Assembly: GCA_020431405.1 (NCBI GenBank)
Contig: JAGQIK010000036.1
Location: 1-63,731 of the forward strand
Direction: 5' to 3'
Source of the DNA: Myxococcales bacterium
GTDB taxonomy: Bacteria; Myxococcota_A; Polyangia; GCA-2747355
DNA: 63,731 bases
Under the pieces are notes generated by a model. That model worked only from the letters and a program-made list of their open reading frames with translations, ran no database searches and was not told the origin of the DNA. Made by a program: the position numbers and the translations under genes. Shown one piece after another: positions 1-63,731 of this stretch. How positions within the stretch are numbered: the stretch's first letter is position 1; each line of letters opens with the position of its first letter.

Positions 1-304
1 CGGCGGCGCGCGCGATCGACCGCGCGATGGCGCGCGTGAGGCGGCCGCGGCGCAGGCGCATGCGGCGCACGAGCACGGTGCGTCCCTTGCGTTGGACGCG
101 CACGGTCACCCGCCAGCGGCGCGGGGCGCGGCGGATGTGCACCGAGATGGTGGCGTCGGTGAGGCCGGCGCCGCGGAAGGCGGCGCGCAGGTGCATGGCC
201 GCTGTGGTGCTGCGCGGCCCGCGATGGCTGACGCGCAGTGCCTCGGCGGGCAGCGGCGCGGCGGCCATCAGAAGCAGTGTGGTTAGGGCGATGAAACGTC
301 TCAT
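1..304 (-). CDS. Exported basic protein, 3' end cut off by window edge
   Basis: The gene reads leftward from an ATG at 304 and runs off the window, so only the first ~101 residues are visible. It begins MRRFIALTTLLLMAAAPLPA, a typical Sec signal peptide (basic n-region, Leu/Ala core, likely cleavage after AEA). The mature part alternates hydrophobic and Arg residues (for example WRVTVRVQRKGRTVLVRRM), a pattern of beta strands. This suggests a periplasmic or surface beta-rich domain. I do not recognise a family. It is divergent from the phosphatase at 574, with a 269-base gap rich in inverted repeats. Confidence 0.6.
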   Translation of the reverse strand, partial: MRRFIALTTLLLMAAAPLPAEALRVSHRGPRSTTAAMHLRAAFRGAGLTDATISVHIRRAPRRWRVTVRVQRKGRTVLVRRMRLRRGRLTRAIARSIARAA

Positions 305-337
305 AGGTCCCGGCAGTCTCCGGACCTTCTCCATGTG

Positions 338-354
338 CAACGGCAGTGCCGTTG
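338..354. repeat. Perfect 8-1-8 inverted repeat, operator-like
   Basis: CAACGGCAGTGCCGTTG reads the same on both strands around a central G. It lies 34 bases upstream of the leftward exported-protein gene. Such a short perfect dyad fits a homodimeric regulator site or a small RNA hairpin. No regulator can be assigned from sequence alone. Confidence 0.5.
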
Positions 355-413
355 ATCCGACCTCGCAGGCCCGCGAGATCATGTACATCCGCTGCGGATC
401 GGCCGGCCGGCCA

Positions 414-450
414 GGGGGTCTCATCCCTCATGCTCGGGGTTTTGACCCCC
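414..450. promoter_or_regulatory. Two mutually exclusive hairpins upstream of phosphatase gene
   Basis: GGGGGTC (414-420) can pair with GACCCCC (444-450). The same 3' arm can instead pair with GGGGT at 436-440 across a 4-base loop. Alternative stems sharing an arm are the layout of attenuators, but there is no U-tract after the stem, so this is only a structural observation. Confidence 0.3.
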
Positions 451-573
451 CAAACAAACGCGGGAACTTCAGGTACTTGTGCGCGAGCAACCCCCGTGGC
501 GAGGCCGCTACTGCACCACGTCGAGCGCGCCGCGGCTTGCGCTCGCGCGCGCGCCGGCAGTACAAGGTGGGCC

Positions 574-1434
574 ATGCGACGTACCTCGACTGCGCTCGTC
601 ATCTTCGTCGCCGCGCTCGGCGGCAGCGGCTGCGTGCAGCGCGGCAAGCCAGCGGTGCTCTACCTCGCGCGCCACGGTCAGACCGAGTGGAACCGCAAGA
701 GCCGCTTTCAGGGGGATCCGGATCTAGATCCCGTCGGCTATATCAACCGCGTCTCGCTCTGGCTGCTGCTCAAGGACAAACGCGTCGACGCGATCTACGC
801 CAGCCAAAAGCGACGCACGCAGCGCACCGCCGAGCTGGTGGCGCGCCAGCACAAGCTGCAGATCAACGTGCGCTCGGCGCTCAACGAGATCGAGCCCGGC
901 ATCTTCGAAGGCATCTGCTGGGCGGACGTGGCGCCCGCCGACAAGGTCAAGCCATCGGCGCGCGCGTGCACCGTGCGCGCGCGAGGGCCGCGCCCGGAGC
1001 CGGTGCTGGCCCGCATCAGGCCGATGCTGGCGCCGATCTTCGACGACTCACCCGCCGCGCGTCTGCCGCTCGGGGAGAGCTACGCCGACGTCGCCGCGCG
1101 CACGCAGCGATTCGTCAGCGAGCTGTCCGACGGTCGCGCCGGCCGCGAGATCCTCGTCGTCGGCCACGGCGTGGTCAACAAGCTGCTGCTTCACCAGCTG
1201 CTCGGCTGGAAGCTGACGCACGTGCGCCGGCTGCGGCAGGCCAACGATCAGGTCTTTCGCATCGAGTACGACGCCGCCGGAAAAACCAAGCGCATCGCGC
1301 TCTACACGCCCGGCGTAGGCTGGAAGGACTGCAGCCCACCGACCAAGGCGGGGCAAAAGCACCTCGACTGCCAGCCGCAGCACGCGCCGCACCACGCGGG
1401 CCCGACGAGCAAGCCCGCCAGCAACAGCAAGTAG
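574..1434 (+). CDS. Lipoprotein of the histidine phosphatase (phosphoglycerate mutase-like) family
   Basis: This 286-residue protein carries the family signature RHGQTEWN with phospho-acceptor His34, and the second active-site His in VVGHGVV near residue 197. The family transfers phosphate from small molecules or proteins via phosphohistidine. The start was placed at ATG 574 because it gives a clean lipoprotein signal ending LGGSGC (Cys20) and is preceded by an AAGGTGG ribosome site. A longer reading upstream would bury the signal peptide. The enzyme would therefore be tethered outside the cytoplasm, less usual for this family. The substrate is unknown. Its TAG stop faces the kinase stop of the next gene three bases away. 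Confidence 0.8.
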   Translation: MRRTSTALVIFVAALGGSGCVQRGKPAVLYLARHGQTEWNRKSRFQGDPDLDPVGYINRVSLWLLLKDKRVDAIYASQKRRTQRTAELVARQHKLQINVRSALNEIEPGIFEGICWADVAPADKVKPSARACTVRARGPRPEPVLARIRPMLAPIFDDSPAARLPLGESYADVAARTQRFVSELSDGRAGREILVVGHGVVNKLLLHQLLGWKLTHVRRLRQANDQVFRIEYDAAGKTKRIALYTPGVGWKDCSPPTKAGQKHLDCQPQHAPHHAGPTSKPASNSK

Positions 1435-1437
1435 AAG

Positions 1438-2946
1438 CTACGCGGACGACGCGACGCGCTCGAAGATCTCGCGCATCTCGGACATCTCGAACGGCTTGGG
1501 CAGCAGCGGGTTGACGAGACGCTCGACGAAGTCGCGCACGCGGTCGGTCACGGCGCCGCCGGTCATGAAGACGAAGCGCTTGGCCATCTCGGGCTTCTCG
1601 CGCGCCACGCGCTCGAACAGCTCGCGCCCGTCGATCTCGGGCATCATCAGATCGCAGAGCACGACGTCGAAGCGCTGCTCGAGCAGCAGCTCGAGCGCGC
1701 GCTGTCCCGACTGCGCGGTGGTGGTGTCGTAGTCGGCGAGCAGTCGGTTGATGGCGCGCAAGAGCCCTGCTTCGTCGTCGACGATCAACACGCGCAGCTT
1801 GGGGCGCGCCGGCGTCAGCGAGCGCGCGCGCTGCTCGCCGCGGTAGGCGGGCATGCGCACCTGAAAGAGCGCGCCACCCTCCTGCGCGCGTTTGACGTCG
1901 ATGCTGCCGCCGATGGTCTCGACGATCTGCGCGCTGACGAACAGCCCCAGACCGGTGCCGACGTGGGGCTTGCTGGTGAAGAACGGGTCGAAGATCGCCG
2001 CGCGCTGGTCGGGCGAGATGCCCGGACCGCTGTCGGCGACCTCGATGATGGCCGCGCCGCCGTCGGCCGACGTGCGGGTGGTGACGCGCACCACCGCGTC
2101 GCCGCCGACACGCTCCACGGCGTGAAAGGCGTTGGTCACCAGGTTGACCAGCACCTGTCCGAGCTTCCAGCGATCGAGACCCACGTCGGGGGTGTCGCGC
2201 AGGTCCTCGACGATGCGCGAGTCGTGACGTAGCTGCAGCTTGAGCAGGCTCAGCGCCGCCTGCACCGCCTCGCGCGGGTTGCTGCGCGCGACGTTCTTGC
2301 CGTCCTGGCGCTGAAACGTCATCAGCTCGCCGACGATGCGGCGGATGCGATCGGCGCCCTCGAGGCACTCGTCGACGAGCTCGAGGTCGGCACCTTCGAG
2401 CTTGTCTTGCAGCATGCGCAGGTTGGCGAGCACCCAGGTCAGCGGGTTGTTGACCTCGTGGGCCACGCCCGCCGCCAGCGTGCCGAGCGACGCCATGCGG
2501 TCGCTGCGCTGCATGCGCTCGAGCATCTCGTCGCGGTCGGTGACGTCGAGGCCGCTGGCGATGATGTAGTCGAGCCCCTCCTCGACGGCGTGCGAGATCT
2601 GCCAGCTGACGTGGCGACGCACCTCGCGGCGCTGGATATACGACTCGAAGCGCCGCGGCTCGACGAGGCTGTCGAAGGTCAAGGTCGGCGCGCCGATTCG
2701 GACCCACAAGCTCTCGCCGACGAGGTCCTCCTCGCCCACGGCGAGCAGCCGGTGCGCCACGCTGTTGGCGCGCACCACCTTGCCGCCGGAGTCTGCGATG
2801 AGCAGCGCCGACCCGATGGACTCGAGAATGGTGTGGATAAACGCGCGCTCGTGGTCGAGATCGCGCCGCAGCGCGCTGAGCTGAGACGCTGCGAGATTCG
2901 CCGCGGACGACTGCTCCGCGGCCACCGAATTCGTGTCGGGCTTCAC
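1438..2946 (-). CDS. Soluble hybrid histidine kinase: PAS, HisKA, HATPase_c, receiver
   Basis: The 502-residue protein has a PAS-like region (about 35-150), a HisKA dimerisation helix with VAHEVNNPL (phospho-His about 161), an HATPase_c domain with the N box [11 protein letters not shown] and glycine boxes DSGPGI and GTGLGL, then a C-terminal receiver with VDDE, CDLMMP (Asp about 431) and LPKP. No transmembrane segment or signal peptide is visible, so it senses a cytoplasmic cue. The start is GTG at 2946. It is divergent from the site-2 protease gene with 68 bases between starts. No separate output regulator is adjacent, so the partner is unknown; a phosphotransfer protein is expected for such hybrids. 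Confidence 0.88.
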
Positions 2947-2998
2947 CTACGGTAATAGTTGCGCGACAACGTCGGCGACGCAACGGCCATCGCCCCGC

Positions 2999-3007
2999 TG
3001 CTATACT
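2999..3007 (+). promoter_or_regulatory. Extended -10 (TGCTATACT) 7 nt before the protease start
   Basis: TGCTATACT is a TGn-extended -10 element (TATACT, five of six to consensus). Only seven bases separate it from the GTG at 3015, so transcription should begin at or next to the start codon, giving a leaderless mRNA. There is no Shine-Dalgarno sequence and no clear -35. Confidence 0.6.
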
Positions 3008-3014
3008 CGCTGCG

Positions 3015-4052
3015 GTGTCCTACCTTCTCGCCTTCATCGGCCTCGGCGTGCTGATCCTCGTCCACGAGGCCGGCCACATGCTCGTCGCGCGCGCTTTCGG
3101 CATGCGCGTCGACAAGTTCAGCATCTTCTTCGGGCCGGCGCTTCTGCGTTGGCGCGGTCGCAAGACGACCTATCAGCTCGGCGTGATTCCGCTCGGCGGC
3201 TACGTCCAGATCGCGGGCATGAACCCCAACGAGGAGCTGCCCGACGACGACGTCGGCTCCTATCAGAACAAGTCGCGCTTCGCGCAGTTCTCCACCGTCT
3301 TCGCGGGGCCCGCCGTCAACTACGTCTTCGCCATGTGCCTGATGGCGCTGGTGCTCATCGCCTGGGGCGTGCCTCAGTGGCAGCTCGTCGTCTCCAAGGT
3401 GCACGCCGGTCGGCCCGCCGCCACCGCGGGCATGAAGAAGGGCGACCAGCTGCACAGCATCGACGGGCGCCGCGTGCGCACCATCGAGCAGGTCGGCGCC
3501 GCCATCATGGCCAGCGGCGGCAAGCAGCAGACGATCGTCGTCGTGCGCGGCGGCAAGCACCACGCGCTCAAGGTCAAGCCGGAGATCCGTCAAGGCTCCG
3601 ACAAGCACACCATCGGCATCTCGTACGGCGGCACGAGCCTCGGCTTCACCGACGTGCCCATCGGCACGGCGTTATGGGCGTCGATCCGCTATCCGTTCGC
3701 CAAGTCGGGCGAGATCCTGACCGGGCTGGGGCGCCTGTTTTCCGGCAAGACGAGCACCAAGAACGTCGGCGGGCCGGTGGAGATCGTGCGCCAGCTCAAG
3801 CACAGCTTCGAGACCAACCTGCCCACCGCGCTGGTCTTCCTCGCCATGCTCAACGTCTATCTCGGCCTCTTCAACCTGCTGCCACTGCCGGCGCTCGACG
3901 GCGGCCGCATCGTCTTCATCACGCTCGCGGCGATCCGGCGGCGCCCGATCAACCAGCGCGTCGAGAACATGGTGCACACCGTGGGCTTTCTGCTGATGCT
4001 GGGCCTGCTGGTGTTGATCAGCTATCGCGATCTGGCGCGCATCTTCGGCTAG
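3015..4052 (+). CDS. rseP: Site-2 family intramembrane zinc metalloprotease (RseP/M50 type)
   Basis: This 345-residue membrane protein has HEAGH at residues 17-21 in the first helix (zinc ligands and catalytic Glu), one PDZ domain (about 130-205) and the third-ligand motif PALDGGR near 293-298. RseP-type proteases cleave membrane-bound substrates such as anti-sigma factors after a first-site cut, with the PDZ domain gating access. Only one PDZ domain is present; E. coli RseP has two, so this is the shorter form. GTG 3015 is the only start that retains the HExxH helix. A lipoprotein and a rhomboid-like protein follow closely in the same direction, giving two intramembrane-protease-type genes in one cluster. 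Confidence 0.9.
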   Translation: MSYLLAFIGLGVLILVHEAGHMLVARAFGMRVDKFSIFFGPALLRWRGRKTTYQLGVIPLGGYVQIAGMNPNEELPDDDVGSYQNKSRFAQFSTVFAGPAVNYVFAMCLMALVLIAWGVPQWQLVVSKVHAGRPAATAGMKKGDQLHSIDGRRVRTIEQVGAAIMASGGKQQTIVVVRGGKHHALKVKPEIRQGSDKHTIGISYGGTSLGFTDVPIGTALWASIRYPFAKSGEILTGLGRLFSGKTSTKNVGGPVEIVRQLKHSFETNLPTALVFLAMLNVYLGLFNLLPLPALDGGRIVFITLAAIRRRPINQRVENMVHTVGFLLMLGLLVLISYRDLARIFG

Positions 4053-4067
4053 CGCTATTTTCCACGC

Positions 4068-4610
4068 ATGATCTCGCGTGCGAGCCCGTCCCCCATCGCG
4101 CTGACCGCTATCGCGCTCGTCACCTCCCTCGCGGTGGTGGTCGGCGGCTGCGGTGATGCGACCAGCTACGAGCTGAGCTGGACCATCGGCTGCGCGACGC
4201 CTGGCGACGCCGCGTGCACCATCTCGAGCGTGCGGCAGTGCTCGGAGCTCGGCGTCGACGCCATCGCCGCGCGCGCCGTCGTCGGCACCAACGACGAGGG
4301 CACCGCGCGCTTTCCCTGCTTCGACCAGGCGCGCGGCAGCGCCAGCGCCGTGGGGCCCGACCTGCCGGGCGGCGAGGTCACGCTCGAGGTGAGCGCGCTG
4401 AGCGCGAGCGGCCACGTGCTCTCCGGGCCGGTCAGCGTGCAGGTCGTCATCCCCGGCGAGGGCACGACGCCGGTGTCCGTCGATCTGCCGGCGCCGCTCG
4501 CCTGCGCCGACGGCGTCGACAACGACGGCGACGGGCTCGTCGACCTGCTCGATCCCGACTGCGCCGACGACAAGGGCGACAGCGAGAGCCCCGCCGCGGG
4601 AGCGCCCTGA
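4068..4610 (+). CDS. Lipoprotein with DGVDNDGDGLVD calcium-type tail
   Basis: The 180-residue protein has a signal peptide with lipobox VVGGC. The middle is a beta-sandwich-like region that resembles an Ig-type fold by alternation (SGPVSVQVVIPGEGTTPVSV). The tail contains CADGVDNDGDGLVDLLDPDC, a Cys-bracketed Asp/Gly motif common in secreted proteins of myxobacteria and relatives, which probably binds calcium. It starts 15 bases after the protease stop and ends one base before the rhomboid-like gene, so the three are likely cotranscribed. Whether it is a substrate of either neighbour is not shown by the sequence. Confidence 0.75.
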   Translation: MISRASPSPIALTAIALVTSLAVVVGGCGDATSYELSWTIGCATPGDAACTISSVRQCSELGVDAIAARAVVGTNDEGTARFPCFDQARGSASAVGPDLPGGEVTLEVSALSASGHVLSGPVSVQVVIPGEGTTPVSVDLPAPLACADGVDNDGDGLVDLLDPDCADDKGDSESPAAGAP

Positions 4611-4611
4611 G

Positions 4612-5325
4612 GTGGTGCGCCGTCAGGTCGTGCTGCCGCCCGGCGCCAAGCTGATCCGCACGGGTGGGCGTCCGCAGACGCTCATCATCGTGCTGCTGGC
4701 GCTGCACATCGGGCTCTTTCTGCTCTACGCCTTCGCTGGCGGGCCAGCGTGGATCAACCAGCACCTCGCGCTCAGCGCCCGTCAGGCGCTCGGCAAGCTC
4801 GAGCTTTGGCAGCCGCTCTCGGCGTTCTGGCTGCACGTCAACGCCATCCCGCTGGCCGTCAACATGATCACGCTGTGGTTCTTCGGCACGTCGCTGCTGC
4901 GCTGGTGGGGCGGCGGGCGCTTCTTCGCGTTCTACGTGATCACCGGCGTGGTCGGCCTCGTGGCGGCGATGTTCGCCGGGCTCGCCTGGCCGCTGACGAT
5001 CGTGTCGGGCAGCAGCGGCGCGGCGATCGCGATGCTCGTCGCCTTCGCCGTGCTCTTTCCCGATCACATGGTCTTTTTCTACGGCGTGCTGCCGCTCAAG
5101 GCGAAGTGGCTCGGCTTGCTGCTGGTGATCTTCGTGCTGATCGGCACGGTGATACGCGGCGACTTCATCGAGCTCGCGCTGCAAGGCGGCGGCGCCGTGG
5201 CGGCGCTGCTGTTCCTCTACAACCCGCGCAAGCTGATCGGCATGTGGCGCCTGTCGCGCGCCAAGAAGAAGCTCAAAGTGATCGACGGCGGCAAGAAGCG
5301 CGACGAGCCCAAGTACCTCAACTGA
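4612..5325 (+). CDS. Rhomboid-family membrane protein lacking the catalytic histidine
   Basis: The 237-residue protein has about six hydrophobic segments. It keeps rhomboid landmarks: NMITLWFFG in the second helix region (residues 84-92) and GSSG at 133-136, with Ser135 in the nucleophile position. In active rhomboids the last catalytic helix carries His followed by LGG. Here the matching segment reads LALQGGGAVAALL, with Gln191 where His is expected. The protein may therefore be a pseudoprotease of the iRhom/derlin kind, which binds but does not cut. The start is GTG 4612 or GTG 4615, one base after the preceding stop. The C-terminal ~30 residues are Lys/Arg-rich and cytoplasmic. Confidence 0.75.
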   Translation: MVRRQVVLPPGAKLIRTGGRPQTLIIVLLALHIGLFLLYAFAGGPAWINQHLALSARQALGKLELWQPLSAFWLHVNAIPLAVNMITLWFFGTSLLRWWGGGRFFAFYVITGVVGLVAAMFAGLAWPLTIVSGSSGAAIAMLVAFAVLFPDHMVFFYGVLPLKAKWLGLLLVIFVLIGTVIRGDFIELALQGGGAVAALLFLYNPRKLIGMWRLSRAKKKLKVIDGGKKRDEPKYLN

Positions 5326-5340
5326 TAGTTTAGCGGACGA

Positions 5341-5616
5341 CTAGTCCGAGCCGAACTGCGCTACGTGGTCGCTGGCCTCGAGCTCGACCACGTCGCGCGG
5401 CAGGTAGTCGAGCGCGACGATGGCGTCGCCGAGGCGGCAGCCGTCGTGAAACGAGCGGTTGAGCGCGGCGAACAGCTGGTAGCGGTCGATCAGGCCGCGG
5501 TTGACGAGCCAGTCACCGAGCCGCGTTCCGTCGTGCTCGTCGAGCGCCGAGAGGCTCTCGTTGCTGACCTTGATCGTGTTCATCTGCGCGCGCGGCGACG
5601 GTTCGGCGTTCAGCAT
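5341..5616 (-). CDS. Small protein with a MshEN/GspE N-terminal-like domain
   Basis: The 91-residue protein contains LGDWLVNRGLIDRYQLFAAL followed by RLGDAIVALDYLPRDVVELEA. This is the two-helix repeat pattern (LG..L...G.I...QL..AL) found at the N terminus of type II secretion and type IV pilus ATPases, where the MshEN form can bind c-di-GMP. Here it stands alone without an ATPase. ATG 5616 is supported by AGGAG eight to nine bases upstream; a second ATG lies 11 codons in. It sits immediately upstream of nothing on its strand except the end of the sensor kinase at 5676. Role as a stand-alone c-di-GMP or signalling adaptor is inference; PilZ proteins elsewhere in the window make c-di-GMP signalling plausible. 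Confidence 0.65.
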   Translation of the reverse strand: MLNAEPSPRAQMNTIKVSNESLSALDEHDGTRLGDWLVNRGLIDRYQLFAALNRSFHDGCRLGDAIVALDYLPRDVVELEASDHVAQFGSD

Positions 5617-5675
5617 GAGGCAGCTCCTGCACGCGCGGATGTAGCAGCCTTCGTGCCATCAGCCTACATCAGAGA

Positions 5676-7175
5676 TCATTGTCGTTTTGCAGCGGTGTCG
5701 GTGGCCAGGCGTAGTACGCCGTCTACAGATTGGCGCTGAGCTTGTGGAGTACTTTCTACGCTGCTGCGATGCGACAGGGTCGGCTGCTTGCGCGGCAAGC
5801 TGACGCGAAAGCGCGTGCATCCGGGCTCGCTCTCGACCTCGATCTGTCCCGCGTGACGCGTGACGATGTTGCGCGTGATGTGCAGCCCGAGGCCTGTGCC
5901 CTGGTCGGCGCCCTTGGTGGTAACGAACGGCTGGAACAGCGAGTCGCGCACCGCCGCGGCGATGCCTGGCCCGTCGTCGGTGACCTCGATGACGACATCG
6001 TCGTCGCCGCGCGCGTGCGCGCTGACACGCAGCGTTCCCCCGGCCGCGCCAAGCGCCTGCGCCGCGTTGACCACCAGGTTGAGCACGACTTGGGTCAGCT
6101 CGCCGCGCGCCGCCATCGCCCACAGCGGACGCGCGATGTCGGTCTCGACCGTGAGCTTTTCGAGCTGGCCCTTGGCCAGGCGCAGCGCTAGCTCGACGAC
6201 CTCGCCGACATCGCACAGCTCGTGGCGCTCCTGCGCGCGGCCGAGCCGGCCGAGCCCGCGCACGACCTCGTCGATACGCTCGGCAGCTGCCGCCAGATCC
6301 GCGAGCGTCGCACGGGAGGTGTCATCGTCGCGCGCGCGGCGACGCATGTACTCGATGTTGAGCATCAGCGTGGCGAGCGGGTTTTTGATCTCGTGGCCGA
6401 TGCTCGCGGTCAGCGTGCCGATGGTCGAGAGCTTCTCGACGTGCACGAGCTGGCGCGAGGCGAGCGCGGTCTGCTCGAGGGCGATGCGCTCGCGGCGATG
6501 GGTGCGCAAGAGCAGCAGCAAGACCAGCGCGAGCGTCGCGGCGCCGCCGCCACCCACCGCGAGCAGCGTCGTCTGCGCGCGCCGCTGAAGCTTGCGCGTC
6601 AGCGCCGCCACCGTCGCCGTGTTGGCCGAGTAGGCGAGCGACAGCTTCGGGTAGCCGGGCACCGGCGTGTAGGCCACCAGCCGCTCGATCAACGCGTGGT
6701 CTCTGCCGGCGCGCCAGTGATAGCGCGCGCGGCCGCGCTCGCCGCGCACCATCGCCGCGAGCACGGGGTTGAGCTCGCGCGCCACCTGCGGCTCGAGCCG
6801 CTCGAACGGCCGGCTGCCGATCCCGCTCGCCGTCGGCGCGGCGACCACGCGCCGCTCGTCATTGAGCACCCACACGTATGCGTGATAGGGGCCCGACAGC
6901 GAAGCGAAGATGCGCGCGTAGAGCCGCGGCACGTCGCCGAGCTTGGCCAACGTGGCGGCGCCGTGCTCGACGCCGCGCGCGCGCAGCAGCGCGCCGAGCC
7001 GCTCGGCGGCCTGCGAGGCGATCAGCGCCTGTTGCTGCTGGTAGGCGTTGGTGGCGACGCTGTCCGCTTCGCGCCGCACGCTCTGTAGGCTGATGTATGT
7101 GACGGCGAGGCCGCCGCCGACCACGAGCGCGACGAGCGCGAGAAAGCGCGCCGTACTGCTTCGCCTCTTCGACAT
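5676..7175 (-). CDS. Membrane sensor histidine kinase with periplasmic sensor domain
   Basis: The 499-residue protein has one membrane helix near 10-28, a periplasmic domain of about 170 residues that looks like a Cache-type sensor, and a second helix near 205-222 (LLAVGGGGAATLALVLLLLL). The cytoplasmic part has HisKA with SIGHEIKNPL as the phospho-acceptor region, and HATPase_c with NLVVNAAQAL, DDGPGI and GTGLGL. It follows the large lipoprotein gene (7213-9315) on the same strand after 37 bases and may be cotranscribed. No response regulator is adjacent, so its partner is unknown. No strong ribosome site precedes ATG 7175. Confidence 0.88.
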   Translation of the reverse strand: MSKRRSSTARFLALVALVVGGGLAVTYISLQSVRREADSVATNAYQQQQALIASQAAERLGALLRARGVEHGAATLAKLGDVPRLYARIFASLSGPYHAYVWVLNDERRVVAAPTASGIGSRPFERLEPQVARELNPVLAAMVRGERGRARYHWRAGRDHALIERLVAYTPVPGYPKLSLAYSANTATVAALTRKLQRRAQTTLLAVGGGGAATLALVLLLLLRTHRRERIALEQTALASRQLVHVEKLSTIGTLTASIGHEIKNPLATLMLNIEYMRRRARDDDTSRATLADLAAAAERIDEVVRGLGRLGRAQERHELCDVGEVVELALRLAKGQLEKLTVETDIARPLWAMAARGELTQVVLNLVVNAAQALGAAGGTLRVSAHARGDDDVVIEVTDDGPGIAAAVRDSLFQPFVTTKGADQGTGLGLHITRNIVTRHAGQIEVESEPGCTRFRVSLPRKQPTLSHRSSVESTPQAQRQSVDGVLRLATDTAAKRQ

Positions 7176-7212
7176 CGAATCGGCTACGCCGAGGACGCGC
7201 CGATGGTTTCGG

Positions 7213-9315
7213 CTACTGGCGCACGGCGTTGAAGGTGCCGCTGAAGTTGCCCTTGAGGATGCCCGAGCCGAGCGTGCCGTCCCACTTGCCGTTGTCCAGC
7301 TTGTTGTCGGCGCCCGGCGCGGGGATCACCACCGTGCCCGACAGCTCGAGCAGAGACAGCTTGGTGGTCAGGTTGTTGAGCTCGCTGTTGAGCGTCTTGA
7401 TCAGGTTGGTCTTCTGCGACTCGCAGGCCTGCGCGACGATCGACGCCACCGACGGCGCACCCGACCACAGCGACTGCACCAGCTGGTCGAGCTGGATGCC
7501 GAGCTGCTGGCACTGGATGACCTGCGTCAGCGCCTGCTCGACCGAGTTGAAACACGGACCCGAGCCGATGTTGCAGGTGGCGATGGAGAGCGCCGTCTCG
7601 ATGGCCCACTTGATGATGCCGCCGACCTTGTTCTGCACCTTGTGCTTGGCGATGAACAGCTCGCCGCACACTTCGGTGGCCGGGTAGTTGCCGAGCTTGA
7701 CCTCGCCGATCTGCGGGATCGCCGACGGCGGCGCCGAGATCTTCTGGCCCTTGAAGTCGAACTCGATCAGCTGCCAGCGCTCGGCGCAGATATAGGAGTC
7801 TGCGCCGGTGGGCGTCTTCTGCACCGTCGAGAGGATGCGCATGTCATCGATGATGTCGTTGATGTCGCCGAGCGCGACGATCAGCTGCTGGCCCCACGGC
7901 GGGATGTACTGGTTGATCAGCTGCTTGACGTACTTGCTGACGATGCTCGAGATGAAGCTGGGGATGCCCTTGATGCTGAAGCGCCCCTCGATGATGTCGC
8001 GCAGCACGCCGGCGGCGCCGAGCAGCCCCTTGACGAAGCCGCCGAGGGCTTCGCGCAGCTTGAGCTTCGAGTCGTACTGCCAGGTGCCCTTGAGGCGGTC
8101 TGCCGCGTGCTGCACGTTGCAGGCGCTCTTGGGCTTGCAGTTGCCGTTGATGCAGGTCTGGTTGTTGGGGCAGTCGTTGGGCACGACGCAGCCGCCGGTG
8201 GGCGGCTGGCCCTGCGGCACGCACTTGCCGCCGGTGCACTTGAAGGTCGATGGGCAGTCGGTGTGGTCTTGGCAGGCGCCCGGGATCTTCGCGCACTGTC
8301 CGCCGACGCAGATCTCCTCGGCGGCGCAGCCGGTGCCTTCGATGGGGTCACACGGCTTGCCCGTGCCCTCGAGACACTGACCGCTGGTCTTCTGGCAGAT
8401 CAGCGGCGGCTGGCAGTCGTTGTCGGTCTGACAGCCCGAGGGCGGCGTCGTGATCGGCGGCTCGCAGACGCCGCTCTTGCAGTTGTAGCCGAGCGGGCAC
8501 TCGGTGACGTCCTTGCAGCCGCTGCCGGTGCCTTGCGCGATGCGAAGCTGCACGATGGCGTCGGCCGTGCCGGTGAGCGTCGCGGTGATCTCGAGCTGCG
8601 GGATCGGCGCGTCGCCGGTGAAGACCATCGCCGTGGCACGACCGTCGGCGCCGGTGGTGACCTTGAGCGTGTCGCCGCCGACCTGGCCGTCGATGGTGCT
8701 GAGCTTGGTCTCGCCGGTCTTGCCGAGGGTCAGCTTGAAGGTGATCTCTTCGCCGGCGAGCTTGGCGTTGCCGTTGGTGGACGCCTCGACGGCGACGGGC
8801 ACGCGCGAGCCTGTGAACGTGTCGAAGGGCGTCGGGGTGATGGCGCGCAGCTGGCGCAGCGCCGGGCGCACGTCGATGGTGAAGGTCTTGGGGCAGGTGC
8901 CGTCGATGGAGGCCTGCACCTGATAGTTCGCCTGCGGCGTGCCGGCGGCGACGGTGAACTTGACGCTGGCGATGCCGTCGGCGCCGGTGACGGCGTCGCT
9001 GGTGCTCAGCGAGACGCCGGGCTGCGCGTTGATGATCTTGAAGTTGACGCTCTTACCCTCGGCGGGCGCGCCTTCGCCTTCTTTGGCCGAGCCGGTGACG
9101 ACGACGACGCTCAGCGTGACCTCGCCGCTGCCACTGATCTCCTGGCGCAGCGGGCCGAAGTCGACGAGCCACAGGCCGCTGACCTTGCTGGCCTCGCACT
9201 TGAGGCCGCCATCGTCGGTGTTGCCGACGGTCGCGGTGCCGCCGCAGGCCGCGACGGCGGCAGCGAGCGCGATAAGACAGACGCCGGCGAGCGCGTGACG
9301 GGCGCGCTGGCTCAT
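7213..9315 (-). CDS. Large surface lipoprotein: Ig-like domains plus Dickkopf-like Cys repeats
   Basis: The start was set at ATG 9315, which gives the lipoprotein signal MSQRARHALAGVCLIALAAA ending AAVAAC and has GGGAGG six bases upstream; a longer reading would mask the signal. The 700-residue product has two Ig-like beta-sandwich modules (about 60-240) resembling bacterial invasin-type repeats, then a run of Cys-rich modules (about 260-440; CxxxxxCPxGYxCxxGxC patterns such as CPSTFKCTGGKCVP). Such repeats are widespread in myxobacterial surface proteins. The C-terminal 260 residues form a separate helical and beta domain of unknown type, rich in Gln and Leu. Likely cell-surface structural or adhesive function; no enzyme motif is seen. 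Confidence 0.78.
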   Translation of the reverse strand: MSQRARHALAGVCLIALAAAVAACGGTATVGNTDDGGLKCEASKVSGLWLVDFGPLRQEISGSGEVTLSVVVVTGSAKEGEGAPAEGKSVNFKIINAQPGVSLSTSDAVTGADGIASVKFTVAAGTPQANYQVQASIDGTCPKTFTIDVRPALRQLRAITPTPFDTFTGSRVPVAVEASTNGNAKLAGEEITFKLTLGKTGETKLSTIDGQVGGDTLKVTTGADGRATAMVFTGDAPIPQLEITATLTGTADAIVQLRIAQGTGSGCKDVTECPLGYNCKSGVCEPPITTPPSGCQTDNDCQPPLICQKTSGQCLEGTGKPCDPIEGTGCAAEEICVGGQCAKIPGACQDHTDCPSTFKCTGGKCVPQGQPPTGGCVVPNDCPNNQTCINGNCKPKSACNVQHAADRLKGTWQYDSKLKLREALGGFVKGLLGAAGVLRDIIEGRFSIKGIPSFISSIVSKYVKQLINQYIPPWGQQLIVALGDINDIIDDMRILSTVQKTPTGADSYICAERWQLIEFDFKGQKISAPPSAIPQIGEVKLGNYPATEVCGELFIAKHKVQNKVGGIIKWAIETALSIATCNIGSGPCFNSVEQALTQVIQCQQLGIQLDQLVQSLWSGAPSVASIVAQACESQKTNLIKTLNSELNNLTTKLSLLELSGTVVIPAPGADNKLDNGKWDGTLGSGILKGNFSGTFNAVRQ

Positions 9316-9651
9316 TAAGACCTCCCAGGCGGTACGAGCACACATGTTAGCGCAAAGCGTGTGATCGAGAGGGTGCAACGCCCAGGCCACGCGGCAAGAA
9401 TGCGATCTCGCGTTCGTAGACACGCCTGTTGGAGCCAGTTGGCCCCGCCGTTGGGGGCGACTGATCCATCCGGTGCCCGAGGCGCGTAACGGCGGCTACA
9501 ATAGTTGCCGGCTACTTGACTTCACCGGGCCCTTTCCTAATAAGATAAGGCACATCCTCGAAACGGTAAGAGCTTTACCTACGTCGCCTGGCTTCCCGCG
9601 AGGCGACTGTGCCGCATCCAACCTCGAGCGCGAGCGCGCGTGTGAGAAGGT
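9316..9651. other. 336-base divergent promoter region
   Basis: This gap separates the leftward lipoprotein from the rightward FHA-sigma54 activator. It is locally AT-richer (9490-9580). On the plus strand I see a -10-like TACAAT at 9497-9502, and TTGACT at 9516-9521 followed 19 bases later by TAAGAT at 9541-9546. On the minus strand TAACAT near 9349-9354 could serve the lipoprotein. A GTTGGAGCCAGTTGG direct repeat lies around 9428. No small gene with a ribosome site is apparent. Confidence 0.4.
9497..9546 (+). promoter_or_regulatory. Candidate promoters for the FHA-sigma54 activator
   Basis: TACAAT (9497-9502) matches five of six bases of the -10 consensus, without a good -35. A second candidate pairs TTGACT (9516-9521) with TAAGAT (9541-9546), but the 19-base spacer is long. 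Either would leave a leader of more than 90 bases before ATG 9652. Confidence 0.35.
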
Positions 9652-11052
<1,401 letters not shown>

Positions 11053-11061
11053 ACCGCCAGC

Positions 11062-11952
11062 GTGCGTAGCCACCTGCTGACCGTCGGCCTGACCCCGACG
11101 TGGCAGCGCGTGCTGTGCTTCGAGGCGCTCGCGGTCGGCGCCGTCAACCGCACCAGCCGCGTGCTTTCGTGCGCCGCCGGAAAATCCGTCAACGCGGCGG
11201 TGGCGGCGAAGCGGCTCGGCGCGGCGCGCGTGACGGCGCTCTGCATCGTGGGCGGCGGCGCCGACGAGCAGCGCTTCGTCTACGACGTGGCGAGCGAGGG
11301 CGTGGAGCTGTGTGCCGTGCGCGGCGAGTCAGAGCTTCGCACCTGCACGACGCTGCTCGAGGGCGACGGCCGCGCCACGGAGCTGGTGCAGAACGCCGGG
11401 CCCGAGTCGACGACGACGCTCGAGGCGCTGCGCGCGCAGCACGAGCGGTTGGTGCGCGACGCGTCGCTGCAGCTTCTGTGCGGCTCGCTGCCGCAGGGCG
11501 CGCCGGCGACGCTCTATCGCGATCTGCTCGCGGCGGCGCCCGACCTGCCGGCGCTTGTCGACGCGCGCGGCGAAGCGCTCGCAGCGGCGCTGGAGCGCGA
11601 GCCGCTGCTGGTCAAGCCCAACCGCCTCGAGCTAGCAGAGAGCGCCGGCATCGACGCCGCGGACGACGACGCGCTCGAGCGCGCGATGGTCGATCTCTCG
11701 GCGCGCGGCGCGCGCTGGGTGTTGGTCAGCGACGGCGCGCGGCCGGCGCGGCTGCTCGAGCGCGGCGGCGAGGTCGAGCGCGTGGCGCCGCTCGCGGTCG
11801 ATCGCGTGGTCAACCCGATCGGATCGGGCGACACGCTGCTGGCCGGCATCGCGGTCGCGCTGGGGCGCGGCGCGCCGATGCGCGATGCGGTGACGCGCGG
11901 CCTCGAGGCGGCGGCAGCCAACGTCGTCTGCGAGCTGCCGGGCCGCATCTAG
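11062..11952 (+). CDS. PfkB-family sugar kinase, 1-phosphofructokinase/LacC-like
   Basis: The 296-residue protein fits the FruK/LacC branch of PfkB kinases, which phosphorylate sugar phosphates. It has LTPTWQRVL at the N terminus (cf. TLNPAID), AGKSVNAA (substrate motif, canonical GGKGIN), GSLPQGAP, KPNRLEL, and the anion-hole/base motif NPIGSGDTLLAG with catalytic Asp near 257. The substitutions in the first two motifs make the substrate uncertain: fructose-1-phosphate, tagatose-6-phosphate or another sugar. No PTS or aldolase gene is nearby. The GTG start lies nine bases after the activator stop, so it is probably cotranscribed with it. Confidence 0.8.
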   Translation: MRSHLLTVGLTPTWQRVLCFEALAVGAVNRTSRVLSCAAGKSVNAAVAAKRLGAARVTALCIVGGGADEQRFVYDVASEGVELCAVRGESELRTCTTLLEGDGRATELVQNAGPESTTTLEALRAQHERLVRDASLQLLCGSLPQGAPATLYRDLLAAAPDLPALVDARGEALAAALEREPLLVKPNRLELAESAGIDAADDDALERAMVDLSARGARWVLVSDGARPARLLERGGEVERVAPLAVDRVVNPIGSGDTLLAGIAVALGRGAPMRDAVTRGLEAAAANVVCELPGRI

Positions 11953-11972
11953 CAACGCGGGCGGGTCGCTAG
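11949..11972. terminator. Hairpin joining two facing TAG stops
   Basis: CTAGC (11949-11953) can pair with GCTAG (11968-11972). Each arm contains the TAG stop of one of the two convergent genes. There is no U-tract, so any terminator role would not be classical Rho-independent. Confidence 0.3.
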
Positions 11973-12511
11973 AACATCAGCGAGACACCGAACGAGGAGT
12001 ACGGGTTGCCGACGCGCAGCGTGAGCGTGAAGCGCTGCGAGATCCAGTAGCGCCCGCCGACGCCGCCGGCGACCCAGTGCGCGCCGGAGAACTTGAAGCC
12101 GTCACCGCGAAAGAGCTCGGGGTGGATGTAGATGTTGGGGCCGACCTCGCCGAAGGCCGACCACTTGGGCGTGAAGTAGAACTCCCAGTGCAAGGTGACC
12201 GGGATGCCGAGCGCCGGCGCGTAGCCGTCCTTGCTCTTGCCCTTGTACTTGGCGAAGTAGAAGTCGACGCCGAAGTTGATGTAGACGGCGTTGTTGAGCT
12301 TCTTGATGAAGCCGTTGTGCAGGATCGGGATGCCGAAGCGCGCGCCGGTGGCGAGGCCAGCGCCGATGTATGTGAAGCCCGCGTGGAAGTCGAGCTGCAT
12401 CGGGCGTCGCCCACCGAAGGGTTGCTTGATGATCGATTGCGCGTTGGCGCTCGACGGCGCGGTGACGGCGCCGCAGACGAGCAGCGCGCACAAGGCGGCA
12501 GTCTTGGACAC
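11969..12511 (-). CDS. Small outer-membrane beta-barrel-like protein
   Basis: The 180-residue protein starts at GTG 12511 with GGAG nine bases upstream. A signal peptide ends at ANAQS. The mature part is made of alternating aromatic and hydrophobic strands (LDFHAGFTYIGAGL, AVYINFGVDFYF, LTLRVGNPYSSFGVSLMF) and ends in Phe, as is typical of outer-membrane barrels assembled by BAM. It is convergent with the PfkB gene. I cannot name a family; it could be an OmpA/OmpW-like eight-stranded barrel by size. Confidence 0.7.
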   Translation of the reverse strand: MSKTAALCALLVCGAVTAPSSANAQSIIKQPFGGRRPMQLDFHAGFTYIGAGLATGARFGIPILHNGFIKKLNNAVYINFGVDFYFAKYKGKSKDGYAPALGIPVTLHWEFYFTPKWSAFGEVGPNIYIHPELFRGDGFKFSGAHWVAGGVGGRYWISQRFTLTLRVGNPYSSFGVSLMF

Positions 12512-12615
12512 GATTAGCTCCTAAGTGATCGTCGCACGCCGCGCTGGTTGCATCCCGCACGCCAATGCGAGCTGCGAAATTGCATAGCAATTACTTGGTC
12601 CGCACGGACCTGCAG

Positions 12616-13191
12616 CTACTTCGGCGGCGCGACGGCGCTGCCGGAGCCGGAGCCGGAGCCGCTGCCCGAGTCGGAGCCGCTGCCCGACCCTGGCTGTGAC
12701 GCTGGCGCGGACGTCGGTGCCGAGGCCGGCGGCGTGCGCTGCGCTGGCGGCATGGCGTTGTGGGGCAGCTCGATGCGCCAGGTGCCTGCGACCTTGACCA
12801 TCGACCACGTCTCGCTGTGCTTTTCGTCGGCGTCGCTGAGCTTGACGCGCGCGCGGTCGCCCTTCTCCTCGACGACCTTCACCGAGAAGAGCTTGTACTT
12901 GGGCTTGGCGAGGCTCGCCGCGAGTAGCTCGTGGGGCTTTACGCGCTGGCGGCTGCCGGCCTGAGCGCTTGCGAGCTGCGCCGCCTTGGTCAGCTGCTTC
13001 TGCGTCGCGGGCGTGAGCAGGCCGAAGATCTTCTTGCCGTTGCCCGACGCCACGGCGCGCACGAAAGCGCGCGCGGCTCCCTCTGGGGAGGTGGCCTGCG
13101 GCCCCTTGCACGACGCGAGCACGCACGACGCGAGCAGCACGGGCATCGCGAGCGACATGACGAGCATTGAGCGCGGGCGCGGCGGACGCAT
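12616..13191 (-). CDS. Lipoprotein with NTF2-like/DUF4878-type domain and Gly-Ser tail
   Basis: The 191-residue protein has a lipoprotein signal with two possible lipoboxes (LLASC at Cys23 or VLASC at Cys28). The middle (about 35-140) has the pattern of a periplasmic NTF2-like domain: SPEGAARAFVRAVASGNGKKIFGLLT...SETWSMVKVAGTWRIEL. The tail is low-complexity SAPTSAPASQPGSGSGS, encoded by imperfect hexamer repeats. Its promoter (TTGACA, 16 bases, TAGGTT) ends six bases before ATG, so translation is probably leaderless; no Shine-Dalgarno is present. Function unknown beyond an envelope location. Confidence 0.75.
   Translation of the reverse strand: MRPPRPRSMLVMSLAMPVLLASCVLASCKGPQATSPEGAARAFVRAVASGNGKKIFGLLTPATQKQLTKAAQLASAQAGSRQRVKPHELLAASLAKPKYKLFSVKVVEEKGDRARVKLSDADEKHSETWSMVKVAGTWRIELPHNAMPPAQRTPPASAPTSAPASQPGSGSGSDSGSGSGSGSGSAVAPPK
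12640..12692. repeat. Imperfect hexamer repeat encoding a Gly-Ser tail
   Basis: Repeated CCGGAG and CCGCTGCCCGA units encode the GSGSGSDSGSG tail of the lipoprotein on the minus strand. Replication slippage here would change tail length in frame. Confidence 0.6.
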
Positions 13192-13197
13192 CGGTAG

Positions 13198-13225
13198 AAC
13201 CTACCGGGCGCTGGTTGGCTGTCAA
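13198..13225 (-). promoter_or_regulatory. Sigma70-type promoter, TTGACA-16-TAGGTT, leaderless geometry
   Basis: On the minus strand a perfect -35 TTGACA (13225-13220) is followed after 16 bases by TAGGTT (13203-13198). The ATG at 13191 begins six bases later, at the expected transcription start. It is the clearest example in this window of a promoter that would give a leaderless message. Confidence 0.65.
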
Positions 13226-13337
13226 GACGCATATCAAGACGCGTTGATATCAACGCGAGCCACGGCTGAGGGCAGCGGCTTCGCGGCGCGGTATGCTTGC
13301 TTGTGTCGCACCGCACAGGTGCGTACAGGAGGACCGC

Positions 13338-14714
13338 GTGCGCAACGTATCGACCCTTTCCACGCTCTCCACGCTCGCCCTCTCCAGCGCGCTGCTCGCC
13401 AGCGCCTGCTACCACACGCCGCCTCCGGTGATCCTCGTCGTGCGGCACGCGCCTCACGCGATGCGCGTCCCCGACGCGCCGCCGCCGCCCAAACAGGAAG
13501 AGCCCGCTCCGCCGCCCGACGCGAGCTACGTCTGGGCGCCTGGCTACTGGAACTGGGCCGGCAACGACTACGACTGGGTCCCCGGTCGCTGGCTCCCGCC
13601 GCGCGACGGCTACGACTTCGTTCCCGCGCTCTACTCGTTCGCTGGCGGCGTGTGGCTCTTTCGGCCCTGCTTCTGGCGCCCGCGCCCGCGCATCGACCGC
13701 GGCGGCGCGCTGGCCGGCCGTGGCCCACGCACGCGCCCGTCTCATGGCCCGCGCTTCGGCAAAGGTCCCGGCGCCGCGCCCGCGCACAACCCGGGCTACC
13801 CGCCCGGCAGCGGCGCGGGCCGCACGCGCAAGCCAGCGCCCAGCGTGGCGCGCGTGCGCCGGCCGGCGCCCGGCGTAGGCAGCATCGAACAGAACGCGCA
13901 GCGCGCGACGACCTCGGTGCGGCACCGCACGGTGGTGCTCAAGCACGGAGAAGGCGTCGTCACCGTGCGGCCGAGCAGCAGTGGGCGCGTCGACGCGAGC
14001 GCGCTGCGCCGTCGCGGCGACTACCAGGGCAAACGCGGCGGGCGGATGGCCTTCGGCAACACGGCCGGACGCGGCTACATGCTCTACGGCAAGCGCTATC
14101 GCGTCGATCGCACCGGCGCGTTCGTGCTCGGCGACGGGCGCGGCCGCGTGCGCGCGCGCAGCGGCGGCGCGTTTCATCGCACCGACGGCGGCGGGCTGAC
14201 CGTCGTCGCGTCCAACACGCGACGGCGCGGCGCGGCGGACCGCCGTCGTGACGACGGCAACGGCTTCGGCGTGGCGGCGCGCGCGCGCCAGGCGCGTCAT
14301 CGCCGCGCGCTGCTCGGCAACCCCAACTGGCGTCCGCGTCGCGGCGGCACGATCTACGATCCGCGTACGCGTCGCACCTATGGCGCCGTGCACGGCTATC
14401 GTGGAGGACGCGACTATCGCGTCGGGCGCACCTATCGCACTCCGAGCCCGCGCGGGCGCGTCTATCGCCCGAGCTACGGCGGCCGTGTCTACCGGCCCAC
14501 CCGCAACGCCTATCGTCCGACGCACCGCTACCACGGCTACTCGGCGCGACAGCGCGTCTATCGCGCGCCGCGCCACAACTACCGGCGCTCCTCGGGCAGC
14601 TCGCGCAGCTATCGTCGCTCGTCGACCAGCTCGCGCCGATCGTCGGGCGTCTCGCGCTCGCGTGGCGGCTCGCGCTCCAGCTCGCGCGGTGGCGGCGGCG
14701 GACGACGACGCTAG
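13338..14714 (+). CDS. Lipoprotein with YxWxPGYWxW motif and Arg/Tyr/Gly-rich tail
   Basis: GTG 13338 follows a strong AGGAGGA site and gives a lipoprotein signal ending ALLASAC. The 458-residue product has YVWAPGYWNWAGNDYDWVPGRW, a Trp/Gly/Pro motif seen in envelope proteins carrying YXWGXW-type repeats. The remaining ~300 residues are strongly basic and rich in Arg, Tyr, Gly and Ser, without a recognisable fold. The tail could bind polyanions such as polysaccharide, DNA or lipopolysaccharide; this is inference from charge. A TATGCT element at 13291-13296 is a possible -10 with a leader of about 35 bases. Confidence 0.7.
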   Translation: MRNVSTLSTLSTLALSSALLASACYHTPPPVILVVRHAPHAMRVPDAPPPPKQEEPAPPPDASYVWAPGYWNWAGNDYDWVPGRWLPPRDGYDFVPALYSFAGGVWLFRPCFWRPRPRIDRGGALAGRGPRTRPSHGPRFGKGPGAAPAHNPGYPPGSGAGRTRKPAPSVARVRRPAPGVGSIEQNAQRATTSVRHRTVVLKHGEGVVTVRPSSSGRVDASALRRRGDYQGKRGGRMAFGNTAGRGYMLYGKRYRVDRTGAFVLGDGRGRVRARSGGAFHRTDGGGLTVVASNTRRRGAADRRRDDGNGFGVAARARQARHRRALLGNPNWRPRRGGTIYDPRTRRTYGAVHGYRGGRDYRVGRTYRTPSPRGRVYRPSYGGRVYRPTRNAYRPTHRYHGYSARQRVYRAPRHNYRRSSGSSRSYRRSSTSSRRSSGVSRSRGGSRSSSRGGGGGRRR

Positions 14715-14748
14715 ATCGAGGACCGCGGTCGATGGTAGGTGATCGGGT

Positions 14749-15426
14749 GTGGCCGATGATCACGACGATCGCCGACGCGAGTCACGCCTAGAGCACAGCG
14801 CCACCGCGCTGGTCTACGTCGGCAACGACACGCACCTCTGCCACATCCTCAACCTCGGGCCGCGCGGCCTGCTGGTGGCGCCACCGGTGCACCACGCGCC
14901 GGGCGCCTTCGTGCGGCTCAACCTCACGCTGCCGGCCCTCGACGAGGTCATCGACGTCGACGGCGTGATCGTGCGCGAAGGCGAAGCGCGCGGCTTCTAC
15001 GCCTGGGGCATCGAGCTCGTCGATCCACCGGCGCGCGTGCTCGAGGTCATCCGCACGTACATCCGCTGGGCGCGAGACAACGCCGCCGCGCTGCGCGAGC
15101 CGCAAAACAAGCTGCCTTCGTCACGCGCCGAGGAGCAGCTCGAAAACAAGGCCACGGGCCCGGCCTATCCGCGCGTGGTGCGCGAGGCGCGCGAGCACGA
15201 GCGGCGCCAGGCGCGCCAGCGGCGGCGGCTCGACGCGCTGCTCGGCGCCTCGGGTCGCGCCACGGGAGACGGCGCGCGCGCGCGCTCACCCGGCGCCGGC
15301 GGCAAGCGCACGCGAAGCTCGCTCGACGCGGGCAACAGCTATCAAGCGGCGCAGCTGCGCCGGCTCTACCGTCAAGCGCTCGACGAGGTCGGCGACGACG
15401 AGGACGACGACGACGGCGAGCGCTAG
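14749..15426 (+). CDS. PilZ-domain protein with basic coiled-coil tail
   Basis: The 225-residue protein has a PilZ domain (about 8-105) with the c-di-GMP motif RRRESR at residues 8-13. The second motif reads NLGPRG, a variant of the usual (D/N)xSxxG with Gly in place of Ser. The tail is Arg/Glu-rich, probably helical (REAREHERRQARQRRRLDAL), and ends in an acidic DEDDDDGE stretch. PilZ proteins link c-di-GMP to motility, polysaccharide or transcription. The start is GTG 14749; the tail could dock on another protein or nucleic acid. It converges on the lipase-like gene. Confidence 0.8.
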   Translation: MADDHDDRRRESRLEHSATALVYVGNDTHLCHILNLGPRGLLVAPPVHHAPGAFVRLNLTLPALDEVIDVDGVIVREGEARGFYAWGIELVDPPARVLEVIRTYIRWARDNAAALREPQNKLPSSRAEEQLENKATGPAYPRVVREAREHERRQARQRRRLDALLGASGRATGDGARARSPGAGGKRTRSSLDAGNSYQAAQLRRLYRQALDEVGDDEDDDDGER

Positions 15427-15441
15427 TAGCGCTGGCGAGCG

Positions 15442-17472
15442 CTAGCGGCCAACCACCGCGACGCCGTCGCGGAAGTAGCTGCCGAAGAAAAGCGATACTT
15501 GCCGCTGCGCCTCGGGCACGTCGAAGACGACGAAGTGACCGTCGTGGTAGCACATGTTGTCGTCGCCGCAGTAGCGCGAGCCCTTGCAGCTGCCGTCCGG
15601 CTCGCAGGCGTCCTCGGTGACTGGGCTGCGAAACTGCAGCAGGCCTGCCGTCACGGATCCGCCGTCGAGGCTGATGTTGCCGGCGATGGGCAGCGAGCGC
15701 GGCGCGGCGTCGTCGCGGCGCAGTGACTGCCCTGCGACTTCGCGCACCACCTCGCCCAGCGTCGGGATGCCGATGCCGATGGCGAGCGCGTCGGTGGTCT
15801 CGTTGGGCGTGTAGTGGTCGACGAAGCCCTGTGTGACGAGCAGGTTCTTGGCGGGGATGCCCGGTCGCGGCGCGCGGATCAGCGCCGAAGCCTGGTTAGC
15901 TGGGTCGGACACGTCGAGCAGCTGCTGGATGATCGTCGCCAGCGGGTGGAAGGCGTCGATCTTCTCCTGGATCAGCGAGCCGATGACGTCGGGGATGTTG
16001 ATCGGCTCGGTCTTGCTGAGCAGCGCGAGGATGCTGTTGGCGCCTGCACCGGAGAGTACCGCCGCGCCGACGCCCGGCTCGGCCGACAGGAACAGCGGCC
16101 CGGTGAGCCCGCCCTGCGAGTGGCCCATGAAGCCGACCTTCTGCGGATCGAACTGCACCTCGACGCCAAAGTCGACGCGCGTGCCCTTGGCGAAGGTCAG
16201 CTTGCGGAAGCGCAGGTTTCTGACCATGCGCAGCAGCGCGAAGTTGTCCGAGCCGCCTTGCACCACGTTGTAGATCGACGCGGTGGGGTTGAAGATGTTG
16301 ATGAACGCCAGCTGCGGCTCGGTGCCTTCCGGCGCGCGCGGGCCGTGCAGCGTCTGATCGATGCCGATCACGGCGGCGCGGCCGATGACCTTGCCGCTGG
16401 CGTCGGTCATGCGCGAGAGGCGCCAGGCGACGTCGCCGTTGATGAAGCTGCGATAGCTGCCGCCGGTGCCGTGCGCGTAGAGCACCACCGGCCAGCCGCG
16501 CGAGGGCATGGTGCCTTTGGGGATCGAGATCGCGAAGCGCAGCGTCTCCGTGCGCGCCACCTTGGGCAGCCCCTGCGCGTCGAGCTCGATGCCGCCACCG
16601 TCGGGCGGCAGGCTGAACGGCACTTTGCCCTGCTGGAAGAACGGTGCCTCGTAGGTGCCGCGCACCTCGACATAGCGCTCGGTCTCGCGCGCGACGACGA
16701 GGTCCTTGGCCACCGGCGCGGGCAGCGAGTGCACCACGGCGCGGATCTTCGAGGTCAGATCGAACGGGCCGCCGGTGGTGAAGACCGCCGCGCTGAGGAT
16801 GCCGGTGAGGCCGGTCTTGGCGAGGTAGGCGCGAAGCGGCGCGTAGGCGGCGTAGGCGCGCTCCTCGCCGCGCTCGGGGCGATCGGCGAGCAGCCGCGCG
16901 AAGGCGTCGGCTTGCACCACGGGGTGGCCGGTGGGATCGGCGAGGCCATCGGTGAGCAGCGCCGCGTAGATCGTCGCCGGACGCAACGTGAAGCCCGGCA
17001 GCGGCAGCAGCGTCAAGCTGTGCGCGCCGATGAAGCGCCCGGCGGCTGGCTTGTAGGCCAACAGCAGCGGGACGCGCTTGCCGTAGTCGGGCGAGCTGGG
17101 GTCGATGTCGACGAGCTGCACGGCCGAGCCAGCGGCGACCGCACCGGCTGGCGAGGCGGGAAGCGTCCCTTCGTCGATAGCGTCGCTGAAGCGAAAGTGC
17201 ACGGCGCCGTTGGTGGAGAAGCCGAAGCGCCCGCTCGCGACGAGGTCGTAGTAGTGCTGTAGAAGCTGCGGCTGGCCCGACGAAAAACGCGCCAGGTCGA
17301 TGGTGCCGTCAGCGCGCCGCCGGATGTCGTTGGGAAACGGCAGCGCGTAGAGGTCGGCGTCGGCGCCGCCTGCGAGATCGAACAGTGGGCGCGTGGGGGT
17401 GATCGACGCCGAGCTGCACGCCGCCACGGCGAGCGCCGCCCCAAGCGCCACGAAGCGAAATACGTACTTCAT
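15442..17472 (-). CDS. Lipase/esterase-like lipoprotein (alpha/beta hydrolase), VolA-type N-terminus
   Basis: The 676-residue lipoprotein (lipobox AVAAC, Cys19) has an N-terminal region opening with DADLYALPFPNDIRR, similar to the N-terminal domain of bacterial surface lipases. A C-terminal alpha/beta-hydrolase follows with VVLYAHGTGGS (oxyanion region), FMGHSQGG (nucleophile Ser) and a late VDHYTPNE acid region; a His in the last 60 residues would complete the triad. A Cys-rich loop (CEPDGSCKGSRYCGDDNMCY) precedes the end. It is related in layout to the tandem genes at 28830 and 30885. Likely surface lipid or ester hydrolysis; substrate unknown. TGCTAGCTT lies nine bases upstream of ATG. Confidence 0.78.
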   Translation of the reverse strand: MKYVFRFVALGAALAVAACSSASITPTRPLFDLAGGADADLYALPFPNDIRRRADGTIDLARFSSGQPQLLQHYYDLVASGRFGFSTNGAVHFRFSDAIDEGTLPASPAGAVAAGSAVQLVDIDPSSPDYGKRVPLLLAYKPAAGRFIGAHSLTLLPLPGFTLRPATIYAALLTDGLADPTGHPVVQADAFARLLADRPERGEERAYAAYAPLRAYLAKTGLTGILSAAVFTTGGPFDLTSKIRAVVHSLPAPVAKDLVVARETERYVEVRGTYEAPFFQQGKVPFSLPPDGGGIELDAQGLPKVARTETLRFAISIPKGTMPSRGWPVVLYAHGTGGSYRSFINGDVAWRLSRMTDASGKVIGRAAVIGIDQTLHGPRAPEGTEPQLAFINIFNPTASIYNVVQGGSDNFALLRMVRNLRFRKLTFAKGTRVDFGVEVQFDPQKVGFMGHSQGGLTGPLFLSAEPGVGAAVLSGAGANSILALLSKTEPINIPDVIGSLIQEKIDAFHPLATIIQQLLDVSDPANQASALIRAPRPGIPAKNLLVTQGFVDHYTPNETTDALAIGIGIPTLGEVVREVAGQSLRRDDAAPRSLPIAGNISLDGGSVTAGLLQFRSPVTEDACEPDGSCKGSRYCGDDNMCYHDGHFVVFDVPEAQRQVSLFFGSYFRDGVAVVGR

Positions 17473-17481
17473 ATGCGCAGG

Positions 17482-17490
17482 AAGCTAGCA
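17482..17490 (-). promoter_or_regulatory. Extended -10 (TGCTAGCTT) 9 nt before ATG
   Basis: On the minus strand TGCTAGCTT lies nine bases upstream of ATG 17472. It matches the TGCTANNNT element found before several other genes here and implies a very short or absent leader. No Shine-Dalgarno sequence is visible. Confidence 0.5.
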
Positions 17491-17492
17491 CG

Positions 17493-18539
17493 CTAGTAAC
17501 TAAGGTGCAGTGACGCCGTGCGGTGCACCGGATCGACACCGACGGTGAGCCGGCGGCGTTTCTGCAGGCGTCTGGCGCGCCGCGCGCTGTGGTGCCAGTT
17601 GTCGATGACCAGCGCGAAGATGCCGGCCGCCACCAGCGCGCCGCCGAAGCTGGTGAAGCCGATGCCCGCGGTCTTGCGCGTGTGCTGGCAGTCGCCCTCG
17701 CAGTTGCTCGACATGCCGAGCAGCACGCTGCCGGCGATAGCCGAGGCCACGCCGAGGCTGATGCCGCCGAGGCCGATCCACCAGCTGGCGAAGCGCTCGG
17801 TGTGCGCCGGCGTGGGCGGCGGCTTGAGGCCGAGCTCGAGCTTGAGCGACAGCTCGCGGTCGTCGCCGGGGCCGAGCGTGACGTAGCGCCGCGCCGACAG
17901 GCCGGCCTTGTAGATCACCACGCGATGGACGCCGGGCGAGATCAGGCGCCGCAGCGGCGTGGTGCCGATGTGCAGGCGGTCGAGGCGCACGTCGGCGCCG
18001 CTGGGGTCGCTCTCGAGCGACAGCCATGCCCGCGCGCCGACGAAGCCGCGCGCGCGCCGGTCGATGTCGGCGGTGGCGCTGGTGACGCGCTTGCTGACGT
18101 CGGCGTAGGTGCACACGTCGCAGCGCGACTGCACCTGGCCGATGACCGTGCCCGACGACGTCTCGTTGAGCGTCAGGTTGATGTCGTAGCTCGAGCCGTG
18201 CGCGGCCACCGCGCAGTGCAGCAGCGCGTCGACGCCGAGCAGCTTGCCCGTCTGCACCAGGCACGGCCCGGACGTGCAGCTGGGCTGAAACTTGGCCTGC
18301 TCTTCGACAGTCTTGGGGTTGACCACGCGATAGCCGAGCCCGGTCAGCGCGCTGACGATGCCCTTGGTGACCTCGGCGCGCAGCGCCTCCGGGGCCTTGA
18401 TCAGGCGCACCGGGACGACGGCGATGGAGGGCTCGGCTGCGGCGCGGCCAGCGCATAGCGGCAGCAGCAGCAGCGGCAGCGTCAGCAGCAGCGCGAGATT
18501 ACGACCAGCCCACCGCGCGCGATGGCAGGTGCGAGGCAT
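17493..18539 (-). CDS. Exported PEGA-domain protein with C-terminal membrane helices
   Basis: The 348-residue protein has a Sec signal peptide (long Leu run, cleavage near GRAAA), a domain with a Rossmann-like beginning (SIAVVPVRLIKAPEALRAEVTKGI) seen in TolB-like myxobacterial proteins, and a PEGA domain (about 165-235: SLESDPSGADVRLDRLHIGTTP then SPGVHRVVIYKAG). Two hydrophobic segments follow (GISLGVASAIAGSVLLGM and FGGALVAAGIFALVI). PEGA domains are surface or periplasmic modules of uncertain ligand. TAGGAG seven bases before ATG 18539 supports the start. It has the same architecture as the protein at 23078-24292, so the two are paralogues. Confidence 0.8.
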   Translation of the reverse strand: MPRTCHRARWAGRNLALLLTLPLLLLPLCAGRAAAEPSIAVVPVRLIKAPEALRAEVTKGIVSALTGLGYRVVNPKTVEEQAKFQPSCTSGPCLVQTGKLLGVDALLHCAVAAHGSSYDINLTLNETSSGTVIGQVQSRCDVCTYADVSKRVTSATADIDRRARGFVGARAWLSLESDPSGADVRLDRLHIGTTPLRRLISPGVHRVVIYKAGLSARRYVTLGPGDDRELSLKLELGLKPPPTPAHTERFASWWIGLGGISLGVASAIAGSVLLGMSSNCEGDCQHTRKTAGIGFTSFGGALVAAGIFALVIDNWHHSARRARRLQKRRRLTVGVDPVHRTASLHLSY

Positions 18540-18633
18540 TCGGCTCCTAGCATCGAGAATGCGTAAGCCTGCACACGAAACAAAGAAAAATCAATGACGA
18601 CGAGCGGCGGCGGCGCGATCGCCCGCGACCGTG

Positions 18634-19146
18634 CTACGCGTCCGCCGGCTCCGCGTCGAGATCGGAGAGGAAGCGCTTCATCAGGCCGTCGACCATCAGG
18701 TCGCGCTGCTGGTCGTCGAGCCGCCCATCGCGATGGTCGGACTGCAGCTTGGCGTAGCTCTCCTTGAGGGTCGCCACCAGCGTGCGATAGCGCGTGATCT
18801 TGCCCGCGATCTCGCCGCGATTTTTCACGAAATACGCGATAAGCGAGGCTGCCGTGGCGCCGGCGAGCAAGATGCCGAGCGGGCCCGAAAGCGCGTAGCG
18901 CAGGCCGATACGCAGCGCGACGACGCCGACGGCGCCGACCGCGAGCTTGCGCACGCCCGAGCCTGATTTGAGCGAATCCATCGCCAGCGAGGCCGCCTCG
19001 CCCGACGCGATGATCAGCGCGATGAAGTTGCCGCGCTTCGACTTGCCGCCGATCTTGTAGTACTCGGTGATCGCCGACTTCAGGAACTCGTCGAAATCCG
19101 TGTAGATTTGCTGGTTCTTTTCGAGCTCGGCGGTATCGGCAGCCAT
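18634..19146 (-). CDS. Hypothetical membrane protein, about 170 residues
   Basis: ATG 19146 (MAADTAELEKN) was chosen because GAGGAGAGG lies just upstream; an alternative further out lacks one. The 170-residue protein has an acidic N-terminal helix, two hydrophobic stretches (LAVGAVGVVALRIGLRYAL and LGILLAGATAASLIAYFV, about 85-125) and a charged C-terminal helix ending RFLSDLDAEPADA. I do not recognise a family. It lies between two exported-protein genes and is divergent from the TPR protease-like gene. Confidence 0.6.
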   Translation of the reverse strand: MAADTAELEKNQQIYTDFDEFLKSAITEYYKIGGKSKRGNFIALIIASGEAASLAMDSLKSGSGVRKLAVGAVGVVALRIGLRYALSGPLGILLAGATAASLIAYFVKNRGEIAGKITRYRTLVATLKESYAKLQSDHRDGRLDDQQRDLMVDGLMKRFLSDLDAEPADA

Positions 19147-19261
19147 GGCCTCTCCTCGTGCGCGCTGTGGCAGACTATGGCGTAAGCGTCGCGCACCCAC
19201 ATGCGGTTTGCAATGCTTCAGCGGAAGAGTTCTCCGCTCGCGAGCGTCTCAGGATCTTACG

Positions 19262-22042
19262 ATGAACAAGACACAATTCTGTGCCGCGGCGCTGCTCGTC
19301 AGCCTGCTCGCGCACGGCCCCGCCGCCGCCAAGAGCAAGCTCGACGCCGCGCGCGACCTGCTGGTCAGCGGCAAGTACCCCGCCGCCGAGAAAGCCTTCC
19401 GCAAGCTCGGCGCCACCGGCCGCGCCGGCCTCGCGCAGGTGTTGCTCGAGACCGGCCGCTACGAGAAGGCCGCGCGCGTCGGCAAACAGGCGCGCGGAAA
19501 ACAACGCGCCGCCGCCCTCGCCAGCGCCGCCTGGGCACTTCACGAGCTCGGCCGCACCCAGCAGGCCATCGCGCTGCTCAAGCCGCTCGCCAAGCGGCGC
19601 AAGGCCTTCGTCGCGCGCATCACGCTCGCGCAGCTCTATCACCGCACCGGCCAGCAGGCGCTGGCCAAGTCGATCTTCGACGGCTTCTACGACGACTACG
19701 GCAACGGCAAGATCGACAAGAAGTCGGCGGCGCAGCTGACCTACGTCGCCATCGCCTGCCGCTACACCGACAACTTCCGCGACGCCAGCGACACCTTCGG
19801 CGACGCGGTCAAGGCCGACGGCCGCTTTTTCCTCGCGTCGCTTCACTGGGCCGAGATCTCGCTCGAGAAGTACGAGGCCGGCTACGCCGAGAAGCACTAC
19901 AACCGCGTGCTCAAGGTCAACCCAAACCACGCCGAAGCCCTGGTCGGCATGGCAAACACGATCCTCACGCAGAGCAACAACGTGCGCAAAGCCGAGCGCA
20001 TGCTCGAGCGCGCGCTCAAGACCAACCCCAACAGCATCGACGCGCGCGTGGTGCAGGCGCAGATCCTCGCCGACAACGAGCAGCACCGCGAAGCCGAGGC
20101 GCTGCTCGCCAAGGCGCTCAAGAAAAACCCCAAGCACTTGCGCGCGCTGACCGTGCTCGCGGCGAGCCACTTTCTGCGCGACGACAACGCCGGCTTTCGC
20201 AAGCTGCAGCGCCAGATCTTCGCCATCAACAAGCGCTACTCGGCGTTCTACCGGCTGGTGATGATGCTCGCGCGCCGGCACCACCGCTACGCCGAGACGA
20301 TCAAGCTCGGCAAGGAGGCGCTCAAACGCAACCCCGAGGACTACTACTCGATGGCGGCGATGGGCACCAACTACCTGCGCCTCGGCGACGACAAGAAGGG
20401 CGTCGAGTGGCTCAAGAAGTCGTGGGCCGGCGACAAGTACAACGTGCGTGCCTACAACCTGCTCAACCTGTTCGACGACGTGATCAGCAAGCACTACGTC
20501 TTCGTGCGCACCAAGCACTTCAGGCTGCGCGTGCACAAGGACGAGGCCAAGGTCATCAAGCGCCTCGTCGAGCCCGTGCTCGAGCGCGCCTACGGCGTCT
20601 ACGTCAAGAAGTACAAGTTCCGCCCCAAACACCCCATCACCGTCGAGTTCTTCCAGGACCCCAGCCACTACGCCGTGCGCACCATCGGCCTGCCCGGCCT
20701 CTCGGCGCTCGGCGTGTGCTTCGGCCCGGTGATCACCACCACCAGCCCGCTGCTCGGCCGCTTCAACTGGGGCCAGGTGCTGTGGCACGAGCTCAACCAC
20801 GTCTTCACGATCCAGATCACGCGCTCGCGCGTGCCGCGCTGGCTCACCGAGGGGCTCGCCGATCTCGAGCCGACGCTGATCAACAGCTGGTGGAAGCGCG
20901 AAAACGACTTCGACATCTACAAGGCGCTGCGCTCGGGCCGCCTGCACGGGCTGGCCTCGATGAACAGCGCATTCACGCGCGCGCGCTCGCTGCACGACAT
21001 GGTCGTCGCCTACTACCAGGGCAGCTTGATGGCGGCCTACCTGGTCAAGCGCTGGGGCATGAACAAGATGCTCGCCGCGCTCAAGGCCTACGGTCGCGGC
21101 CAGACCACGGCGCAGATCCTGCCGCGCATCACGGGCCTTTCGCTCGCCGAGCTCGACAAGCAGTTTCGCCAGCACGAGCTTTCGCGGCTGAGCTTCTACA
21201 ACAAGAACTGGTACGTCGACATCGGCGCCTATCGCGATCTGCCCAAGTACCGCGAGGCGGCACAGAAGCGGCCCAAGGACGGCAAGGCGCAAGCCGCTTA
21301 CGCGCTGTCTTTGCGCATGCACGGCAAGATTCGCGCGGCCAAGGCGGCGGCCGCCGCCGCGCAGCAGCTTCTGCCCAACGATCCGCTGGTGCTCTACGTC
21401 GCCGCGCAGATGCCGGAGCTCAAGCCGCGAGAGCGCGAGGCGCTGCTCGCCAAGATCCTCAAGCGCGGCATCGACAGCTATCAAGTGCGCCTCGCCCTCG
21501 GGCGCGCGGCGCTCGCGCGCAAAGACCTCAAGACGGCCGCCAAGCACCTCGACCGCGCCAAGGTGCTCGATCCCGAGCGCGGCCACCCCTACTACCTGCT
21601 GGCGCGCGCCTATCAGAACGCCAAGCGCGACGTCGACGCGATCCGCGAGCTGAAGAAGCTCGCCGCGCTGCAGCAGCAGAGCTTCGGCCCCATCGCGCGG
21701 CTGGTGGTGATGCTCTCCAAGCGCAACGACTGGGCCGGCGTGCGCAAGTACGGCGCCAAGGCCTACTACATCAACCCGGGCTCCGCGAGCCTGCACACCT
21801 ACCTCGCCAAAGCGTTCATGCAGAAGGCGCCGCGCCTGGCGCTCTCGCGCGCCAAGTGGCACCTCGACACGGCGCTGATGACCAAGCCGCAGAAAAAGAG
21901 CATCGTCGCGGAGCTGCACGTCGCGCTGGCCGAGCTCTATCTGCTCAAGCACGACAAGCGCCGCGCGCGTCAGCACTTCAACAAAGCCAAGGCCGCCGAC
22001 CCCGACCTACCCGAGCTGTCGAAGCTGCAGAGCCGCCTGTAG
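19262..22042 (+). CDS. Exported TPR protein with a peptidase-MA-like HExxH domain
   Basis: The 926-residue protein starts at ATG 19262 with a signal peptide ending HGPAAAK. TPR-type helical repeats fill about 20-400 and again 640-926 (A...L...G....A). Between them lies a gluzincin-like domain with HELNH at 510-514 (zinc ligands and catalytic Glu) and the third-ligand motif WLTEGLADLEP near 530. Such TPR plus peptidase-MA proteins occur in many deltaproteobacteria-like genomes, but their substrates are unknown. A small hairpin (AGCGGA/TCCGCT) lies in the leader at about 19222-19240. It is probably followed by the CDF transporter gene in one transcript, 15 bases on. Confidence 0.8.
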   Translation: MNKTQFCAAALLVSLLAHGPAAAKSKLDAARDLLVSGKYPAAEKAFRKLGATGRAGLAQVLLETGRYEKAARVGKQARGKQRAAALASAAWALHELGRTQQAIALLKPLAKRRKAFVARITLAQLYHRTGQQALAKSIFDGFYDDYGNGKIDKKSAAQLTYVAIACRYTDNFRDASDTFGDAVKADGRFFLASLHWAEISLEKYEAGYAEKHYNRVLKVNPNHAEALVGMANTILTQSNNVRKAERMLERALKTNPNSIDARVVQAQILADNEQHREAEALLAKALKKNPKHLRALTVLAASHFLRDDNAGFRKLQRQIFAINKRYSAFYRLVMMLARRHHRYAETIKLGKEALKRNPEDYYSMAAMGTNYLRLGDDKKGVEWLKKSWAGDKYNVRAYNLLNLFDDVISKHYVFVRTKHFRLRVHKDEAKVIKRLVEPVLERAYGVYVKKYKFRPKHPITVEFFQDPSHYAVRTIGLPGLSALGVCFGPVITTTSPLLGRFNWGQVLWHELNHVFTIQITRSRVPRWLTEGLADLEPTLINSWWKRENDFDIYKALRSGRLHGLASMNSAFTRARSLHDMVVAYYQGSLMAAYLVKRWGMNKMLAALKAYGRGQTTAQILPRITGLSLAELDKQFRQHELSRLSFYNKNWYVDIGAYRDLPKYREAAQKRPKDGKAQAAYALSLRMHGKIRAAKAAAAAAQQLLPNDPLVLYVAAQMPELKPREREALLAKILKRGIDSYQVRLALGRAALARKDLKTAAKHLDRAKVLDPERGHPYYLLARAYQNAKRDVDAIRELKKLAALQQQSFGPIARLVVMLSKRNDWAGVRKYGAKAYYINPGSASLHTYLAKAFMQKAPRLALSRAKWHLDTALMTKPQKKSIVAELHVALAELYLLKHDKRRARQHFNKAKAADPDLPELSKLQSRL

Positions 22043-22057
22043 TAAGCTCGACACCTA

Positions 22058-23050
22058 ATGGCTCAAGGAGGCTCGACGGCCGCAGTCGTCGCCGCCATCA
22101 TCGGCAACTTCCTGGTGATGTGCGCGAAGTACGTCGCGTTCGGCTTCACCGACTCGGGCACGATGCTCGGCGAGGCGATCCACTCCACCGCCGACGTCTT
22201 CAACCAGCTGCTGCTGATGATCGGCATCTGGGCTTCGGGGCGCGGCGCCACCCAAGCACACCCCTACGGCTATCAGCCCGACCGCTTCATCTGGGCGATG
22301 ATCAGCGCCGTCGGCGTGTTCTTCATCGGCTGCGGCGTGACGCTCTATCACGGCATCGACGCGCTGATCCATCCGGTGGCGGTGACGCACCTGCTGTGGG
22401 CCTACGCCGTGCTCGGCGTGAGCCTCGCGCTCGAAGGCTCGGTGATGCTCATCGCGCTGCGCGGGCTCAAGAAGGCCGCCGCCGACCGGCCGTTCATGGA
22501 GTTTCTGCGCACCGAGGCCGACCCGACGGCCGTCGCGGTGCTGCTCGAAGACAGCGTCGCCGTGCTCGGCGTGCTGGTGGCGATGGCGGCCATCGGGCTG
22601 ACGCAGATCACCGAAAACCCCGTCTTCGACGGCATCGGCTCGATCATCATCGGCCTGCTGCTCGGCGCCGTGGCCGTGATCCTCGTGGCGCAAAACCGCC
22701 GGCTGCTCATCGGTACCGCCGTGCCCGAGCGCGTGCAGGGCGCGGTGATGCGCATCCTCGACGAGCACCCCGCCGTCGAGGCGGTCTACGACTTCAAGAG
22801 CCGCATGCTCAGCGTCGACAGCTATCGCGTGAAGATGGAGGTCGAGTTCGACGGCAAGACGATCGCGCGCCGGCTCGAGCGGCTGATGCAGGCCGGCTAC
22901 CCCGCCGAGAGCTACGAGCAGTTCCGCGAGTTCTGCGAGGAGTTCGCCAACGAGGTCATCGACGCGCTAGGCGACGAGATCGACGCCATCGAGGAGCAGA
23001 TCCGCAAGAAGGTGCCGGGCGTGAAGCACGTCGACATCGAGGCGGACTAG
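22058..23050 (+). CDS. Cation diffusion facilitator, ZnT9 (SLC30A9)-like
   Basis: The 330-residue protein has six hydrophobic segments and the CDF site HSTAD (His42, Asp46) in helix 2 within EAIHSTADVFNQ, plus HPYGYQPDRF after helix 2. In helix 5 it has LLEDSVAVLGV rather than the HxxxD of YiiP-type transporters; this Glu-Asp variant is typical of the ZnT9-like branch. The C-terminal cytoplasmic domain (about 225-330) has the ferredoxin-like pattern, extended by an acidic helix (EEFANEVIDALGDEIDAIEEQ). It probably exchanges Zn or another divalent metal for protons. TAAGCT nine bases before ATG is a possible -10. Confidence 0.85.
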   Translation: MAQGGSTAAVVAAIIGNFLVMCAKYVAFGFTDSGTMLGEAIHSTADVFNQLLLMIGIWASGRGATQAHPYGYQPDRFIWAMISAVGVFFIGCGVTLYHGIDALIHPVAVTHLLWAYAVLGVSLALEGSVMLIALRGLKKAAADRPFMEFLRTEADPTAVAVLLEDSVAVLGVLVAMAAIGLTQITENPVFDGIGSIIIGLLLGAVAVILVAQNRRLLIGTAVPERVQGAVMRILDEHPAVEAVYDFKSRMLSVDSYRVKMEVEFDGKTIARRLERLMQAGYPAESYEQFREFCEEFANEVIDALGDEIDAIEEQIRKKVPGVKHVDIEAD

Positions 23051-23062
23051 CGTCGCCCCCGG

Positions 23063-23081
23063 CTAGCGCCCAGCGCGCTAG
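23063..23081. terminator. Seven-base-pair hairpin between convergent genes
   Basis: CTAGCGC (23063-23069) pairs perfectly with GCGCTAG (23075-23081) around a five-base loop. It spans the TAG stop of the leftward gene and lies just after the transporter stop, so it could limit read-through on both strands. It lacks a U-tract. Confidence 0.45.
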
Positions 23082-24292
23082 AAGTCGACCGACACGCCGA
23101 GCTGCACGCCGTCGGGGCCGAAGCCGCCTTGCACGCGCACGGGCGGGCGGCGCGAGGAGGTGCTGCTGCCATCACCGTCGGTGCTGGGCACCTCGTCGGC
23201 CTTGATGTAGGCGCGATAGAGGAAGTAGCCGCTGAGGATGCCGGTGACGGCCACGGCGCCGATCAGCGCGTTGACGATCGTCGCGCGCGTCTTGCCGCGG
23301 CTGCAGATGTCGCTCAGCGGACCGAGCGAGGCGCGCGTGGCGGCGTCGCAGGCGTTGCCCTCCTGCAGGTCCTTGAGGGTGGTCGCGTCGAGGCCGCCTT
23401 TGCCGATCACGTTGGTGATCTCGGCCTTCTTTTCGTCCTCGATGCTGAAGACGCTGACGCCCGCCACGGCGATGCCCACGCCGAGGCCGACGGTGATCGC
23501 CGCGGAGGTCCAGAAGGCGACCTTCCAGCCGGTGCGCGAGGGCTTCTTGGCCTCGCCGGTGGGCGGCGGCGGCGTGACGTCGGGCTGCCCCTTGATCACC
23601 TCGAGCCGCACCTGCATGGCGACCGTGGCGCCGGCGGCAACGTTCACGCGCTTGACCCAGGTGCGGTAATTGTCCTTGCGCACCTGCACGATGTGCGTGC
23701 CGGCGGGCACGCCGGTGAGCAGCAGCGGCGTGCCGTCGCAGGTGCCTTTGACCTTGGCGCCGAGCAGCACCTGCGCGCCGTTGACCGCGCAGTCGAGCTT
23801 GATCGTGCCCTGGCTGGCCACCAGGAACGACTTGGTGAGGTTGGCGGCGAGCTCGTCGGCGGACTTGAGCTCTGCCGAGCGCGCCTTCTGCTCGACCGTC
23901 TTGACCATCGTCGCCGACTTGACGTCGAGATAGTGCACGGTGACCTTGAAGCCGCCGCGCGCCTTGGCGAGCTTGCCCCACAGCAGCTTGTCGGCGGCCA
24001 GCGTGCGGCCGACCTTGGCCATACACTCCGGCTTCTCGCCGACGCAGCCGAAGACGAGCTTGATCTCGTCGAGCGCCTTGCCGGGCACCAGCTTGTAGCC
24101 CGGCGTCTGCTGCACGCGCGTCTTGAGCGCCGTCGCGAGGTTGCTCGCGTGGATCGCGGGCGCATTGACCGTCTCGATGCCGAGCACGGCCACCTTGATC
24201 ACGCTCTGCGCGGACGCGGGCGCCGGCGCGAAGAGGGTCAGGATCAGAAGCGCGCCGAGGCTCGCCGCCGCGGCCATGCTCCGTCGCATCAT
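23078..24292 (-). CDS. Exported PEGA-domain protein, paralogue of the 17.5-kb gene
   Basis: ATG 24292 is preceded by GGAG at a six-base spacing; a TTG six codons upstream is less likely. The 404-residue protein has a signal peptide ending PASAQ, a TolB-like N-terminal domain (VIKVAVLGIETVNAPAIHASNL...), a PEGA domain (about 185-250, GVPAGTHIVQVRKDNY), a proline-rich linker, and two membrane helices (about 275-300 and 355-375). C-terminal residues DGVQLGVSVDF resemble a terminal strand. It probably acts in the envelope; no enzymatic residues are seen. It is convergent with the metal transporter. Confidence 0.78.
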   Translation of the reverse strand: MMRRSMAAAASLGALLILTLFAPAPASAQSVIKVAVLGIETVNAPAIHASNLATALKTRVQQTPGYKLVPGKALDEIKLVFGCVGEKPECMAKVGRTLAADKLLWGKLAKARGGFKVTVHYLDVKSATMVKTVEQKARSAELKSADELAANLTKSFLVASQGTIKLDCAVNGAQVLLGAKVKGTCDGTPLLLTGVPAGTHIVQVRKDNYRTWVKRVNVAAGATVAMQVRLEVIKGQPDVTPPPPTGEAKKPSRTGWKVAFWTSAAITVGLGVGIAVAGVSVFSIEDEKKAEITNVIGKGGLDATTLKDLQEGNACDAATRASLGPLSDICSRGKTRATIVNALIGAVAVTGILSGYFLYRAYIKADEVPSTDGDGSSTSSRRPPVRVQGGFGPDGVQLGVSVDF

Positions 24293-24361
24293 GTCGATCT
24301 CCAAGCGCAAGAAAGCTGGGGCAGAGTATATCGCGTCTCGATCGCGCCCCGCAGAAAAGCT

Positions 24362-25264
24362 CTAGCGACCTGATTTCGCGGCCTTGCTCTGCGAGAGGGC
24401 CTGCGCCAGCGCCTCGTGAAGCTCGCCGGCGCGTCGAAATCGCTGCGAGGGCCACTTGCTGAGCGCCTTGTCGATGAACGCGTCGACCGCGGCGCAGCCG
24501 TAGCGGCTCGCCAGCGGCGGTGGCGTCGTCTTGACCTGCGCGACGAGCACGTCTTGTTGGCCGCCGCGAAATGGCGGCACGCCGGCGAGCGCGTAGTAGA
24601 TCACGAGCCCGAAGGCGTAGAGATCGGTGGCGGCGCCGGAGGGGCCGTTGAGCACCTGCTCGGGGGCCATGAACTCGGGCGTCCCGACGATCACGCCGGC
24701 GGGCGTGTGGCGCCGGCGGCGGCGCCCGTCCGAGCTCGACGGGCGCGCGAGGCCGAAGTCGAGCAGCTTGACGCGCACCACGTCGTGCTCGTCGACGTCG
24801 AGAAAGACGTTCTCGGGCTTCAGGTCGCGATGCACGAAGCCGGCGTCGTGAATCGCGTCGAGCGCGTCGGCCAGCTGGCGCGACACGAGCAACATCGAGT
24901 GCATGTCGAGCGGGCCCTTCTGCTCGACGTAGGTCTGCAGGTCGACGCCCGAGAGCAGCTCGGTGACGATGTAGAGCCCCGGCAGCGCCTCGGGGTGATC
25001 GATGGTGCCGCAGTCGATGAACGAGACGATGTTCTCGTGCTCGACCTGGCCGGTGAGCCGCGCCTCGTCGAAGAAGCGCCGCTGCCCCTCGACGGTCTGG
25101 CTGACGGCGTCGTAGATCGCCTTGAAGGCGACCTCGCCGTGCAGCGGGTGCTCTGCGCGATAGAGAACGCCGTAGCCGCCGCGCGCGATGGGCTCGATGA
25201 TCACGTAGTCATCGACCTGTGCCCCCACGTCGAGCGCACGGATGGCGGGGTAGTTGGCGGACAT
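24362..25264 (-). CDS. Cytoplasmic Hanks-type Ser/Thr protein kinase
   Basis: The 300-residue kinase has the Gly loop ARGGYGVLY, VAFKAI with the ATP lysine, HRDLKPEN (catalytic Asp about 143), DFGLARP (about 170), GTPEFMAPEQ and a C-lobe with DLYAFGLVIYYALAGVPPF. All catalytic residues are present, so it is probably active. The insert DGRRRRRHTPAG in the activation segment is unusually basic. It has no transmembrane helix or sensor domain, unlike PknB-type kinases, so it relies on other inputs. AGGAG precedes ATG 25264, with an extended -10 further upstream. It is divergent from a NarL-type regulator, with 57 bases between starts. Confidence 0.92.
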   Translation of the reverse strand: MSANYPAIRALDVGAQVDDYVIIEPIARGGYGVLYRAEHPLHGEVAFKAIYDAVSQTVEGQRRFFDEARLTGQVEHENIVSFIDCGTIDHPEALPGLYIVTELLSGVDLQTYVEQKGPLDMHSMLLVSRQLADALDAIHDAGFVHRDLKPENVFLDVDEHDVVRVKLLDFGLARPSSSDGRRRRRHTPAGVIVGTPEFMAPEQVLNGPSGAATDLYAFGLVIYYALAGVPPFRGGQQDVLVAQVKTTPPPLASRYGCAAVDAFIDKALSKWPSQRFRRAGELHEALAQALSQSKAAKSGR

Positions 25265-25290
25265 GAGCTCCTCGAGCGGGCGGCTCCGAC

Positions 25291-25314
25291 AGCGTAGCAG
25301 AGAGAGGGTATGCT
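25291..25314. promoter_or_regulatory. Divergent -10 elements between the Ser/Thr kinase and NarL regulator
   Basis: On the minus strand TGCTACGCT (25299-25291) is an extended -10 for the kinase, leaving a short leader that holds AGGAG. On the plus strand TATGCT (25309-25314) sits seven bases before ATG 25322 of the regulator, leaderless spacing. The two elements are separated by only nine bases, so regulation may be shared. Confidence 0.5.
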
Positions 25315-25321
25315 CGGGGTA

Positions 25322-25966
25322 ATGGCTGACAGGTCGCTACGGCTCGTGCTCGTCGAGGACCAACCGACGATCCTCGCCCAGCAGGCGCGGCTGCTCGAGG
25401 CGTTCGGCGACGAGCTCGACGTGGTCGGCACGGCGCGCGACGGCGCGCGCGCGCTCGAGGTCATCGAGGCGCAGCGTCCCGACGTGGTGCTGCTCGATCT
25501 CGGGCTGCCCGACATCGACGGCATCGAGGTCACGCAGCGCATCAAGCAGCGCTGGCCAAAGATCGAGATCCTGATCTTCACCATCTTCGACGACGAAGAG
25601 CGCGTGCTGCAGGCCGTGCGCGCCGGCGCCAGCGGCTACCTGCTCAAGGGCGCCCCCGTCGAGAAGATCGTCGAGGCGCTGCACGATGTCAGCGGCGGCG
25701 GCAGCGTGATCCAGCCGCGGCTGGCGCGCGCGCTGCTGCGGCGCCTGCAGCCGGCGCGCGCCGAAGCCGCCAAGCTCACGCCGCGCGAGACCGAGATCCT
25801 GACCCTCATCGCCAAGGGCCTCTCCAACCGCACCGCCGCCGAGACCCTCGGCGTCAGTCGCGCCACCATCCGCACTCATCTCGAGCACATCTACGCCAAG
25901 CTCGACGTGTCGAATCGCACCGAGGCCGTCACCGAAGCGATCCGCCAGGGAATCATCGAACCGTAG
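25322..25966 (+). CDS. NarL/LuxR-family response regulator
   Basis: The 214-residue protein has an N-terminal receiver (VEDQ acidic pair, LLDLGLPDIDG with phospho-Asp about 59, and the Lys in LLKGAPVEKI) and a C-terminal LuxR-type helix-turn-helix (LTPRETEILTLIAKGLSNRTAAETLGVS...IRTHLEHIYAKL). It should bind DNA as a phosphorylated dimer. ATG 25322 is preferred over ATG 25310 because the latter overlaps the -10-like TATGCT and the receiver begins soon after 25322. No kinase is directly adjacent; a lipoprotein gene follows four bases on and is probably cotranscribed. Confidence 0.9.
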   Translation: MADRSLRLVLVEDQPTILAQQARLLEAFGDELDVVGTARDGARALEVIEAQRPDVVLLDLGLPDIDGIEVTQRIKQRWPKIEILIFTIFDDEERVLQAVRAGASGYLLKGAPVEKIVEALHDVSGGGSVIQPRLARALLRRLQPARAEAAKLTPRETEILTLIAKGLSNRTAAETLGVSRATIRTHLEHIYAKLDVSNRTEAVTEAIRQGIIEP

Positions 25967-25970
25967 CGCC

Positions 25971-27134
25971 ATGCACGAGCGCCTGATCGCGCCGCGCAGG
26001 CGCCTGCTGCTGCTGCTGCTGTCGCTGCTGCTGAGCGCCTGCTGCCCCTACCGACATAGCGAGACGCCGCGAAGTGGGCCGCGCCTGGTCGAGGTCGCAC
26101 GTTTTTCGCGCGCTGCCACCGGTGTCGCGGTCGCGCCTGACGGCCGCACCTTCGTCAACTTCCCCAACTGGTGGTCGCAGCCGCCGGCGGCAGTGGTCGA
26201 GCTGCGGCCGGGCGGCGCGCGCGTGCCGGTGCCCGACGCGCGCTGGAACCGCTGGGACGGCACGTCGGCAGGTGCCAAGAACGCCTTCGTCTGCGTGCAG
26301 AGCGTTTACGTCGACCGCGGCGGGCGCACGCTGTGGATCCTCGACGCGGCAAACCCGCTGCGCGCCATCGGCCGCAAGCTCGTGCGCGGCGCGGCCAAGC
26401 TGGTGCGCGTCGACGTCGCCAGCCGGCGCGTCGAGCGCGTCTACCGCTTCGGCCTCGACGTCGCGCCCGAGGGCAGCTACCTCAACGACGTGCGCATCGA
26501 TCGCGCGCGCGGCGTCGCTTACATCAGCGAGTCGGAGATCGGCGCGCTGATCGTGCTCGACCTGCAAAGCGGCCGCGCGCGCCGCCTGCTCGACGGCCAC
26601 GCGTCGACACGCGCCGAGCCGGGCTTCACGCCCACCGTCGGCGGCCGGCCTTGGCTGATCTTTGGCCTCAGCGCCCCGCGCATCCACGCCGACGGCATCG
26701 CCCTCGACCCGCGCGGCGAGTGGCTCTACTACCACGCCGTCTCCGGCAAGACGCTCTACCGCGTGCGCACTGCCGACCTGCGCGACGCGTCGCTCGGCAA
26801 GCAGGCGCTCGCCGCGCGCGTGCAGCGCCTGGGCGTCACCGGCGCGGCGGACGGCATGCTGATGGGCCCGCGCGGCACGCTCTACCTCACCGCGCTCGAG
26901 CAGGACGCCGTGACGGCTCGCGCGCCGAGCGGCGCGCTGCGGGTGCTGGCGCAGGACCCGCGGCTGCAGTGGCCCGACAGCCTGGCGCTGCGCCCGCTGC
27001 CGGGCGGAGGCGCCGTGCTCTACGTCACCGTGACGATGATCCACCTCGACTGGCCCTTCAACTTCGGCATGCACCGCCGCGCAGCGCCCTACCGGCTGTT
27101 CTCGCTGCGGCTGCCCGCAGCGCGGCAGCGCTAG
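25971..27134 (+). CDS. Lipoprotein beta-propeller of the major royal jelly/Yellow type
   Basis: The 387-residue protein has an Arg-rich n-region, a long Leu run and lipobox LLSAC. The mature part resembles the MRJP/Yellow six-bladed propeller: YLNDVRIDRARGVAYISESE, then ALIVLDLQSGRARRLLDGH, then HADGIALDPRGEWLYYHAVSGKTLYRV. Bacterial members are often annotated as SMP-30-like or L-dopachrome tautomerase-related; the ligand is unknown. It lies four bases after the response regulator stop, so it probably shares its transcript. No catalytic residue can be assigned by eye. Confidence 0.78.
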   Translation: MHERLIAPRRRLLLLLLSLLLSACCPYRHSETPRSGPRLVEVARFSRAATGVAVAPDGRTFVNFPNWWSQPPAAVVELRPGGARVPVPDARWNRWDGTSAGAKNAFVCVQSVYVDRGGRTLWILDAANPLRAIGRKLVRGAAKLVRVDVASRRVERVYRFGLDVAPEGSYLNDVRIDRARGVAYISESEIGALIVLDLQSGRARRLLDGHASTRAEPGFTPTVGGRPWLIFGLSAPRIHADGIALDPRGEWLYYHAVSGKTLYRVRTADLRDASLGKQALAARVQRLGVTGAADGMLMGPRGTLYLTALEQDAVTARAPSGALRVLAQDPRLQWPDSLALRPLPGGGAVLYVTVTMIHLDWPFNFGMHRRAAPYRLFSLRLPAARQR

Positions 27135-27377
27135 CCTGCGAGCCGGCGCGGTCGCGCAGCGGTCGCGCAGCCGTCGTCCGCGGAGAATTCGGCGGTTTCG
27201 GCGCGTCGCCGGCAAGAAGCGACGGTCGCGCTCGTACCAGCCCTCGTTCGCGCGATGGAATTCGATTTCGCGAACTTGCCCGCGCGATCTGCGGGCGTTA
27301 TCGTCGGCGCCGACCAGCGTCTCAACTGTAGCTGTAGCTGTCTCTCGTTGTTGTTGTCGTGACTCAGGAGGAAACCG

Positions 27378-28133
27378 ATGAGTGCGCGAATCTCTCGCTC
27401 GCTGCTGGCCTTTCTAGCGGTTCTTTTCTTCGCCAACGCCGCGTTGGCGCAGCTTCCGCCACCGGCGCCGGAGCCGGGCGACGAGCCCAAGCCCAAGCTT
27501 CCGCCCCCGCCGAGGACCACGCCGCCGCCCGCGACCCACACGCCGCGTACGACGGCCGCGTCGTCGTCCAAGCCCGCCGTCAACCCCGAGATGCCCGTCG
27601 AGCGCGTCAAGGGCGGCGAGTGGGGCTTCGCCTGGCGCTTCGGCGGCCTCGCTAGCCTCGCGGCCACCGGCAACGGCTCGGGCGTAGGCAACATCATCCT
27701 CACCGAGATCGCCCTCAAGTACGTCCCCAACGAGAACTGGCGTGTCATCGGCTTCTTCGGCACGGGTCTGCGGCTCGACAGCCCCGAAGGCGGCACCAGC
27801 GGCACCGACTGGGGGCTCTCGCTCGGCGGCGGATTCGAGTATCACTTCCGCATCTGGCGCCGCATCTCGCCCTACTTCGGCGTTCAGCTCGCGCTCGGAC
27901 TGCGCGATCCGGCCGGCGACATCGGCGGTGACAGCAACCTCTCGTTCAGCCTCTCGCTCGGACCTCAGATCGGTATCGAGTACTTCATCTTCGACCACGT
28001 CAGCCTGCAGGCGACCTACCTGTTCTTCCTGCAGTTCGAGCTCAACACCTACGCGGCCGCCAGCGTTCGCGGCACGCGCTTCGAGTTCGGCACAGGCGCC
28101 GGTGGAGCCCTGACGCTAACGATCTACTTCTAG
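27378..28133 (+). CDS. Outer-membrane beta-barrel protein with proline-rich N-terminus
   Basis: AGGAGGA at 27366-27372 supports ATG 27378. The 251-residue protein has a signal peptide ending ALAQ, a Pro/Lys/Thr-rich stretch of about 45 residues, then alternating strands (WGFAWRFGGLASLAA, WRVIGFFGTGLRL, WGLSLGGGFEYHF, ISPYFGVQLALGL, LQATYLFFLQFEL) and a final GGALTLTIYF ending in Phe. This is typical of a small outer-membrane barrel; the proline-rich part may span periplasm or peptidoglycan. The 243-base gap upstream has GCGGTCGCGCA tandem repeats and no obvious promoter. Confidence 0.75.
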   Translation: MSARISRSLLAFLAVLFFANAALAQLPPPAPEPGDEPKPKLPPPPRTTPPPATHTPRTTAASSSKPAVNPEMPVERVKGGEWGFAWRFGGLASLAATGNGSGVGNIILTEIALKYVPNENWRVIGFFGTGLRLDSPEGGTSGTDWGLSLGGGFEYHFRIWRRISPYFGVQLALGLRDPAGDIGGDSNLSFSLSLGPQIGIEYFIFDHVSLQATYLFFLQFELNTYAAASVRGTRFEFGTGAGGALTLTIYF

Positions 28134-28139
28134 AGCCGT

Positions 28140-28157
28140 TATACTGGCCATGGAGGG
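28140..28157 (+). promoter_or_regulatory. TATACT -10 followed by GGAGGG ribosome site
   Basis: TATACT (28140-28145) is a near-consensus -10 directly downstream of the barrel gene stop. GGAGGG (28152-28157) is properly spaced for ATG 28162. Transcription from this -10 would begin at about the ribosome site, giving a minimal leader. Confidence 0.5.
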
Positions 28158-28161
28158 TTGC

Positions 28162-28764
28162 ATGCGTCTCGCACGGCTATCTTTCTTAGCGCTGCTGCCG
28201 CTCGCGGCGATCTTCGCGGTGAGCTGCGGTGAAGGCAGCACGGCGGGCACGCCGTTCGGACCGGGCTACCAGAGCGGGCCAAGCTCCAAGTCCGGCTTTG
28301 GTCCGGGATACAACAACGGGCCCAGCACCGGCACCACGGACCAGGTCATCGACGAGTTCTGCCGCTACTTCATCGGCTGCGCGCCGCGCATCAGCGACGA
28401 GCGCAGCCAGCAGGCCGTCGCGGACCAGGCCATCGAGCAGTGCAAGAACGCCATCAGCGGTCAGGGCCTCGACCAGATCCCGAGCGGCATCCTGCTCGCG
28501 GCCCTGTCGTGTATGACGAATCTTCCTTGCTCGGCGCTGTCCAACGCCGAAGCGGCGATCAGGCAGGCCTACACCTGCCTGCTCGCGGCCGGTCTGACGA
28601 ACCTGCCGCAGACGCCGCCGACCACCACGCGCCCCGACGCGCGCGTGCCCGACTTCAAGATTCCGGACTTTTCGATCCCGGACTTCAGCTTCCCCAACCG
28701 CGACTCGACGGTCGACTCCACCCGCGACGCGGGCAGCGACGCCGACGCCGACCTCGGCGTCTAG
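28162..28764 (+). CDS. Lipoprotein with GPGY and PDF short repeats
   Basis: ATG 28162 has GGAGGG four bases upstream; an ATG at 28150 overlaps the ribosome site. The 200-residue protein has lipobox FAVSC. It carries two FGPGYxxGPS units near the N terminus, a helical Cys-containing domain (CRYFIGCAPRISDE...CKNAISG...CMTNLPCSAL...CLLAAG) of about 100 residues, and a tail with PDFKIPDFSIPDFSFP, a triple PDFxI repeat. The Cys pairs suggest disulfides outside the cytoplasm. Family not recognised. The lipase-like pair follows. Confidence 0.65.
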   Translation: MRLARLSFLALLPLAAIFAVSCGEGSTAGTPFGPGYQSGPSSKSGFGPGYNNGPSTGTTDQVIDEFCRYFIGCAPRISDERSQQAVADQAIEQCKNAISGQGLDQIPSGILLAALSCMTNLPCSALSNAEAAIRQAYTCLLAAGLTNLPQTPPTTTRPDARVPDFKIPDFSIPDFSFPNRDSTVDSTRDAGSDADADLGV

Positions 28765-28811
28765 TACCTCACCTCACCCGCGCTCGGGCGATCTGCGAAG
28801 GCGGCATCTCG

Positions 28812-28820
28812 TGCTAGCCT
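28812..28820 (+). promoter_or_regulatory. Extended -10 (TGCTAGCCT) 9 nt before ATG
   Basis: TGCTAGCCT ends nine bases before ATG 28830 of the first lipase-like gene. No Shine-Dalgarno sequence lies between. It belongs to the recurrent TGCTANNNT group and would head the 28.8-36.8-kb collinear block. Confidence 0.5.
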
Positions 28821-28829
28821 TTGCAGATC

Positions 28830-30875
28830 ATGAAGCAGCTTAGAAAACGGTCCCTCCTCAGCCTGCTCGTCCTGCTGCTGGCCATCGGTGCAACGGCCTG
28901 CTCGGACGACTCCCCCAACAAGCCCAGCGACGCCGGCCCCGACACGGGCGACGGCCCGAGCGGTGACAGCGGCCCGGTTCCGGCGCACTGCAACCCGCTC
29001 GACCCGACGCACTGCGCGCTGCCGTGGCCGTCGAGCTTCTACCTCAAGGAAGACACCACCACGCCCACCGGCTTTCGCGTCAACTACACGGCCGAAGCGC
29101 TGCCCATCAGCGGCAAGGGCAAGATGCTCGACGTGAGCGCGTGGAACCGCAAGGACGGCTTCTCGCCGTCGGTGCAGCCGGTGGCCTACTTCGACAAGGG
29201 CGTCTCCGGCGACGGCCTCGTCGGCGAAAACGACGACTACGGCAAGTCGCTCGAGGCGACGGCGCTGGTGCAGATCATCGACTTCACCTCGGGCGAGCGC
29301 GTGCCGCTGTTCGCCGAGGTCGAGCAGCAGGCGCTGCAGGCCGGCTTCAAGGACAAGTACAAGCCGGGCCTTCTGATCCGCCCCGCCAAGCGGCTGCTCG
29401 AGAACCGCCGCTACGTCGTCGTGCTGCGCGTCGGCATCAAGGCGCACGACGGCAGCGCGCTCGCGCCGCCCGAGCCGTTCCGCAAGATCCGCGACGGCGA
29501 GACCACCGGCGACCCGACCATCGACAAGGAGGCCACGCGCCTCGAGCCGGTGCTCAAGTTCGCCGAGGGCAAGGGCATCGCGCGCAAAGACATGCTGCTG
29601 GTCTGGGACTTCCACACCGCGAGCGCCGAGGCGGTGCGCGGCGACGTGCTGTTCATGGTCGACGACGCGCTGGCGCGCATGCAGCAAAACGGCGGCCCCG
29701 ACTTCAAGATCATCGAGAGCAAGGACAAGAGCCAGACGCACCTGTATCGCGAGATCACCGGCACGATCAGCGTGCCCTCGTATCTCGCCACCGACGACAA
29801 CGGCAGCTGGCTCAAGCGCGACGCCAGCGGCAAGCCCGAGTATCGCGGCCAGCAGGACTTCCACTTCCGTCTGCACATTCCTGCCTGCGCCGAGACGGCG
29901 CAGAAGCCGCTGCGCGTGCTCGTCTACGGCCACGGCTTGTTCGGCAGCGTCGACAGCTCGCTCAACGACGAGGACACGCGCGCCGACGCCGATCGTTTCT
30001 GCGTGGTGCTGATGGGCGTCGACTGGCTCGGCCTCTCCAACAACGACACGGCCGACGCGGTGACGATGATCACGCAGGACTGGGCCAAGTTCCCGCGCGT
30101 CACCGACCGGCTGCACCAGGCGCAGGTCAACTTCGCCGCGCTCGTCGAGCTCGCCGCCGGCAGCAAGCTGTGGGCCGCCACCGAGCTTCAGGTCAACGGC
30201 ACGCCGGTGGCTGACGGAAAAGAGATCTACTACTTCGGCATCTCGGGCGGCGGCATCAACGGCTTCGTCTTCACCGCGCTGCAAAAGCGCATCGAGAAGT
30301 TCGTGCTGCAGGTGCCGGGCGGGCCGTGGACGCTGCTGATGCAGCGCAGCGCCCGTTTTCTGCCGTTCGTCGGCCTGCTGCTGGTCGAGTATCAGGACCC
30401 CATCGATCTCGCGCTGCTGATCCATCTGTCGCAGCAGTTCTGGGATCCGGTCGACCCGGCGAGCTACGCGCCGCACATCCTGCAGAACCCGCTGCCGGGC
30501 CGCTCGGCAAAGAAGGTCATCGTGCAGGAGGCGCTCAACGACCCGGCCGTCAACAACCTCGGCACGCGCTACCTGGTGCGCAGCATGGGCACGATGCCGC
30601 AGATGACGCCGGCGCACGTGCCGCTCTACGGCGTCGAGCAGAAGGCGGCGCCGCTCGACTCGGCCTACCTGCAGTGGGATCTGCAGCAGAGCTGGCGCCA
30701 CCCCGGCGGCAACCTGACGCCCAAGACCGAGCCGCCAGGCCCGGAGAATCCGCACACGCTGCTCGGCAAGACCGAGTCGTGCCGACTGCAGCTCGACCGC
30801 TTCTACAAGGCCGATGGCAAGGCCGAGCAGACCTGCACCGCGGCCTGCAACAAAGACAACGCCATCACGCCTTAG
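28830..30875 (+). CDS. Lipase-like lipoprotein, first of a tandem paralogous pair
   Basis: The 681-residue lipoprotein (signal ending GATAC) starts at ATG 28830; an upstream TTG is less likely. After an Asp/Gly/Ser linker comes HCNPLDPTHCALPWPSSFYL, the same opening as the gene at 30885 and similar to the N-terminal domain of surface lipases. The hydrolase part has VLVYGHGLFGS (oxyanion region) and FGISGGGINGF, where Ser sits in the GxSxG nucleophile elbow; note the second position is Ile rather than the His of GHSQGG. A Cys-containing tail follows. Probable surface ester hydrolase; the substrate is unknown. It and its neighbour are alike over nearly full length. Confidence 0.75.
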   Translation: MKQLRKRSLLSLLVLLLAIGATACSDDSPNKPSDAGPDTGDGPSGDSGPVPAHCNPLDPTHCALPWPSSFYLKEDTTTPTGFRVNYTAEALPISGKGKMLDVSAWNRKDGFSPSVQPVAYFDKGVSGDGLVGENDDYGKSLEATALVQIIDFTSGERVPLFAEVEQQALQAGFKDKYKPGLLIRPAKRLLENRRYVVVLRVGIKAHDGSALAPPEPFRKIRDGETTGDPTIDKEATRLEPVLKFAEGKGIARKDMLLVWDFHTASAEAVRGDVLFMVDDALARMQQNGGPDFKIIESKDKSQTHLYREITGTISVPSYLATDDNGSWLKRDASGKPEYRGQQDFHFRLHIPACAETAQKPLRVLVYGHGLFGSVDSSLNDEDTRADADRFCVVLMGVDWLGLSNNDTADAVTMITQDWAKFPRVTDRLHQAQVNFAALVELAAGSKLWAATELQVNGTPVADGKEIYYFGISGGGINGFVFTALQKRIEKFVLQVPGGPWTLLMQRSARFLPFVGLLLVEYQDPIDLALLIHLSQQFWDPVDPASYAPHILQNPLPGRSAKKVIVQEALNDPAVNNLGTRYLVRSMGTMPQMTPAHVPLYGVEQKAAPLDSAYLQWDLQQSWRHPGGNLTPKTEPPGPENPHTLLGKTESCRLQLDRFYKADGKAEQTCTAACNKDNAITP

Positions 30876-30884
30876 AGGTTATCC

Positions 30885-32939
30885 ATGAACGCGCACTCAC
30901 GGCGGACGCTGGCGAGCGTGCTGGCGGCGGCGCTGCTCGTCGTCGTCGTGGCGGGCGGCTGCTCGGACGACACGCCCTCCAAAACCCCTGACGCCGGTCT
31001 CGACAGCGGCGGCGACGCCGACAGCAGCAGCGGGCCGCTGCCCGCGCACTGCAACCCGCTGGTGCCCAAGTACTGCGCGCTGCCGTGGCCGTCGAGCTTC
31101 TACCTCAAAGAGGACAGCACCACGGCCACCGGCTTTCGCGTCAACTACAGCGCCGACGCGCTGCCGATCGCGGTCAAGGGCCACAAATTCGACCCCACCG
31201 CGCTCAACGGCTGGGACGGCTTTTCGCCGGCGGTGCAGCCGCTGGCCTTCTTCGAGGGCGGCGTGTCGGCCGAGGGCCTCGTCGGTCAAGACGATGACTA
31301 CGCCAAGTCGCTCGAGGCGACGGCGCTGGTGCAGATCATCGACTACACATCGGGCGAGCGCTTCCCCGTGTGGGCCGAGATCGACCTCAACGCGCTCGAG
31401 CCCGGCTTCAAGGAAAACTACAAGCCGGGCCTGATGATCCGCCCTGCCAAGCGGCTGCTCGAAAACCACCGCTACGTCGTCGTGCTGCGCGTCGGCCTCA
31501 AGGCCCAGGACGGCAGCGTGCTCGCGCCGCCCGAGCCGTTTCGCAAGATCCGCGACGGCGAGACCACCGGCGACCCGACCATCGACAACGAGGGCAAGCG
31601 CCTCGAGCCGGTGCTGAAGCTTGTCGAGGGCAAGGGCGTCGCGCGCAAAGACATGCTGCTGGTCTGGGACTTCCACACCGCCAGCGGCGATGCGATCCGC
31701 GGCAACGTGCTGTTCATGCTCGACGACGCGCTCAAGCGCATGCAGCAAACCGGCGGGCCCGACTTCAAGGTCACCAGCACCCGCGACAAGCCCGACACCG
31801 GCATCTATCGCGAGGTGCTCGGCACGATCAGCGTGCCGTCGTATCTCGCCAGCGACGACGGCGCCAGCTGGCTCAAGCGCGACGCCAGCGGCAAGCCCGA
31901 GTATCGCGGCCAGCAAGACTTCGAGTTCCGCCTGCACATCCCGGCCTGCGCCGAGACGGCGCAAAAGCCGCTGCCGGTGATGATCTTCGGCCACGGCCTC
32001 TTCGGCGCGCCAAAGGGCGAGATGCTCTCGAGCTACCACCGCGGCCTCATCGACCGGCTCTGCATGGTGCAGATTGGCGTCAAGTGGATCGGGCTTTCGG
32101 AGGACGATCGCGTTGACGCGGTGACGATGATCGTCAAGGACTGGGCAAAGTTTCCGCGCCTCACCGACCGCGTGCACCAGGCGCACGTGAACTTCGCCGC
32201 GCTCGTCGAGCTCGCCGTGGGCAGCAAGCTGTGGGCAGCCAGCGAGCTCGCGGTCAACGGCACGCCGGCAGCCGACGGCAAGCAGATCTACTACTACGGC
32301 ATCTCCAACGGCGGCGTGAACGGCTTCGGCTTCGCGGCGCTGCAGACGCGCATCGAGCGGTTCGTGGTGCAGGTCGGCGGCGGCCCATGGACGCTGCTGA
32401 TGCAGCGCAGCGCCAGCTTCTTGCCGTTCATCGGCCTTCTGCGCCTCGAGCACCCAGACCCGATGAACCTCGCGCTGCTGGTGCACCTCTCGCAGAGCTA
32501 CTGGGACCCCATCGACCCGGCGAGCTACGCCGGCCACATCGTCGACAATCCGCTGCCTGGACGCACGGTCAAGAAGGTCATCGTGCAGGAGGCGCTCGAA
32601 GATCCGCTCGTCAACAACGTCACCACGCGCTACCTGGTGCGCACCATGGAAGGCAAGCTGCCGCTGCTGACGCCCAAGCAGCAGTCGGTCTACGGCGTCG
32701 ATGAAAAGGCCGGTCCGCTCGACTCGGCCTACGCGCAGTGGGACACCAAGTCCACCTGGAAACACCCGGGCGGCAACCTCACGCCCAAGGACGCGCCGCC
32801 GCGCGACAACTCGGCGCACGAGATTCTGCGCCGCACCGAGTCGTGCACGCTGCAGCTCGAGCGCTTCTTCAAACCCGACGGCAAGGTCGAGCACACGTGC
32901 ACGGGTCCTTGCACCAATGACAACGCGGTCACGCCGTAG
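30885..32939 (+). CDS. Lipase-like lipoprotein, second of the tandem pair
   Basis: The 684-residue lipoprotein (lipobox VVAGGC) begins nine bases after its paralogue, with AGAGG before ATG 30885. Conserved landmarks are HCNPLVPKYCALPWPSSFYL, the shared PPEPFRKIRDGETTGDPTID block, VMIFGHGLFGA and YGISNGGVNGF (nucleophile Ser in GxSxG, with Asn before Gly-Gly). The main divergence is in the linker and around the elbow (GISNGG against GISGGG), so substrate preference may differ. Its end overlaps the next gene by 23 bases, a sign of coupled translation. Confidence 0.75.
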   Translation: MNAHSRRTLASVLAAALLVVVVAGGCSDDTPSKTPDAGLDSGGDADSSSGPLPAHCNPLVPKYCALPWPSSFYLKEDSTTATGFRVNYSADALPIAVKGHKFDPTALNGWDGFSPAVQPLAFFEGGVSAEGLVGQDDDYAKSLEATALVQIIDYTSGERFPVWAEIDLNALEPGFKENYKPGLMIRPAKRLLENHRYVVVLRVGLKAQDGSVLAPPEPFRKIRDGETTGDPTIDNEGKRLEPVLKLVEGKGVARKDMLLVWDFHTASGDAIRGNVLFMLDDALKRMQQTGGPDFKVTSTRDKPDTGIYREVLGTISVPSYLASDDGASWLKRDASGKPEYRGQQDFEFRLHIPACAETAQKPLPVMIFGHGLFGAPKGEMLSSYHRGLIDRLCMVQIGVKWIGLSEDDRVDAVTMIVKDWAKFPRLTDRVHQAHVNFAALVELAVGSKLWAASELAVNGTPAADGKQIYYYGISNGGVNGFGFAALQTRIERFVVQVGGGPWTLLMQRSASFLPFIGLLRLEHPDPMNLALLVHLSQSYWDPIDPASYAGHIVDNPLPGRTVKKVIVQEALEDPLVNNVTTRYLVRTMEGKLPLLTPKQQSVYGVDEKAGPLDSAYAQWDTKSTWKHPGGNLTPKDAPPRDNSAHEILRRTESCTLQLERFFKPDGKVEHTCTGPCTNDNAVTP

Positions 32940-33975
32940 CGCGCTGCTCGTCGTCGCGCTCGCCGCGATCGTCATCACCTGCGCGGGCTGTCCCGGCTCG
33001 TCCAGTGACTTCGGTGTCGACCGCGGCGCCGGCGACCGCGGCCTCGGCGACGGCGGCGGCGGCGACGGCAGCGCGGGCGGCGAGACCGCACCCGGGCTCG
33101 ACACGGGCAGCGCCGACGCGGTGCTCGCCGACAGCAGCGCCGACGCACCGCTCGGCGGCCCGGCCTACCTGCACGTCGATCTGTGGAGCATCTGGTGGAA
33201 CGACCGCACGCGCTGCGGCGCCGAGCGCACGTTCCTCGAGATCTGCCAGCAGCGCAAAGAGGCCGACTGCAGCCTCTACAGCCAGGCCTACAGCGCGTGC
33301 AGCCCGCAGTCGATCGTCTACGGCCAGGTCGGCCCCGAGAAATCGGGCGAGACGCTCTGCCAGCGCAGCAAGCTGCCGAGCGTCGGCGGCTGCGAGGCGA
33401 GCAAGTACGACTTCGCGCAGCTTCGCTACTGGTGGTACGGCGCCGAGTGGCAGGGCAACTGGCCCGTGGCGACGATCAAGGTCTTCCCGCAGGGCGCCGA
33501 CTGGAAGGGCGGCGGCGAGCTGATCGCGCTCAGCACGCACCCCGGCGCGGCGCAGGCGGTCATGTCCGGCATCAGCAACCACGGCCTCGGCTGGGGCTGC
33601 GCGATGGCCGGCAAGACGTCGGGCGATGCCGCCTACAGGACGCCCTTCGGCGCCTTCGCCTGGATCGCGCTGCCCACGGACAAGGCCGTCACCGTCGCCG
33701 GCATGGCGGCGACAAACTTCGGCGGCCAGCCTTTTGCGGGGTGCGGGCGCGGCAACGCCTCGCAGTCGCCGTGGGTCACCTCGCCGCCCGGCGCGCAGCT
33801 CGGCTGCGTCTACGTCGAGCAGAGCATCACCTTCAAGCCTGGCCGCCACTACCTGTGGCGCTACGGCAAGATCAGCGAGCTGCCGAGCGCCGGCCCGCCG
33901 CAAGACATCATCGACGCCTTCAAGCGCGCCGAGATCGGCCTCGACGTCACCACGCGCGCGGCGTGCAAGCTGTGA
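32917..33975 (+). CDS. Cys-rich secreted lipoprotein, family not recognised
   Basis: ATG 32917 lies inside the end of the preceding gene and gives a lipoprotein signal ending VITCAGC. The 352-residue protein has a Gly/Asp-rich linker and a ~270-residue globular domain with many Trp and Cys (YLHVDLWSIWWNDRTRC, CQQRKEADC, FAQLRYWWYGAEW, GLGWGCAMAG). The Cys residues probably form disulfides. Strand-like segments (AVTVAGMAATNFGG, GCVYVEQSITFKPGRHYLWRY) suggest a beta-rich binding domain. The next gene starts within its stop codon (GTGA overlap), so the two are tightly coupled. Confidence 0.65.
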   Translation: MTTRSRRSALLVVALAAIVITCAGCPGSSSDFGVDRGAGDRGLGDGGGGDGSAGGETAPGLDTGSADAVLADSSADAPLGGPAYLHVDLWSIWWNDRTRCGAERTFLEICQQRKEADCSLYSQAYSACSPQSIVYGQVGPEKSGETLCQRSKLPSVGGCEASKYDFAQLRYWWYGAEWQGNWPVATIKVFPQGADWKGGGELIALSTHPGAAQAVMSGISNHGLGWGCAMAGKTSGDAAYRTPFGAFAWIALPTDKAVTVAGMAATNFGGQPFAGCGRGNASQSPWVTSPPGAQLGCVYVEQSITFKPGRHYLWRYGKISELPSAGPPQDIIDAFKRAEIGLDVTTRAACKL

Positions 33976-34574
33976 GCGGCGCGCTCGCGCTCGGCGCCGC
34001 GGTGCCGGCGGCGCTCGCGGAGGCGCCCGTCGTCGACCTCGACGGCCAAGCCGTCGCGATGGCCACGCTGTGGCGCGAGCGCGCGGCGCTGTGCGTGTTT
34101 CTGCGCCACTTCGGCTGCATCGGCTGCGACCAGCAGGTCAGCGAGCTCTTGCCGCGCCTTCACGAGCTCGACGAGCATGGCCTCGCGGTGGCCTTCATCG
34201 GCAGCGGCGACGTGCAGTCGATGCGCGCCTTTCGCGAGGACTTCGGCCTCGCCGACAAGCCGCTGTCGCTCTACACCGACGAGACGCTGGCGTCCTATCG
34301 CGCCGCCGGGCTCGCGCGCTCGATGTGGGGCGTGCTCGGCCCGCGCGCGCTCGGTCAGACGCTGGCTGCCGCAGGCCGCGGCTATCGGCAGCGCAGCCGT
34401 GCTGGCGACGGCTCGCAGCAAGGCGGCGCGCTGATCGTCGACGCCGACGGCGTGCTGCGCTTTTACTTTCGCAGCCGCAGCCTCGGCGACCGCGCCGACC
34501 CCAACGAGCTGGTGCAGACCGCGCTGAAGATGAGCCTTGGCCGCGCCCGCGCGCGCGGCGCCTACTTCGTCTGA
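33972..34574 (+). CDS. Peroxiredoxin-like protein of the AhpC/TSA_2 (PRXL2) type
   Basis: The 200-residue protein starts at GTG 33972, overlapping the previous TGA. FLRHFGCIGC (Cys49, Cys52) is the hallmark of the AhpC/TSA_2 family, related to eukaryotic PRXL2/SelU proteins with a thioredoxin fold. The pair may reduce peroxides or act as a thiol switch. The rest shows the thioredoxin-like pattern (LAVAFIGSGDVQSMRAFRED, then LSLYTDETLASYRAAGL and GGALIVDADGVLRFYFRSR). No signal peptide is visible, so it is cytoplasmic although encoded beside a lipoprotein. Cotranslation with it suggests a functional link. Confidence 0.8.
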   Translation: MSGALALGAAVPAALAEAPVVDLDGQAVAMATLWRERAALCVFLRHFGCIGCDQQVSELLPRLHELDEHGLAVAFIGSGDVQSMRAFREDFGLADKPLSLYTDETLASYRAAGLARSMWGVLGPRALGQTLAAAGRGYRQRSRAGDGSQQGGALIVDADGVLRFYFRSRSLGDRADPNELVQTALKMSLGRARARGAYFV

Positions 34575-34612
34575 GACGACGCCAACGCGAGAGAGAGAGC
34601 GAGCGGACAAAG

Positions 34613-35260
34613 ATGGAGCCGACCTACTTCGTTCACGGCGCCAACGTGCTCTACCTGCTGTCGTATCTGGTGCGCGACATCCTGTGGCTGCGCCTTCTGT
34701 GCGTCACGGCCGCCTCGACGATGCTGCCGTACTTTTTTCTGCGCGGCGATCGCCCCGACTGGGTGCCGATCAGCTGGAGCACGCTGTCGATCGTCATCAA
34801 CTTGGTGCAGATCGCGCTGCTCTTTCTCGAGCGCCGCCCGGTGCGGCTGCCAGCCGACGAGCAGCGCCTCTACCAGCTGACCTTCCGCTCGCTGACGCCG
34901 CGCGAGTTTCAGCGCCTCGTCGGCGCCGGGACCTGGCGCACGGCCAACGCCGGCGAGCGGCTGATCGCACACGGCGCCGTCACCGACAAAGTGCTGGTGA
35001 TATTCGAGGGCGAGGCCGCCGTGGTGCTGCCCGACGGCAAGGACGTGGCGCACCTCACAGCGGGCAGCTTTGTCGGCGAGATGAGCTTCCTTTCGGGCGA
35101 GCCAACGTCGGCCAACGTCGACGCCGCGTCGGCGCTGCGCTACGTCGCCTGGGACGCCGAGACGCTGCGCCGTTTCCTCGAAAAACACGCCACCATCCGC
35201 AGCGCGCTGCAGCTGACGCTCGGCACCGACCTGGCGGCCAAGCTGCGCACGGCGCGCTAA
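34613..35260 (+). CDS. Bacterial Popeye-type membrane protein with cyclic-nucleotide-binding fold
   Basis: The 215-residue protein has three hydrophobic segments in the first 80 residues, then a cNMP-binding-like beta-barrel. The junction INLVQIALLFLERRPVRLPA, followed by EQRLYQLTFRSLTPREFQRLV, closely resembles the membrane-to-barrel junction of animal POPDC proteins, which bind cAMP. The barrel has GERLIAHGAVTDKVLVIFEGEAAV and GSFVGEMSFLSGEPTSANVDA. The last resembles the phosphate-binding cassette of CRP-like domains but lacks a clear Arg in the usual GE...R position, so the ligand is uncertain. No DNA-binding domain is present. It probably senses a nucleotide at the membrane. Confidence 0.75.
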   Translation: MEPTYFVHGANVLYLLSYLVRDILWLRLLCVTAASTMLPYFFLRGDRPDWVPISWSTLSIVINLVQIALLFLERRPVRLPADEQRLYQLTFRSLTPREFQRLVGAGTWRTANAGERLIAHGAVTDKVLVIFEGEAAVVLPDGKDVAHLTAGSFVGEMSFLSGEPTSANVDAASALRYVAWDAETLRRFLEKHATIRSALQLTLGTDLAAKLRTAR

Positions 35261-35327
35261 AGGCCTTTTCGGTCGTGACCGCCGTCATTTGAGTCGACAC
35301 TCGAGCCGTGCTAATCGTCCATCAGAT

Positions 35328-36251
35328 ATGAGCATGCCGGTCATCAATAGCGCCCTCGATCTGTCGCGCCGTCTCAGGCAGGCCTTCTTCTCGCCGTTTC
35401 TGGCGCAGATCGTAGTCACCCGTCGCTGCAACCTCGACTGCGGCTACTGCAGCGAGTACGACAAGGTCTCGGACCCGATCCCGTTTCACACGCTGCGCGA
35501 TCGCATCCGCCACCTCAAGCGGCTCGGCGCCTTCGCCGTCGAGCTGACCGGCGGCGAGCCGATGATGCACCCGCGCGTCTACGACATCATCCACTTCGCG
35601 AGGCAGCTCGGCTTCGTCAAGACGATGATGATCAGCAACGCGTACCTGTTCAACGCCGAGCGCGTGCGGCGCCTCAACGACGCCGGGCTGCAGGAGCTGC
35701 AGATCTCCATCGACGGCGTCGAGACCAACGACGTCACGATCAAGGTGCTGCGCCCGCTACGACCGAAGCTCGAGGCCGTCGCCAAGGAGGCGCGCTTCAA
35801 GGTCGTGCTCAACTCGGTGATCGGCAGCGCGCCGCCCGCCGAGGTGCTCGAGGTGATCGACTTCGCCATCGAGCACGGTTTCGTGCCGCGCGTGCAGCTG
35901 CTTCACGACGACAACGGCCAGCTGCTGCTCGAGCCGGGCCAGATGCACCTCATCGACGACATCCGCGAGCGCCTCGGCAAGCGCTTCCTCGAAGCCGGCG
36001 ACTACCGCATGCAGCTCGTCGAGACCGGCCGCGCGCCGTTCAAGTGCCGCGCCGGCGCGCGCTACCTCTACATCGACGAAGAAGGCATGGTGCGCTGGTG
36101 CTCGCAGACGCGCGAGGACTGGGGCAAAGCGCTCGCCGACTACACCACCGAAGACCTGCGCGAGCAGTTCTACCTCAACAAGAGCTGCAACGAGCAGTGC
36201 ACCATCGGCTGCGTGCGCACCTGCAGCGCGCCCGAGCAGTGGCGCGCCTAG
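35328..36251 (+). CDS. Radical SAM enzyme with Cys-rich C-terminus
   Basis: The 307-residue protein has CNLDCGYC (Cys34, Cys38, Cys41), which ligates the SAM [4Fe-4S] cluster, and LTGGEPMMHP as the SAM-binding GGE motif. The C-terminal part has FKCRAGARYLYIDEEGMVRWCSQ and then CNEQCTIGCVRTC, a SPASM/twitch-like arrangement able to hold an auxiliary cluster. Such enzymes often modify peptides or small molecules. No precursor peptide gene is obvious nearby. TTG upstream starts are possible, but ATG 35328 agrees with the TGCTAATCG element ten bases before it. The next gene starts inside its last codons. Confidence 0.85.
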   Translation: MSMPVINSALDLSRRLRQAFFSPFLAQIVVTRRCNLDCGYCSEYDKVSDPIPFHTLRDRIRHLKRLGAFAVELTGGEPMMHPRVYDIIHFARQLGFVKTMMISNAYLFNAERVRRLNDAGLQELQISIDGVETNDVTIKVLRPLRPKLEAVAKEARFKVVLNSVIGSAPPAEVLEVIDFAIEHGFVPRVQLLHDDNGQLLLEPGQMHLIDDIRERLGKRFLEAGDYRMQLVETGRAPFKCRAGARYLYIDEEGMVRWCSQTREDWGKALADYTTEDLREQFYLNKSCNEQCTIGCVRTCSAPEQWRA

Positions 36252-36832
36252 TCTTCGCGGCGCTCGCGCTCGTCGCGTCATGCGCGACAGCGCACGCGCA
36301 ATCGACGTCACAGCCCGCGTCGCAGCCGGCGTCGGCACCCGCTTCGCGGCCGGCGTCGCGTGCAGCGGTCAAGCCTGGGCCGGTGCTCGTCATCGATCAC
36401 AACGAGAGCGAGCGCGCGGTACCGGCGGGCGAGGCGGTGCAGATTTCGGCGCGCATCCGTAGCCAGCTGAGCAACATCTCGGCGCGCCTGTTCTTTCGCG
36501 CCACCGGCGACAAGAAGTTTCACCTCGCGCCCATGCAGCGCGTGGAGGGCCCGCGCTTCGCGGCGCGCGTGCCGACCTTCGCCGTGGTGCCGCCAGCGCT
36601 CGAGTACTACATCGAGGCCAACGCGGGCAGCGCGCGCACGACCAAGGGCAGCGCGTCATCGCCGCTGCACCTGCCGGTGGTCGGCCAGGAGATCGCAGAC
36701 CCGGGCTCGGGCAAACCGCCCTGGTACAAGCGCTGGTACGTCTGGGTGTCGCTGGGCATCGTCGTCGCCGGCGTGACGGCGGCGATCATCGTCGCGACGA
36801 ACCAGCCCGACCCGAACACGCAGCTGCCCTGA
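36239..36832 (+). CDS. Small exported protein with Ser/Gln/Pro/Ala linker and C-terminal membrane helix
   Basis: GTG 36239 overlaps the radical SAM stop and gives a signal peptide MARLVFAALALVASCATAHA. The 197-residue product then has SQPASQPASAPASRPASR, a beta-rich domain (ALVIDHNE, then VQISARIRSQLSNISARLFFRAT and LEYYIEANAGSARTT) like an Ig-type or CBM-type sandwich, and a final helix YVWVSLGIVVAGVTAAIIVAT. Topology would place the sandwich outside, anchored by the C-terminal helix. Its 3' end overlaps the convergent gene on the other strand by 47 bases. Function unknown. Confidence 0.65.
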   Translation: MARLVFAALALVASCATAHAQSTSQPASQPASAPASRPASRAAVKPGPVLVIDHNESERAVPAGEAVQISARIRSQLSNISARLFFRATGDKKFHLAPMQRVEGPRFAARVPTFAVVPPALEYYIEANAGSARTTKGSASSPLHLPVVGQEIADPGSGKPPWYKRWYVWVSLGIVVAGVTAAIIVATNQPDPNTQLP

Positions 36833-38372
36833 TCACGAGCAGCAGCAACGCCAGCAGCAGCCACGCGAGGTTGTCGGTGGTGCTGCCAACCGTGCAGCTG
36901 CAGCCGCTGTCGCCGTCGTTGCTCGCCGCGCCGTCGCCCGTGCTGGCCTTGGCGTCGCCGGCGCTGCTGTCGGCCACGGCGCTCGCGTCGCTGCCGCTCG
37001 CCGCGTCGGGCGAGCTCGGGCTGCCATCGCTAGCATTGCCGCCGTCGCTCGGCGGCGGCGGTGGGGCGCTGTAGTACTCGTAGGCGCCCACGTCGACGAG
37101 GCCGCTCGGATCGGGGCGCGCGCGATCGTCGAGGTCGGTGCTCAGACCGTAGCTCGCCACGGCGCTGCCCTTGTCGATCACCGGCGAGCCGGCGAGCGGC
37201 CGAAAGTCGGCGTCGAGCTTGGCGCTGGCCACGTCGGCAAAGCCGAGGTTGGTCGCCTCGCTCAGATCCACGTCCTGATAGACGCGCGCCACGTCGACCT
37301 TGCTGCTCGGCGCGATGACGAGGTTGTTGATCGCTTGGTTGCCGACGGTGTTGCGGCTGGCGAAGCGGATGCCGTCGCCGTCGGGGCGCACGATGGTGTT
37401 GTTGAGCAGCACGAAGCGCGTGCCGGCCTTGGCGCGGTCGCCGATATAGATGCCGGTTCCGCCGACGTCGACCACCACGTTGTTGGCGATGCGGTTGTCG
37501 CCGAGCCCGAAGATCACCAGGCCGCCGCCTTTGGCGCTGCCGGCGCGCACGTCGTTGTTTTCGATGTCGGCCGCGGTGCCGGCGTTTATCTGCATGCCCG
37601 AGGTCTGGTACTGCACCTGCTCGCGGCCGTGATCGCGGATCACGTTGTGGTGGATGCGCGCGTTCTTGGTGGCGCAGCCCACCTGCAGCCCGTCCCAGCC
37701 GCTGCGCTCGATCAGGTTGTGGTCGATCTCGACGTCTTCGATCTCGTGCGGGTAGAACGTCACCTTCTGGCCGCTGCAGTCGACGTCGTCGCGCTGCGGC
37801 CACCAGCTGTAGCCGACGTAGAAGCCCTCGCCGCCCACGTCGTGGATGTGGTTGTGGTGAAAACGCGTGTTGCGCTGTACGAAGCTGCGCAGGTCACGCT
37901 CGCTGCAGCTCGGATCGGTCTTGGCCATGATGCCGGCGAAGCCCGAGCTGTCGATCTCGAGGTGATCGACCTCGTAGTCGCTGCTCTTGCCGCCGAGCGC
38001 GAGCCCGTGGCTGCCCGCGGGCGTGGCGCCGATGTAGATGCCGTAGGTCTGGCCGGCCACGCCGCTGCCGCTGATCTGAAAGTGCTGGCTGCTCAGCACG
38101 AGAAACCCGTGGCTGGTGGCGCCGCGTATCTCGACGCGGCCTGCGCAGGCTTTGATCACCACGCGGCTCTGCGCGCTGCCCACCACGTCGCGCATGATCA
38201 GCTGCTTGCGCGTTCCCGCCGCCAAACAGATCACGTCGCCGGGCTGCACACCGAGCGCCTTGCCGTCGATCAGCGAGGTGCTCGCGGCGATGTTGTGCGT
38301 CTTGGCGAGCGCAGGGGTGCTGCACACGAGCAGCGCTGCGAGCGCACCGAGCGCGCGAAACGAACAGGACAT
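36786..38372 (-). CDS. Secreted right-handed beta-helix protein with MYXO-CTERM-like tail
   Basis: The 528-residue protein starts at ATG 38372 (GGGAG seven bases upstream) with a signal peptide ending PALAK. Residues about 90-400 repeat short strands and turns (FQISGSG, IEIDHNLIERSGWDGLQVG, ARIHHNVIRDHG, NRIANNVVVDVGGTGIYIG, FVLLNNTIVRPDGDGIRF), the pattern of pectate-lyase-like parallel beta-helices. A Ser/Asp/Ala-rich linker leads to CSCTVGST, a hydrophobic helix and terminal Arg-Arg, matching the MYXO-CTERM sorting signal used in Myxococcota. It is likely surface-displayed and acts on or binds polysaccharide. It follows the PilZ-receiver gene by 26 bases. Confidence 0.85.
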   Translation of the reverse strand: MSCSFRALGALAALLVCSTPALAKTHNIAASTSLIDGKALGVQPGDVICLAAGTRKQLIMRDVVGSAQSRVVIKACAGRVEIRGATSHGFLVLSSQHFQISGSGVAGQTYGIYIGATPAGSHGLALGGKSSDYEVDHLEIDSSGFAGIMAKTDPSCSERDLRSFVQRNTRFHHNHIHDVGGEGFYVGYSWWPQRDDVDCSGQKVTFYPHEIEDVEIDHNLIERSGWDGLQVGCATKNARIHHNVIRDHGREQVQYQTSGMQINAGTAADIENNDVRAGSAKGGGLVIFGLGDNRIANNVVVDVGGTGIYIGDRAKAGTRFVLLNNTIVRPDGDGIRFASRNTVGNQAINNLVIAPSSKVDVARVYQDVDLSEATNLGFADVASAKLDADFRPLAGSPVIDKGSAVASYGLSTDLDDRARPDPSGLVDVGAYEYYSAPPPPPSDGGNASDGSPSSPDAASGSDASAVADSSAGDAKASTGDGAASNDGDSGCSCTVGSTTDNLAWLLLALLLLVIRAAACSGRAGSSRR

Positions 38373-38398
38373 ACGACGGCTCCCGGTAGGTCGAGCTC

Positions 38399-39175
38399 TT
38401 ACTGAGGCAGCGGCACGCGATCGCCGACGGCGAGCAGGCGGCGCATGCTGCCCAGCAGATCGGCGAGGCGCAGCGGCTTGGCCAAAAAGAAGTCCGCGCC
38501 CGCTTCGAGCACGCGGTGGCGCACTTCGTTGCCGCCGGCGCTTACCGCGATGATCGGCAGGTTGTCGAAGCGGCCGTCGGCGCGCACCTTGCGGATCATC
38601 TGCTCGCCATCGAGACCGGGCAGAAAGATGTCGGTGATCAGCAGGTGCACGCTCTCGTCGAGCAGCGCCAGCGCCTGCAGCCCATCCGACGCGTGCTGCA
38701 CCTCGAAACCGATGCGGCCGCCGCTGCGCTGCAGCTGCGCGTCGAGGCCGCGCTGGATCAGCTGCGCCACGTGCGGGTTGTCCTCGACCACCAGCACGCG
38801 CATGACGAAGCTCGCGACCACGCCCTCGTCGCCAGCCTCGATGCGCTCGACGAGCCGCGCCAGCTCGCGGAAGTTGCGCTCGTCGTCGCCGAGAAACTCG
38901 ACGCCCACGGCGCGGTCTTCGTCCTGCCCTTCGTCCTGGATCCAGCGCACGACACCGCGCAGCGTGATCTCTTTGAGCAGGCCGGGGAAGGACAGCAGCA
39001 GGTCGACCTCGGTGCCTTCGTCGAGGTCGCGGCTGGTGCGCAGCATCGTGCCGCCCCTGCTGATGTTGGCCGTGTAGTCGCGCAGAAAGCCATCGCGGCT
39101 GCCGTACTCGACCTTGAGCACGAGCGGGGTGCGCGTATGCAACCGCCTGTCGTCGAATCCGCTCTCGTCGCTCAT
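38399..39175 (-). CDS. PilZ-receiver fusion protein
   Basis: The 258-residue protein joins a PilZ domain (about 8-115: RRLHTR, then ANISRGG, both c-di-GMP motifs intact) to a C-terminal receiver (about 125-250: VVEDN, LLITDIFLPGLDG with phospho-Asp, and FFLAKPL). It could combine c-di-GMP binding with phosphorylation by the histidine kinase encoded just upstream; six bases separate the two genes. There is no output DNA-binding domain, so the response is probably by protein contact. The order receiver-after-PilZ is the reverse of many two-domain regulators. The beta-helix gene 26 bases downstream may belong to the same transcript. Confidence 0.88.
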   Translation of the reverse strand: MSDESGFDDRRLHTRTPLVLKVEYGSRDGFLRDYTANISRGGTMLRTSRDLDEGTEVDLLLSFPGLLKEITLRGVVRWIQDEGQDEDRAVGVEFLGDDERNFRELARLVERIEAGDEGVVASFVMRVLVVEDNPHVAQLIQRGLDAQLQRSGGRIGFEVQHASDGLQALALLDESVHLLITDIFLPGLDGEQMIRKVRADGRFDNLPIIAVSAGGNEVRHRVLEAGADFFLAKPLRLADLLGSMRRLLAVGDRVPLPQ

Positions 39176-39181
39176 GGCCCT

Positions 39182-40777
39182 CTAGTGCTCTGCCTCGACG
39201 CCAGCCTGAGCGGTCGCCGGGGCGCTCTTGTCCGCCTCCGACGCGTCGTCGGCTTCGGCTACTTTATCTCGCGCGCCGCAAGCAGGTAAAGAGACGGTGA
39301 AGCGCGTTCCGCGGCCGGGCTCGCTGTCCACCGCGATGGTGCCGTTGTGCTCGCCGATGATCTGGTGCGTTAGCGCCAGTCCCAGCCCGGTGCCGTGCTC
39401 TTTGGTCGAAAAGAACGGCTCGAAGATCTGCGCCAAGGTCTCGGCGTCCATGCCAGCGCCGGTGTCGGCGATAACTGTCACCACGCTGTCGCCGTCGGCG
39501 TGGGTCTCGACGTGCAAGATGCCGCCGTCGTCGGCCATCGCTTCACCCGCGTTGCGCACCAGGTTGAGAAACACCATGCGCAGCTGGTTCTCGTCGGCGA
39601 GCACGGCCGGCAGCGACTCGCTCAGATCGCGCTCGATGGTGATGCCCTTGGCCTCGAGCTCGTGGGTCAAGAACCCGACCAGGCTCGAGAGCAGCTCGCT
39701 GAGGTCTTCCTCCTGCAGGTTGGGCGCCGGCAGGCGTGCGAAGCGCAGGTACTCCTCGGTGATGTCGGTGAGCCGATCGACCTCCTGTCGGATCGCGCGG
39801 CAGAGGTTCTGCGGCTCGCTCTCGGGATCGCCGACGAGCTCGACGATCTCCTCTTCGAGCATCTCGGTGTTGAGCGAGATCGAGTTGAGCGGGTTTCGCA
39901 CCTCGTGCGTGATGTGCGACGCGAGCCGACCAGCGGCGGCCATGCGCTCGGAGCGGATCAGCTTCGTCTCGCGCTCTTCGACGGCGCGCGCCATCGCGTT
40001 GAACTCGCCCGCCAGCTCGCCGAGCTCGTCGTGTGACTGCACGTTGACGCGGCCGGCGTAGTCGCCCGAGGCGATGCGGCGCGCACCTTCGACGAGCGTC
40101 TTGAGCGGCTGCAGCGTGCGGCGCGCGCGCCACGTCACGCCGATGGAAAACAGCAGCGCCAGCACGACGAGCCCCAGGCCAGCCCACACGCCCGTGCGCT
40201 GGTCGGACTGCACCGTCACGCCGGTGCTGCGCACCTGCCCGCGCAGGTCGTTGCGCAGCCGGCGCGTCATGGTGCCGAGCTTACGCTCGGTGCGCAGCAG
40301 CGCGTCGCCAACGCGCTGACGGATGCCGGGCGGCACGCGCTTGCGCGAGAAGATCTGGTCGAAGAGCGCCTCGTTGACGCGGAAGGCCTTGCCCAGGGTC
40401 TGCAGCCGCTTGCTGGTGCGATCGAGGAAGGCGCGGTCGGTCTCGGCGAGGTGGCCAAGCTGGCGCGTCTTTTCCACCAGCGCCGAAGCGCGCTCGACGT
40501 CGTGCAGCCGGTAGCGGCGCGCCAGGTCGACCTGACGCAGCAGGAACTTGGAGACGCGCCGCCCGTTGGCGCGGTCGGCCACCGTGTTGAGCAGGCTGCC
40601 CTGGATCGCGGCGAACTCGCCGAGGATCAACGTCAGCCGCAGGTAGCTTTTGTTGATCAGCACCAGCTGCTGGCGGACCTTGTTCATGCGCCACACGGTG
40701 AAGCCCATGACCGCCGCGAATGCGAGCGTCACCACCAAGAAACCGCTGAATATCCGGGCTGATATCGAACGGCGCAT
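39182..40777 (-). CDS. Membrane sensor histidine kinase with HAMP domain
   Basis: The 531-residue kinase has an N-terminal helix (about 8-30), a long helical periplasmic sensor of about 165 residues (a four-helix-bundle-like pattern), a second helix (about 198-218), a HAMP domain (LKTLVEGARRIASGDYAGRV), HisKA with ITHEVRNPLNSI, and HATPase_c with NLVRNAGEAM, DTGAGM and GTGLGL. All catalytic boxes are intact. A 40-residue Ala/Asp/Glu tail follows. It very probably phosphorylates the PilZ-receiver protein encoded six bases downstream. TGCTACGCT lies nine bases before ATG 40777. Confidence 0.9.
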   Translation of the reverse strand: MRRSISARIFSGFLVVTLAFAAVMGFTVWRMNKVRQQLVLINKSYLRLTLILGEFAAIQGSLLNTVADRANGRRVSKFLLRQVDLARRYRLHDVERASALVEKTRQLGHLAETDRAFLDRTSKRLQTLGKAFRVNEALFDQIFSRKRVPPGIRQRVGDALLRTERKLGTMTRRLRNDLRGQVRSTGVTVQSDQRTGVWAGLGLVVLALLFSIGVTWRARRTLQPLKTLVEGARRIASGDYAGRVNVQSHDELGELAGEFNAMARAVEERETKLIRSERMAAAGRLASHITHEVRNPLNSISLNTEMLEEEIVELVGDPESEPQNLCRAIRQEVDRLTDITEEYLRFARLPAPNLQEEDLSELLSSLVGFLTHELEAKGITIERDLSESLPAVLADENQLRMVFLNLVRNAGEAMADDGGILHVETHADGDSVVTVIADTGAGMDAETLAQIFEPFFSTKEHGTGLGLALTHQIIGEHNGTIAVDSEPGRGTRFTVSLPACGARDKVAEADDASEADKSAPATAQAGVEAEH

Positions 40778-40786
40778 CGAGCGCTG

Positions 40787-40795
40787 AGCGTAGCA
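40787..40795 (-). promoter_or_regulatory. Extended -10 (TGCTACGCT) 9 nt before ATG
   Basis: On the minus strand TGCTACGCT lies nine bases before the histidine kinase ATG at 40777. The identical 9-mer precedes the Ser/Thr kinase gene. It would head the kinase, PilZ-receiver, beta-helix transcript. Confidence 0.5.
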
Positions 40796-40974
40796 CGCTC
40801 GAGCGGGCGGCGCGTGCGCGCGCTGTGACGGTGTCGACGCAGCTAGGCGTGAATTCTCGATGACAGTTGAAGAGACCCTGCCAGCAAGTAGCTAAGATCA
40901 CATCTGGAGCCGCGCTGTGACGCTGGCACGTGCATTGCGAAGCAAACCCTCGTGACCTCTCGCGTATCACACCG

Positions 40975-42345
40975 ATGTTGAAGGCCAAACGCACAGCGGC
41001 CGCGCGGCAGCGCTCGAGCGAAAGATCGCCGAAGCGCGCTCGGCGGCCGAGCAAGCGACTGACGATCTTCCTGTCGGCGTCGCTGGCCTTCCACCTCGTG
41101 CTGGCGTTGCTCGCGCTGCTGCGCCCCGAGGTGCCCTACGCCGCCGCACCCGCGGTGGTCGACCTCGAGCTGGTCGGCAAGAGCGAGGGCCGCGCGCCGA
41201 GCGACGCCGACCAGAAGCACACCCCCGCCGATCGCGCCGACAAGAACCACCCCACGCGCGAGCGCGCGCTGAGCACGCAACCGAGCCCGCGCGTCGCCAC
41301 CGTCGCGCCGCGCGTCGACGACGTGATGCCTCCGCGCAGCGGCCAGACCTCGCCCACCGCGCCGCGCGCGCCGCACGTTCGGCGGCGCCGAAACCCCGAG
41401 CCCGCCGTCGCCCCGCGCATCGGCCCCACGGCGCGCAGCTCGGGCACCCCGCGCCCGACGGCCAAAAAGGACGGCGAGGCGAGCTGCCTGCTCTCGATGC
41501 GTGGCTGCAAGTCGCGACAGCGCGGCGCCACGCCCAAGGCGACGCCGTCGCGCGCCGCCAAGAAGGCCAGCACCCAGCGCTTCGCCACGTTCTTTCCGCG
41601 CGACCGGCCGCGCCGCCTCGAGAGCAAGATGCCGCAAGCGCGCGTCAGCTCGGGCGGCATCGTGATGGCGCGCTACGCCGACGGCGGACGCCTGATGCGC
41701 GCGCTGGGCAAGCGCTCGCGTCCGCCCGGCTACGGCGAGACACGGCTGCTCTCGCTGGCGAGCCGCCGCATCGGCGGCACCTTCGGGCGCAAGGCCTGCG
41801 ACGTCTACCGCAACATGCCGCGCGGCCAGCAGCGCCTGCTGGTGGTGATGGTCGACACCTCGGGCAGCGTCGTCAGCAAGCGCCGCGCACCGGCGGCCCT
41901 CGTCTGCGCCGCCGGCGCCGTGCTCTCGGCGCTCGACCGCGGCTACCGCGTCGCGCTGGTCAACTTCTCCACGCGCACGCGCTTCCTCAAGCCCACGCGT
42001 GATCGCGAAGTGCTCTACAGCGTGATGAGCAGCCTGCAGGGCGGCATGACGCGCCTGCCGAGCATGAAGCGCCTCGAGCTGCCAGCCCCCAGCGCCGTGC
42101 CCCACGACTACGTGATGATCACCGACGGCGCGATCGAAAACCTCAAGCAGGTGCTGCCCGGCTACGGCGTCGCGCTGCGCCGCAACGCCAGCAACCGCGG
42201 CCTGCTCTTCGTGCTCGGCGAGGCGACCAAAAACGACGGCGTAGCCGCCATCAGCCAGGTCGGCTTTCGCGCCAACAACGTCGAGAAGGGCGACACCTCC
42301 GCCTTCGTGCGCTACGCCGCCGACGCCCTGCGCAAGCTGCTCTAG
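40975..42345 (+). CDS. VWA-domain protein with single N-terminal membrane anchor
   Basis: ATG 40975 was chosen; GTG 40930 would add 15 residues. Neither has a clear ribosome site. The 456-residue protein has a basic N terminus and one hydrophobic helix (LTIFLSASLAFHLVLALLALL, about 30-50), similar to the TonB anchor layout. A Pro/Arg/Ser-rich stretch of about 180 residues follows, then a von Willebrand factor A domain with MIDAS DTSGS (from Asp293) and MITDG. VWA domains bind metals and partner proteins. The long basic linker suggests it spans the periplasm. No partner MoxR ATPase is nearby. Confidence 0.75.
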   Translation: MLKAKRTAAARQRSSERSPKRARRPSKRLTIFLSASLAFHLVLALLALLRPEVPYAAAPAVVDLELVGKSEGRAPSDADQKHTPADRADKNHPTRERALSTQPSPRVATVAPRVDDVMPPRSGQTSPTAPRAPHVRRRRNPEPAVAPRIGPTARSSGTPRPTAKKDGEASCLLSMRGCKSRQRGATPKATPSRAAKKASTQRFATFFPRDRPRRLESKMPQARVSSGGIVMARYADGGRLMRALGKRSRPPGYGETRLLSLASRRIGGTFGRKACDVYRNMPRGQQRLLVVMVDTSGSVVSKRRAPAALVCAAGAVLSALDRGYRVALVNFSTRTRFLKPTRDREVLYSVMSSLQGGMTRLPSMKRLELPAPSAVPHDYVMITDGAIENLKQVLPGYGVALRRNASNRGLLFVLGEATKNDGVAAISQVGFRANNVEKGDTSAFVRYAADALRKLL

Positions 42346-42389
42346 CTCTCGCGCTAGCGGGGTCACTCTCTACGCTGCATACTCTCGAA

Positions 42390-43664
42390 ATGACGCGCCT
42401 TCTAGGCCGCATTGACATAACTGCGCTCGGCGCGCTGATCCTGCTCGCGCTCGCGGCGCCATCAGCCGCTTACGCGCAGGCGCAGCCCAAAGCCCTCGGC
42501 GAGGCCGCGCCGATCGTCGAGGTGCTGGTCATGACGCGCGGCCCCGAGATCTTCGCGCGCTTCGGCCACACGTCGCTGCTCGTCACGCCCGTGCGCGGCA
42601 GGGCGCTGATCTACAACTTCGGCTTCACCGTCTTCGACTCGGGGCTGGCGTGGCGCTTTCTGCGCGGGCGCGCGCGCTTCTGGGTCGAGCTGTCGACGAT
42701 CCCGCGCACCAAGGCCTACTACCTGCCCGAGGGCCGCGCGATCTATCGCTATCGGCTGCGCCTCAGCGACGCGCAGGCGCGCACAGTCGACCGGCTGCTG
42801 CGCCAGAATCGGCTGCCCAAGAACCGCTACTACTTCTATGACCACCTCACCGACAACTGCGCCTCGCGCGTGCGCGACGTGGTCAACAGCGCGCTCGGCG
42901 ATCGCATTCGCAAGCGCTTCGGCAAGCTGCCCGCCGGCAAGACCTATCGCCAGCTGACGCGCGAAGGCTTCGCCGACTCGCCCGCCGTGCTCTTTGGCAT
43001 CGAGCTCGTCATCGGCCGCCTCACCGACCGACCGATCTCGCGCTGGGAGCTGGGCTATCTGCCCGACGAGCTGGTGCACCTGCTGCGCGCCGCGCGCGCC
43101 GACGACGGCGGCCCGCTGCTGGCGCCGCGCATCACGATGATCCCGCGCCGCGTGCCTCGACCCGGCGTGGGCAAGTCACCGCTGGTCGGCGTATACCTCG
43201 TCGTCGCGCTCGCCGCGTTGCTGGCCCTCGCCGCCAGCGGCGCGCTGCTGCTGCGCCGCCGCGAGCGCCGCCTCTCGGGCCTCTTGCTGCTGCTACCGAC
43301 ACTCGTCTTCGGGCTCGTCGCGCTGCTGATCTGGAGCATCGTCGCCGTCGCCTCGGGCATGCCGGCGCTGCGCTACAACGAGCTGGCGCTGATCTTCTGG
43401 CCCACCGACTGGCTGCTGCTCGGCAGCGCCATCCGCTGGATGCGCGGGCGCTTCGCCTTCGGCCGCCTGATGCGCACCTACATCCTGGTGCGCTGCATCG
43501 CGCTGGCGCTGGTGCTTGTCGGCCACGCCACGACGCTGCTCTACCAGCAGCCGCGCGCGTGGCTGCTGGTGGGGCTCGCCGTGTGGGTGCCGCTGTTTCT
43601 CGCGCGCCGCGACGCGCTCGACGTCGAGCGACCCGAGCCGGCTCGCAAGGAGGACAGCGCGTGA
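42390..43664 (+). CDS. DUF4105-type exported protein with C-terminal membrane segments
   Basis: The 424-residue protein has a signal peptide ending AYAQ and a DUF4105-like domain (about 40-230) with FARFGHTSLLV and YYFYDHLTDNCASRVRD. The conserved Cys and His residues resemble a papain-like arrangement of the family, though its activity is not established. Four to five hydrophobic segments follow (about 268-410), so the domain is probably anchored on the periplasmic face. The TGA stop overlaps the next gene's GTG, so the two are translationally coupled. A -10-like CATACT lies six bases before ATG. Confidence 0.75.
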   Translation: MTRLLGRIDITALGALILLALAAPSAAYAQAQPKALGEAAPIVEVLVMTRGPEIFARFGHTSLLVTPVRGRALIYNFGFTVFDSGLAWRFLRGRARFWVELSTIPRTKAYYLPEGRAIYRYRLRLSDAQARTVDRLLRQNRLPKNRYYFYDHLTDNCASRVRDVVNSALGDRIRKRFGKLPAGKTYRQLTREGFADSPAVLFGIELVIGRLTDRPISRWELGYLPDELVHLLRAARADDGGPLLAPRITMIPRRVPRPGVGKSPLVGVYLVVALAALLALAASGALLLRRRERRLSGLLLLLPTLVFGLVALLIWSIVAVASGMPALRYNELALIFWPTDWLLLGSAIRWMRGRFAFGRLMRTYILVRCIALALVLVGHATTLLYQQPRAWLLVGLAVWVPLFLARRDALDVERPEPARKEDSA

Positions 43665-44308
43665 TCGAGCGCGCCCTGCGCGGCCTGCTCGACCTGCTCG
43701 AGCGCGCGCGCCAGCCCGAGCGCTCGCGCGCCGACGAGATCGCCGACGTGCGCCGCCGCCTCGCCGCGCAGCAACGCGCCGCACGCCGTGCCAGCGACGA
43801 CGAGCGCCAGCGCGCCCGCGCGCTCGAGACGCTTCGCCAGCAGATGATCGAGACGCTCGCCGAGCCCGCGAGCTGTGCCTCCTGCGAACGCTCCTGTCAC
43901 ACGCCGAGCGCGCGCGTCGGCACCGAGCGCGAGACGGTCTTTGCCGCCGAGCGGCGCCGCGCGCCCGCGGGCTTCGACGGCGGCGCCTGCTGCGCGGCCA
44001 AGACCGCAGGCGTCTTCTCCGATGACGAGCTCTACGTGCTGGCCCTCGCCGGCGCCACCGCGGCCGACTACTCGGCGCCGCCCGGACCACACGCCGGCTG
44101 CGCCTTCCGCGACGCGCGCGGCTGCTCGCTGGCCGTACAGCGCCGCCCTACGCTGTGCCTGCGCTACCTCTGCAACGAGCTTCAGAGCGAGCTTCAAGCC
44201 AGCGGCCGCCGCCACGCCGCGCGCAGCGTGGCGCATGATCTGCGCCTCGGCTTCGAAGCGCTCGTCGCCGAGCGACGCGAGCGGGAAATCGACGACCTGT
44301 TGCAGTAG
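43661..44308 (+). CDS. Cys-rich cytoplasmic protein, possible metal- or cluster-binding
   Basis: GTG 43661 overlaps the previous stop and has AAGGAGG upstream. The 215-residue protein has an Arg/Ala/Glu helical N-terminus, then many Cys in clusters: CASCERSC, GGACCAAKTAG, GCAFRDARGC and LCLRYLC. Such spacing suggests a Zn or Fe-S site and resembles YkgJ/zinc-chelate-type proteins, but I cannot assign it firmly. No signal peptide is present. It is coupled to the DUF4105 gene and is followed by an S9 peptidase gene with its own -10 element. Confidence 0.65.
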   Translation: MIERALRGLLDLLERARQPERSRADEIADVRRRLAAQQRAARRASDDERQRARALETLRQQMIETLAEPASCASCERSCHTPSARVGTERETVFAAERRRAPAGFDGGACCAAKTAGVFSDDELYVLALAGATAADYSAPPGPHAGCAFRDARGCSLAVQRRPTLCLRYLCNELQSELQASGRRHAARSVAHDLRLGFEALVAERREREIDDLLQ

Positions 44309-44309
44309 T

Positions 44310-44318
44310 TGCTATCGT
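44310..44318 (+). promoter_or_regulatory. Extended -10 (TGCTATCGT) 7 nt before ATG
   Basis: TGCTATCGT begins one base after the upstream stop and ends seven bases before ATG 44326. This is leaderless spacing and argues for ATG 44326 over the GTG at 44317, which overlaps the element. Confidence 0.5.
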
Positions 44319-44325
44319 GCGCCTC

Positions 44326-46458
44326 ATGGCGCGCACGCTGACCTTCGACGACCTCGCCCGCATCCACCGCATCTCCAACCCCGTGCCCGCGCCCGACGGG
44401 CGCGTCGTCGCGATCACCGTCGCGCGCGTAGACCGCGAAGGCGACCGCATGCGGCGCCGCCTGGTCGCCGTCGATGTCGACTCGGGCGCGCGCCGCGTGC
44501 TGACGCCCGGGCCCGGCGATCACCACAGCCCCGCCTGGTCGCCCGACGGGCGCTGGTTCGCCTTCGTCAGCAACCGAGGCCAGCACGGCGCGCAGATCTG
44601 GATCATGCCCACCGGCGGCGGCGAGGCGCGCTGCGTCACGTCGGGCTACGGCGGCGCCTCGCAGCTTTGCTGGGCGCCCGACAGCAAGCGTATCGCCTTC
44701 GCGCGCAGCGTCGTCGTCTCACCCGACTACGCGCCGAGCGCCAAGCAGCGCGCCGCCGTCGACGCCAAGAAGGGCCCGCCCAGCGGGGAGGTCTTCGGCC
44801 TCAAGAACCCCAAGTCGTCGGCGCGCGTCGCCGACGAGCTGCTCTTTCGCCACTGGGACAGCTGGCGCGAGCGCCGCCGCAACCACGTCTTCGTCGTCGA
44901 CATCGACAGCGGCCGCGCAGACGACGTCACGCCCGGCGATCGCGACGCGCCACCGATCTCGCTCGGCTCGGCCTGCGACATCGACTTCGCACCCGACGGC
45001 CGCGAGCTCTGCTTCGTGATGAACCCCGACCAGGTCGTCGCGCGCTCGACCAACCTCTGCGTCTACACGGTGCGCCTGCGCGGCACGCGCGCCGCCGGCG
45101 AGCCGCAAAACATCTCCACCAGCGAGGCCGCCGACAGTCAGCCGCGCTACTCGCGCGACGGCGCGTACATCTACTACCTGGCGATGCAGACGCCGCGCTA
45201 CGAGGCCGACCGCAACCGCATCAAGCGCTACGACCGCCGAAGCGGCGAGACGCGCACGTTCCTCGCGCGCTTCGATCGCAGCCCCTCGGACTTTTCGCTC
45301 GTCGAAGGCGCGGCGCTCTTTTCGGCCGACGACCGCGGCACGCGCGCCGTCTACCGGCTCGATCTCGAATCCGGCCGCGTGCGGCAGCTGACGTCGGGCA
45401 CCACCAACAGCGCGCCGCGCCCGCTCGACCCGAGCGGCGCGCGCCTGGTCGTCACGCGCCAGCGCACCACCTGCCCGGCCGAGCTGGTGCTGCTCGAGCC
45501 CGACGCGCGCGGCATCACCCCCGAGCTCGAGGCCGGCCCGCGCCGCGCCGCTGCCGACGCCGACGAGCCGCGAGATGCCGGCTGTCGCGCCCACACGCTG
45601 ACCAACGCGCGCGCCGCCATCGCCGGCGTGCAGATGCACGACGCGCAGGAGATCTGGTATCGCGGCGCCGACCGCGACTGGGTGCACGGCTTCATCGTGC
45701 CGCCGCCCAACCTGCGCAAGGGCCGCCGCGTCCCGCTGATCCTGCTCATCCACGGCGGCCCGCAGGGCGCGTTCGGCGACGACTTTCACTATCGCTGGAA
45801 CGCGCAGATGTTCGCCGCGCGCGGCGCCGCCGTGGCGATGCTCAACCCGCGCGGCTCCACCGGTTACGGCGCGCGCTTCAAAGAGCAGATCTCCGGCGAC
45901 TGGAGCGGTCGCTGCTATCGCGACATCATGCGCGGCGTCGATCACATCACGCGCACCGTGCCCTACGTCGACGGCACGCGCGTCGCCGCCGCCGGCGCCA
46001 GCTTCGGCGGCTACATGGTCAACTGGATCTGCGGCCACACCGATCGCTTCTGCGCGCTGGTCAGCCACGACGGCGTGTTCTTCAGCGAGACGATGGCCTA
46101 CACCACCGAGGAGCTGTGGTTCGACGAGCACGAGCACGGCGGCCTGCCGCACGAGCGGCGCGCCGGCTACGTCGCCTCGTCACCGCACATGCACGTCAAG
46201 CGCTTCAAGACGCCCACGCTGGTGGTCCAGGGCGAGCAGGACTTCCGCTGCCCCGTCTCCGAGGGGCTCGGCATGTTCACCGCGCTGCAGGTGATGGGCG
46301 TGCCCTCGCGCTATCTGCACTTCCCCGACGAAGGCCATTGGGTGCAGCGGCCCGCCAACGCCGAGGTCTGGTACGACGAGGTGCTGAGCTGGCTCTATCG
46401 CTGGCTCGAAGCCAAGCGCCCCGCCCGCAAGAAGGCCAGCACCAAGAAGAAGCGTTAG
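44326..46458 (+). CDS. S9 family peptidase (prolyl oligopeptidase/acylaminoacyl peptidase-like)
   Basis: The 710-residue protein has an N-terminal seven-bladed propeller (WSPDGRWFAFVS, CWAPDSKRIAFA, then repeated strands to about 430) and a C-terminal alpha/beta-hydrolase. It has LILLIHGGPQGAFG, LNPRGSTGYG, GASFGGYM (Ser about 559), VVQGEQDFRCP (Asp about 639) and DEGHWV (His about 671). The propeller gates access so that short peptides are hydrolysed. No signal peptide is present, so it acts in the cytoplasm. The tail KKASTKKKR is strongly basic. Its TAG overlaps the TAA of the convergent FG-GAP gene. Confidence 0.9.
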   Translation: MARTLTFDDLARIHRISNPVPAPDGRVVAITVARVDREGDRMRRRLVAVDVDSGARRVLTPGPGDHHSPAWSPDGRWFAFVSNRGQHGAQIWIMPTGGGEARCVTSGYGGASQLCWAPDSKRIAFARSVVVSPDYAPSAKQRAAVDAKKGPPSGEVFGLKNPKSSARVADELLFRHWDSWRERRRNHVFVVDIDSGRADDVTPGDRDAPPISLGSACDIDFAPDGRELCFVMNPDQVVARSTNLCVYTVRLRGTRAAGEPQNISTSEAADSQPRYSRDGAYIYYLAMQTPRYEADRNRIKRYDRRSGETRTFLARFDRSPSDFSLVEGAALFSADDRGTRAVYRLDLESGRVRQLTSGTTNSAPRPLDPSGARLVVTRQRTTCPAELVLLEPDARGITPELEAGPRRAAADADEPRDAGCRAHTLTNARAAIAGVQMHDAQEIWYRGADRDWVHGFIVPPPNLRKGRRVPLILLIHGGPQGAFGDDFHYRWNAQMFAARGAAVAMLNPRGSTGYGARFKEQISGDWSGRCYRDIMRGVDHITRTVPYVDGTRVAAAGASFGGYMVNWICGHTDRFCALVSHDGVFFSETMAYTTEELWFDEHEHGGLPHERRAGYVASSPHMHVKRFKTPTLVVQGEQDFRCPVSEGLGMFTALQVMGVPSRYLHFPDEGHWVQRPANAEVWYDEVLSWLYRWLEAKRPARKKASTKKKR

Positions 46459-48608
46459 CCGATAGACAAGCAGCGCGACTCGGGCATGTGCAGCAGGTTG
46501 TTCTTCTCTTTGCACTCGACCTCTTTGCCCTGCTGCGCGCCGTCGTCGTCGGCCTGAAACCACAGGTCGACCTTCTCCGAGGGCGGCGCCGCCCACTCGC
46601 AGCTCACCGACTCGCACTGCCCCGGGTCGAGCGCCTGCGTCGTCGTCGCCGTGCAGATCGCCGTGCCGCCCGAGCGCGGATCGCCCTGATAGAACGTGCC
46701 CGGCACGCCGGCGCCGGCCTTGTTGGTGCCGCGGTTGCAGATGCGCGCCTGCAGCTTCCAGGCGGTCTTGCAGTTGGACGACGGCTCGAGCGCGTCTTGC
46801 TGGCGCGCCGTGATGTCGGGCGCCGGCTGGTCGCCTTTGATCAGGCCCTGGGTGTTCTGGCGGTAGTTGTTCCAGGTGAGCCAGTTGTCCTTCTCCACCG
46901 CCGGCACCGTGCCGTCGTCGTTGATGTTGGTGATGTGATAGCTGTGCTGGTTCCAGATCGCGCGCGACGGCATCCAGCGGTTCTGCGGATCGCGCAGCAC
47001 GAAGATGCCCTGCGTGCCGCCGGTGAACGGCAGGTTCAGCTCGGGCTCGGTCGTGCAGCCAGAGCTGAGGTTGTGGCTCGGCACGACGAGGTCCGCGTGG
47101 CCGTCGTTGTCTACGTCGGCGATCACCGGCAGCTCGAGGATCGTGCCCGACGTGATGGCCTGCGCGAAACGCACCTGGCCCGTCTTGCCGTCATAGACGC
47201 GCAGCCAGCACTCGTCGCGATAGACCACCTCGGCCTGGCCGTCGCCGTTGAAGTCGAACACTGACGAGCCGGTGGAGCCCGACGAGTTGTCCTTGGTCGT
47301 CTTGAGCCAGCGCACGCCGGGGCTGTCGCAGAACGCCGGCATCGGCGTCGCCGCGCACTCCTGATCGAAGACCGCGTAGCCGACGTAGCCGGCCGCCGCC
47401 ACCTCGGGCTCGCCGTCGCCGTCGAAGTCGGCCACCGTCGGCGGCCCGCCCCAGCGCTGGCCGAACGTGTAGGGCCCGAACACGACGTTGCCGGTCTTGG
47501 GGTTGTAGATGCGGATCGCGCCGGGCTGGCCGGTCTGCGACGAGATAAGCACCACCTCAGGCTCGGGCGTCGACTTGTCCCACTGCGCGATGGCGACGTA
47601 GCCGCCAGGGAAGCTCGAGACGCCCGGCGGCGTCTTGTCGGCGCCGGTGATGCCATCGAGGATCTTGTTGCCCATCACCACGTCGGGCTTGCCGTCGAGA
47701 TCGATGTCGGCGACGACGCTCATGATGCCCCAGTGCCCGCCGGTGCCGGCCACGTTGTAGAGCTGCGTCAGCGTGCCGGCCTGATAGCGCAGCGCCTGGC
47801 CGCCGTAGACGATCTCGGGCGGACCCTGCCCGTCGAGGTTGGCGATGGCCGCGCCGCCGTCGTTGAAGCTCGTCGCGCCCTTGCCGAGCGCCGCCTGCGC
47901 GGCGGTGGCGAGCAGATTGCCCTGGTAGTCGAAGACGCGCACCTTGTTGTCGCTGCCGATGCCGACGATCTCGAGCTTGCCGTCGTTGTCGAGGTCGGCG
48001 ACGGCGAGCTGCGAGCGCGTGCCGAGCGACGCCGGCTTGACCCACAGCTCGGCGCAGTCGGCGCCGTTGAGCGCGACGATGCTGCCCGCCGCGATGGTGC
48101 TGCCAGTGAACGTGATGAAGAGGATCTCGGGCTTCTTGTCGCCGTCGAGGTCGGCCACCACCGGCGCGTTGATCACCGCCGTCTTGGTCCAGCTGCACTG
48201 CACCTTGGGCTGCGCCAGCTTCTCGGCGGTGAAGCCGGCCCCCTTGCAGGTGTCATCGTGGGTCTTGCCGCTGCCGCCGCCCGGCGGCGCGTAGGGCACG
48301 CACACGCTCGTCGTCGCGTCACAGTAGCTGTCGCCTTGGCAGTCCTCGTCGCTCGCGCAGGTGTTGGTGTCGGGCACGCACTGCCCCGCGGCGCAGACCA
48401 TACCGTTGGGGCAAGGCACCGCCGGGCAGGTGCCCGGCCCGATGTCGCCACCGCCACCGTCGAGCTGACCCGTGTTGACGTCGCCGTCGGGCGGCCCGTT
48501 GCCGTCGCTGAACGTGCCTTTGGCGCTATCGCAAGCAAACGACGCCAGCGCCCCCGCCAGCGCGAGCGCCGCCGCCAGGTGGCGCACCGACCGGTAAGCA
48601 ATCACCAC
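46455..48608 (-). CDS. FG-GAP/VCBS-repeat lipoprotein with Dickkopf-like Cys modules
   Basis: GTG 48608 follows GAGAGG and gives a lipoprotein signal ending LASFAC. The 717-residue product has Gly/Asp-rich linker, Cys modules (CPNGMVCAAGQCVP and CASDEDCQGDSYCDATTSVCVP), and six or more FG-GAP-type calcium motifs (ADLDGDKKPEILF, ADLDNDGKLEIVG, ADIDLDGKPDVVMG, ADFDGDGEPEVAA, FDFNGDGQAEVVY, ADVDNDGHADLVVP), consistent with an integrin-like beta-propeller. The C-terminal domain of about 200 residues has further Cys and resembles a CARDB/beta-sandwich. Likely a surface adhesin or binding protein. It is divergent from the small protein gene at 48691. Confidence 0.82.
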   Translation of the reverse strand: MVIAYRSVRHLAAALALAGALASFACDSAKGTFSDGNGPPDGDVNTGQLDGGGGDIGPGTCPAVPCPNGMVCAAGQCVPDTNTCASDEDCQGDSYCDATTSVCVPYAPPGGGSGKTHDDTCKGAGFTAEKLAQPKVQCSWTKTAVINAPVVADLDGDKKPEILFITFTGSTIAAGSIVALNGADCAELWVKPASLGTRSQLAVADLDNDGKLEIVGIGSDNKVRVFDYQGNLLATAAQAALGKGATSFNDGGAAIANLDGQGPPEIVYGGQALRYQAGTLTQLYNVAGTGGHWGIMSVVADIDLDGKPDVVMGNKILDGITGADKTPPGVSSFPGGYVAIAQWDKSTPEPEVVLISSQTGQPGAIRIYNPKTGNVVFGPYTFGQRWGGPPTVADFDGDGEPEVAAAGYVGYAVFDQECAATPMPAFCDSPGVRWLKTTKDNSSGSTGSSVFDFNGDGQAEVVYRDECWLRVYDGKTGQVRFAQAITSGTILELPVIADVDNDGHADLVVPSHNLSSGCTTEPELNLPFTGGTQGIFVLRDPQNRWMPSRAIWNQHSYHITNINDDGTVPAVEKDNWLTWNNYRQNTQGLIKGDQPAPDITARQQDALEPSSNCKTAWKLQARICNRGTNKAGAGVPGTFYQGDPRSGGTAICTATTTQALDPGQCESVSCEWAAPPSEKVDLWFQADDDGAQQGKEVECKEKNNLLHMPESRCLSIG

Positions 48609-48637
48609 GTGGACCTCTCTTGAGGGGTAAGGCCCAT

Positions 48638-48647
48638 AGGATACAAT
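48638..48647. promoter_or_regulatory. Overlapping divergent -10 elements
   Basis: AGGATACAAT contains TACAAT on the plus strand (48642-48647) and TATCCT on the minus strand (48643-48638). Each has a correctly placed ribosome site downstream: AGGAG for GTG 48691, GAGAGG for GTG 48608. The pair looks like a bidirectional promoter. Confidence 0.5.
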
Positions 48648-48690
48648 GTCGATCGCAGCCCGTGCAGTCGCATCGCCAGGAGCACCGCCC

Positions 48691-49113
48691 GTGTCCGAGG
48701 TCGAGCAGGTCGAAACCGCCTTCAACGAGGTCGTCAAATGGCTCGAGGACCAGGGCTATCGCCTGTCAGGCGTGCCGGGCGGCGTCAACAACCTCATCGG
48801 CGCGGCCACGTTCTGGATCTGGGACGGCGCGCCCTACGGCTGCGGCGGCCAAAGCATGATGGCCAGCCAGTGGTTTCGCTACAACGTCGCCGGCAGCGAC
48901 ACGGCGGCCAAGTTCGCCAGCTGGCGCGTGGAGACCGTGACCAACTACCCCAAAGAGGCGTTCACGGCCTTTCCATTCTCGGGCTACCACTGGGTGGTCA
49001 AGCTGACGTCGCCCGAGACGGGCACCGCCTACCTGCTCGACGTGCACGGCCGCAAATTCGGCCTGTGGTCGCCAGAGGTGGCGGCCCGCTTCAAGTACTA
49101 CTATAGTCCGTAA
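48691..49113 (+). CDS. Small protein with possible papain-like Cys-His-Asp triad
   Basis: GTG 48691 has AGGAG eight bases upstream and is preferred to ATG 48646, which lies in the -10 element. The 140-residue protein has YGCGGQSMMA (Cys51), GYHWVVKL (His100) and AYLLDVHGRKFG (Asp117). The order Cys, then His in a strand, then Asp after a short loop matches papain-fold enzymes and toxins. The family is not recognised and no activity is proven. No signal peptide is present. It is followed by a kinase-fold-like gene and a NYN gene on the same strand. Confidence 0.55.
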   Translation: MSEVEQVETAFNEVVKWLEDQGYRLSGVPGGVNNLIGAATFWIWDGAPYGCGGQSMMASQWFRYNVAGSDTAAKFASWRVETVTNYPKEAFTAFPFSGYHWVVKLTSPETGTAYLLDVHGRKFGLWSPEVAARFKYYYSP

Positions 49114-49145
49114 AACGGCTTACAAACTTGACGAGGGCCCGAACC

Positions 49146-50018
49146 GTGCGGGATGCTTACGTTGTGGGTGATCCGAGCGCCGCAGCCGCGACGCAGCCCC
49201 TGAGGCTGACCCTACCTCCGGAGATCGCACGCAGCCGCGCGAGTGAATGCATCCCGCGCATGCTCGGCAGTGGTGCGCGCATGCAGGTCTATCCGCTCGT
49301 CGACGAGCGCACGGTCTTGCGCGTGCCGCGGCGCAGCGAGCAACAGCTCATCGACGAGCACGGCAGCTCCGGTCGCAAGGCGCTCGCCACCGGCCACGAG
49401 GTCTCCGTCACCACCGAGACCGAGCTTCACGACATCGAGGCCATGGAGGGCTTCATCGGCGCCTTCGTGCCCGACAGCACGCCCTTCGCCGACCTCGATC
49501 TGGTCGGCGACTTTCGCTACTACTGCCTGCAGCGCCGCGTGAAGATCACGCGCGACCTGCGCCTGGTCAACGAGCGCCTGCCGCTGCAGGCCAGCCGCCG
49601 CAGCCTCGAGCGCTTCATCCGCGACGTACGCGACATGGTCAACGAGCTCGGCCTGGTGCCCGACCTGGCCGGGCGCGGCAACCTCGTGCTCGACGCCGCG
49701 GGGCTGGTCAAGCTCATCGACGTCAACAACTTCCGCCGCCTGGTACCCTGCGAAGAGCTCGAGGCGTGCTTTAGCGACGACGACGAGATCGCCGAGTACG
49801 CCGCCAGCCACAAGCGCATCGAGCCGGCGCTGCCGGTCGACTTCGTCGACGACCTCGGCCACCCAGTGGGCGATCTGACGCTGCAGCAGCTGCGCACGCT
49901 CGAGGTGCGCGGGCTCGCTCGCGACTACAAGGCCGTCGATCGCGACCCCTTCTACGCGCCGCTGCGCAACGAGCGCCGCCAGAAGGTGCTGGCGCTGCTC
50001 AAGAAGCCCGCCGCCTGA
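49146..50018 (+). CDS. Protein with kinase-fold-like catalytic region, uncertain
   Basis: GTG 49146 is preceded by GAGGG; a TTG at 49128 is also possible. The 290-residue protein has VLRVPRRSEQQLIDEHG near the N terminus, then PDLAGRGNLVLD and VKLIDVNNFRR (about 173-200). The spacing Asp-x4-Asn, about ten residues, then LID resembles the catalytic loop and DFG region of atypical kinases such as aminoglycoside phosphotransferase-like and HipA-like proteins, with Asn replacing the Gly. I cannot name a family. Its location between a possible protease and a NYN protein hints at a shared process, unproven. Confidence 0.5.
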   Translation: MRDAYVVGDPSAAAATQPLRLTLPPEIARSRASECIPRMLGSGARMQVYPLVDERTVLRVPRRSEQQLIDEHGSSGRKALATGHEVSVTTETELHDIEAMEGFIGAFVPDSTPFADLDLVGDFRYYCLQRRVKITRDLRLVNERLPLQASRRSLERFIRDVRDMVNELGLVPDLAGRGNLVLDAAGLVKLIDVNNFRRLVPCEELEACFSDDDEIAEYAASHKRIEPALPVDFVDDLGHPVGDLTLQQLRTLEVRGLARDYKAVDRDPFYAPLRNERRQKVLALLKKPAA

Positions 50019-50112
50019 TCGCCGCGCGCGTCGCCGTGCACGCGGCGTGCACGCGGCGCGCGCCGGTGTGCGCGTGCTTGCGTAGGTGCGTGGGGCCGGC
50101 TATAGCTGCCCC

Positions 50113-51027
50113 ATGGAGAACCTACCTAACATCGCGATCTTCTGTGACTACGAGAACATCGCGATCGGCGCGCGCGACGCCAAGTTCGATGACTTCGACA
50201 TCGGTCTCACGCTCGAGCGCCTGCTCGACAAGGGCAAGATCGTCGTCAAGAAGGCCTACGCCGACTGGGACCGCTTCAAGTCGCACAAGCGGCGCATGCA
50301 CGAGGCGGCCTTCGAGCTGATCGAGATCCCGCACGTCTCGTACTCGGGCAAGAACTCGGCGGACATTCGCCTCGTCGTCGACGCGCTCGACCTCTGCTAC
50401 ACCAAGGCGCACGTGGACATGTTTGTCGTCATGTCGGGCGACAGCGACTTCTCGCCGCTGGTCAGCAAGCTGCGCGAGAACGCAAAGAAGGTGGTGGGGC
50501 TCGGCGTCAAAAACTCGTCGAGCGACCTGCTGATCGATAACTGCGACGAGTTCATCTACTACGACGACCTCGAGCGCATGAAGAAGAAGAAGAAGAGCAA
50601 GGGCAGCGGGCGAGGAAAGCGCGCCGCCGCGGGCCAGACCGGCCCCGCGCGCGCCGCCGCCAGCAGCAGCAGCAGCACCAGCAGCAGCAGCAGCAGCAGC
50701 GCCGCGAGCAAGAAGGCCGAAGCGGCTAAGAAGCCCGACGCAGCTGCCGCGGCGGACGACGCCAGCAGCGAGGAGCGCAAAGAAGAAGCCATGGAGATGG
50801 TGCTCGACACCGCCGAGGCGCTCTTCCAGGAGCGCGACAGCAACATCTACGGCTCGATGGTCAAGCAGACGCTCAAGCGCAAGCGCCCCAACTTCAACGA
50901 GGCGTTCTACGGCTACGCCACCTTCAACGTGCTGCTCGAGGACGCCAAGAAGCGCGGACTGCTCGAGATCCAGAAGGACGACAAGTCGGGCGGCTACATC
51001 ATCATCGGTTTTGGACCCAAGGCGTGA
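50113..51027 (+). CDS. NYN (PIN-like) RNase domain with C-terminal LOTUS/OST-HTH-like domain
   Basis: The 304-residue protein has a NYN/LabA-type domain (about 5-150): IAIFCDYENIAIG with an active-site Asp, then SADIRLVVDALDL and FVVMSGDSDFSPLV carrying further Asp ligands. These form the metal site of PIN-like nucleases. A Lys run, a Ser-repeat linker (about 185-200) and an acidic Ala/Lys segment lead to a C-terminal domain (about 220-304) with SMVKQTLKRKRPNFNEAFYG and GYIIIGF, the OST-HTH/LOTUS pattern that binds RNA. It is probably an RNA nuclease. The start is ATG 50113 with TATAGC six bases upstream. Confidence 0.85.
   Translation: MENLPNIAIFCDYENIAIGARDAKFDDFDIGLTLERLLDKGKIVVKKAYADWDRFKSHKRRMHEAAFELIEIPHVSYSGKNSADIRLVVDALDLCYTKAHVDMFVVMSGDSDFSPLVSKLRENAKKVVGLGVKNSSSDLLIDNCDEFIYYDDLERMKKKKKSKGSGRGKRAAAGQTGPARAAASSSSSTSSSSSSSAASKKAEAAKKPDAAAAADDASSEERKEEAMEMVLDTAEALFQERDSNIYGSMVKQTLKRKRPNFNEAFYGYATFNVLLEDAKKRGLLEIQKDDKSGGYIIIGFGPKA
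50661..50700. repeat. AGC trinucleotide tract encoding poly-Ser linker
   Basis: A near-perfect AGC tract encodes Ser with one Thr interruption in the linker of the NYN protein. Slippage would lengthen or shorten the linker in frame. An AAG run at about 50578-50600 lies upstream and encodes Lys. Confidence 0.75.
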
Positions 51028-51031
51028 TCCT

Positions 51032-52123
51032 ATGATTCGTTCCGTCATCGCCTCCGCCCTGGCGCTGCTCGTCGTCGCCCCCGGCTGCAGCAAGAAAGAC
51101 GACGTGCCCGAGCACGTCAAACAGCAGCGCGAGGCCGAGAAGCGTCGCAAGGCGGCAGCCGCCGCGCGCAAGTCGAAGACCAACCCCACCGGCGCCACCT
51201 CGGTGCGCGCGCCGCGCGCGGCGCCAGGCCACCCCGGCCACGACGACAGCCCCGGCGCGGGCAGCGGCTCGGGCGACAAGACGGCGGTGGCCAAAAAGTA
51301 CGACGACCGGCTGTGGCCCAAGCGCGTGCGCGCGGCATTTCAGCTCGCCTGGAAGGCCTCGCCCGCCATGACGCCGCGCGCCACGCGCCTGCTGGCGATG
51401 CAAGGGCTGGAGGCGACCAAGGCGCTGCGCGCGCTGATCGAGTCGCCCTTCGCCGCGAAGCACAAACGCGCGGCGGCGGCGTTTCTGCTGGCGCGGCTGC
51501 ACATGTTTCGCCCCGCCGATCTGGCCAGCATGGCGCGCGAGCACATCCATCAGGCGCTGCAGCGCGAGTGCCTGCGGCTGCTGACGCGCATCCGCAACCC
51601 CGACGTCGACAAGCTGGTGCAAGGCGTCGTCGAGCACGAGCCGCTCTTCAAGCCGTTCGTCGCCATGGCGCGAAAGGTGCACAAGACGCACGAGTGGAAG
51701 CTCACCATCGACGACATCAACCGGCTCGACAACATCCTGCAGGGCCGGCGACCCGACGAGCTTCGCAAGGAGCTCGGCGCCATCGAAGGCAAGGCGGCCA
51801 AGCGCATGCGCGAGCCGCTGCTCGAGATGCTGCGCTCGCCTGTCACGCGCAAGCAGGTCTACATGATGGTCGGCGCGCGGCTGCTCGAGCTAGCCGACGG
51901 CGATCCGAAGCAGCAGCGCATCTACGTCGAGCCGGGCTATCCGCGCGTGCTGCGCCTCGGCGCCGCGCAGCTGCTGCTCAAGGCCAAGCGCAAGTCCGAC
52001 CTGGCGTACCTCAACAAGATCGCCTCCAACCCCAAAGACCCGCTCAGCGTGCCGCTGCGCATGCTGATGGTGCGCGCGCGCGGCCCCAAGCCCAAGCGGC
52101 AGGCGGCGGCGAAGGGCAAGTAG
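51032..52123 (+). CDS. Helical lipoprotein, HEAT-repeat-like
   Basis: ATG 51032 gives a lipoprotein signal ending VVAPGC. The 363-residue protein has a charged linker rich in Lys, Ala, Gly and Ser, then about 270 residues predicted as helices by pattern (RVRAAFQLAWKASP, ALRALIESPFAAKHKRAAAAFLLARL, REHIHQALQRECLRLL, KLVQGVVEHEPLFKPFVAMARK), which resemble HEAT or armadillo repeats. It follows the NYN gene by four bases, though it is exported and the NYN protein is not. Function unknown, perhaps a scaffold. It converges on the nucleotidyltransferase gene across a heptamer repeat. Confidence 0.65.
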   Translation: MIRSVIASALALLVVAPGCSKKDDVPEHVKQQREAEKRRKAAAAARKSKTNPTGATSVRAPRAAPGHPGHDDSPGAGSGSGDKTAVAKKYDDRLWPKRVRAAFQLAWKASPAMTPRATRLLAMQGLEATKALRALIESPFAAKHKRAAAAFLLARLHMFRPADLASMAREHIHQALQRECLRLLTRIRNPDVDKLVQGVVEHEPLFKPFVAMARKVHKTHEWKLTIDDINRLDNILQGRRPDELRKELGAIEGKAAKRMREPLLEMLRSPVTRKQVYMMVGARLLELADGDPKQQRIYVEPGYPRVLRLGAAQLLLKAKRKSDLAYLNKIASNPKDPLSVPLRMLMVRARGPKPKRQAAAKGK

Positions 52124-52125
52124 CG

Positions 52126-52160
52126 GGTCAGCGGTCAGCGGTCAGCGGTCAGCGATCAGC
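52126..52160. repeat. Five tandem GGTCAGC heptamers
   Basis: Four perfect GGTCAGC units and a fifth with one change (GATCAGC) lie between the convergent genes and run into the last codons of the nucleotidyltransferase gene, whose TGA stop (52149-52151) is inside the repeat. Expansion would add untranslated sequence or alter the extreme C-terminus. Confidence 0.85.
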
Positions 52161-54200
52161 GACTTGCGCGCGGCGCGCGGCGCGCAGCCAGGCGTCGAGG
52201 GCACCGGGGGCGGCCGGCTCGTCGGGCAGCGTCGAGCGCTCGTAGGCGCGCTCGAGCCACGCTTCGAGCTCGCTGAAGCGCGCCACGTGCGGCGCGTCCG
52301 CGGCGGCGTCGATGCGCGATAGCTCCGCCTCGGCCTTGCGCTCGAGCAGCGCGCGCACGTCGGGCAGCGCGTAGCGATCGAGCAGCGGCACGATATCGCC
52401 GCACAGCTCGCCGTGCTCGAGCAGGTTGATGCCCGTCAGCGCCACGCGATACACGTAGAGCAGCGTCTTGAGCTTGCCGCGCTCGTCGCCGAGGTAGCGC
52501 TTGACCATCGCGGTGAAGAAGCCGCGGTAGTGCCGATAGAAACGGCGCGAGAGGTTGAGCTTGGCCGCCACGCGCAACGACTCGAGGCGCGCGTCGACAC
52601 GTGACGGGCAGACGAGATACGGCGAGAGGATGCGCTCGAGCACGTTGCCGTCGCCGCGCAGCAGTCGCTCGAGCGCGAAGCGCGCCTCGTGCGAGGTGAA
52701 GTCGATCTCCACCGTCTCGCCCGCGTGCTCGACGTCGCCGAGAAAGCTCAGCGTCGGATCCGGCGTATCGAGCCCCAGCAGCGCGTCGGCGGAGAGCAAG
52801 TGAATCGCCTTCAAGTCGACGTCGCTGTCGCGCGAGGGGAAGCCATAGCTGTGGCTGCCGACGACGCTGGCGACGACGAAGTCGAGCGCACCATAGCGCG
52901 CGAGGAACGCCTCGAGCAGCGCCTCGGGCAGCGCGAAGCGGCGCTCGGCCGCGAGCGGGGCGGGCGTCGGCGATGGCGACAACGGCAGCGGCGGCGAGGC
53001 CACGCTGACCTGCGCGAGGTGCTCGCGCGCGGCGTGCTCGCGACAGCGCAGCAGGAACGCGTCGGCCGCCTCGTAGTCGGGCTCGCGCGGCAGCGTCGTG
53101 CGCGCGAAGGCCGCCTCGAGCGCGACCGACAGCTCGTCTGCGCGCGCCAGCACGCGCTCGAGCGGCCACTCGCCGGCCTTGACCGCGAGCAGCTCGTCGC
53201 GCGCGTCGCCCTCGACCACGATCAGCGGCGTGCCGTGCTCGAGCAGCTGGATGCCCGAGCGCAGCAGGCGCAGCAGGTTGTAGGCGTTCTTCCAGCGCGG
53301 CGGCCCCTCGAGCGCCGCCAGCAGCTCCTCGTCGGCGCCCGCCTCGCCGACCCGCGCCACCAGCACCTCGAAGCCGCGCTCGGCGATCAATCCTCGATCG
53401 AAGAGCGAGTTGTATAGATCGCGGATCGCCTCGCGCGCCGCCGCGTCGTCGGCGCACACGCCGCGCGCCGTGACCTCGCGCGCCGCGCCGCTCAGATCGA
53501 GCGCGCCCTCGGCGCGCTGCTCGGACAGCAGCTCGAGGATCGCGCGTTGCACCGAGCGCCGCTTCTCGGCGCCGCGCATCTTGCGAAACTGGCTGATCGC
53601 GTAGCGCCCGAAGGTGCCGAAGACGTTCTGCGAGATGAACATCTCGCGCCGCGCGAGCAGCGCCTCGCCGAGCGCGTCGCAGACGACCACGTGTGGCGAC
53701 CACAAGAGCTCGAGCGTGCCCGCGTCGCCGCGCAGCCCCTGGTAGACCAGCTTCTGCACCTCCCAGTACTGCTCGTCGCGCGCCGGGTGACGGATCTCGT
53801 CGGGCGGCTCGAACAGCCCCGCGCGCGCGGCGAAGGGCAGAAGGAACGCGCCGCGCACGTCGCGGTCGCTGTCGGGCCCTGAAAGCCCCCACGCCGACGA
53901 TCCCACCACGGCCGAGAAGAACACGCGCGACGAGAGCGTCTCGTAGTCGTGCTGGCGCTCGGCGAGCGCCGGCAGCTGATCGTGCTTCTGCAGCGCCAGC
54001 TGGTCGCGCTGGCACGAGACGCGGCGCCCCGCCGGCGTGCGCACCACGTAGCGTTCGTAGGCCACCTCCACCACCACACCAACCGTCGCCGCCTTGCACA
54101 GCGTGCCGTCCTCGGCGCGCAGGTCGACGCGCAAAACCACGCGCGTGCCCTTGGGCAGCGTGATGCGCGCTTCGTCGATGTGAAAACGGCGCGACTTCAT
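52149..54200 (-). CDS. Fused double RlaP/YcgL-type nucleotidyltransferase
   Basis: The 683-residue protein has an SH3/KOW-like N-terminal segment (about 10-70, RVVLRVDLRAEDGTLCKAATVGVVVE), then two nucleotidyltransferase domains. The first (about 95-340) has VVGSSAWGLSGPDSDRDVRG; the second (about 435-670) has VVGSHSYGFPSRDSDVDLKA. Each shows the polymerase-beta-fold pattern GSx...DSDxD of the COG3541/PF10127 RlaP family, which is linked to RNA ligases in proposed RNA-repair operons. Both acidic pairs are intact, so both sites may be active. A proline-rich linker (SPSPTPAP) joins them. ATG 54200 is only 15 bases from the divergent lipoprotein start. Confidence 0.82.
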   Translation of the reverse strand: MKSRRFHIDEARITLPKGTRVVLRVDLRAEDGTLCKAATVGVVVEVAYERYVVRTPAGRRVSCQRDQLALQKHDQLPALAERQHDYETLSSRVFFSAVVGSSAWGLSGPDSDRDVRGAFLLPFAARAGLFEPPDEIRHPARDEQYWEVQKLVYQGLRGDAGTLELLWSPHVVVCDALGEALLARREMFISQNVFGTFGRYAISQFRKMRGAEKRRSVQRAILELLSEQRAEGALDLSGAAREVTARGVCADDAAAREAIRDLYNSLFDRGLIAERGFEVLVARVGEAGADEELLAALEGPPRWKNAYNLLRLLRSGIQLLEHGTPLIVVEGDARDELLAVKAGEWPLERVLARADELSVALEAAFARTTLPREPDYEAADAFLLRCREHAAREHLAQVSVASPPLPLSPSPTPAPLAAERRFALPEALLEAFLARYGALDFVVASVVGSHSYGFPSRDSDVDLKAIHLLSADALLGLDTPDPTLSFLGDVEHAGETVEIDFTSHEARFALERLLRGDGNVLERILSPYLVCPSRVDARLESLRVAAKLNLSRRFYRHYRGFFTAMVKRYLGDERGKLKTLLYVYRVALTGINLLEHGELCGDIVPLLDRYALPDVRALLERKAEAELSRIDAAADAPHVARFSELEAWLERAYERSTLPDEPAAPGALDAWLRAARRAQVADR

Positions 54201-54201
54201 C

Positions 54202-54210
54202 GTAGGCTAC
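54202..54210. promoter_or_regulatory. Palindromic -10-like element in a 15-base divergent gap
   Basis: GTAGGCTAC is a dyad (GTAG/CTAC). It reads TAGGCT on the plus strand, seven bases before ATG 54216, and TAGCCT on the minus strand, three bases before ATG 54200. With only 15 bases between start codons, promoters must lie here or inside the coding regions. Confidence 0.4.
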
Positions 54211-54215
54211 CCGCT

Positions 54216-55079
54216 ATGGCGAGCAGGATCATCGGGGCGGCGCTGGCGCTGGTCGTCATCGTCACGGTGGGTTGTGATGGCCGGCAGGTTAGCGCGGAGG
54301 ACGGCGCGATCAAGGACTCGTCGGGCAAGGACTCGTCGGGCAAGGACTCGTCCGTCAAGGACTCCGCGGGCGACGGCACGCCGCGCGACGCACCGGCGGC
54401 CGACCTCGTGCAAGACACGACGCCGGCCGACGCGCAGCGCGACGCGCCTCCAAGCGATCTGCTCGCCACCGACGGCCCACCCGGCCCCTGCGGCTGCAAG
54501 CCCGGCGAGGTGTGGATCAAGAGCAGCTGCGCACCGACGCTCGAGCTCGGCTGCGCACCGCGCTGCAGCGGCAGCTGCACCAAGAGCGGCTACACCTGCG
54601 ACCAATGCGGCGCGCAGCCCGACTGCACGCAGCCCTCGGCGTCGATCTGCGCGCCGGCGTGCGTGCCCAGCCAGACCAGCCCCAGCACGCCGCTGCCCGA
54701 TCCGCTGCGCATCTCGCCGGTCAGCGGCCCCGCCGGCCAGCAAAATCAGATCGCCATCGAAGGCGCGCCGTTTTACATCGGCGCGCTGTTCTATCTGATC
54801 CGCGTCAACGGCGGCAGCGGCACGATGGACATCCCGGCGTCCAAGCCCTGCACCACCGTCCTGCGCTTCACGCCGCCGAGCCCCGGCGTCTACACCATCG
54901 AGGTCTCGCAGTACGGCGGCGGCACACCGTGGGTGCTGGCCGGCTTCTTCACGGCCACCGCCGGCGCGTCGCCAACTGGCGACGTGCAGCCGGGCTTTGC
55001 TTGCGGCCCTTCCGACACGTGTCACAGCGGCCCCGGCAAGACCTGCAGCTGCCAGGCCGGTCGCTGTCGTTGCCAGTAG
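54216..55079 (+). CDS. Cys-rich lipoprotein with KDSSG repeats and TIG-like domain
   Basis: The 287-residue protein has lipobox VTVGC. The linker contains four KDSSG-type repeats. Then come an Asp/Pro/Ala-rich segment and a Cys cluster (CGCKPGEVWIKSSC, CAPRCSGSCTKSGYTCDQCGAQPDC). A TIG/IPT-like sandwich (about 160-265: LRISPVSGPAGQQNQIAIEGAPF, FTPPSPGVYTIEVSQYGGG) follows, with a last Cys cluster (CGPSDTCHSGPGKTCSCQAGRCRC). This matches a surface adhesion or binding protein. No enzyme motif is seen. Its start is 15 bases from the divergent nucleotidyltransferase. Confidence 0.72.
   Translation: MASRIIGAALALVVIVTVGCDGRQVSAEDGAIKDSSGKDSSGKDSSVKDSAGDGTPRDAPAADLVQDTTPADAQRDAPPSDLLATDGPPGPCGCKPGEVWIKSSCAPTLELGCAPRCSGSCTKSGYTCDQCGAQPDCTQPSASICAPACVPSQTSPSTPLPDPLRISPVSGPAGQQNQIAIEGAPFYIGALFYLIRVNGGSGTMDIPASKPCTTVLRFTPPSPGVYTIEVSQYGGGTPWVLAGFFTATAGASPTGDVQPGFACGPSDTCHSGPGKTCSCQAGRCRCQ
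54312..54371. repeat. Four tandem 15-base units encoding KDSSG
   Basis: AAGGACTCGTCGGGC occurs twice exactly (54312-54341), then with changes (54342-54356 and 54357-54371). The repeat lengthens the lipoprotein linker in frame and could vary between strains. Confidence 0.8.
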
Positions 55080-55107
55080 GCGCGGTAGGGCGCGCTCGCT
55101 CAGCGCG

Positions 55108-55533
55108 CTAAGACTTGTCGAGCATCGCGCGGCCGATGTGCGCCAGCAGCTTGCCCGCCAGCTGGCCAGCAGGACCGGGCGTCTCGACGACGAGGTTGTT
55201 GTAGACGAAGTTGGCCAGCGCCGGCTCGGCCTCGGAGAAGCGCTCGAGCGTCGGCGTCGCGTTGGCCGCGGCGTCGAGGTCGACGAAGCTGACCGGCAGC
55301 GGCGAAGCGCCGGTCGCCAGCTCGAGCCCCTGCGCCATGATCGCCGCGTGAAACAGCACCTGCACGATCAACTCGACGCCAAGCTCGCTCTTGTGCGCGA
55401 CCACGTACTGCATCAGGTTCGGCTGCACAGCGATCAGCTCGTCGACGCGCCGTCCGATGTAGTCGGCGTCGACCATCTTCTGCGAGACCTCGGTGACAAC
55501 CTTTTCTAGCGTCTGTTCCGGTACGCGAGCCAT
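55108..55533 (-). CDS. Hypothetical helical protein, 141 residues
   Basis: ATG 55533 starts MARVPEQTLEKVVTEVSQKM. The protein is mostly helical by pattern (DELIAVQPNLMQYVVAHKSELGVELIVQVLFHAAIMAQGLE) with no signal peptide, no membrane helix and no Cys. I do not recognise the family. A conserved-looking block VDLDAAANATPTLERFSEAEPALANFVYNNL precedes the end. It lies between two lipoprotein genes and is convergent with the upstream one. The coding call rests on codon-like composition and a complete open frame. Confidence 0.55.
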   Translation of the reverse strand: MARVPEQTLEKVVTEVSQKMVDADYIGRRVDELIAVQPNLMQYVVAHKSELGVELIVQVLFHAAIMAQGLELATGASPLPVSFVDLDAAANATPTLERFSEAEPALANFVYNNLVVETPGPAGQLAGKLLAHIGRAMLDKS

Positions 55534-55595
55534 GGCCCCAGTGTGCCAGGACGGCCCCGCGTCGCCAAGGCGCGCCAGCCAAACCGGTCAGCGCT

Positions 55596-55721
55596 CTAAC
55601 CGGAGACGAAGACGGCGAGGCAGAGCATCGCCAGCGAGCTGACCAGCATGCCGACGACGATCATCAGCGGACCTCGAAAGCTCTCGACGGCGAAGCGGTT
55701 CTCGGCGTGTTTGTCAGTCAT
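55596..55721 (-). CDS. 41-residue single-pass membrane protein
   Basis: From ATG 55721 the frame encodes MTDKHAENRFAVESFRGPLM followed by a hydrophobic helix IVVGMLVSSLAMLCLAVFVSG, then TAG. The charged N-terminus plus one helix is typical of small bacterial membrane proteins. No strong ribosome site precedes it. It is divergent from the phosphatase gene at 55800. The helix and Arg/Lys-rich N-terminus make a real gene plausible but not certain. Confidence 0.5.
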   Translation of the reverse strand: MTDKHAENRFAVESFRGPLMIVVGMLVSSLAMLCLAVFVSG

Positions 55722-55799
55722 GCGCGATCTCGATACACGCGGCGTGCCAGCGTCGAAGCGCGCGACACCACAGGCGACGTGGGCCAAGATACACATCGC

Positions 55800-56828
55800 A
55801 TGAGCACCAGCAGACACAGCCGCGCCGCGCGCGCGCTCGCCACGCTCGTCATCTCGGCGCTGCTCGTCGGCTGCCCGGCCCTGCTGTTCGGTCCCCGCAG
55901 AGCGCGCCCCGAAGACTTCACCGGGCTCGCCGGCTGGCAGCCCGGCGTGCGCGCGCGCCCCGACGGCAGCGTGCGCTTCTTTGTCATCGGCGACTGGGGC
56001 CACGGCAACGCGGGCATGTATCGCGTCGCGCGTGCCGTCGCCGCGGTGGCGCCGCGCGCGGGCTTTGCCTTCGGCCTCACCGTCGGCGACAACTTCTATC
56101 CCATCGGCGTGCGCACCATCGGCGACGCGCGCTGGCGGCGCTACTACGAGGCGAGCTACGGCCGCGTGGGCCTGCCCGTCTTCCCCTCGCTCGGCAACCA
56201 CGACTGGTACAACGGCGAAGCGCGCGCGCAGTGGCGCTACGTCGGTCCTTCGCGCACCTGGCGCATGCCAGCACCGCGCTACACCTTCGTCATCGGCGAC
56301 GTTCGTTTCATCGCCATCGACACCACGCGCTGGGCCGCGCCGCAGGCACGCTGGTTGGCCAAGCTGCTGCTCGCCGTCAAGCAGCGCTGGGTCGTCGTCT
56401 ACGGCCACCACACGATCTACTCCTACGGCCTGCACGGCGACAACGAGCGGCTCATCACCGAGCTCGATCCGCTGCTGCGCGCGCGTGTCGACTTCTACAT
56501 CTGCGGCCACGATCACGACAAGCAGCTCATCGATCGCGGCACGCGGCCGATCTATGTCGTCAGCGGCGCCAGCGCCAGCACGCGACGCGTGGGCACGGGG
56601 CCGCACGCGCGCTTCACGCGCCGCTCGCTCGGCTTTGTCGGCGTGAGCATCAACGCGCAGCGCGCGCGGCTGCGCTTCTACGACATCGACGGCCGCGTCG
56701 AGCACGAGTCGCGCTTCGCACCACGGCCGCGACGGCTCGGCCAGCCGGCCACCTCGCAGCCGGCGGCCTCCTCGCAGCCGGCGGCCTCGCGCCCTAGCGC
56801 AACGGCTCGATCGCCGCGCGCTCGATGA
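55800..56828 (+). CDS. Purple acid phosphatase-like lipoprotein (TRAP/ACP5 type)
   Basis: The 342-residue protein has a lipoprotein signal ending LLVGC. The metallophosphoesterase motifs are GDWGHG (about 64), GDNFYPIG (about 96), GNHDWYNG (about 134), YGHHTIYS (about 201) and CGHDHDKQ (about 235). The GDNFY plus GNHDW form with Tyr after Asn is characteristic of animal tartrate-resistant purple acid phosphatases, which use a two-metal iron centre. The Cys-anchored enzyme would act outside the cytoplasm in phosphate scavenging or signalling. The tail has SQPAASSQPAASRP. Its 3' end overlaps the next gene on the other strand by 35 bases. Confidence 0.87.
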   Translation: MSTSRHSRAARALATLVISALLVGCPALLFGPRRARPEDFTGLAGWQPGVRARPDGSVRFFVIGDWGHGNAGMYRVARAVAAVAPRAGFAFGLTVGDNFYPIGVRTIGDARWRRYYEASYGRVGLPVFPSLGNHDWYNGEARAQWRYVGPSRTWRMPAPRYTFVIGDVRFIAIDTTRWAAPQARWLAKLLLAVKQRWVVVYGHHTIYSYGLHGDNERLITELDPLLRARVDFYICGHDHDKQLIDRGTRPIYVVSGASASTRRVGTGPHARFTRRSLGFVGVSINAQRARLRFYDIDGRVEHESRFAPRPRRLGQPATSQPAASSQPAASRPSATARSPRAR

Positions 56829-58221
56829 AGGCGCGCTGCGGAACGCTCGCCTCGCTGCCGCCCTTGTTGCAGAGCGGCTCGAGTCCCTTGCCAACCACCA
56901 CGCGCACGACCTGCACCGGTCGCACGGCCACGCGGCCATCGCTCGGGCGCGACGCTGCGTCGCCGCCCTCGACGAGCTCGAGCGGCGCACCGGCCGCGAT
57001 GGCGTCACAGGCGCGCCGCGCCCCGCCCGCCGTGGCGTAGAGCGGCACCGCGCGACGCACACGCCACAGCTTGGTCGTCGCCTGCAGGGCGCGATAGAAC
57101 GCGGCCACGTGCTCGCGCGCGCGCTTCTTGGCGTCCGCGCCGACTCGCGCGCGCGCCACCAGCGCGTCGAACAGCGCGCGCTTTGGCGCGACGAAGGCGA
57201 GCGCCCGCCGCGCCGCGTCGGCCCCGTGGCGGCGCAGGAAGTGAATCAGGTTGAGCACCGCCCAGCGCGACAGCGACGACTCGCCGCGAAGCACATGCGG
57301 CGAAGCGATCGCCGACAGCAGCTCCTCGTAGCTTCCTCCCGACAGCTCGGCGACGCCGCGCGGCACGCCGACGAGCGTCGAGATGTCGAAATCGAACGCC
57401 GACGGCAGCGCGGGCTGGCCCGGCGCGCGCGGTCCGACCAGCGCCACGTTGTGTAGATAGGCGCGCGGCGTATCACGGCGGATGTATCGGGCCAGCGGCT
57501 GCAGCGAGTAGACCTTCCAGTCGCCGTTGTTGATCAAGATCTGAAACAGGTGCAGCCGCGCCAGCATCACGTCATCCACCGACGACAGCTCACCGCCGCC
57601 CGAGAGGCGATAGCGCGCGAGGCCGCCGCCGGCGCGCGCGGCGAGATCGCGCACGTGCTCGACGAGCAAGGCCGGCTTGTGGGCGCGGCGTGGCTTCTGG
57701 TGGGCGCTGTCGACGTAGTCGATGCGCACGCGGCGAACGCGCAGCGTGGGCAGATCGAAGGCGGCGTGCAGCGCGAACGCCAGCCGCATGCCGCCGAGGT
57801 GATGCCCGTCGAGAAAGAGCGTCGACTTGTCGTTGCAGTGGCTGAGCACGATGTAGCTGCGCCGCGGCGCGCGCTCGTCGTCGGGCAGCGCCAAAAGCAG
57901 CTTCGGGTAGCTGCACGTCAGGCGCGAGAAGTTGCCGATGCGGCGCACGCGCAGCGGCGTGACGAGCTTGTCGCCCGCGCGAAGCTCGCCCAGCACGTCG
58001 ACGGCCGCGCTCGATACGTGCGCCGACGCGTCGAGCGTGCGATCGAAAGGCAGCGTCAGCTGCAGCCCGAGCGGCGCTACGGTCAGCTCGGCGCGCGCGT
58101 CGTCGAGCGGCGGCAGCTGCTTGGCCGCGCGTGCACGGACCTCGGCAGAGAAGCGGAACGTCTGGCCACAGCTCGCCGCGCCGCACAGCGCCGCCACGGC
58201 GGCAGCGGCGGCGGCGATCAA
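56794..58221 (-). CDS. Lipoprotein, CotH- or kinase-like fold suspected
   Basis: The only in-frame start found is TTG 58221; it gives a lipoprotein signal ending GAASC but lacks a basic n-region, so the true start may be a non-standard codon upstream. The 475-residue product has HLFQILINNGDWKVYSLQP (about 230) and later HNVALVGP and AFDFDISTLVGVP (about 277). The pattern NNGDW...HN...FDFD resembles proteins related to CotH-type spore-coat kinases and to surface proteins with IGNTDWS motifs. A full catalytic set cannot be shown by eye. The Cys in GKGLEPLCNKGG is near the end. Confidence 0.55.
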   Translation of the reverse strand: MIAAAAAAVAALCGAASCGQTFRFSAEVRARAAKQLPPLDDARAELTVAPLGLQLTLPFDRTLDASAHVSSAAVDVLGELRAGDKLVTPLRVRRIGNFSRLTCSYPKLLLALPDDERAPRRSYIVLSHCNDKSTLFLDGHHLGGMRLAFALHAAFDLPTLRVRRVRIDYVDSAHQKPRRAHKPALLVEHVRDLAARAGGGLARYRLSGGGELSSVDDVMLARLHLFQILINNGDWKVYSLQPLARYIRRDTPRAYLHNVALVGPRAPGQPALPSAFDFDISTLVGVPRGVAELSGGSYEELLSAIASPHVLRGESSLSRWAVLNLIHFLRRHGADAARRALAFVAPKRALFDALVARARVGADAKKRAREHVAAFYRALQATTKLWRVRRAVPLYATAGGARRACDAIAAGAPLELVEGGDAASRPSDGRVAVRPVQVVRVVVGKGLEPLCNKGGSEASVPQRAFIERAAIEPLR

Positions 58222-58273
58222 GACCGAGCGTGTTGGAGGTGTGCGTCGCGCGGCGGTGATGCGCGCGAGGGTA

Positions 58274-58978
58274 TCAGGCGGCGGCGCGGTTGGCCTGCAT
58301 CTCGTCGACGATGCGGATCAGCTTCTGGCGCAGCTTGAACTTGCGGCTGTGCACGGTGTTGACGCTGATGCCGAGCTCGGCGGCGATATCGGCCGGGTTG
58401 CGCTCTTCGTGGTAGCAGTAGCTGACGAAGCGCTGCTCGTCGGGGCGAAGGCACGCCAGCGCGGCGCGCGCGATGTCGGCCAGCTCGCGCAGCTCGAGCT
58501 GCGTGTCGGGGCCGCGGCGCTCGACGAGCGTGCTCGCCACCTGCGGCGAGTCTTCGAGGTAGGCGTTGGCCGTGTACTTGACGCGCAGGTAGTCGATGAT
58601 CGTGTTGGTGGCGATGAGGCCGACCCAGCTGCTGACGCTGCAGCCGCGCGAGGGATCGTAGAGGCGCAGCTTGCGGCGGTCGTCGCGCAGCAGGGCGATC
58701 CACACCTCGGAGACGAGGTCGCCGAGGTCTTCGGTGGTCAGCGAGATGTTGTAGCGACGCAGCACCCGCACCACGCAGCCGGCGATGAAGCCGTCGTAAC
58801 GCGCGCAGAAGCTCTGCCAGGCGCTGTCGTCACCGCCGAGCGCAGCGCGCAGCAGCTGCTGCTCTTCCAGCCGGCGCGCGGCCGCGATCTGACGGGGCGA
58901 CTGCGATGCGCTCGTGCGGGCAGCAGAGGCGGCGGCGATCGGGGCGGCGGCGGCGGCGGTGCGGGTGGCGGCGGTCAT
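58274..58978 (-). CDS. RNA polymerase sigma factor, ECF-like (sigma70 family)
   Basis: The 234-residue protein has an Ala-rich N-terminus of about 30 residues, region 2 (about 45-130: RYDGFIAGCVVRVLRR, EDLGDLVSEVWIALLRDD, VSSWVGLIATNTIIDYLR) and region 4 (about 165-225: LACLRPDEQRFVSYCYHEERNPADIAAELGISVNTVHSRKFKLRQKL). Region 3 is absent, as in ECF factors. AAGGGAG precedes ATG 58978. No anti-sigma factor gene is adjacent. It is divergent from the AraC regulator across a 317-base gap, unusually AT-rich for this window. Confidence 0.85.
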   Translation of the reverse strand: MTAATRTAAAAAPIAAASAARTSASQSPRQIAAARRLEEQQLLRAALGGDDSAWQSFCARYDGFIAGCVVRVLRRYNISLTTEDLGDLVSEVWIALLRDDRRKLRLYDPSRGCSVSSWVGLIATNTIIDYLRVKYTANAYLEDSPQVASTLVERRGPDTQLELRELADIARAALACLRPDEQRFVSYCYHEERNPADIAAELGISVNTVHSRKFKLRQKLIRIVDEMQANRAAA

Positions 58979-59295
58979 GACATCTCCCTTGTCGGCGGTC
59001 GGTGTGTCGTGTCGCTGTCGACGTAAAGAGATGTAGTAAAGGGTGAGGCGGTGGCGTTGACGCGAGGCGCCACATCTGTTGACCGCTCACGCCAGAAGAC
59101 AATAACTGGTCAGACCAATTGCTGACCCCTCAGTTCTACCACATAAATACGGACACTTAACAAGTCGGTAGCAACGCCCGAGGGGACTCATTAGACTGAC
59201 GTGTCGGCGTCTGGCGGCTCGGGTCAAGGCATTGTCGCCATCGGTCAGGCGGCGGCCGCGGGCGCGCAGAAACTCAAGGAAAGAGCGAACAGGGA
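58979..59295. promoter_or_regulatory. AT-richer divergent regulatory region
   Basis: The 317-base gap between the sigma factor and AraC-type regulator is the most AT-rich stretch seen here (about 59095-59170). It has the perfect dyad TGGTCAGACCA at 59107-59117 and repeated TGACC near 59078 and 59122. TAGACT at 59192-59197 is a possible -10 for the rightward gene. It looks like a regulated divergent promoter region; no small gene is evident. Confidence 0.5.
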
Positions 59296-60309
59296 ATGCA
59301 CAAGGCGACGGTGGGGAGCCCCTATTTGCAGGTGCTGCTGGCGGGGGCGCGCAAGCTCGACATCGAGATACACGAGCTCGCCACGGGCTTCGGGCTCGAG
59401 CTCGATGCCCTCGACGATCCCGAAGGCCGCATCCCGCGCGACGTGCATCACCAGCTGTGGGAGGAAGTCGCGCGCCGCAGCGGCGACGAGTTCTTCGGCC
59501 TACACCTCGCCGAGTCGCTGCAGCCGGGCGCCTTCGCCGTGATCGACTACGTCGCGCGCAACTCGCCCAACCTCGGCGACGCCTACGGCCGCGTGGTGCG
59601 CTACTCGCGCCTCGTGCACGACGCCGCCGAGGTCACCTTCGAGCTCGACCGCGACACCGCCCGCATCGCCTACGCCATGCCCGCCATCCCCGAGGGCTCG
59701 CCGCGCCACGCCGCCGAGTTCATCGTCGCCTGCCTGATCATCATCGGGCGCCAGATGACAGGCGTGGACTTTTCGCCGACCGAGGTGACCTTCGCTCACC
59801 ACGCGCCGCGCAGCGCCGACGAGCATCGCCGCATCTTCCGCTGCCCCGTGCTCTTCGAGCAGCCGATGAACTCGCTGTCGCTCGACCGCACCGTGCTCGC
59901 CACGCCGATCCGCGACGCGGATCCGCGCCTGCGCGGTCTGCTCGACCGCTACGCCCAAGACCTGCTGGGCAAGCTGCCCAAGGCCGATGACCTGATGGGC
60001 CGCGTGCGCCACCTCGTCGCCGAAGGCCTGCAGGAAGGCGACCCGACGCTCGAGAGCGTCGCCAAGAAGCTCGCCATGAGCCCACGCACGCTGCAGCGCC
60101 GCCTCAAGGACGACGGCACCTCTCATCAGGAGGTGCTCGACGTACTACGGCGCGAGCTCGCGGAGAAGTATCTGCGCGAGCCATCGATCGGGATCGGCGA
60201 GGCCGCGTTCTTGCTCGGCTTTTCCGAACCGAGCGCATTTCACCGTGCGTTCAAGCGCTGGACGGGCACCACACCGGGCGCATACCGGCGCCAGCAGATG
60301 ATGCACTGA
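59296..60309 (+). CDS. AraC-family transcriptional regulator with Arabinose_bd-type N-terminus
   Basis: The 337-residue protein has an N-terminal domain of the type found in OruR/ArgR-like AraC regulators (about 20-205: LPRDVHHQLWEEVARRSGDEFFGLHLAE), often annotated Arabinose_bd, and a C-terminal AraC DNA-binding pair of helix-turn-helix motifs (about 235-330). The C-terminal part has VAKKLAMSPRTLQRRLKDDG and IGEAAFLLGFSEPSAFHRAFKRWTG, ending GAYRR. It probably responds to a small hydrophobic or amino-acid-like ligand. The start is ATG 59296; the ribosome site is weak (AGGGA adjacent). Confidence 0.9.
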   Translation: MHKATVGSPYLQVLLAGARKLDIEIHELATGFGLELDALDDPEGRIPRDVHHQLWEEVARRSGDEFFGLHLAESLQPGAFAVIDYVARNSPNLGDAYGRVVRYSRLVHDAAEVTFELDRDTARIAYAMPAIPEGSPRHAAEFIVACLIIIGRQMTGVDFSPTEVTFAHHAPRSADEHRRIFRCPVLFEQPMNSLSLDRTVLATPIRDADPRLRGLLDRYAQDLLGKLPKADDLMGRVRHLVAEGLQEGDPTLESVAKKLAMSPRTLQRRLKDDGTSHQEVLDVLRRELAEKYLREPSIGIGEAAFLLGFSEPSAFHRAFKRWTGTTPGAYRRQQMMH

Positions 60310-60322
60310 GGGCTCCCGACGC

Positions 60323-60351
60323 TTGATATCGTAGGGATAGCGTTCTATAAA
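60323..60351 (+). promoter_or_regulatory. Sigma70 promoter TTGATA-17-TATAAA
   Basis: TTGATA (60323-60328), a 17-base spacer and TATAAA (60346-60351) form the closest consensus sigma70 promoter in the window. Transcription should start near 60358, leaving a leader of about 25 bases before ATG 60383. Confidence 0.75.
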
Positions 60352-60382
60352 CACGGCCTTTCTCACAAAGCGAGCTCCATCG

Positions 60383-60850
60383 ATGGCTAAGGAAAAAGCC
60401 AAAGCTGCTGCTGCCAAACCGGCCGACAAGGCGATCGGCGCGGCCGCGTTCGACATCGAGAATCCGCAGTCGGATCCGGACTCGGGCCTCACGGCGAAGC
60501 AGACGCGCGAGCTGTACGACAAGCTCCGCAAAGAGCGCCAGCGCGTGCTCGAAGGCGTACGGCGGCACATCGCCGAGGCCACCGATCCGACCGGCCCGAT
60601 GGCCGACGAGATGGACCAGGCCAGCCGCGACGCCGAGCAGGCCTACCTCATTCGCTACGCCAACAAAGAGCGCAAGCTGCTGATCGAGATCGCCCACGCG
60701 CTGCAGAAGATGCGCAGCGGCGAGTACGGTATCTGCGAGGGCACCGGCGAGCCGATCGGCTTCAAACGGCTCTCGATCCGCCCCTGGACGCGCTACAGCA
60801 TCCAGCACAAAGAAGAGCTCGAGCGGCGCAAAGCCGAGCGCGCGCGCTGA
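60383..60850 (+). CDS. dksA: DksA-like RNA polymerase factor with a cysteine-poor zinc finger
   Basis: The 155-residue protein has a basic N-terminus, a coiled coil with the DxxDxA-type tip DEMDQAS (about 75-81), and the C-terminal YGICEGTGEPIGFKRLSIRPWTRYSIQHKEE. Canonical DksA has four Cys in this finger (CxxC...CxxC); only one Cys remains here (ICEGT), and WTRYSIQH replaces the second pair. The secretion-channel coiled coil and tip suggest it still enters the RNA polymerase channel, and Cys-poor DksA paralogues elsewhere are known to work without zinc. The strong promoter upstream suggests high expression. It could be DksA or a TraR-like relative. Confidence 0.82.
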   Translation: MAKEKAKAAAAKPADKAIGAAAFDIENPQSDPDSGLTAKQTRELYDKLRKERQRVLEGVRRHIAEATDPTGPMADEMDQASRDAEQAYLIRYANKERKLLIEIAHALQKMRSGEYGICEGTGEPIGFKRLSIRPWTRYSIQHKEELERRKAERAR

Positions 60851-60913
60851 GCATCCGCCGGCGCGGCCCCCTCCCAACTTTCGTTAGACCGTAGTCGGAG
60901 CTGGCGCGTTCCT

Positions 60914-60932
60914 TGACGCATCCAAAGCGTCA
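60914..60932 (+). promoter_or_regulatory. Hairpin just before the ribosome site
   Basis: TGACGC (60914-60919) and GCGTCA (60927-60932) form a six-base-pair stem with a seven-base loop. The 3' arm runs into the AGGAG ribosome site of the gene at 60943, so folding could affect its access. Confidence 0.4.
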
Positions 60933-60942
60933 GGAGCACGTC

Positions 60943-61566
60943 ATGAACCGCAGTTTCCGAGCATTCGGGCGCATCGCGTGTGCGCTCGCCCTCGCGCTGC
61001 TGGCCATCCCCGCCAGCGCATTCGCATCGGGTTACGTGCGTATCCCGGGCAGCGCTGGCCAGCGCCAGCAGAACCTGCGCATTCGCTTCGTGCGCTATAC
61101 CGGCGGCTCGAGCGGGCGCATGATCATCGACGTCAAGAACGTCGGCAAGCAGGCGGCGCGCTTCGATCCGCGCGGCGTTTACTTCGTGCCGCAGGGCGAC
61201 CCAGAGAAGGCGCCACAGCGCCTCGGCGCGGCGGGCCCGCTGGCCGTCGACAAGCAGGGCAGCTGGGTCGACACGCAGAAGCTGATGGTCCGCCCTGGCA
61301 AGTCCGTACGCGTCTCGCTGCAGGTCTTCTGCCTCGACTCGCATCGCTCGTCACCTGCCTCGTCGCAGAAGTTCAGCGTGGCCAACAAGCTGCTGCCCAA
61401 GTCGCTGCGGCGCGAGATCACGCACGGCGTCGCCGACGTCTACAAGGCCAACGCGGCCAAGGCGCGCCCCGCTGCCGAGGCCACGCCGGCTGCGCAATCG
61501 CACGTCTGGAAGACGCGCAACAAGAAGTGGATCAAGCTGCAGGGCGAGCGTCTGAAAGAGAAGTAG
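60943..61566 (+). CDS. Exported hypothetical protein, 207 residues
   Basis: ATG 60943 has AGGAG six bases upstream. The protein has a signal peptide ending ASAFAS, then a beta-sandwich-like domain (YVRIPGSAGQRQQNLRIRFVRY, GRMIIDVKNVGKQAARFDPRGVYFVP, SVRVSLQVFCLDSHRSSP), which resembles an Ig-like or CARDB-like fold. The C-terminal part is Lys/Ala-rich and helical. Only one Cys occurs in the mature part. Family not recognised; probably periplasmic or outer-surface. A hairpin precedes the ribosome site. Confidence 0.65.
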   Translation: MNRSFRAFGRIACALALALLAIPASAFASGYVRIPGSAGQRQQNLRIRFVRYTGGSSGRMIIDVKNVGKQAARFDPRGVYFVPQGDPEKAPQRLGAAGPLAVDKQGSWVDTQKLMVRPGKSVRVSLQVFCLDSHRSSPASSQKFSVANKLLPKSLRREITHGVADVYKANAAKARPAAEATPAAQSHVWKTRNKKWIKLQGERLKEK

Positions 61567-61578
61567 GCCGAGCGCTCG

Positions 61579-62112
61579 CTACTGAGCGGGCGCCGCCGCG
61601 GCGCTGTCGGCGGTGTTCTCGCCGCGACGGGCGATCTGCTCGGCCGCCAGCTGCTTGAGGCGCTTGACCATCGCGTTGAGGCCGTTGCTGCGGCTGACGC
61701 TGAGGTGCTTGTCGAGCCCGAGCTGCGTGAAGAGCGGCGCCGGATCGAGCGCCAGGATCTCCTCGGGCGTCTTGCCGCAGTACAGGTGCAGCAAGATCGC
61801 GATCAGCCCGCGCACGATGTGCGCGTCGCTGTCGGCGTTGAAGTACATCGGACAGCGCGAGTCGCCCGCCACGGGCAGCGCCTCGCCCGCCGAGCGCGCC
61901 ACCGCCTCCATCAGGTCGCCCACGCTGCCGGCGTCCATCTCCTCGACCAGCCAGACCTTGCTGACGCAGCCGTCGACGCGGTTGCACTCGACGCGGCAGT
62001 CGCTGGGCAGGCCCGGCAGCTGGCGTCCGAGGTCGATGATGTAGCGGTAGCGATCGGCCCAGTCGTCGAGGACCTCGAAATTGGCGATGATGCGCTCGAT
62101 GGATTGCTGCAT
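61579..62112 (-). CDS. sufE: SufE-family cysteine desulfurase partner
   Basis: The 177-residue protein matches SufE: IIANFEVLDDWADRYRYIIDLGRQLPGLP, then VDGCVSKVWL with the persulfide-accepting Cys49, and HIVRGLIAILLHLYCGKTPEEIL. SufE receives sulfur from a SufS/CsdA desulfurase and passes it to the Fe-S scaffold. The Ala/Pro-rich tail (TADSAAAAPAQ) is an extension. No suf operon is nearby, so it is encoded alone. Its promoter may be TTGCAA-17-TACTTG on the minus strand. Confidence 0.9.
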   Translation of the reverse strand: MQQSIERIIANFEVLDDWADRYRYIIDLGRQLPGLPSDCRVECNRVDGCVSKVWLVEEMDAGSVGDLMEAVARSAGEALPVAGDSRCPMYFNADSDAHIVRGLIAILLHLYCGKTPEEILALDPAPLFTQLGLDKHLSVSRSNGLNAMVKRLKQLAAEQIARRGENTADSAAAAPAQ

Positions 62113-62138
62113 GGACGTCGCTCGTGCTCGCTCCTGAG

Positions 62139-62167
62139 CAAGTAGCAGCTAAACGGGGGTATTGCAA
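62139..62167 (-). promoter_or_regulatory. Candidate sufE promoter TTGCAA-17-TACTTG
   Basis: On the minus strand TTGCAA (62167-62162), a 17-base spacer and TGC-extended TACTTG (62144-62139) form a plausible promoter 26 bases before ATG 62112. AGGAG lies in the short leader. Confidence 0.45.
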
Positions 62168-62214
62168 AGGGAATGCTGCTCGCCTCGGCGGCGGCCACGC
62201 GAACACGCCGCGCG

Positions 62215-62223
62215 TGCTAGGCT
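62215..62223 (+). promoter_or_regulatory. Extended -10 (TGCTAGGCT) before the Fur-family gene
   Basis: TGCTAGGCT ends 18 bases before ATG 62242, leaving a short leader with a weak GAG-rich ribosome site. It belongs to the recurrent TGCTANNNT group. Confidence 0.45.
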
Positions 62224-62241
62224 GCAAGAACGAGAGCCGAG

Positions 62242-62688
62242 ATGGGCGACAGCAGCACAAAACCCTCCGAAGACGTTCGCCAGCGCATCCGCGATGCGGG
62301 ACTGCGCGCCACGGCGGGCCGCATCGCCGTCTACGAAGTGATGGTCGGCGCCGAAGGGCCGCTGACGCACAACGATGTGGTCGACATCCTCGGTCCTCGC
62401 GGCTTCGACCGCGCCTCGATCTACCGCAACCTGGTCGACCTCACCACGGCCGGCCTGGCCACGCGGCGCGACCTCGGCGACCACGTCTGGCGCTTCGAGC
62501 TCGCGCGCGAGGGCGGCGATCACTTCAGTGATCACCCACACTTCGTCTGCACCGAGTGCGGCGACGTGGTCTGCCTGCCCGAAGACGAGGTCGTGGTGCG
62601 GGTCAGCGCCGGCGAAGGGGCCCCGCGCTCGCTCAAGGACCGTCAGGTGGAGATCCAGATCCGAGGCCAGTGCGACGACTGCTCGTAG
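62242..62688 (+). CDS. Fur-family metalloregulator
   Basis: The 148-residue protein has the winged helix DAGLRATAGRIAVYEVM...LTHNDVVDILGPRGFDRASIYRNLVDLTTAGL, the family signature, and a C-terminal dimerisation domain with HFVCTECGDVVCLP and QCDDCS. The two CxxC pairs are the structural zinc site. The regulatory-site residues (GDHFSDHPH) are partly conserved, but I cannot tell Fur from Zur, PerR or Mur by eye. Nothing nearby suggests the target. Its location beside sufE, divergent from it, hints at iron or redox control of Fe-S assembly; this is inference. Confidence 0.88.
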   Translation: MGDSSTKPSEDVRQRIRDAGLRATAGRIAVYEVMVGAEGPLTHNDVVDILGPRGFDRASIYRNLVDLTTAGLATRRDLGDHVWRFELAREGGDHFSDHPHFVCTECGDVVCLPEDEVVVRVSAGEGAPRSLKDRQVEIQIRGQCDDCS

Positions 62689-62759
62689 CACTGGCGCGCG
62701 GACGCGAGATCGGCTAGGGTCCGCGCCGCGTTACAGAATCTACCCGTAGGAGGTACCCA

Positions 62760-62957
62760 GTGGCTGTTTCAAAGAACAACCCCGCCATCCGCGACAACCA
62801 GCGCCTGGTGGTGATGTGCCCCGACACCGGCGAGGAGATGCGCCTCGTCAAGCGCGTCCCGGGCGGCATGATGTACGTCTGCGACAAGACCGGTAAGACC
62901 TACCGCGCGCACAAGGGCAGCTACAAAGAGTTCCCGCACCAGTGGGTGCGCAAGTAG
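62760..62957 (+). CDS. 65-residue conserved-looking basic protein
   Basis: GTG 62760 is preceded by AGGAGGT at ideal spacing, the strongest ribosome site in the window, so expression is probably high. The protein MAVSKNNPAIRDNQRLVVMC has two Cys in CPDTGEEMR and YVCDKTGKTYR, with Gly-Gly and Lys-rich segments. The pattern resembles small ribosome-associated or zinc-ribbon-like proteins, though only two Cys are visible, so a zinc site would need a dimer. Not assigned to a known family. It converges on the next gene with three bases between stops. Confidence 0.7.
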   Translation: MAVSKNNPAIRDNQRLVVMCPDTGEEMRLVKRVPGGMMYVCDKTGKTYRAHKGSYKEFPHQWVRK

Positions 62958-62960
62958 CAG

Positions 62961-63599
62961 CTAGCCCGCCGCCAACAGCGGCAGCAGCTGCAGCCCCACG
63001 TTGCCGAGCTCGTTGATGAGCTCGTGCGGCCTCGCCTCGCGCGTAAACGACGTCACCGTGTGCAGCGACGCGCGCTGTACGTCGTAGATCGCGGCCGTGA
63101 CGCGATAGCGAACCCGCTGGCCGCTCCAGCCAAGCCCGCGCACGCGCAACGCCACCACCAGCTCCGGCGTGCGATGTGCGCTGCTGCGACGGTGCGCCAG
63201 CGCCACCAGATCGCTGATCAGCGCCTGCTCGTCGGGAAAGTCCGCCACGCCGCGCACCGCCGCCGCGTAGAGGCGCTCGGCGAGGTCCGCGGTGGTCAGC
63301 GCCGCGTGCCCGGCAGCGAGCAGCGTGGCGCGCTCCTCCTGCAGCAGCAGCGCGCCCGGTGTGCGCACGCGCAGCGACGCGGCGAGGATCGTCTCGTAGA
63401 TCGCGCCGTCGCCTGGGAAGCCGTCGACCGAGATCGGCGCCACCACCATCGGCGTGTGGGCGATATCGAGCCGACGCGCGTCACGCCGCACGTAGGTCGG
63501 GCTGAGGGTTCGAGGTTTGGAGTGCGTGCAGCCAGAGGCGCCGAGCGCTGCTGCGAGCACGACCGCGGATACTGCTTTCACGATCGTCTTGTTTTTCAC
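62961..63599 (-). CDS. Lipoprotein of unknown function
   Basis: GTG 63599 gives the signal MKNKTIVKAVSAVVLAAALG with lipobox GASGC; a TTG seven codons upstream is an alternative, and the ribosome site GGAGAA sits unusually close. The 212-residue product has a mixed alpha/beta pattern (TPMVVAPISVDGFPGDGAIYETILAASLRV, AERLYAAAVRGVADFPDEQALISDLVALAHRR, VRYRVTAAIYDVQRASLHTVTSF), rather like the periplasmic TolB-type or CsgG-type helper folds. No catalytic residues are seen. It is divergent from the partial gene at 63662. Confidence 0.65.
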   Translation of the reverse strand: MKNKTIVKAVSAVVLAAALGASGCTHSKPRTLSPTYVRRDARRLDIAHTPMVVAPISVDGFPGDGAIYETILAASLRVRTPGALLLQEERATLLAAGHAALTTADLAERLYAAAVRGVADFPDEQALISDLVALAHRRSSAHRTPELVVALRVRGLGWSGQRVRYRVTAAIYDVQRASLHTVTSFTREARPHELINELGNVGLQLLPLLAAG

Positions 63600-63661
63600 T
63601 TCTCCTAGATCATGACGCAAATCGATGCAGGCGCCAGCGACGGCGGTAGAATCGCTGCCGC

Positions 63662-63731
63662 ATGGAAGATCGCACCCCGAGGCGTTTCGCGCTGCTGGTG
63701 ACGCTCGCCGCCCTGCTGGCGGCGGCGCCCG
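63662..63731 (+). CDS. Partial gene, exported protein start
   Basis: From ATG 63662 the frame reads MEDRTPRRFALLVTLAALLA and continues past the window edge. Basic residues followed by a hydrophobic core look like a signal peptide. TAGAAT at 63647-63652 is a candidate -10 nine bases upstream. Nothing more can be said of its function. Confidence 0.5.
   Translation, partial: MEDRTPRRFALLVTLAALLAAAP

Follow-up and report, generated by a model that had tools for sequence, protein, structure and literature searches.

A conserved gene pair encoding a Popeye-like membrane protein and a PRXL2-type thiol oxidoreductase in Myxococcota and other bacteria

Seven closely spaced or overlapping rightward genes occupy positions 28830-36832 of a 63,731-nucleotide stretch of a Myxococcales bacterium genome (contig JAGQIK010000036.1; the whole stretch is hereafter the window), and their packing raises the question of whether they form one conserved operon with a joint function or whether a smaller unit lies among them. 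The presence, coordinates and overlaps of the seven genes, here called A to G, were confirmed:

Gene A, 28830-30875, + strand: lipase-like lipoprotein of the alpha/beta hydrolase type, in tandem with its paralogue B; a neighbour, outside the conserved unit
Gene B, 30885-32939, + strand: lipase-like lipoprotein, tandem paralogue of A; a neighbour
Gene C, 32917-33975, + strand: lipoprotein-like protein of 352 aa, 12 of them Cys; a neighbour
Gene D, 33972-34574, + strand: PRXL2/SelL-like thiol oxidoreductase, predicted to be cytosolic; first half of the conserved pair
Gene E, 34613-35260, + strand: bacterial Popeye (POPDC-like) protein, predicted to be a membrane protein; second half of the conserved pair
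Gene F, 35328-36251, + strand: radical SAM protein carrying additional cysteines in its C-terminal part, alternative TTG start at 35289; a neighbour
Gene G, 36239-36832, + strand: exported protein that has a hydrophobic stretch in its C-terminal part; a neighbour

Genes B and C overlap by 23 bp, C and D by 4 bp (GTGA), and F and G by 13 bp, with gaps of at most 67 bp elsewhere. The preliminary description had named two paralogous lipase-like lipoproteins, a Cys-rich lipoprotein, a PRXL2-like protein, a Popeye-type protein, a radical SAM enzyme and an exported protein overlapping it, and all of these identities stood. A and B are 70% identical over 660 aa. Neither matched a Pfam family alone, and Lipase_bact_N was matched by two of the seven members of the A/B alignment (5.5e-7 at best); that alignment carries a G-I-S-G/N-G-G elbow with invariant S474 and H645, so both proteins fit an alpha/beta hydrolase. 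Gene C matched no Pfam family, and the gene F product matched Radical_SAM at 3e-17.

Conservation of the block was searched in 38 related genomes and in the bacterium's own genome with genes F, E, B, D and C as queries, and the surrounding genes were inspected for 20 of the matches. No second copy of the seven-gene block was found in any of these genomes; the idea of a gene order conserved among relatives was thus not borne out, and the whole block was rejected as a conserved operon. What did recur was D adjoining E in one relative (G020) and, once (L080), a lipase gene (36% identity) and a radical SAM gene (44% identity) in convergent orientation. Homologues of gene C were present in only two of the 38 relatives. 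Genes D and E are a conserved two-gene unit within an otherwise unconserved run. The joint membrane or redox function first proposed for all seven genes was right in kind for this recurring pair; position alone ties genes A, B, C, F and G to it, and these five are probably local neighbours, perhaps co-transcribed, that lie outside the D-E unit.

In a Myxococcota set (377 genomes, own genome included), 8 of the 17 Popeye loci had the D gene immediately upstream of E and on its strand; so did 11 of 27 loci from a species-genome scan and one of nine from the phylum of genome G391 (392 genomes). With repeats removed (17, plus 27 less 8, plus 9 less 1) there were 44 bacterial Popeye loci, and 15 of these held the pair: the eight from Myxococcota, six new ones from the species-genome scan, and L205. 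Two near-copies (L121 and L168) were counted as two loci, and four partial or truncated loci (L148, L175, L208 and L211) were kept in the 44 and left out of the Popeye tree. The search of the 377 Myxococcota genomes itself gave only 15 Popeye loci, and none of 14 control genomes had a match. The pairing was seen across the phylum and beyond, with gaps no larger than 38 bp except in one of the 15 pairs, where it is 203 bp; by a rough estimate, about 0.001 pairs would be expected by chance in the Myxococcota set. Genes in fetched loci were called by a custom script, and some were re-read by longest ORF or from an ORF listing. The genomes are mostly MAGs, and the pair is also present in an isolate record, Plesiocystis pacifica SIR-1 (L174), where the two genes overlap.

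Ten further loci, of planctomycete type, have a Popeye gene adjoining a multihaem cytochrome c gene with five to six CxxCH haem motifs. One of the two redox neighbours, D or the cytochrome, adjoins the Popeye gene in 25 of the 44 loci, and neither was present in the stretch seen for the other 19, some of which are near contig ends. The cytochrome-linked Popeye genes form one clade in the tree, which covers 40 of the 44 loci, and this linkage may therefore reflect one event. The cytochromes would be periplasmic, unlike D with its predicted cytosolic place.

The product of gene E, 215 residues long, matched POPDC1-3 (PF04831) over residues 6-213, a span that takes in the membrane part, at 5e-15 (56.3 bits against a cut-off of 28.1) and cNMP_binding at 1.3e-13, and PF04831 matched all 30 members of the family alignment, A3, at E 0.001 or better. 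The AF2 model (pLDDT 93.7) has hydrophobic helices at residues 4-17, 23-43 and 50-74, the first of them short, preceding a C-terminal domain with the cNBD fold (Z about 18), and the charges fit a predicted N-out/C-in topology. As modelled, E is a full-length Popeye homologue with three predicted membrane helices and a Popeye domain. In canonical domains the PBC arginine binds the phosphate of cAMP and the PBC Glu binds the ribose. Within A3 the Glu was retained in 27 of 30 members and the phosphate-binding Arg in none, so that the canonical set of cAMP-binding residues is incomplete and cAMP binding by the bacterial Popeye protein is doubtful. The POPDC pocket motif FQV[TS] was found in none of the 30, and DSPE in one, near its C-terminus and outside the pocket. 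No POPDC structure was among the 60 of 244 PDB sequence matches listed or among the 50 fold matches listed in either of two fold searches, though one may still exist.

The product of gene D matched AhpC-TSA_2 (PF13911) at 6.5e-16, with 59 bits against a cut-off of 27, which places it in the PRXL2 family. Its CxxC motif lies in RHFGCIGC, with CIGC at residues 49-52 and at the start of a helix (50-68) in an AF2 model of pLDDT 93.6, for which the best solved match was human prostamide/PGF synthase (9usa, Z 20.5). Against the SelL_rel_redox profile (NF040769) the window's D scored 104.3 bits, under the 120-bit cut-off, and all 14 linked D proteins matched that profile at E 1e-5 or better. The window's D is not a SelL-type selenoprotein: its gene has no in-frame TGA, and the active motif has Cys codons. 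All 14 surveyed Popeye-linked D proteins have CxxC, as against UxxC, with selenocysteine, in 25 of 27 unlinked relatives; the D of L205, outside the motif survey and the tree, has CxxC when its sequence is read directly. Among 109 Myxococcota matches, in-frame stops were absent from 8 of 8 linked and from 10 of 101 unlinked D genes (Fisher p 1.2e-7). The D tree had 41 rows, made up of 30 of these 109 matches, three more from the 38-relative search, L092, six linked D from the species-genome scan and the second D of L174, with same-contig duplicates dropped; in it the Popeye-linked group had mixed support (UFBoot 56, SH-aLRT 100).

It is about an even call that D and E form a functional unit in which E, as a membrane-anchored sensor, tethers or regulates the cytosolic thiol oxidoreductase D. 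E would sit in the inner membrane by its three helices with the Popeye/cNMP-type domain in the cytosol, and would most likely hold at the membrane D, a putatively soluble PRXL2-type CxxC oxidoreductase whose gene stands just before that of E, probably on the same message. A ligand in the non-canonical pocket of E, perhaps a cyclic nucleotide or similar small molecule, would then switch or localise the thiol chemistry of D on a membrane substrate, candidates for which are an oxidised lipid and a membrane-protein disulfide. Cooperation of a simpler kind is possible, if somewhat doubtful, with E a mere anchor whose cNMP-type domain is a ligand-free, protein-binding module: the missing phosphate-binding Arg in 30 of 30 members and the apparent swap of partner for a cytochrome in one clade fit this, but the domain retains its beta-roll, its PBC helix and, in 27 of 30 members, the PBC Glu, and animal Popeye domains bind cAMP through a non-canonical pocket according to a review (PMC5872366). 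That D and E are independent, and kept together only by a shared response to oxidative or membrane stress, is unlikely; most genomes with D relatives have them without a Popeye gene, and 29 of the 44 Popeye loci lack D, but the fixed order of D then E, the near-zero spacing and the pair-specific Cys-type D point to a closer link. A single operon of all seven genes with one membrane-lipid/redox function is very unlikely, for although it is favoured by the three overlaps, the short gaps, a place in the longest same-strand run of the window (11 genes, 25346-36832; the next has four) and a gene for a secreted hydrolase-like protein (so called from the N-terminal sequence alone) directly upstream of D-E in G020, the block has no other copy in the 38 relatives, relatives of F sit in other clusters, several with nucleotidyltransferase-like and MMPL-like genes (as read from sequence), and lipase relatives are widespread without D-E, with a lipase match in 27 of the 38. 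Short gaps are usual in this window, where 23 of 33 same-strand neighbours are at most 70 bp apart (median gap 34 bp), so the close spacing of A to G says little. A sequence scan found no promoter-like sites and no excess of terminator-like ones (5 observed, 4.5 in shuffled sequence).

Other identities for the locus were rejected. E was ruled out as a Pycsar defence effector, as the PADLOC models PycTIR, TIR-effector and PycC matched only its cNMP domain (residues 100-214), and the other six genes matched no Pycsar model in PADLOC. A defence island was likewise rejected, as PADLOC gave only generic matches: one part matched was E's cNMP domain, the other the radical SAM core of the F product (at most 62 bits, with viperin models). 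A scan of viral contigs with the Popeye alignment returned two stretches, neither a relative.

POPDC proteins are important in heart and muscle disease. Their exact biochemical activity is called poorly understood in one review (PMC8706714), and two others (PMC5872366, PMC6562197) trace the family back to the base of the animals, with CRP/CAP the most similar proteins outside it. A description of a bacterial Popeye protein or of a pairing with PRXL2/SelL was not found in the literature searched, which included PMC6952887 and PMC2398784 but few subscription papers; bacterial PF04831 sequences may already be catalogued in Pfam, though undiscussed. The bacterial protein bears on the origin of the family and offers a simple system for Popeye function: it is small and full-length, with a recurring enzyme partner, and suited to studies of structure, ligand and partner. 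The pairing also gives a hint of function for the Cys-type branch of a selenoprotein family. As a conjecture held to be fairly unlikely, the Popeye family would be of ancient bacterial origin and would first have served to control membrane redox chemistry by way of a partner enzyme, which is of PRXL2 type in Myxococcota and other groups and a multihaem cytochrome in planctomycetes; animals would have received the membrane-plus-Popeye architecture from such a source, and animal POPDC proteins might be redox scaffolds, for example with PRXL2A or PRXL2B.

Among known systems, animal POPDC proteins (POPDC1/BVES, POPDC2 and POPDC3) have a cytosolic Popeye domain that comes after three membrane helices, as predicted for E, and, like E, lack the canonical PBC arginine. 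E differs from them in having almost no extracellular part, in keeping the canonical PBC Glu, in lacking the DSPE and FQVT pocket motifs and any domain after the Popeye domain, and in its gene adjoining a redox gene. Crp/PKA-type cyclic-nucleotide-binding domains share the fold of its C-terminal domain, but E lacks their phosphate-binding Arg and any DNA-binding or kinase part, and would be anchored by its three N-terminal helices. Close to D are PRXL2B (FAM213B, prostamide-prostaglandin F synthase) and PRXL2A/SelU: the D model aligns with human PRXL2B over 161 residues at 26% identity, and there is a sequence match at 2.9e-13 with the CxxC aligned; unlike these, D comes from bacteria, where its gene pairs with that of a Popeye protein. 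By profile the linked D proteins belong to the same family as the SelL-related selenoproteins (NF040769), with the same RHFG-[C/U]-xx-C region, but they carry Cys in place of Sec, though the host has a tRNA-Sec gene.

The seven rightward genes that a preliminary description had claimed for positions 28830-36832 were all recovered as stated.

Start positions and strands of genes A to G
28830, +, gene A, lipase-like protein
30885, +, gene B, lipase-like protein
32917, +, gene C, lipoprotein-like protein
33972 (GTG), +, gene D, PRXL2/SelL-like thiol protein
34613, +, gene E, Popeye protein
35328, or TTG at 35289, +, gene F, radical SAM protein
36239 (GTG), +, gene G, exported protein

Judged by their 70% identity over 660 amino acids, A and B are a tandem duplication. 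A third, distant lipase-like member lies at 15442-17472 on the reverse strand, with 20% identity to B in the family alignment. The product of C contains 12 cysteines, and a Pfam search with it gave no match. The radical SAM protein F carries additional C-terminal cysteines. At their 3' ends, G and a convergent beta-helix gene at 36786-38372 share 47 bp (36786-36832). The block genes fall within a same-strand run of 11 genes, and no run in the window is longer; a Major-royal-jelly-protein-like gene (25971-27134, +; PF03022, 1e-16) belongs to it too. The window is one entire contig of an 11.2 Mb genome (733 contigs, 96% complete). The packing of the block is unusual solely in run length, as same-strand gaps in the window have a median of 34 bp. 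The preliminary description had proposed one joint function for all seven genes from their coupled starts. The tight spacing is real, but coupled starts alone are weak evidence of joint function because close packing is ordinary here (gaps of 70 bp or less in 23/33 cases).

Five of the proteins (F, E, B, D, and C) served as queries against 38 relatives and the source genome, and 20 stretches around the matches were read for neighbourhood. Across these genomes the gene order of the whole block was not conserved. Relatives of the five proteins were on unrelated contigs except in two cases: in G020 D adjoins E, and in G012 F-like radical SAM and A/B-like lipase genes are convergent neighbours (L080, 2948-5954). 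Relatives of C occurred in 2 of the 38 genomes. Those of F (37-69% identity) have other neighbours, several times sugar-nucleotide and transporter-like genes as read from the sequence; at loci L074, L078, and L079 they lie amid genes read as nucleotidyltransferase-like, MMPL-like, and membrane-lipid-type; F itself may act in a pathway for lipids or glycans. In G001-G003, which share the family or order of the source genome and are its closest relatives, no full-length Popeye match was found.

The conserved part of the block is the D-E pair. Popeye genes were found at 17 loci in 16 of 377 Myxococcota genomes, the source genome included (PF04831 by itself found them in 14), and D relatives at 109 places in 96. 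D was directly upstream on the same strand at 8 of the 17 Popeye loci, where a rough estimate of chance expectation gives about 0.001 pairs. A scan of bacteria and archaea, one genome per species, returned 27 Popeye loci, and D was upstream in 11 of them; Plesiocystis pacifica SIR-1 and a Nitrospinota record are among its results, and it is surely incomplete because a single short peptide pattern served as query. In P. pacifica, a second Cys-type D relative (CILC; L174, 7605-8273) lies two genes downstream of the pair. The phylum of the Planctomycetaceae genome G391 (392 genomes) yielded nine Popeye loci, one with D (L205). With repeats removed, D lies upstream of the Popeye gene in 15 of 44 loci over all surveys; in 14 of these pairs the gap lies between -4 and 38 bp, and in the remaining pair it is 203 bp. 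The other five genes of the block (A, B, C, F, and G) may be transcribed together with D-E in this genome; nothing indicates that they have the same task.

By sequence, D genes linked to a Popeye gene are a special branch. Unlinked D relatives usually carry the motif RHFG-U-xx-C with a TGA codon, the mark of a selenoprotein, whereas linked D has RHFGCxxC or a near variant. In the tree set, CxxC was present in 14/14 linked and U in 25/27 unlinked members, and in the full Myxococcota listing the in-frame stop was absent from 8/8 linked versus 10/101 unlinked genes (Fisher p 1.2e-7). In this tree the linked members share one side of a branch, whose support is mixed (56/100). The source genome appears to make selenoproteins: it has a tRNA-Sec gene (G000:C513:52522-52616; 68.9 bits, above cut-off) and a TGA-containing D relative elsewhere (G000:C208:3922-4434), so the cysteine in linked D does not stem from missing Sec machinery.

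D-linked Popeye genes are spread across the Popeye tree with seven changes, which fits either an old pair with several losses or repeated gain. At eight planctomycete loci from the species-wide scan (L156, L157, L158, L159, L162, L164, L165, and L166), the Popeye gene lies 3' of a same-strand gene of 959-995 amino acids with six CxxCH motifs, and at two more (L202 and L203) it stands in divergent orientation to a multi-CxxCH gene (5 motifs in one case, 6 in the other). Pfam cytochrome c models matched 3/3 scanned proteins of this type. The ten Popeye genes with this second, cytochrome-type redox neighbour form one clade (support 99/100), so this linkage may be a single event.

Profile evidence identifies E as a Popeye protein. 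PF04831 matches its residues 6-213 and all 30 aligned family members, and in a family-profile search of eight genomes full-length Popeye proteins scored 264 bits or more along their entire length, whereas ordinary cNMP proteins reached no more than 70 bits, over residues 75-212. D22, R27, W55, N63, R74, and P76 are invariant in 30/30 members. Two reviews (PMC6562197, PMC5872366) state that the Popeye domain occurs only in POPDC proteins, name CRP/CAP as their nearest other proteins, and place the family's origin at the animal base, noting that some members are protozoan. Our literature search on Popeye and SelL/PRXL2 found no paper on bacterial Popeye proteins or the D-E pairing. Since Pfam's model recognises the bacterial proteins, databases can reveal this kinship even if it has not been discussed in print.

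In the most likely mechanism, E would keep D on the cytosolic side of the membrane, a ligand in the E pocket would gate D, and D would use its CxxC to act on membrane thiols or oxidised lipids. The enzyme PRXL2B reduces a prostaglandin endoperoxide, and its kinship with D makes lipid peroxides candidate substrates. The closest solved fold to the D model (pLDDT 93.6) is the PRXL2 protein human prostamide/PGF synthase (9usa; Z 20.5, rmsd 2.4, 161 residues, 26% identity), with a small lead over ordinary peroxiredoxins (Z 19.4 and lower); a sequence search with D agrees, returning prostamide/PGF synthase only (2.9e-13). In the E model, three helices at the N-terminus precede a cyclic-nucleotide-type domain, and the fit of charged residues predicts an N-out, C-in arrangement, as in animal POPDC. 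The phosphate-binding arginine is present in 0/30 aligned Popeye members and the ribose-binding glutamate in 27/30; animal members also lack the canonical cassette, according to one review (PMC5872366). With the arginine absent and the glutamate mostly kept, the bacterial pocket looks intermediate between the canonical and animal forms.
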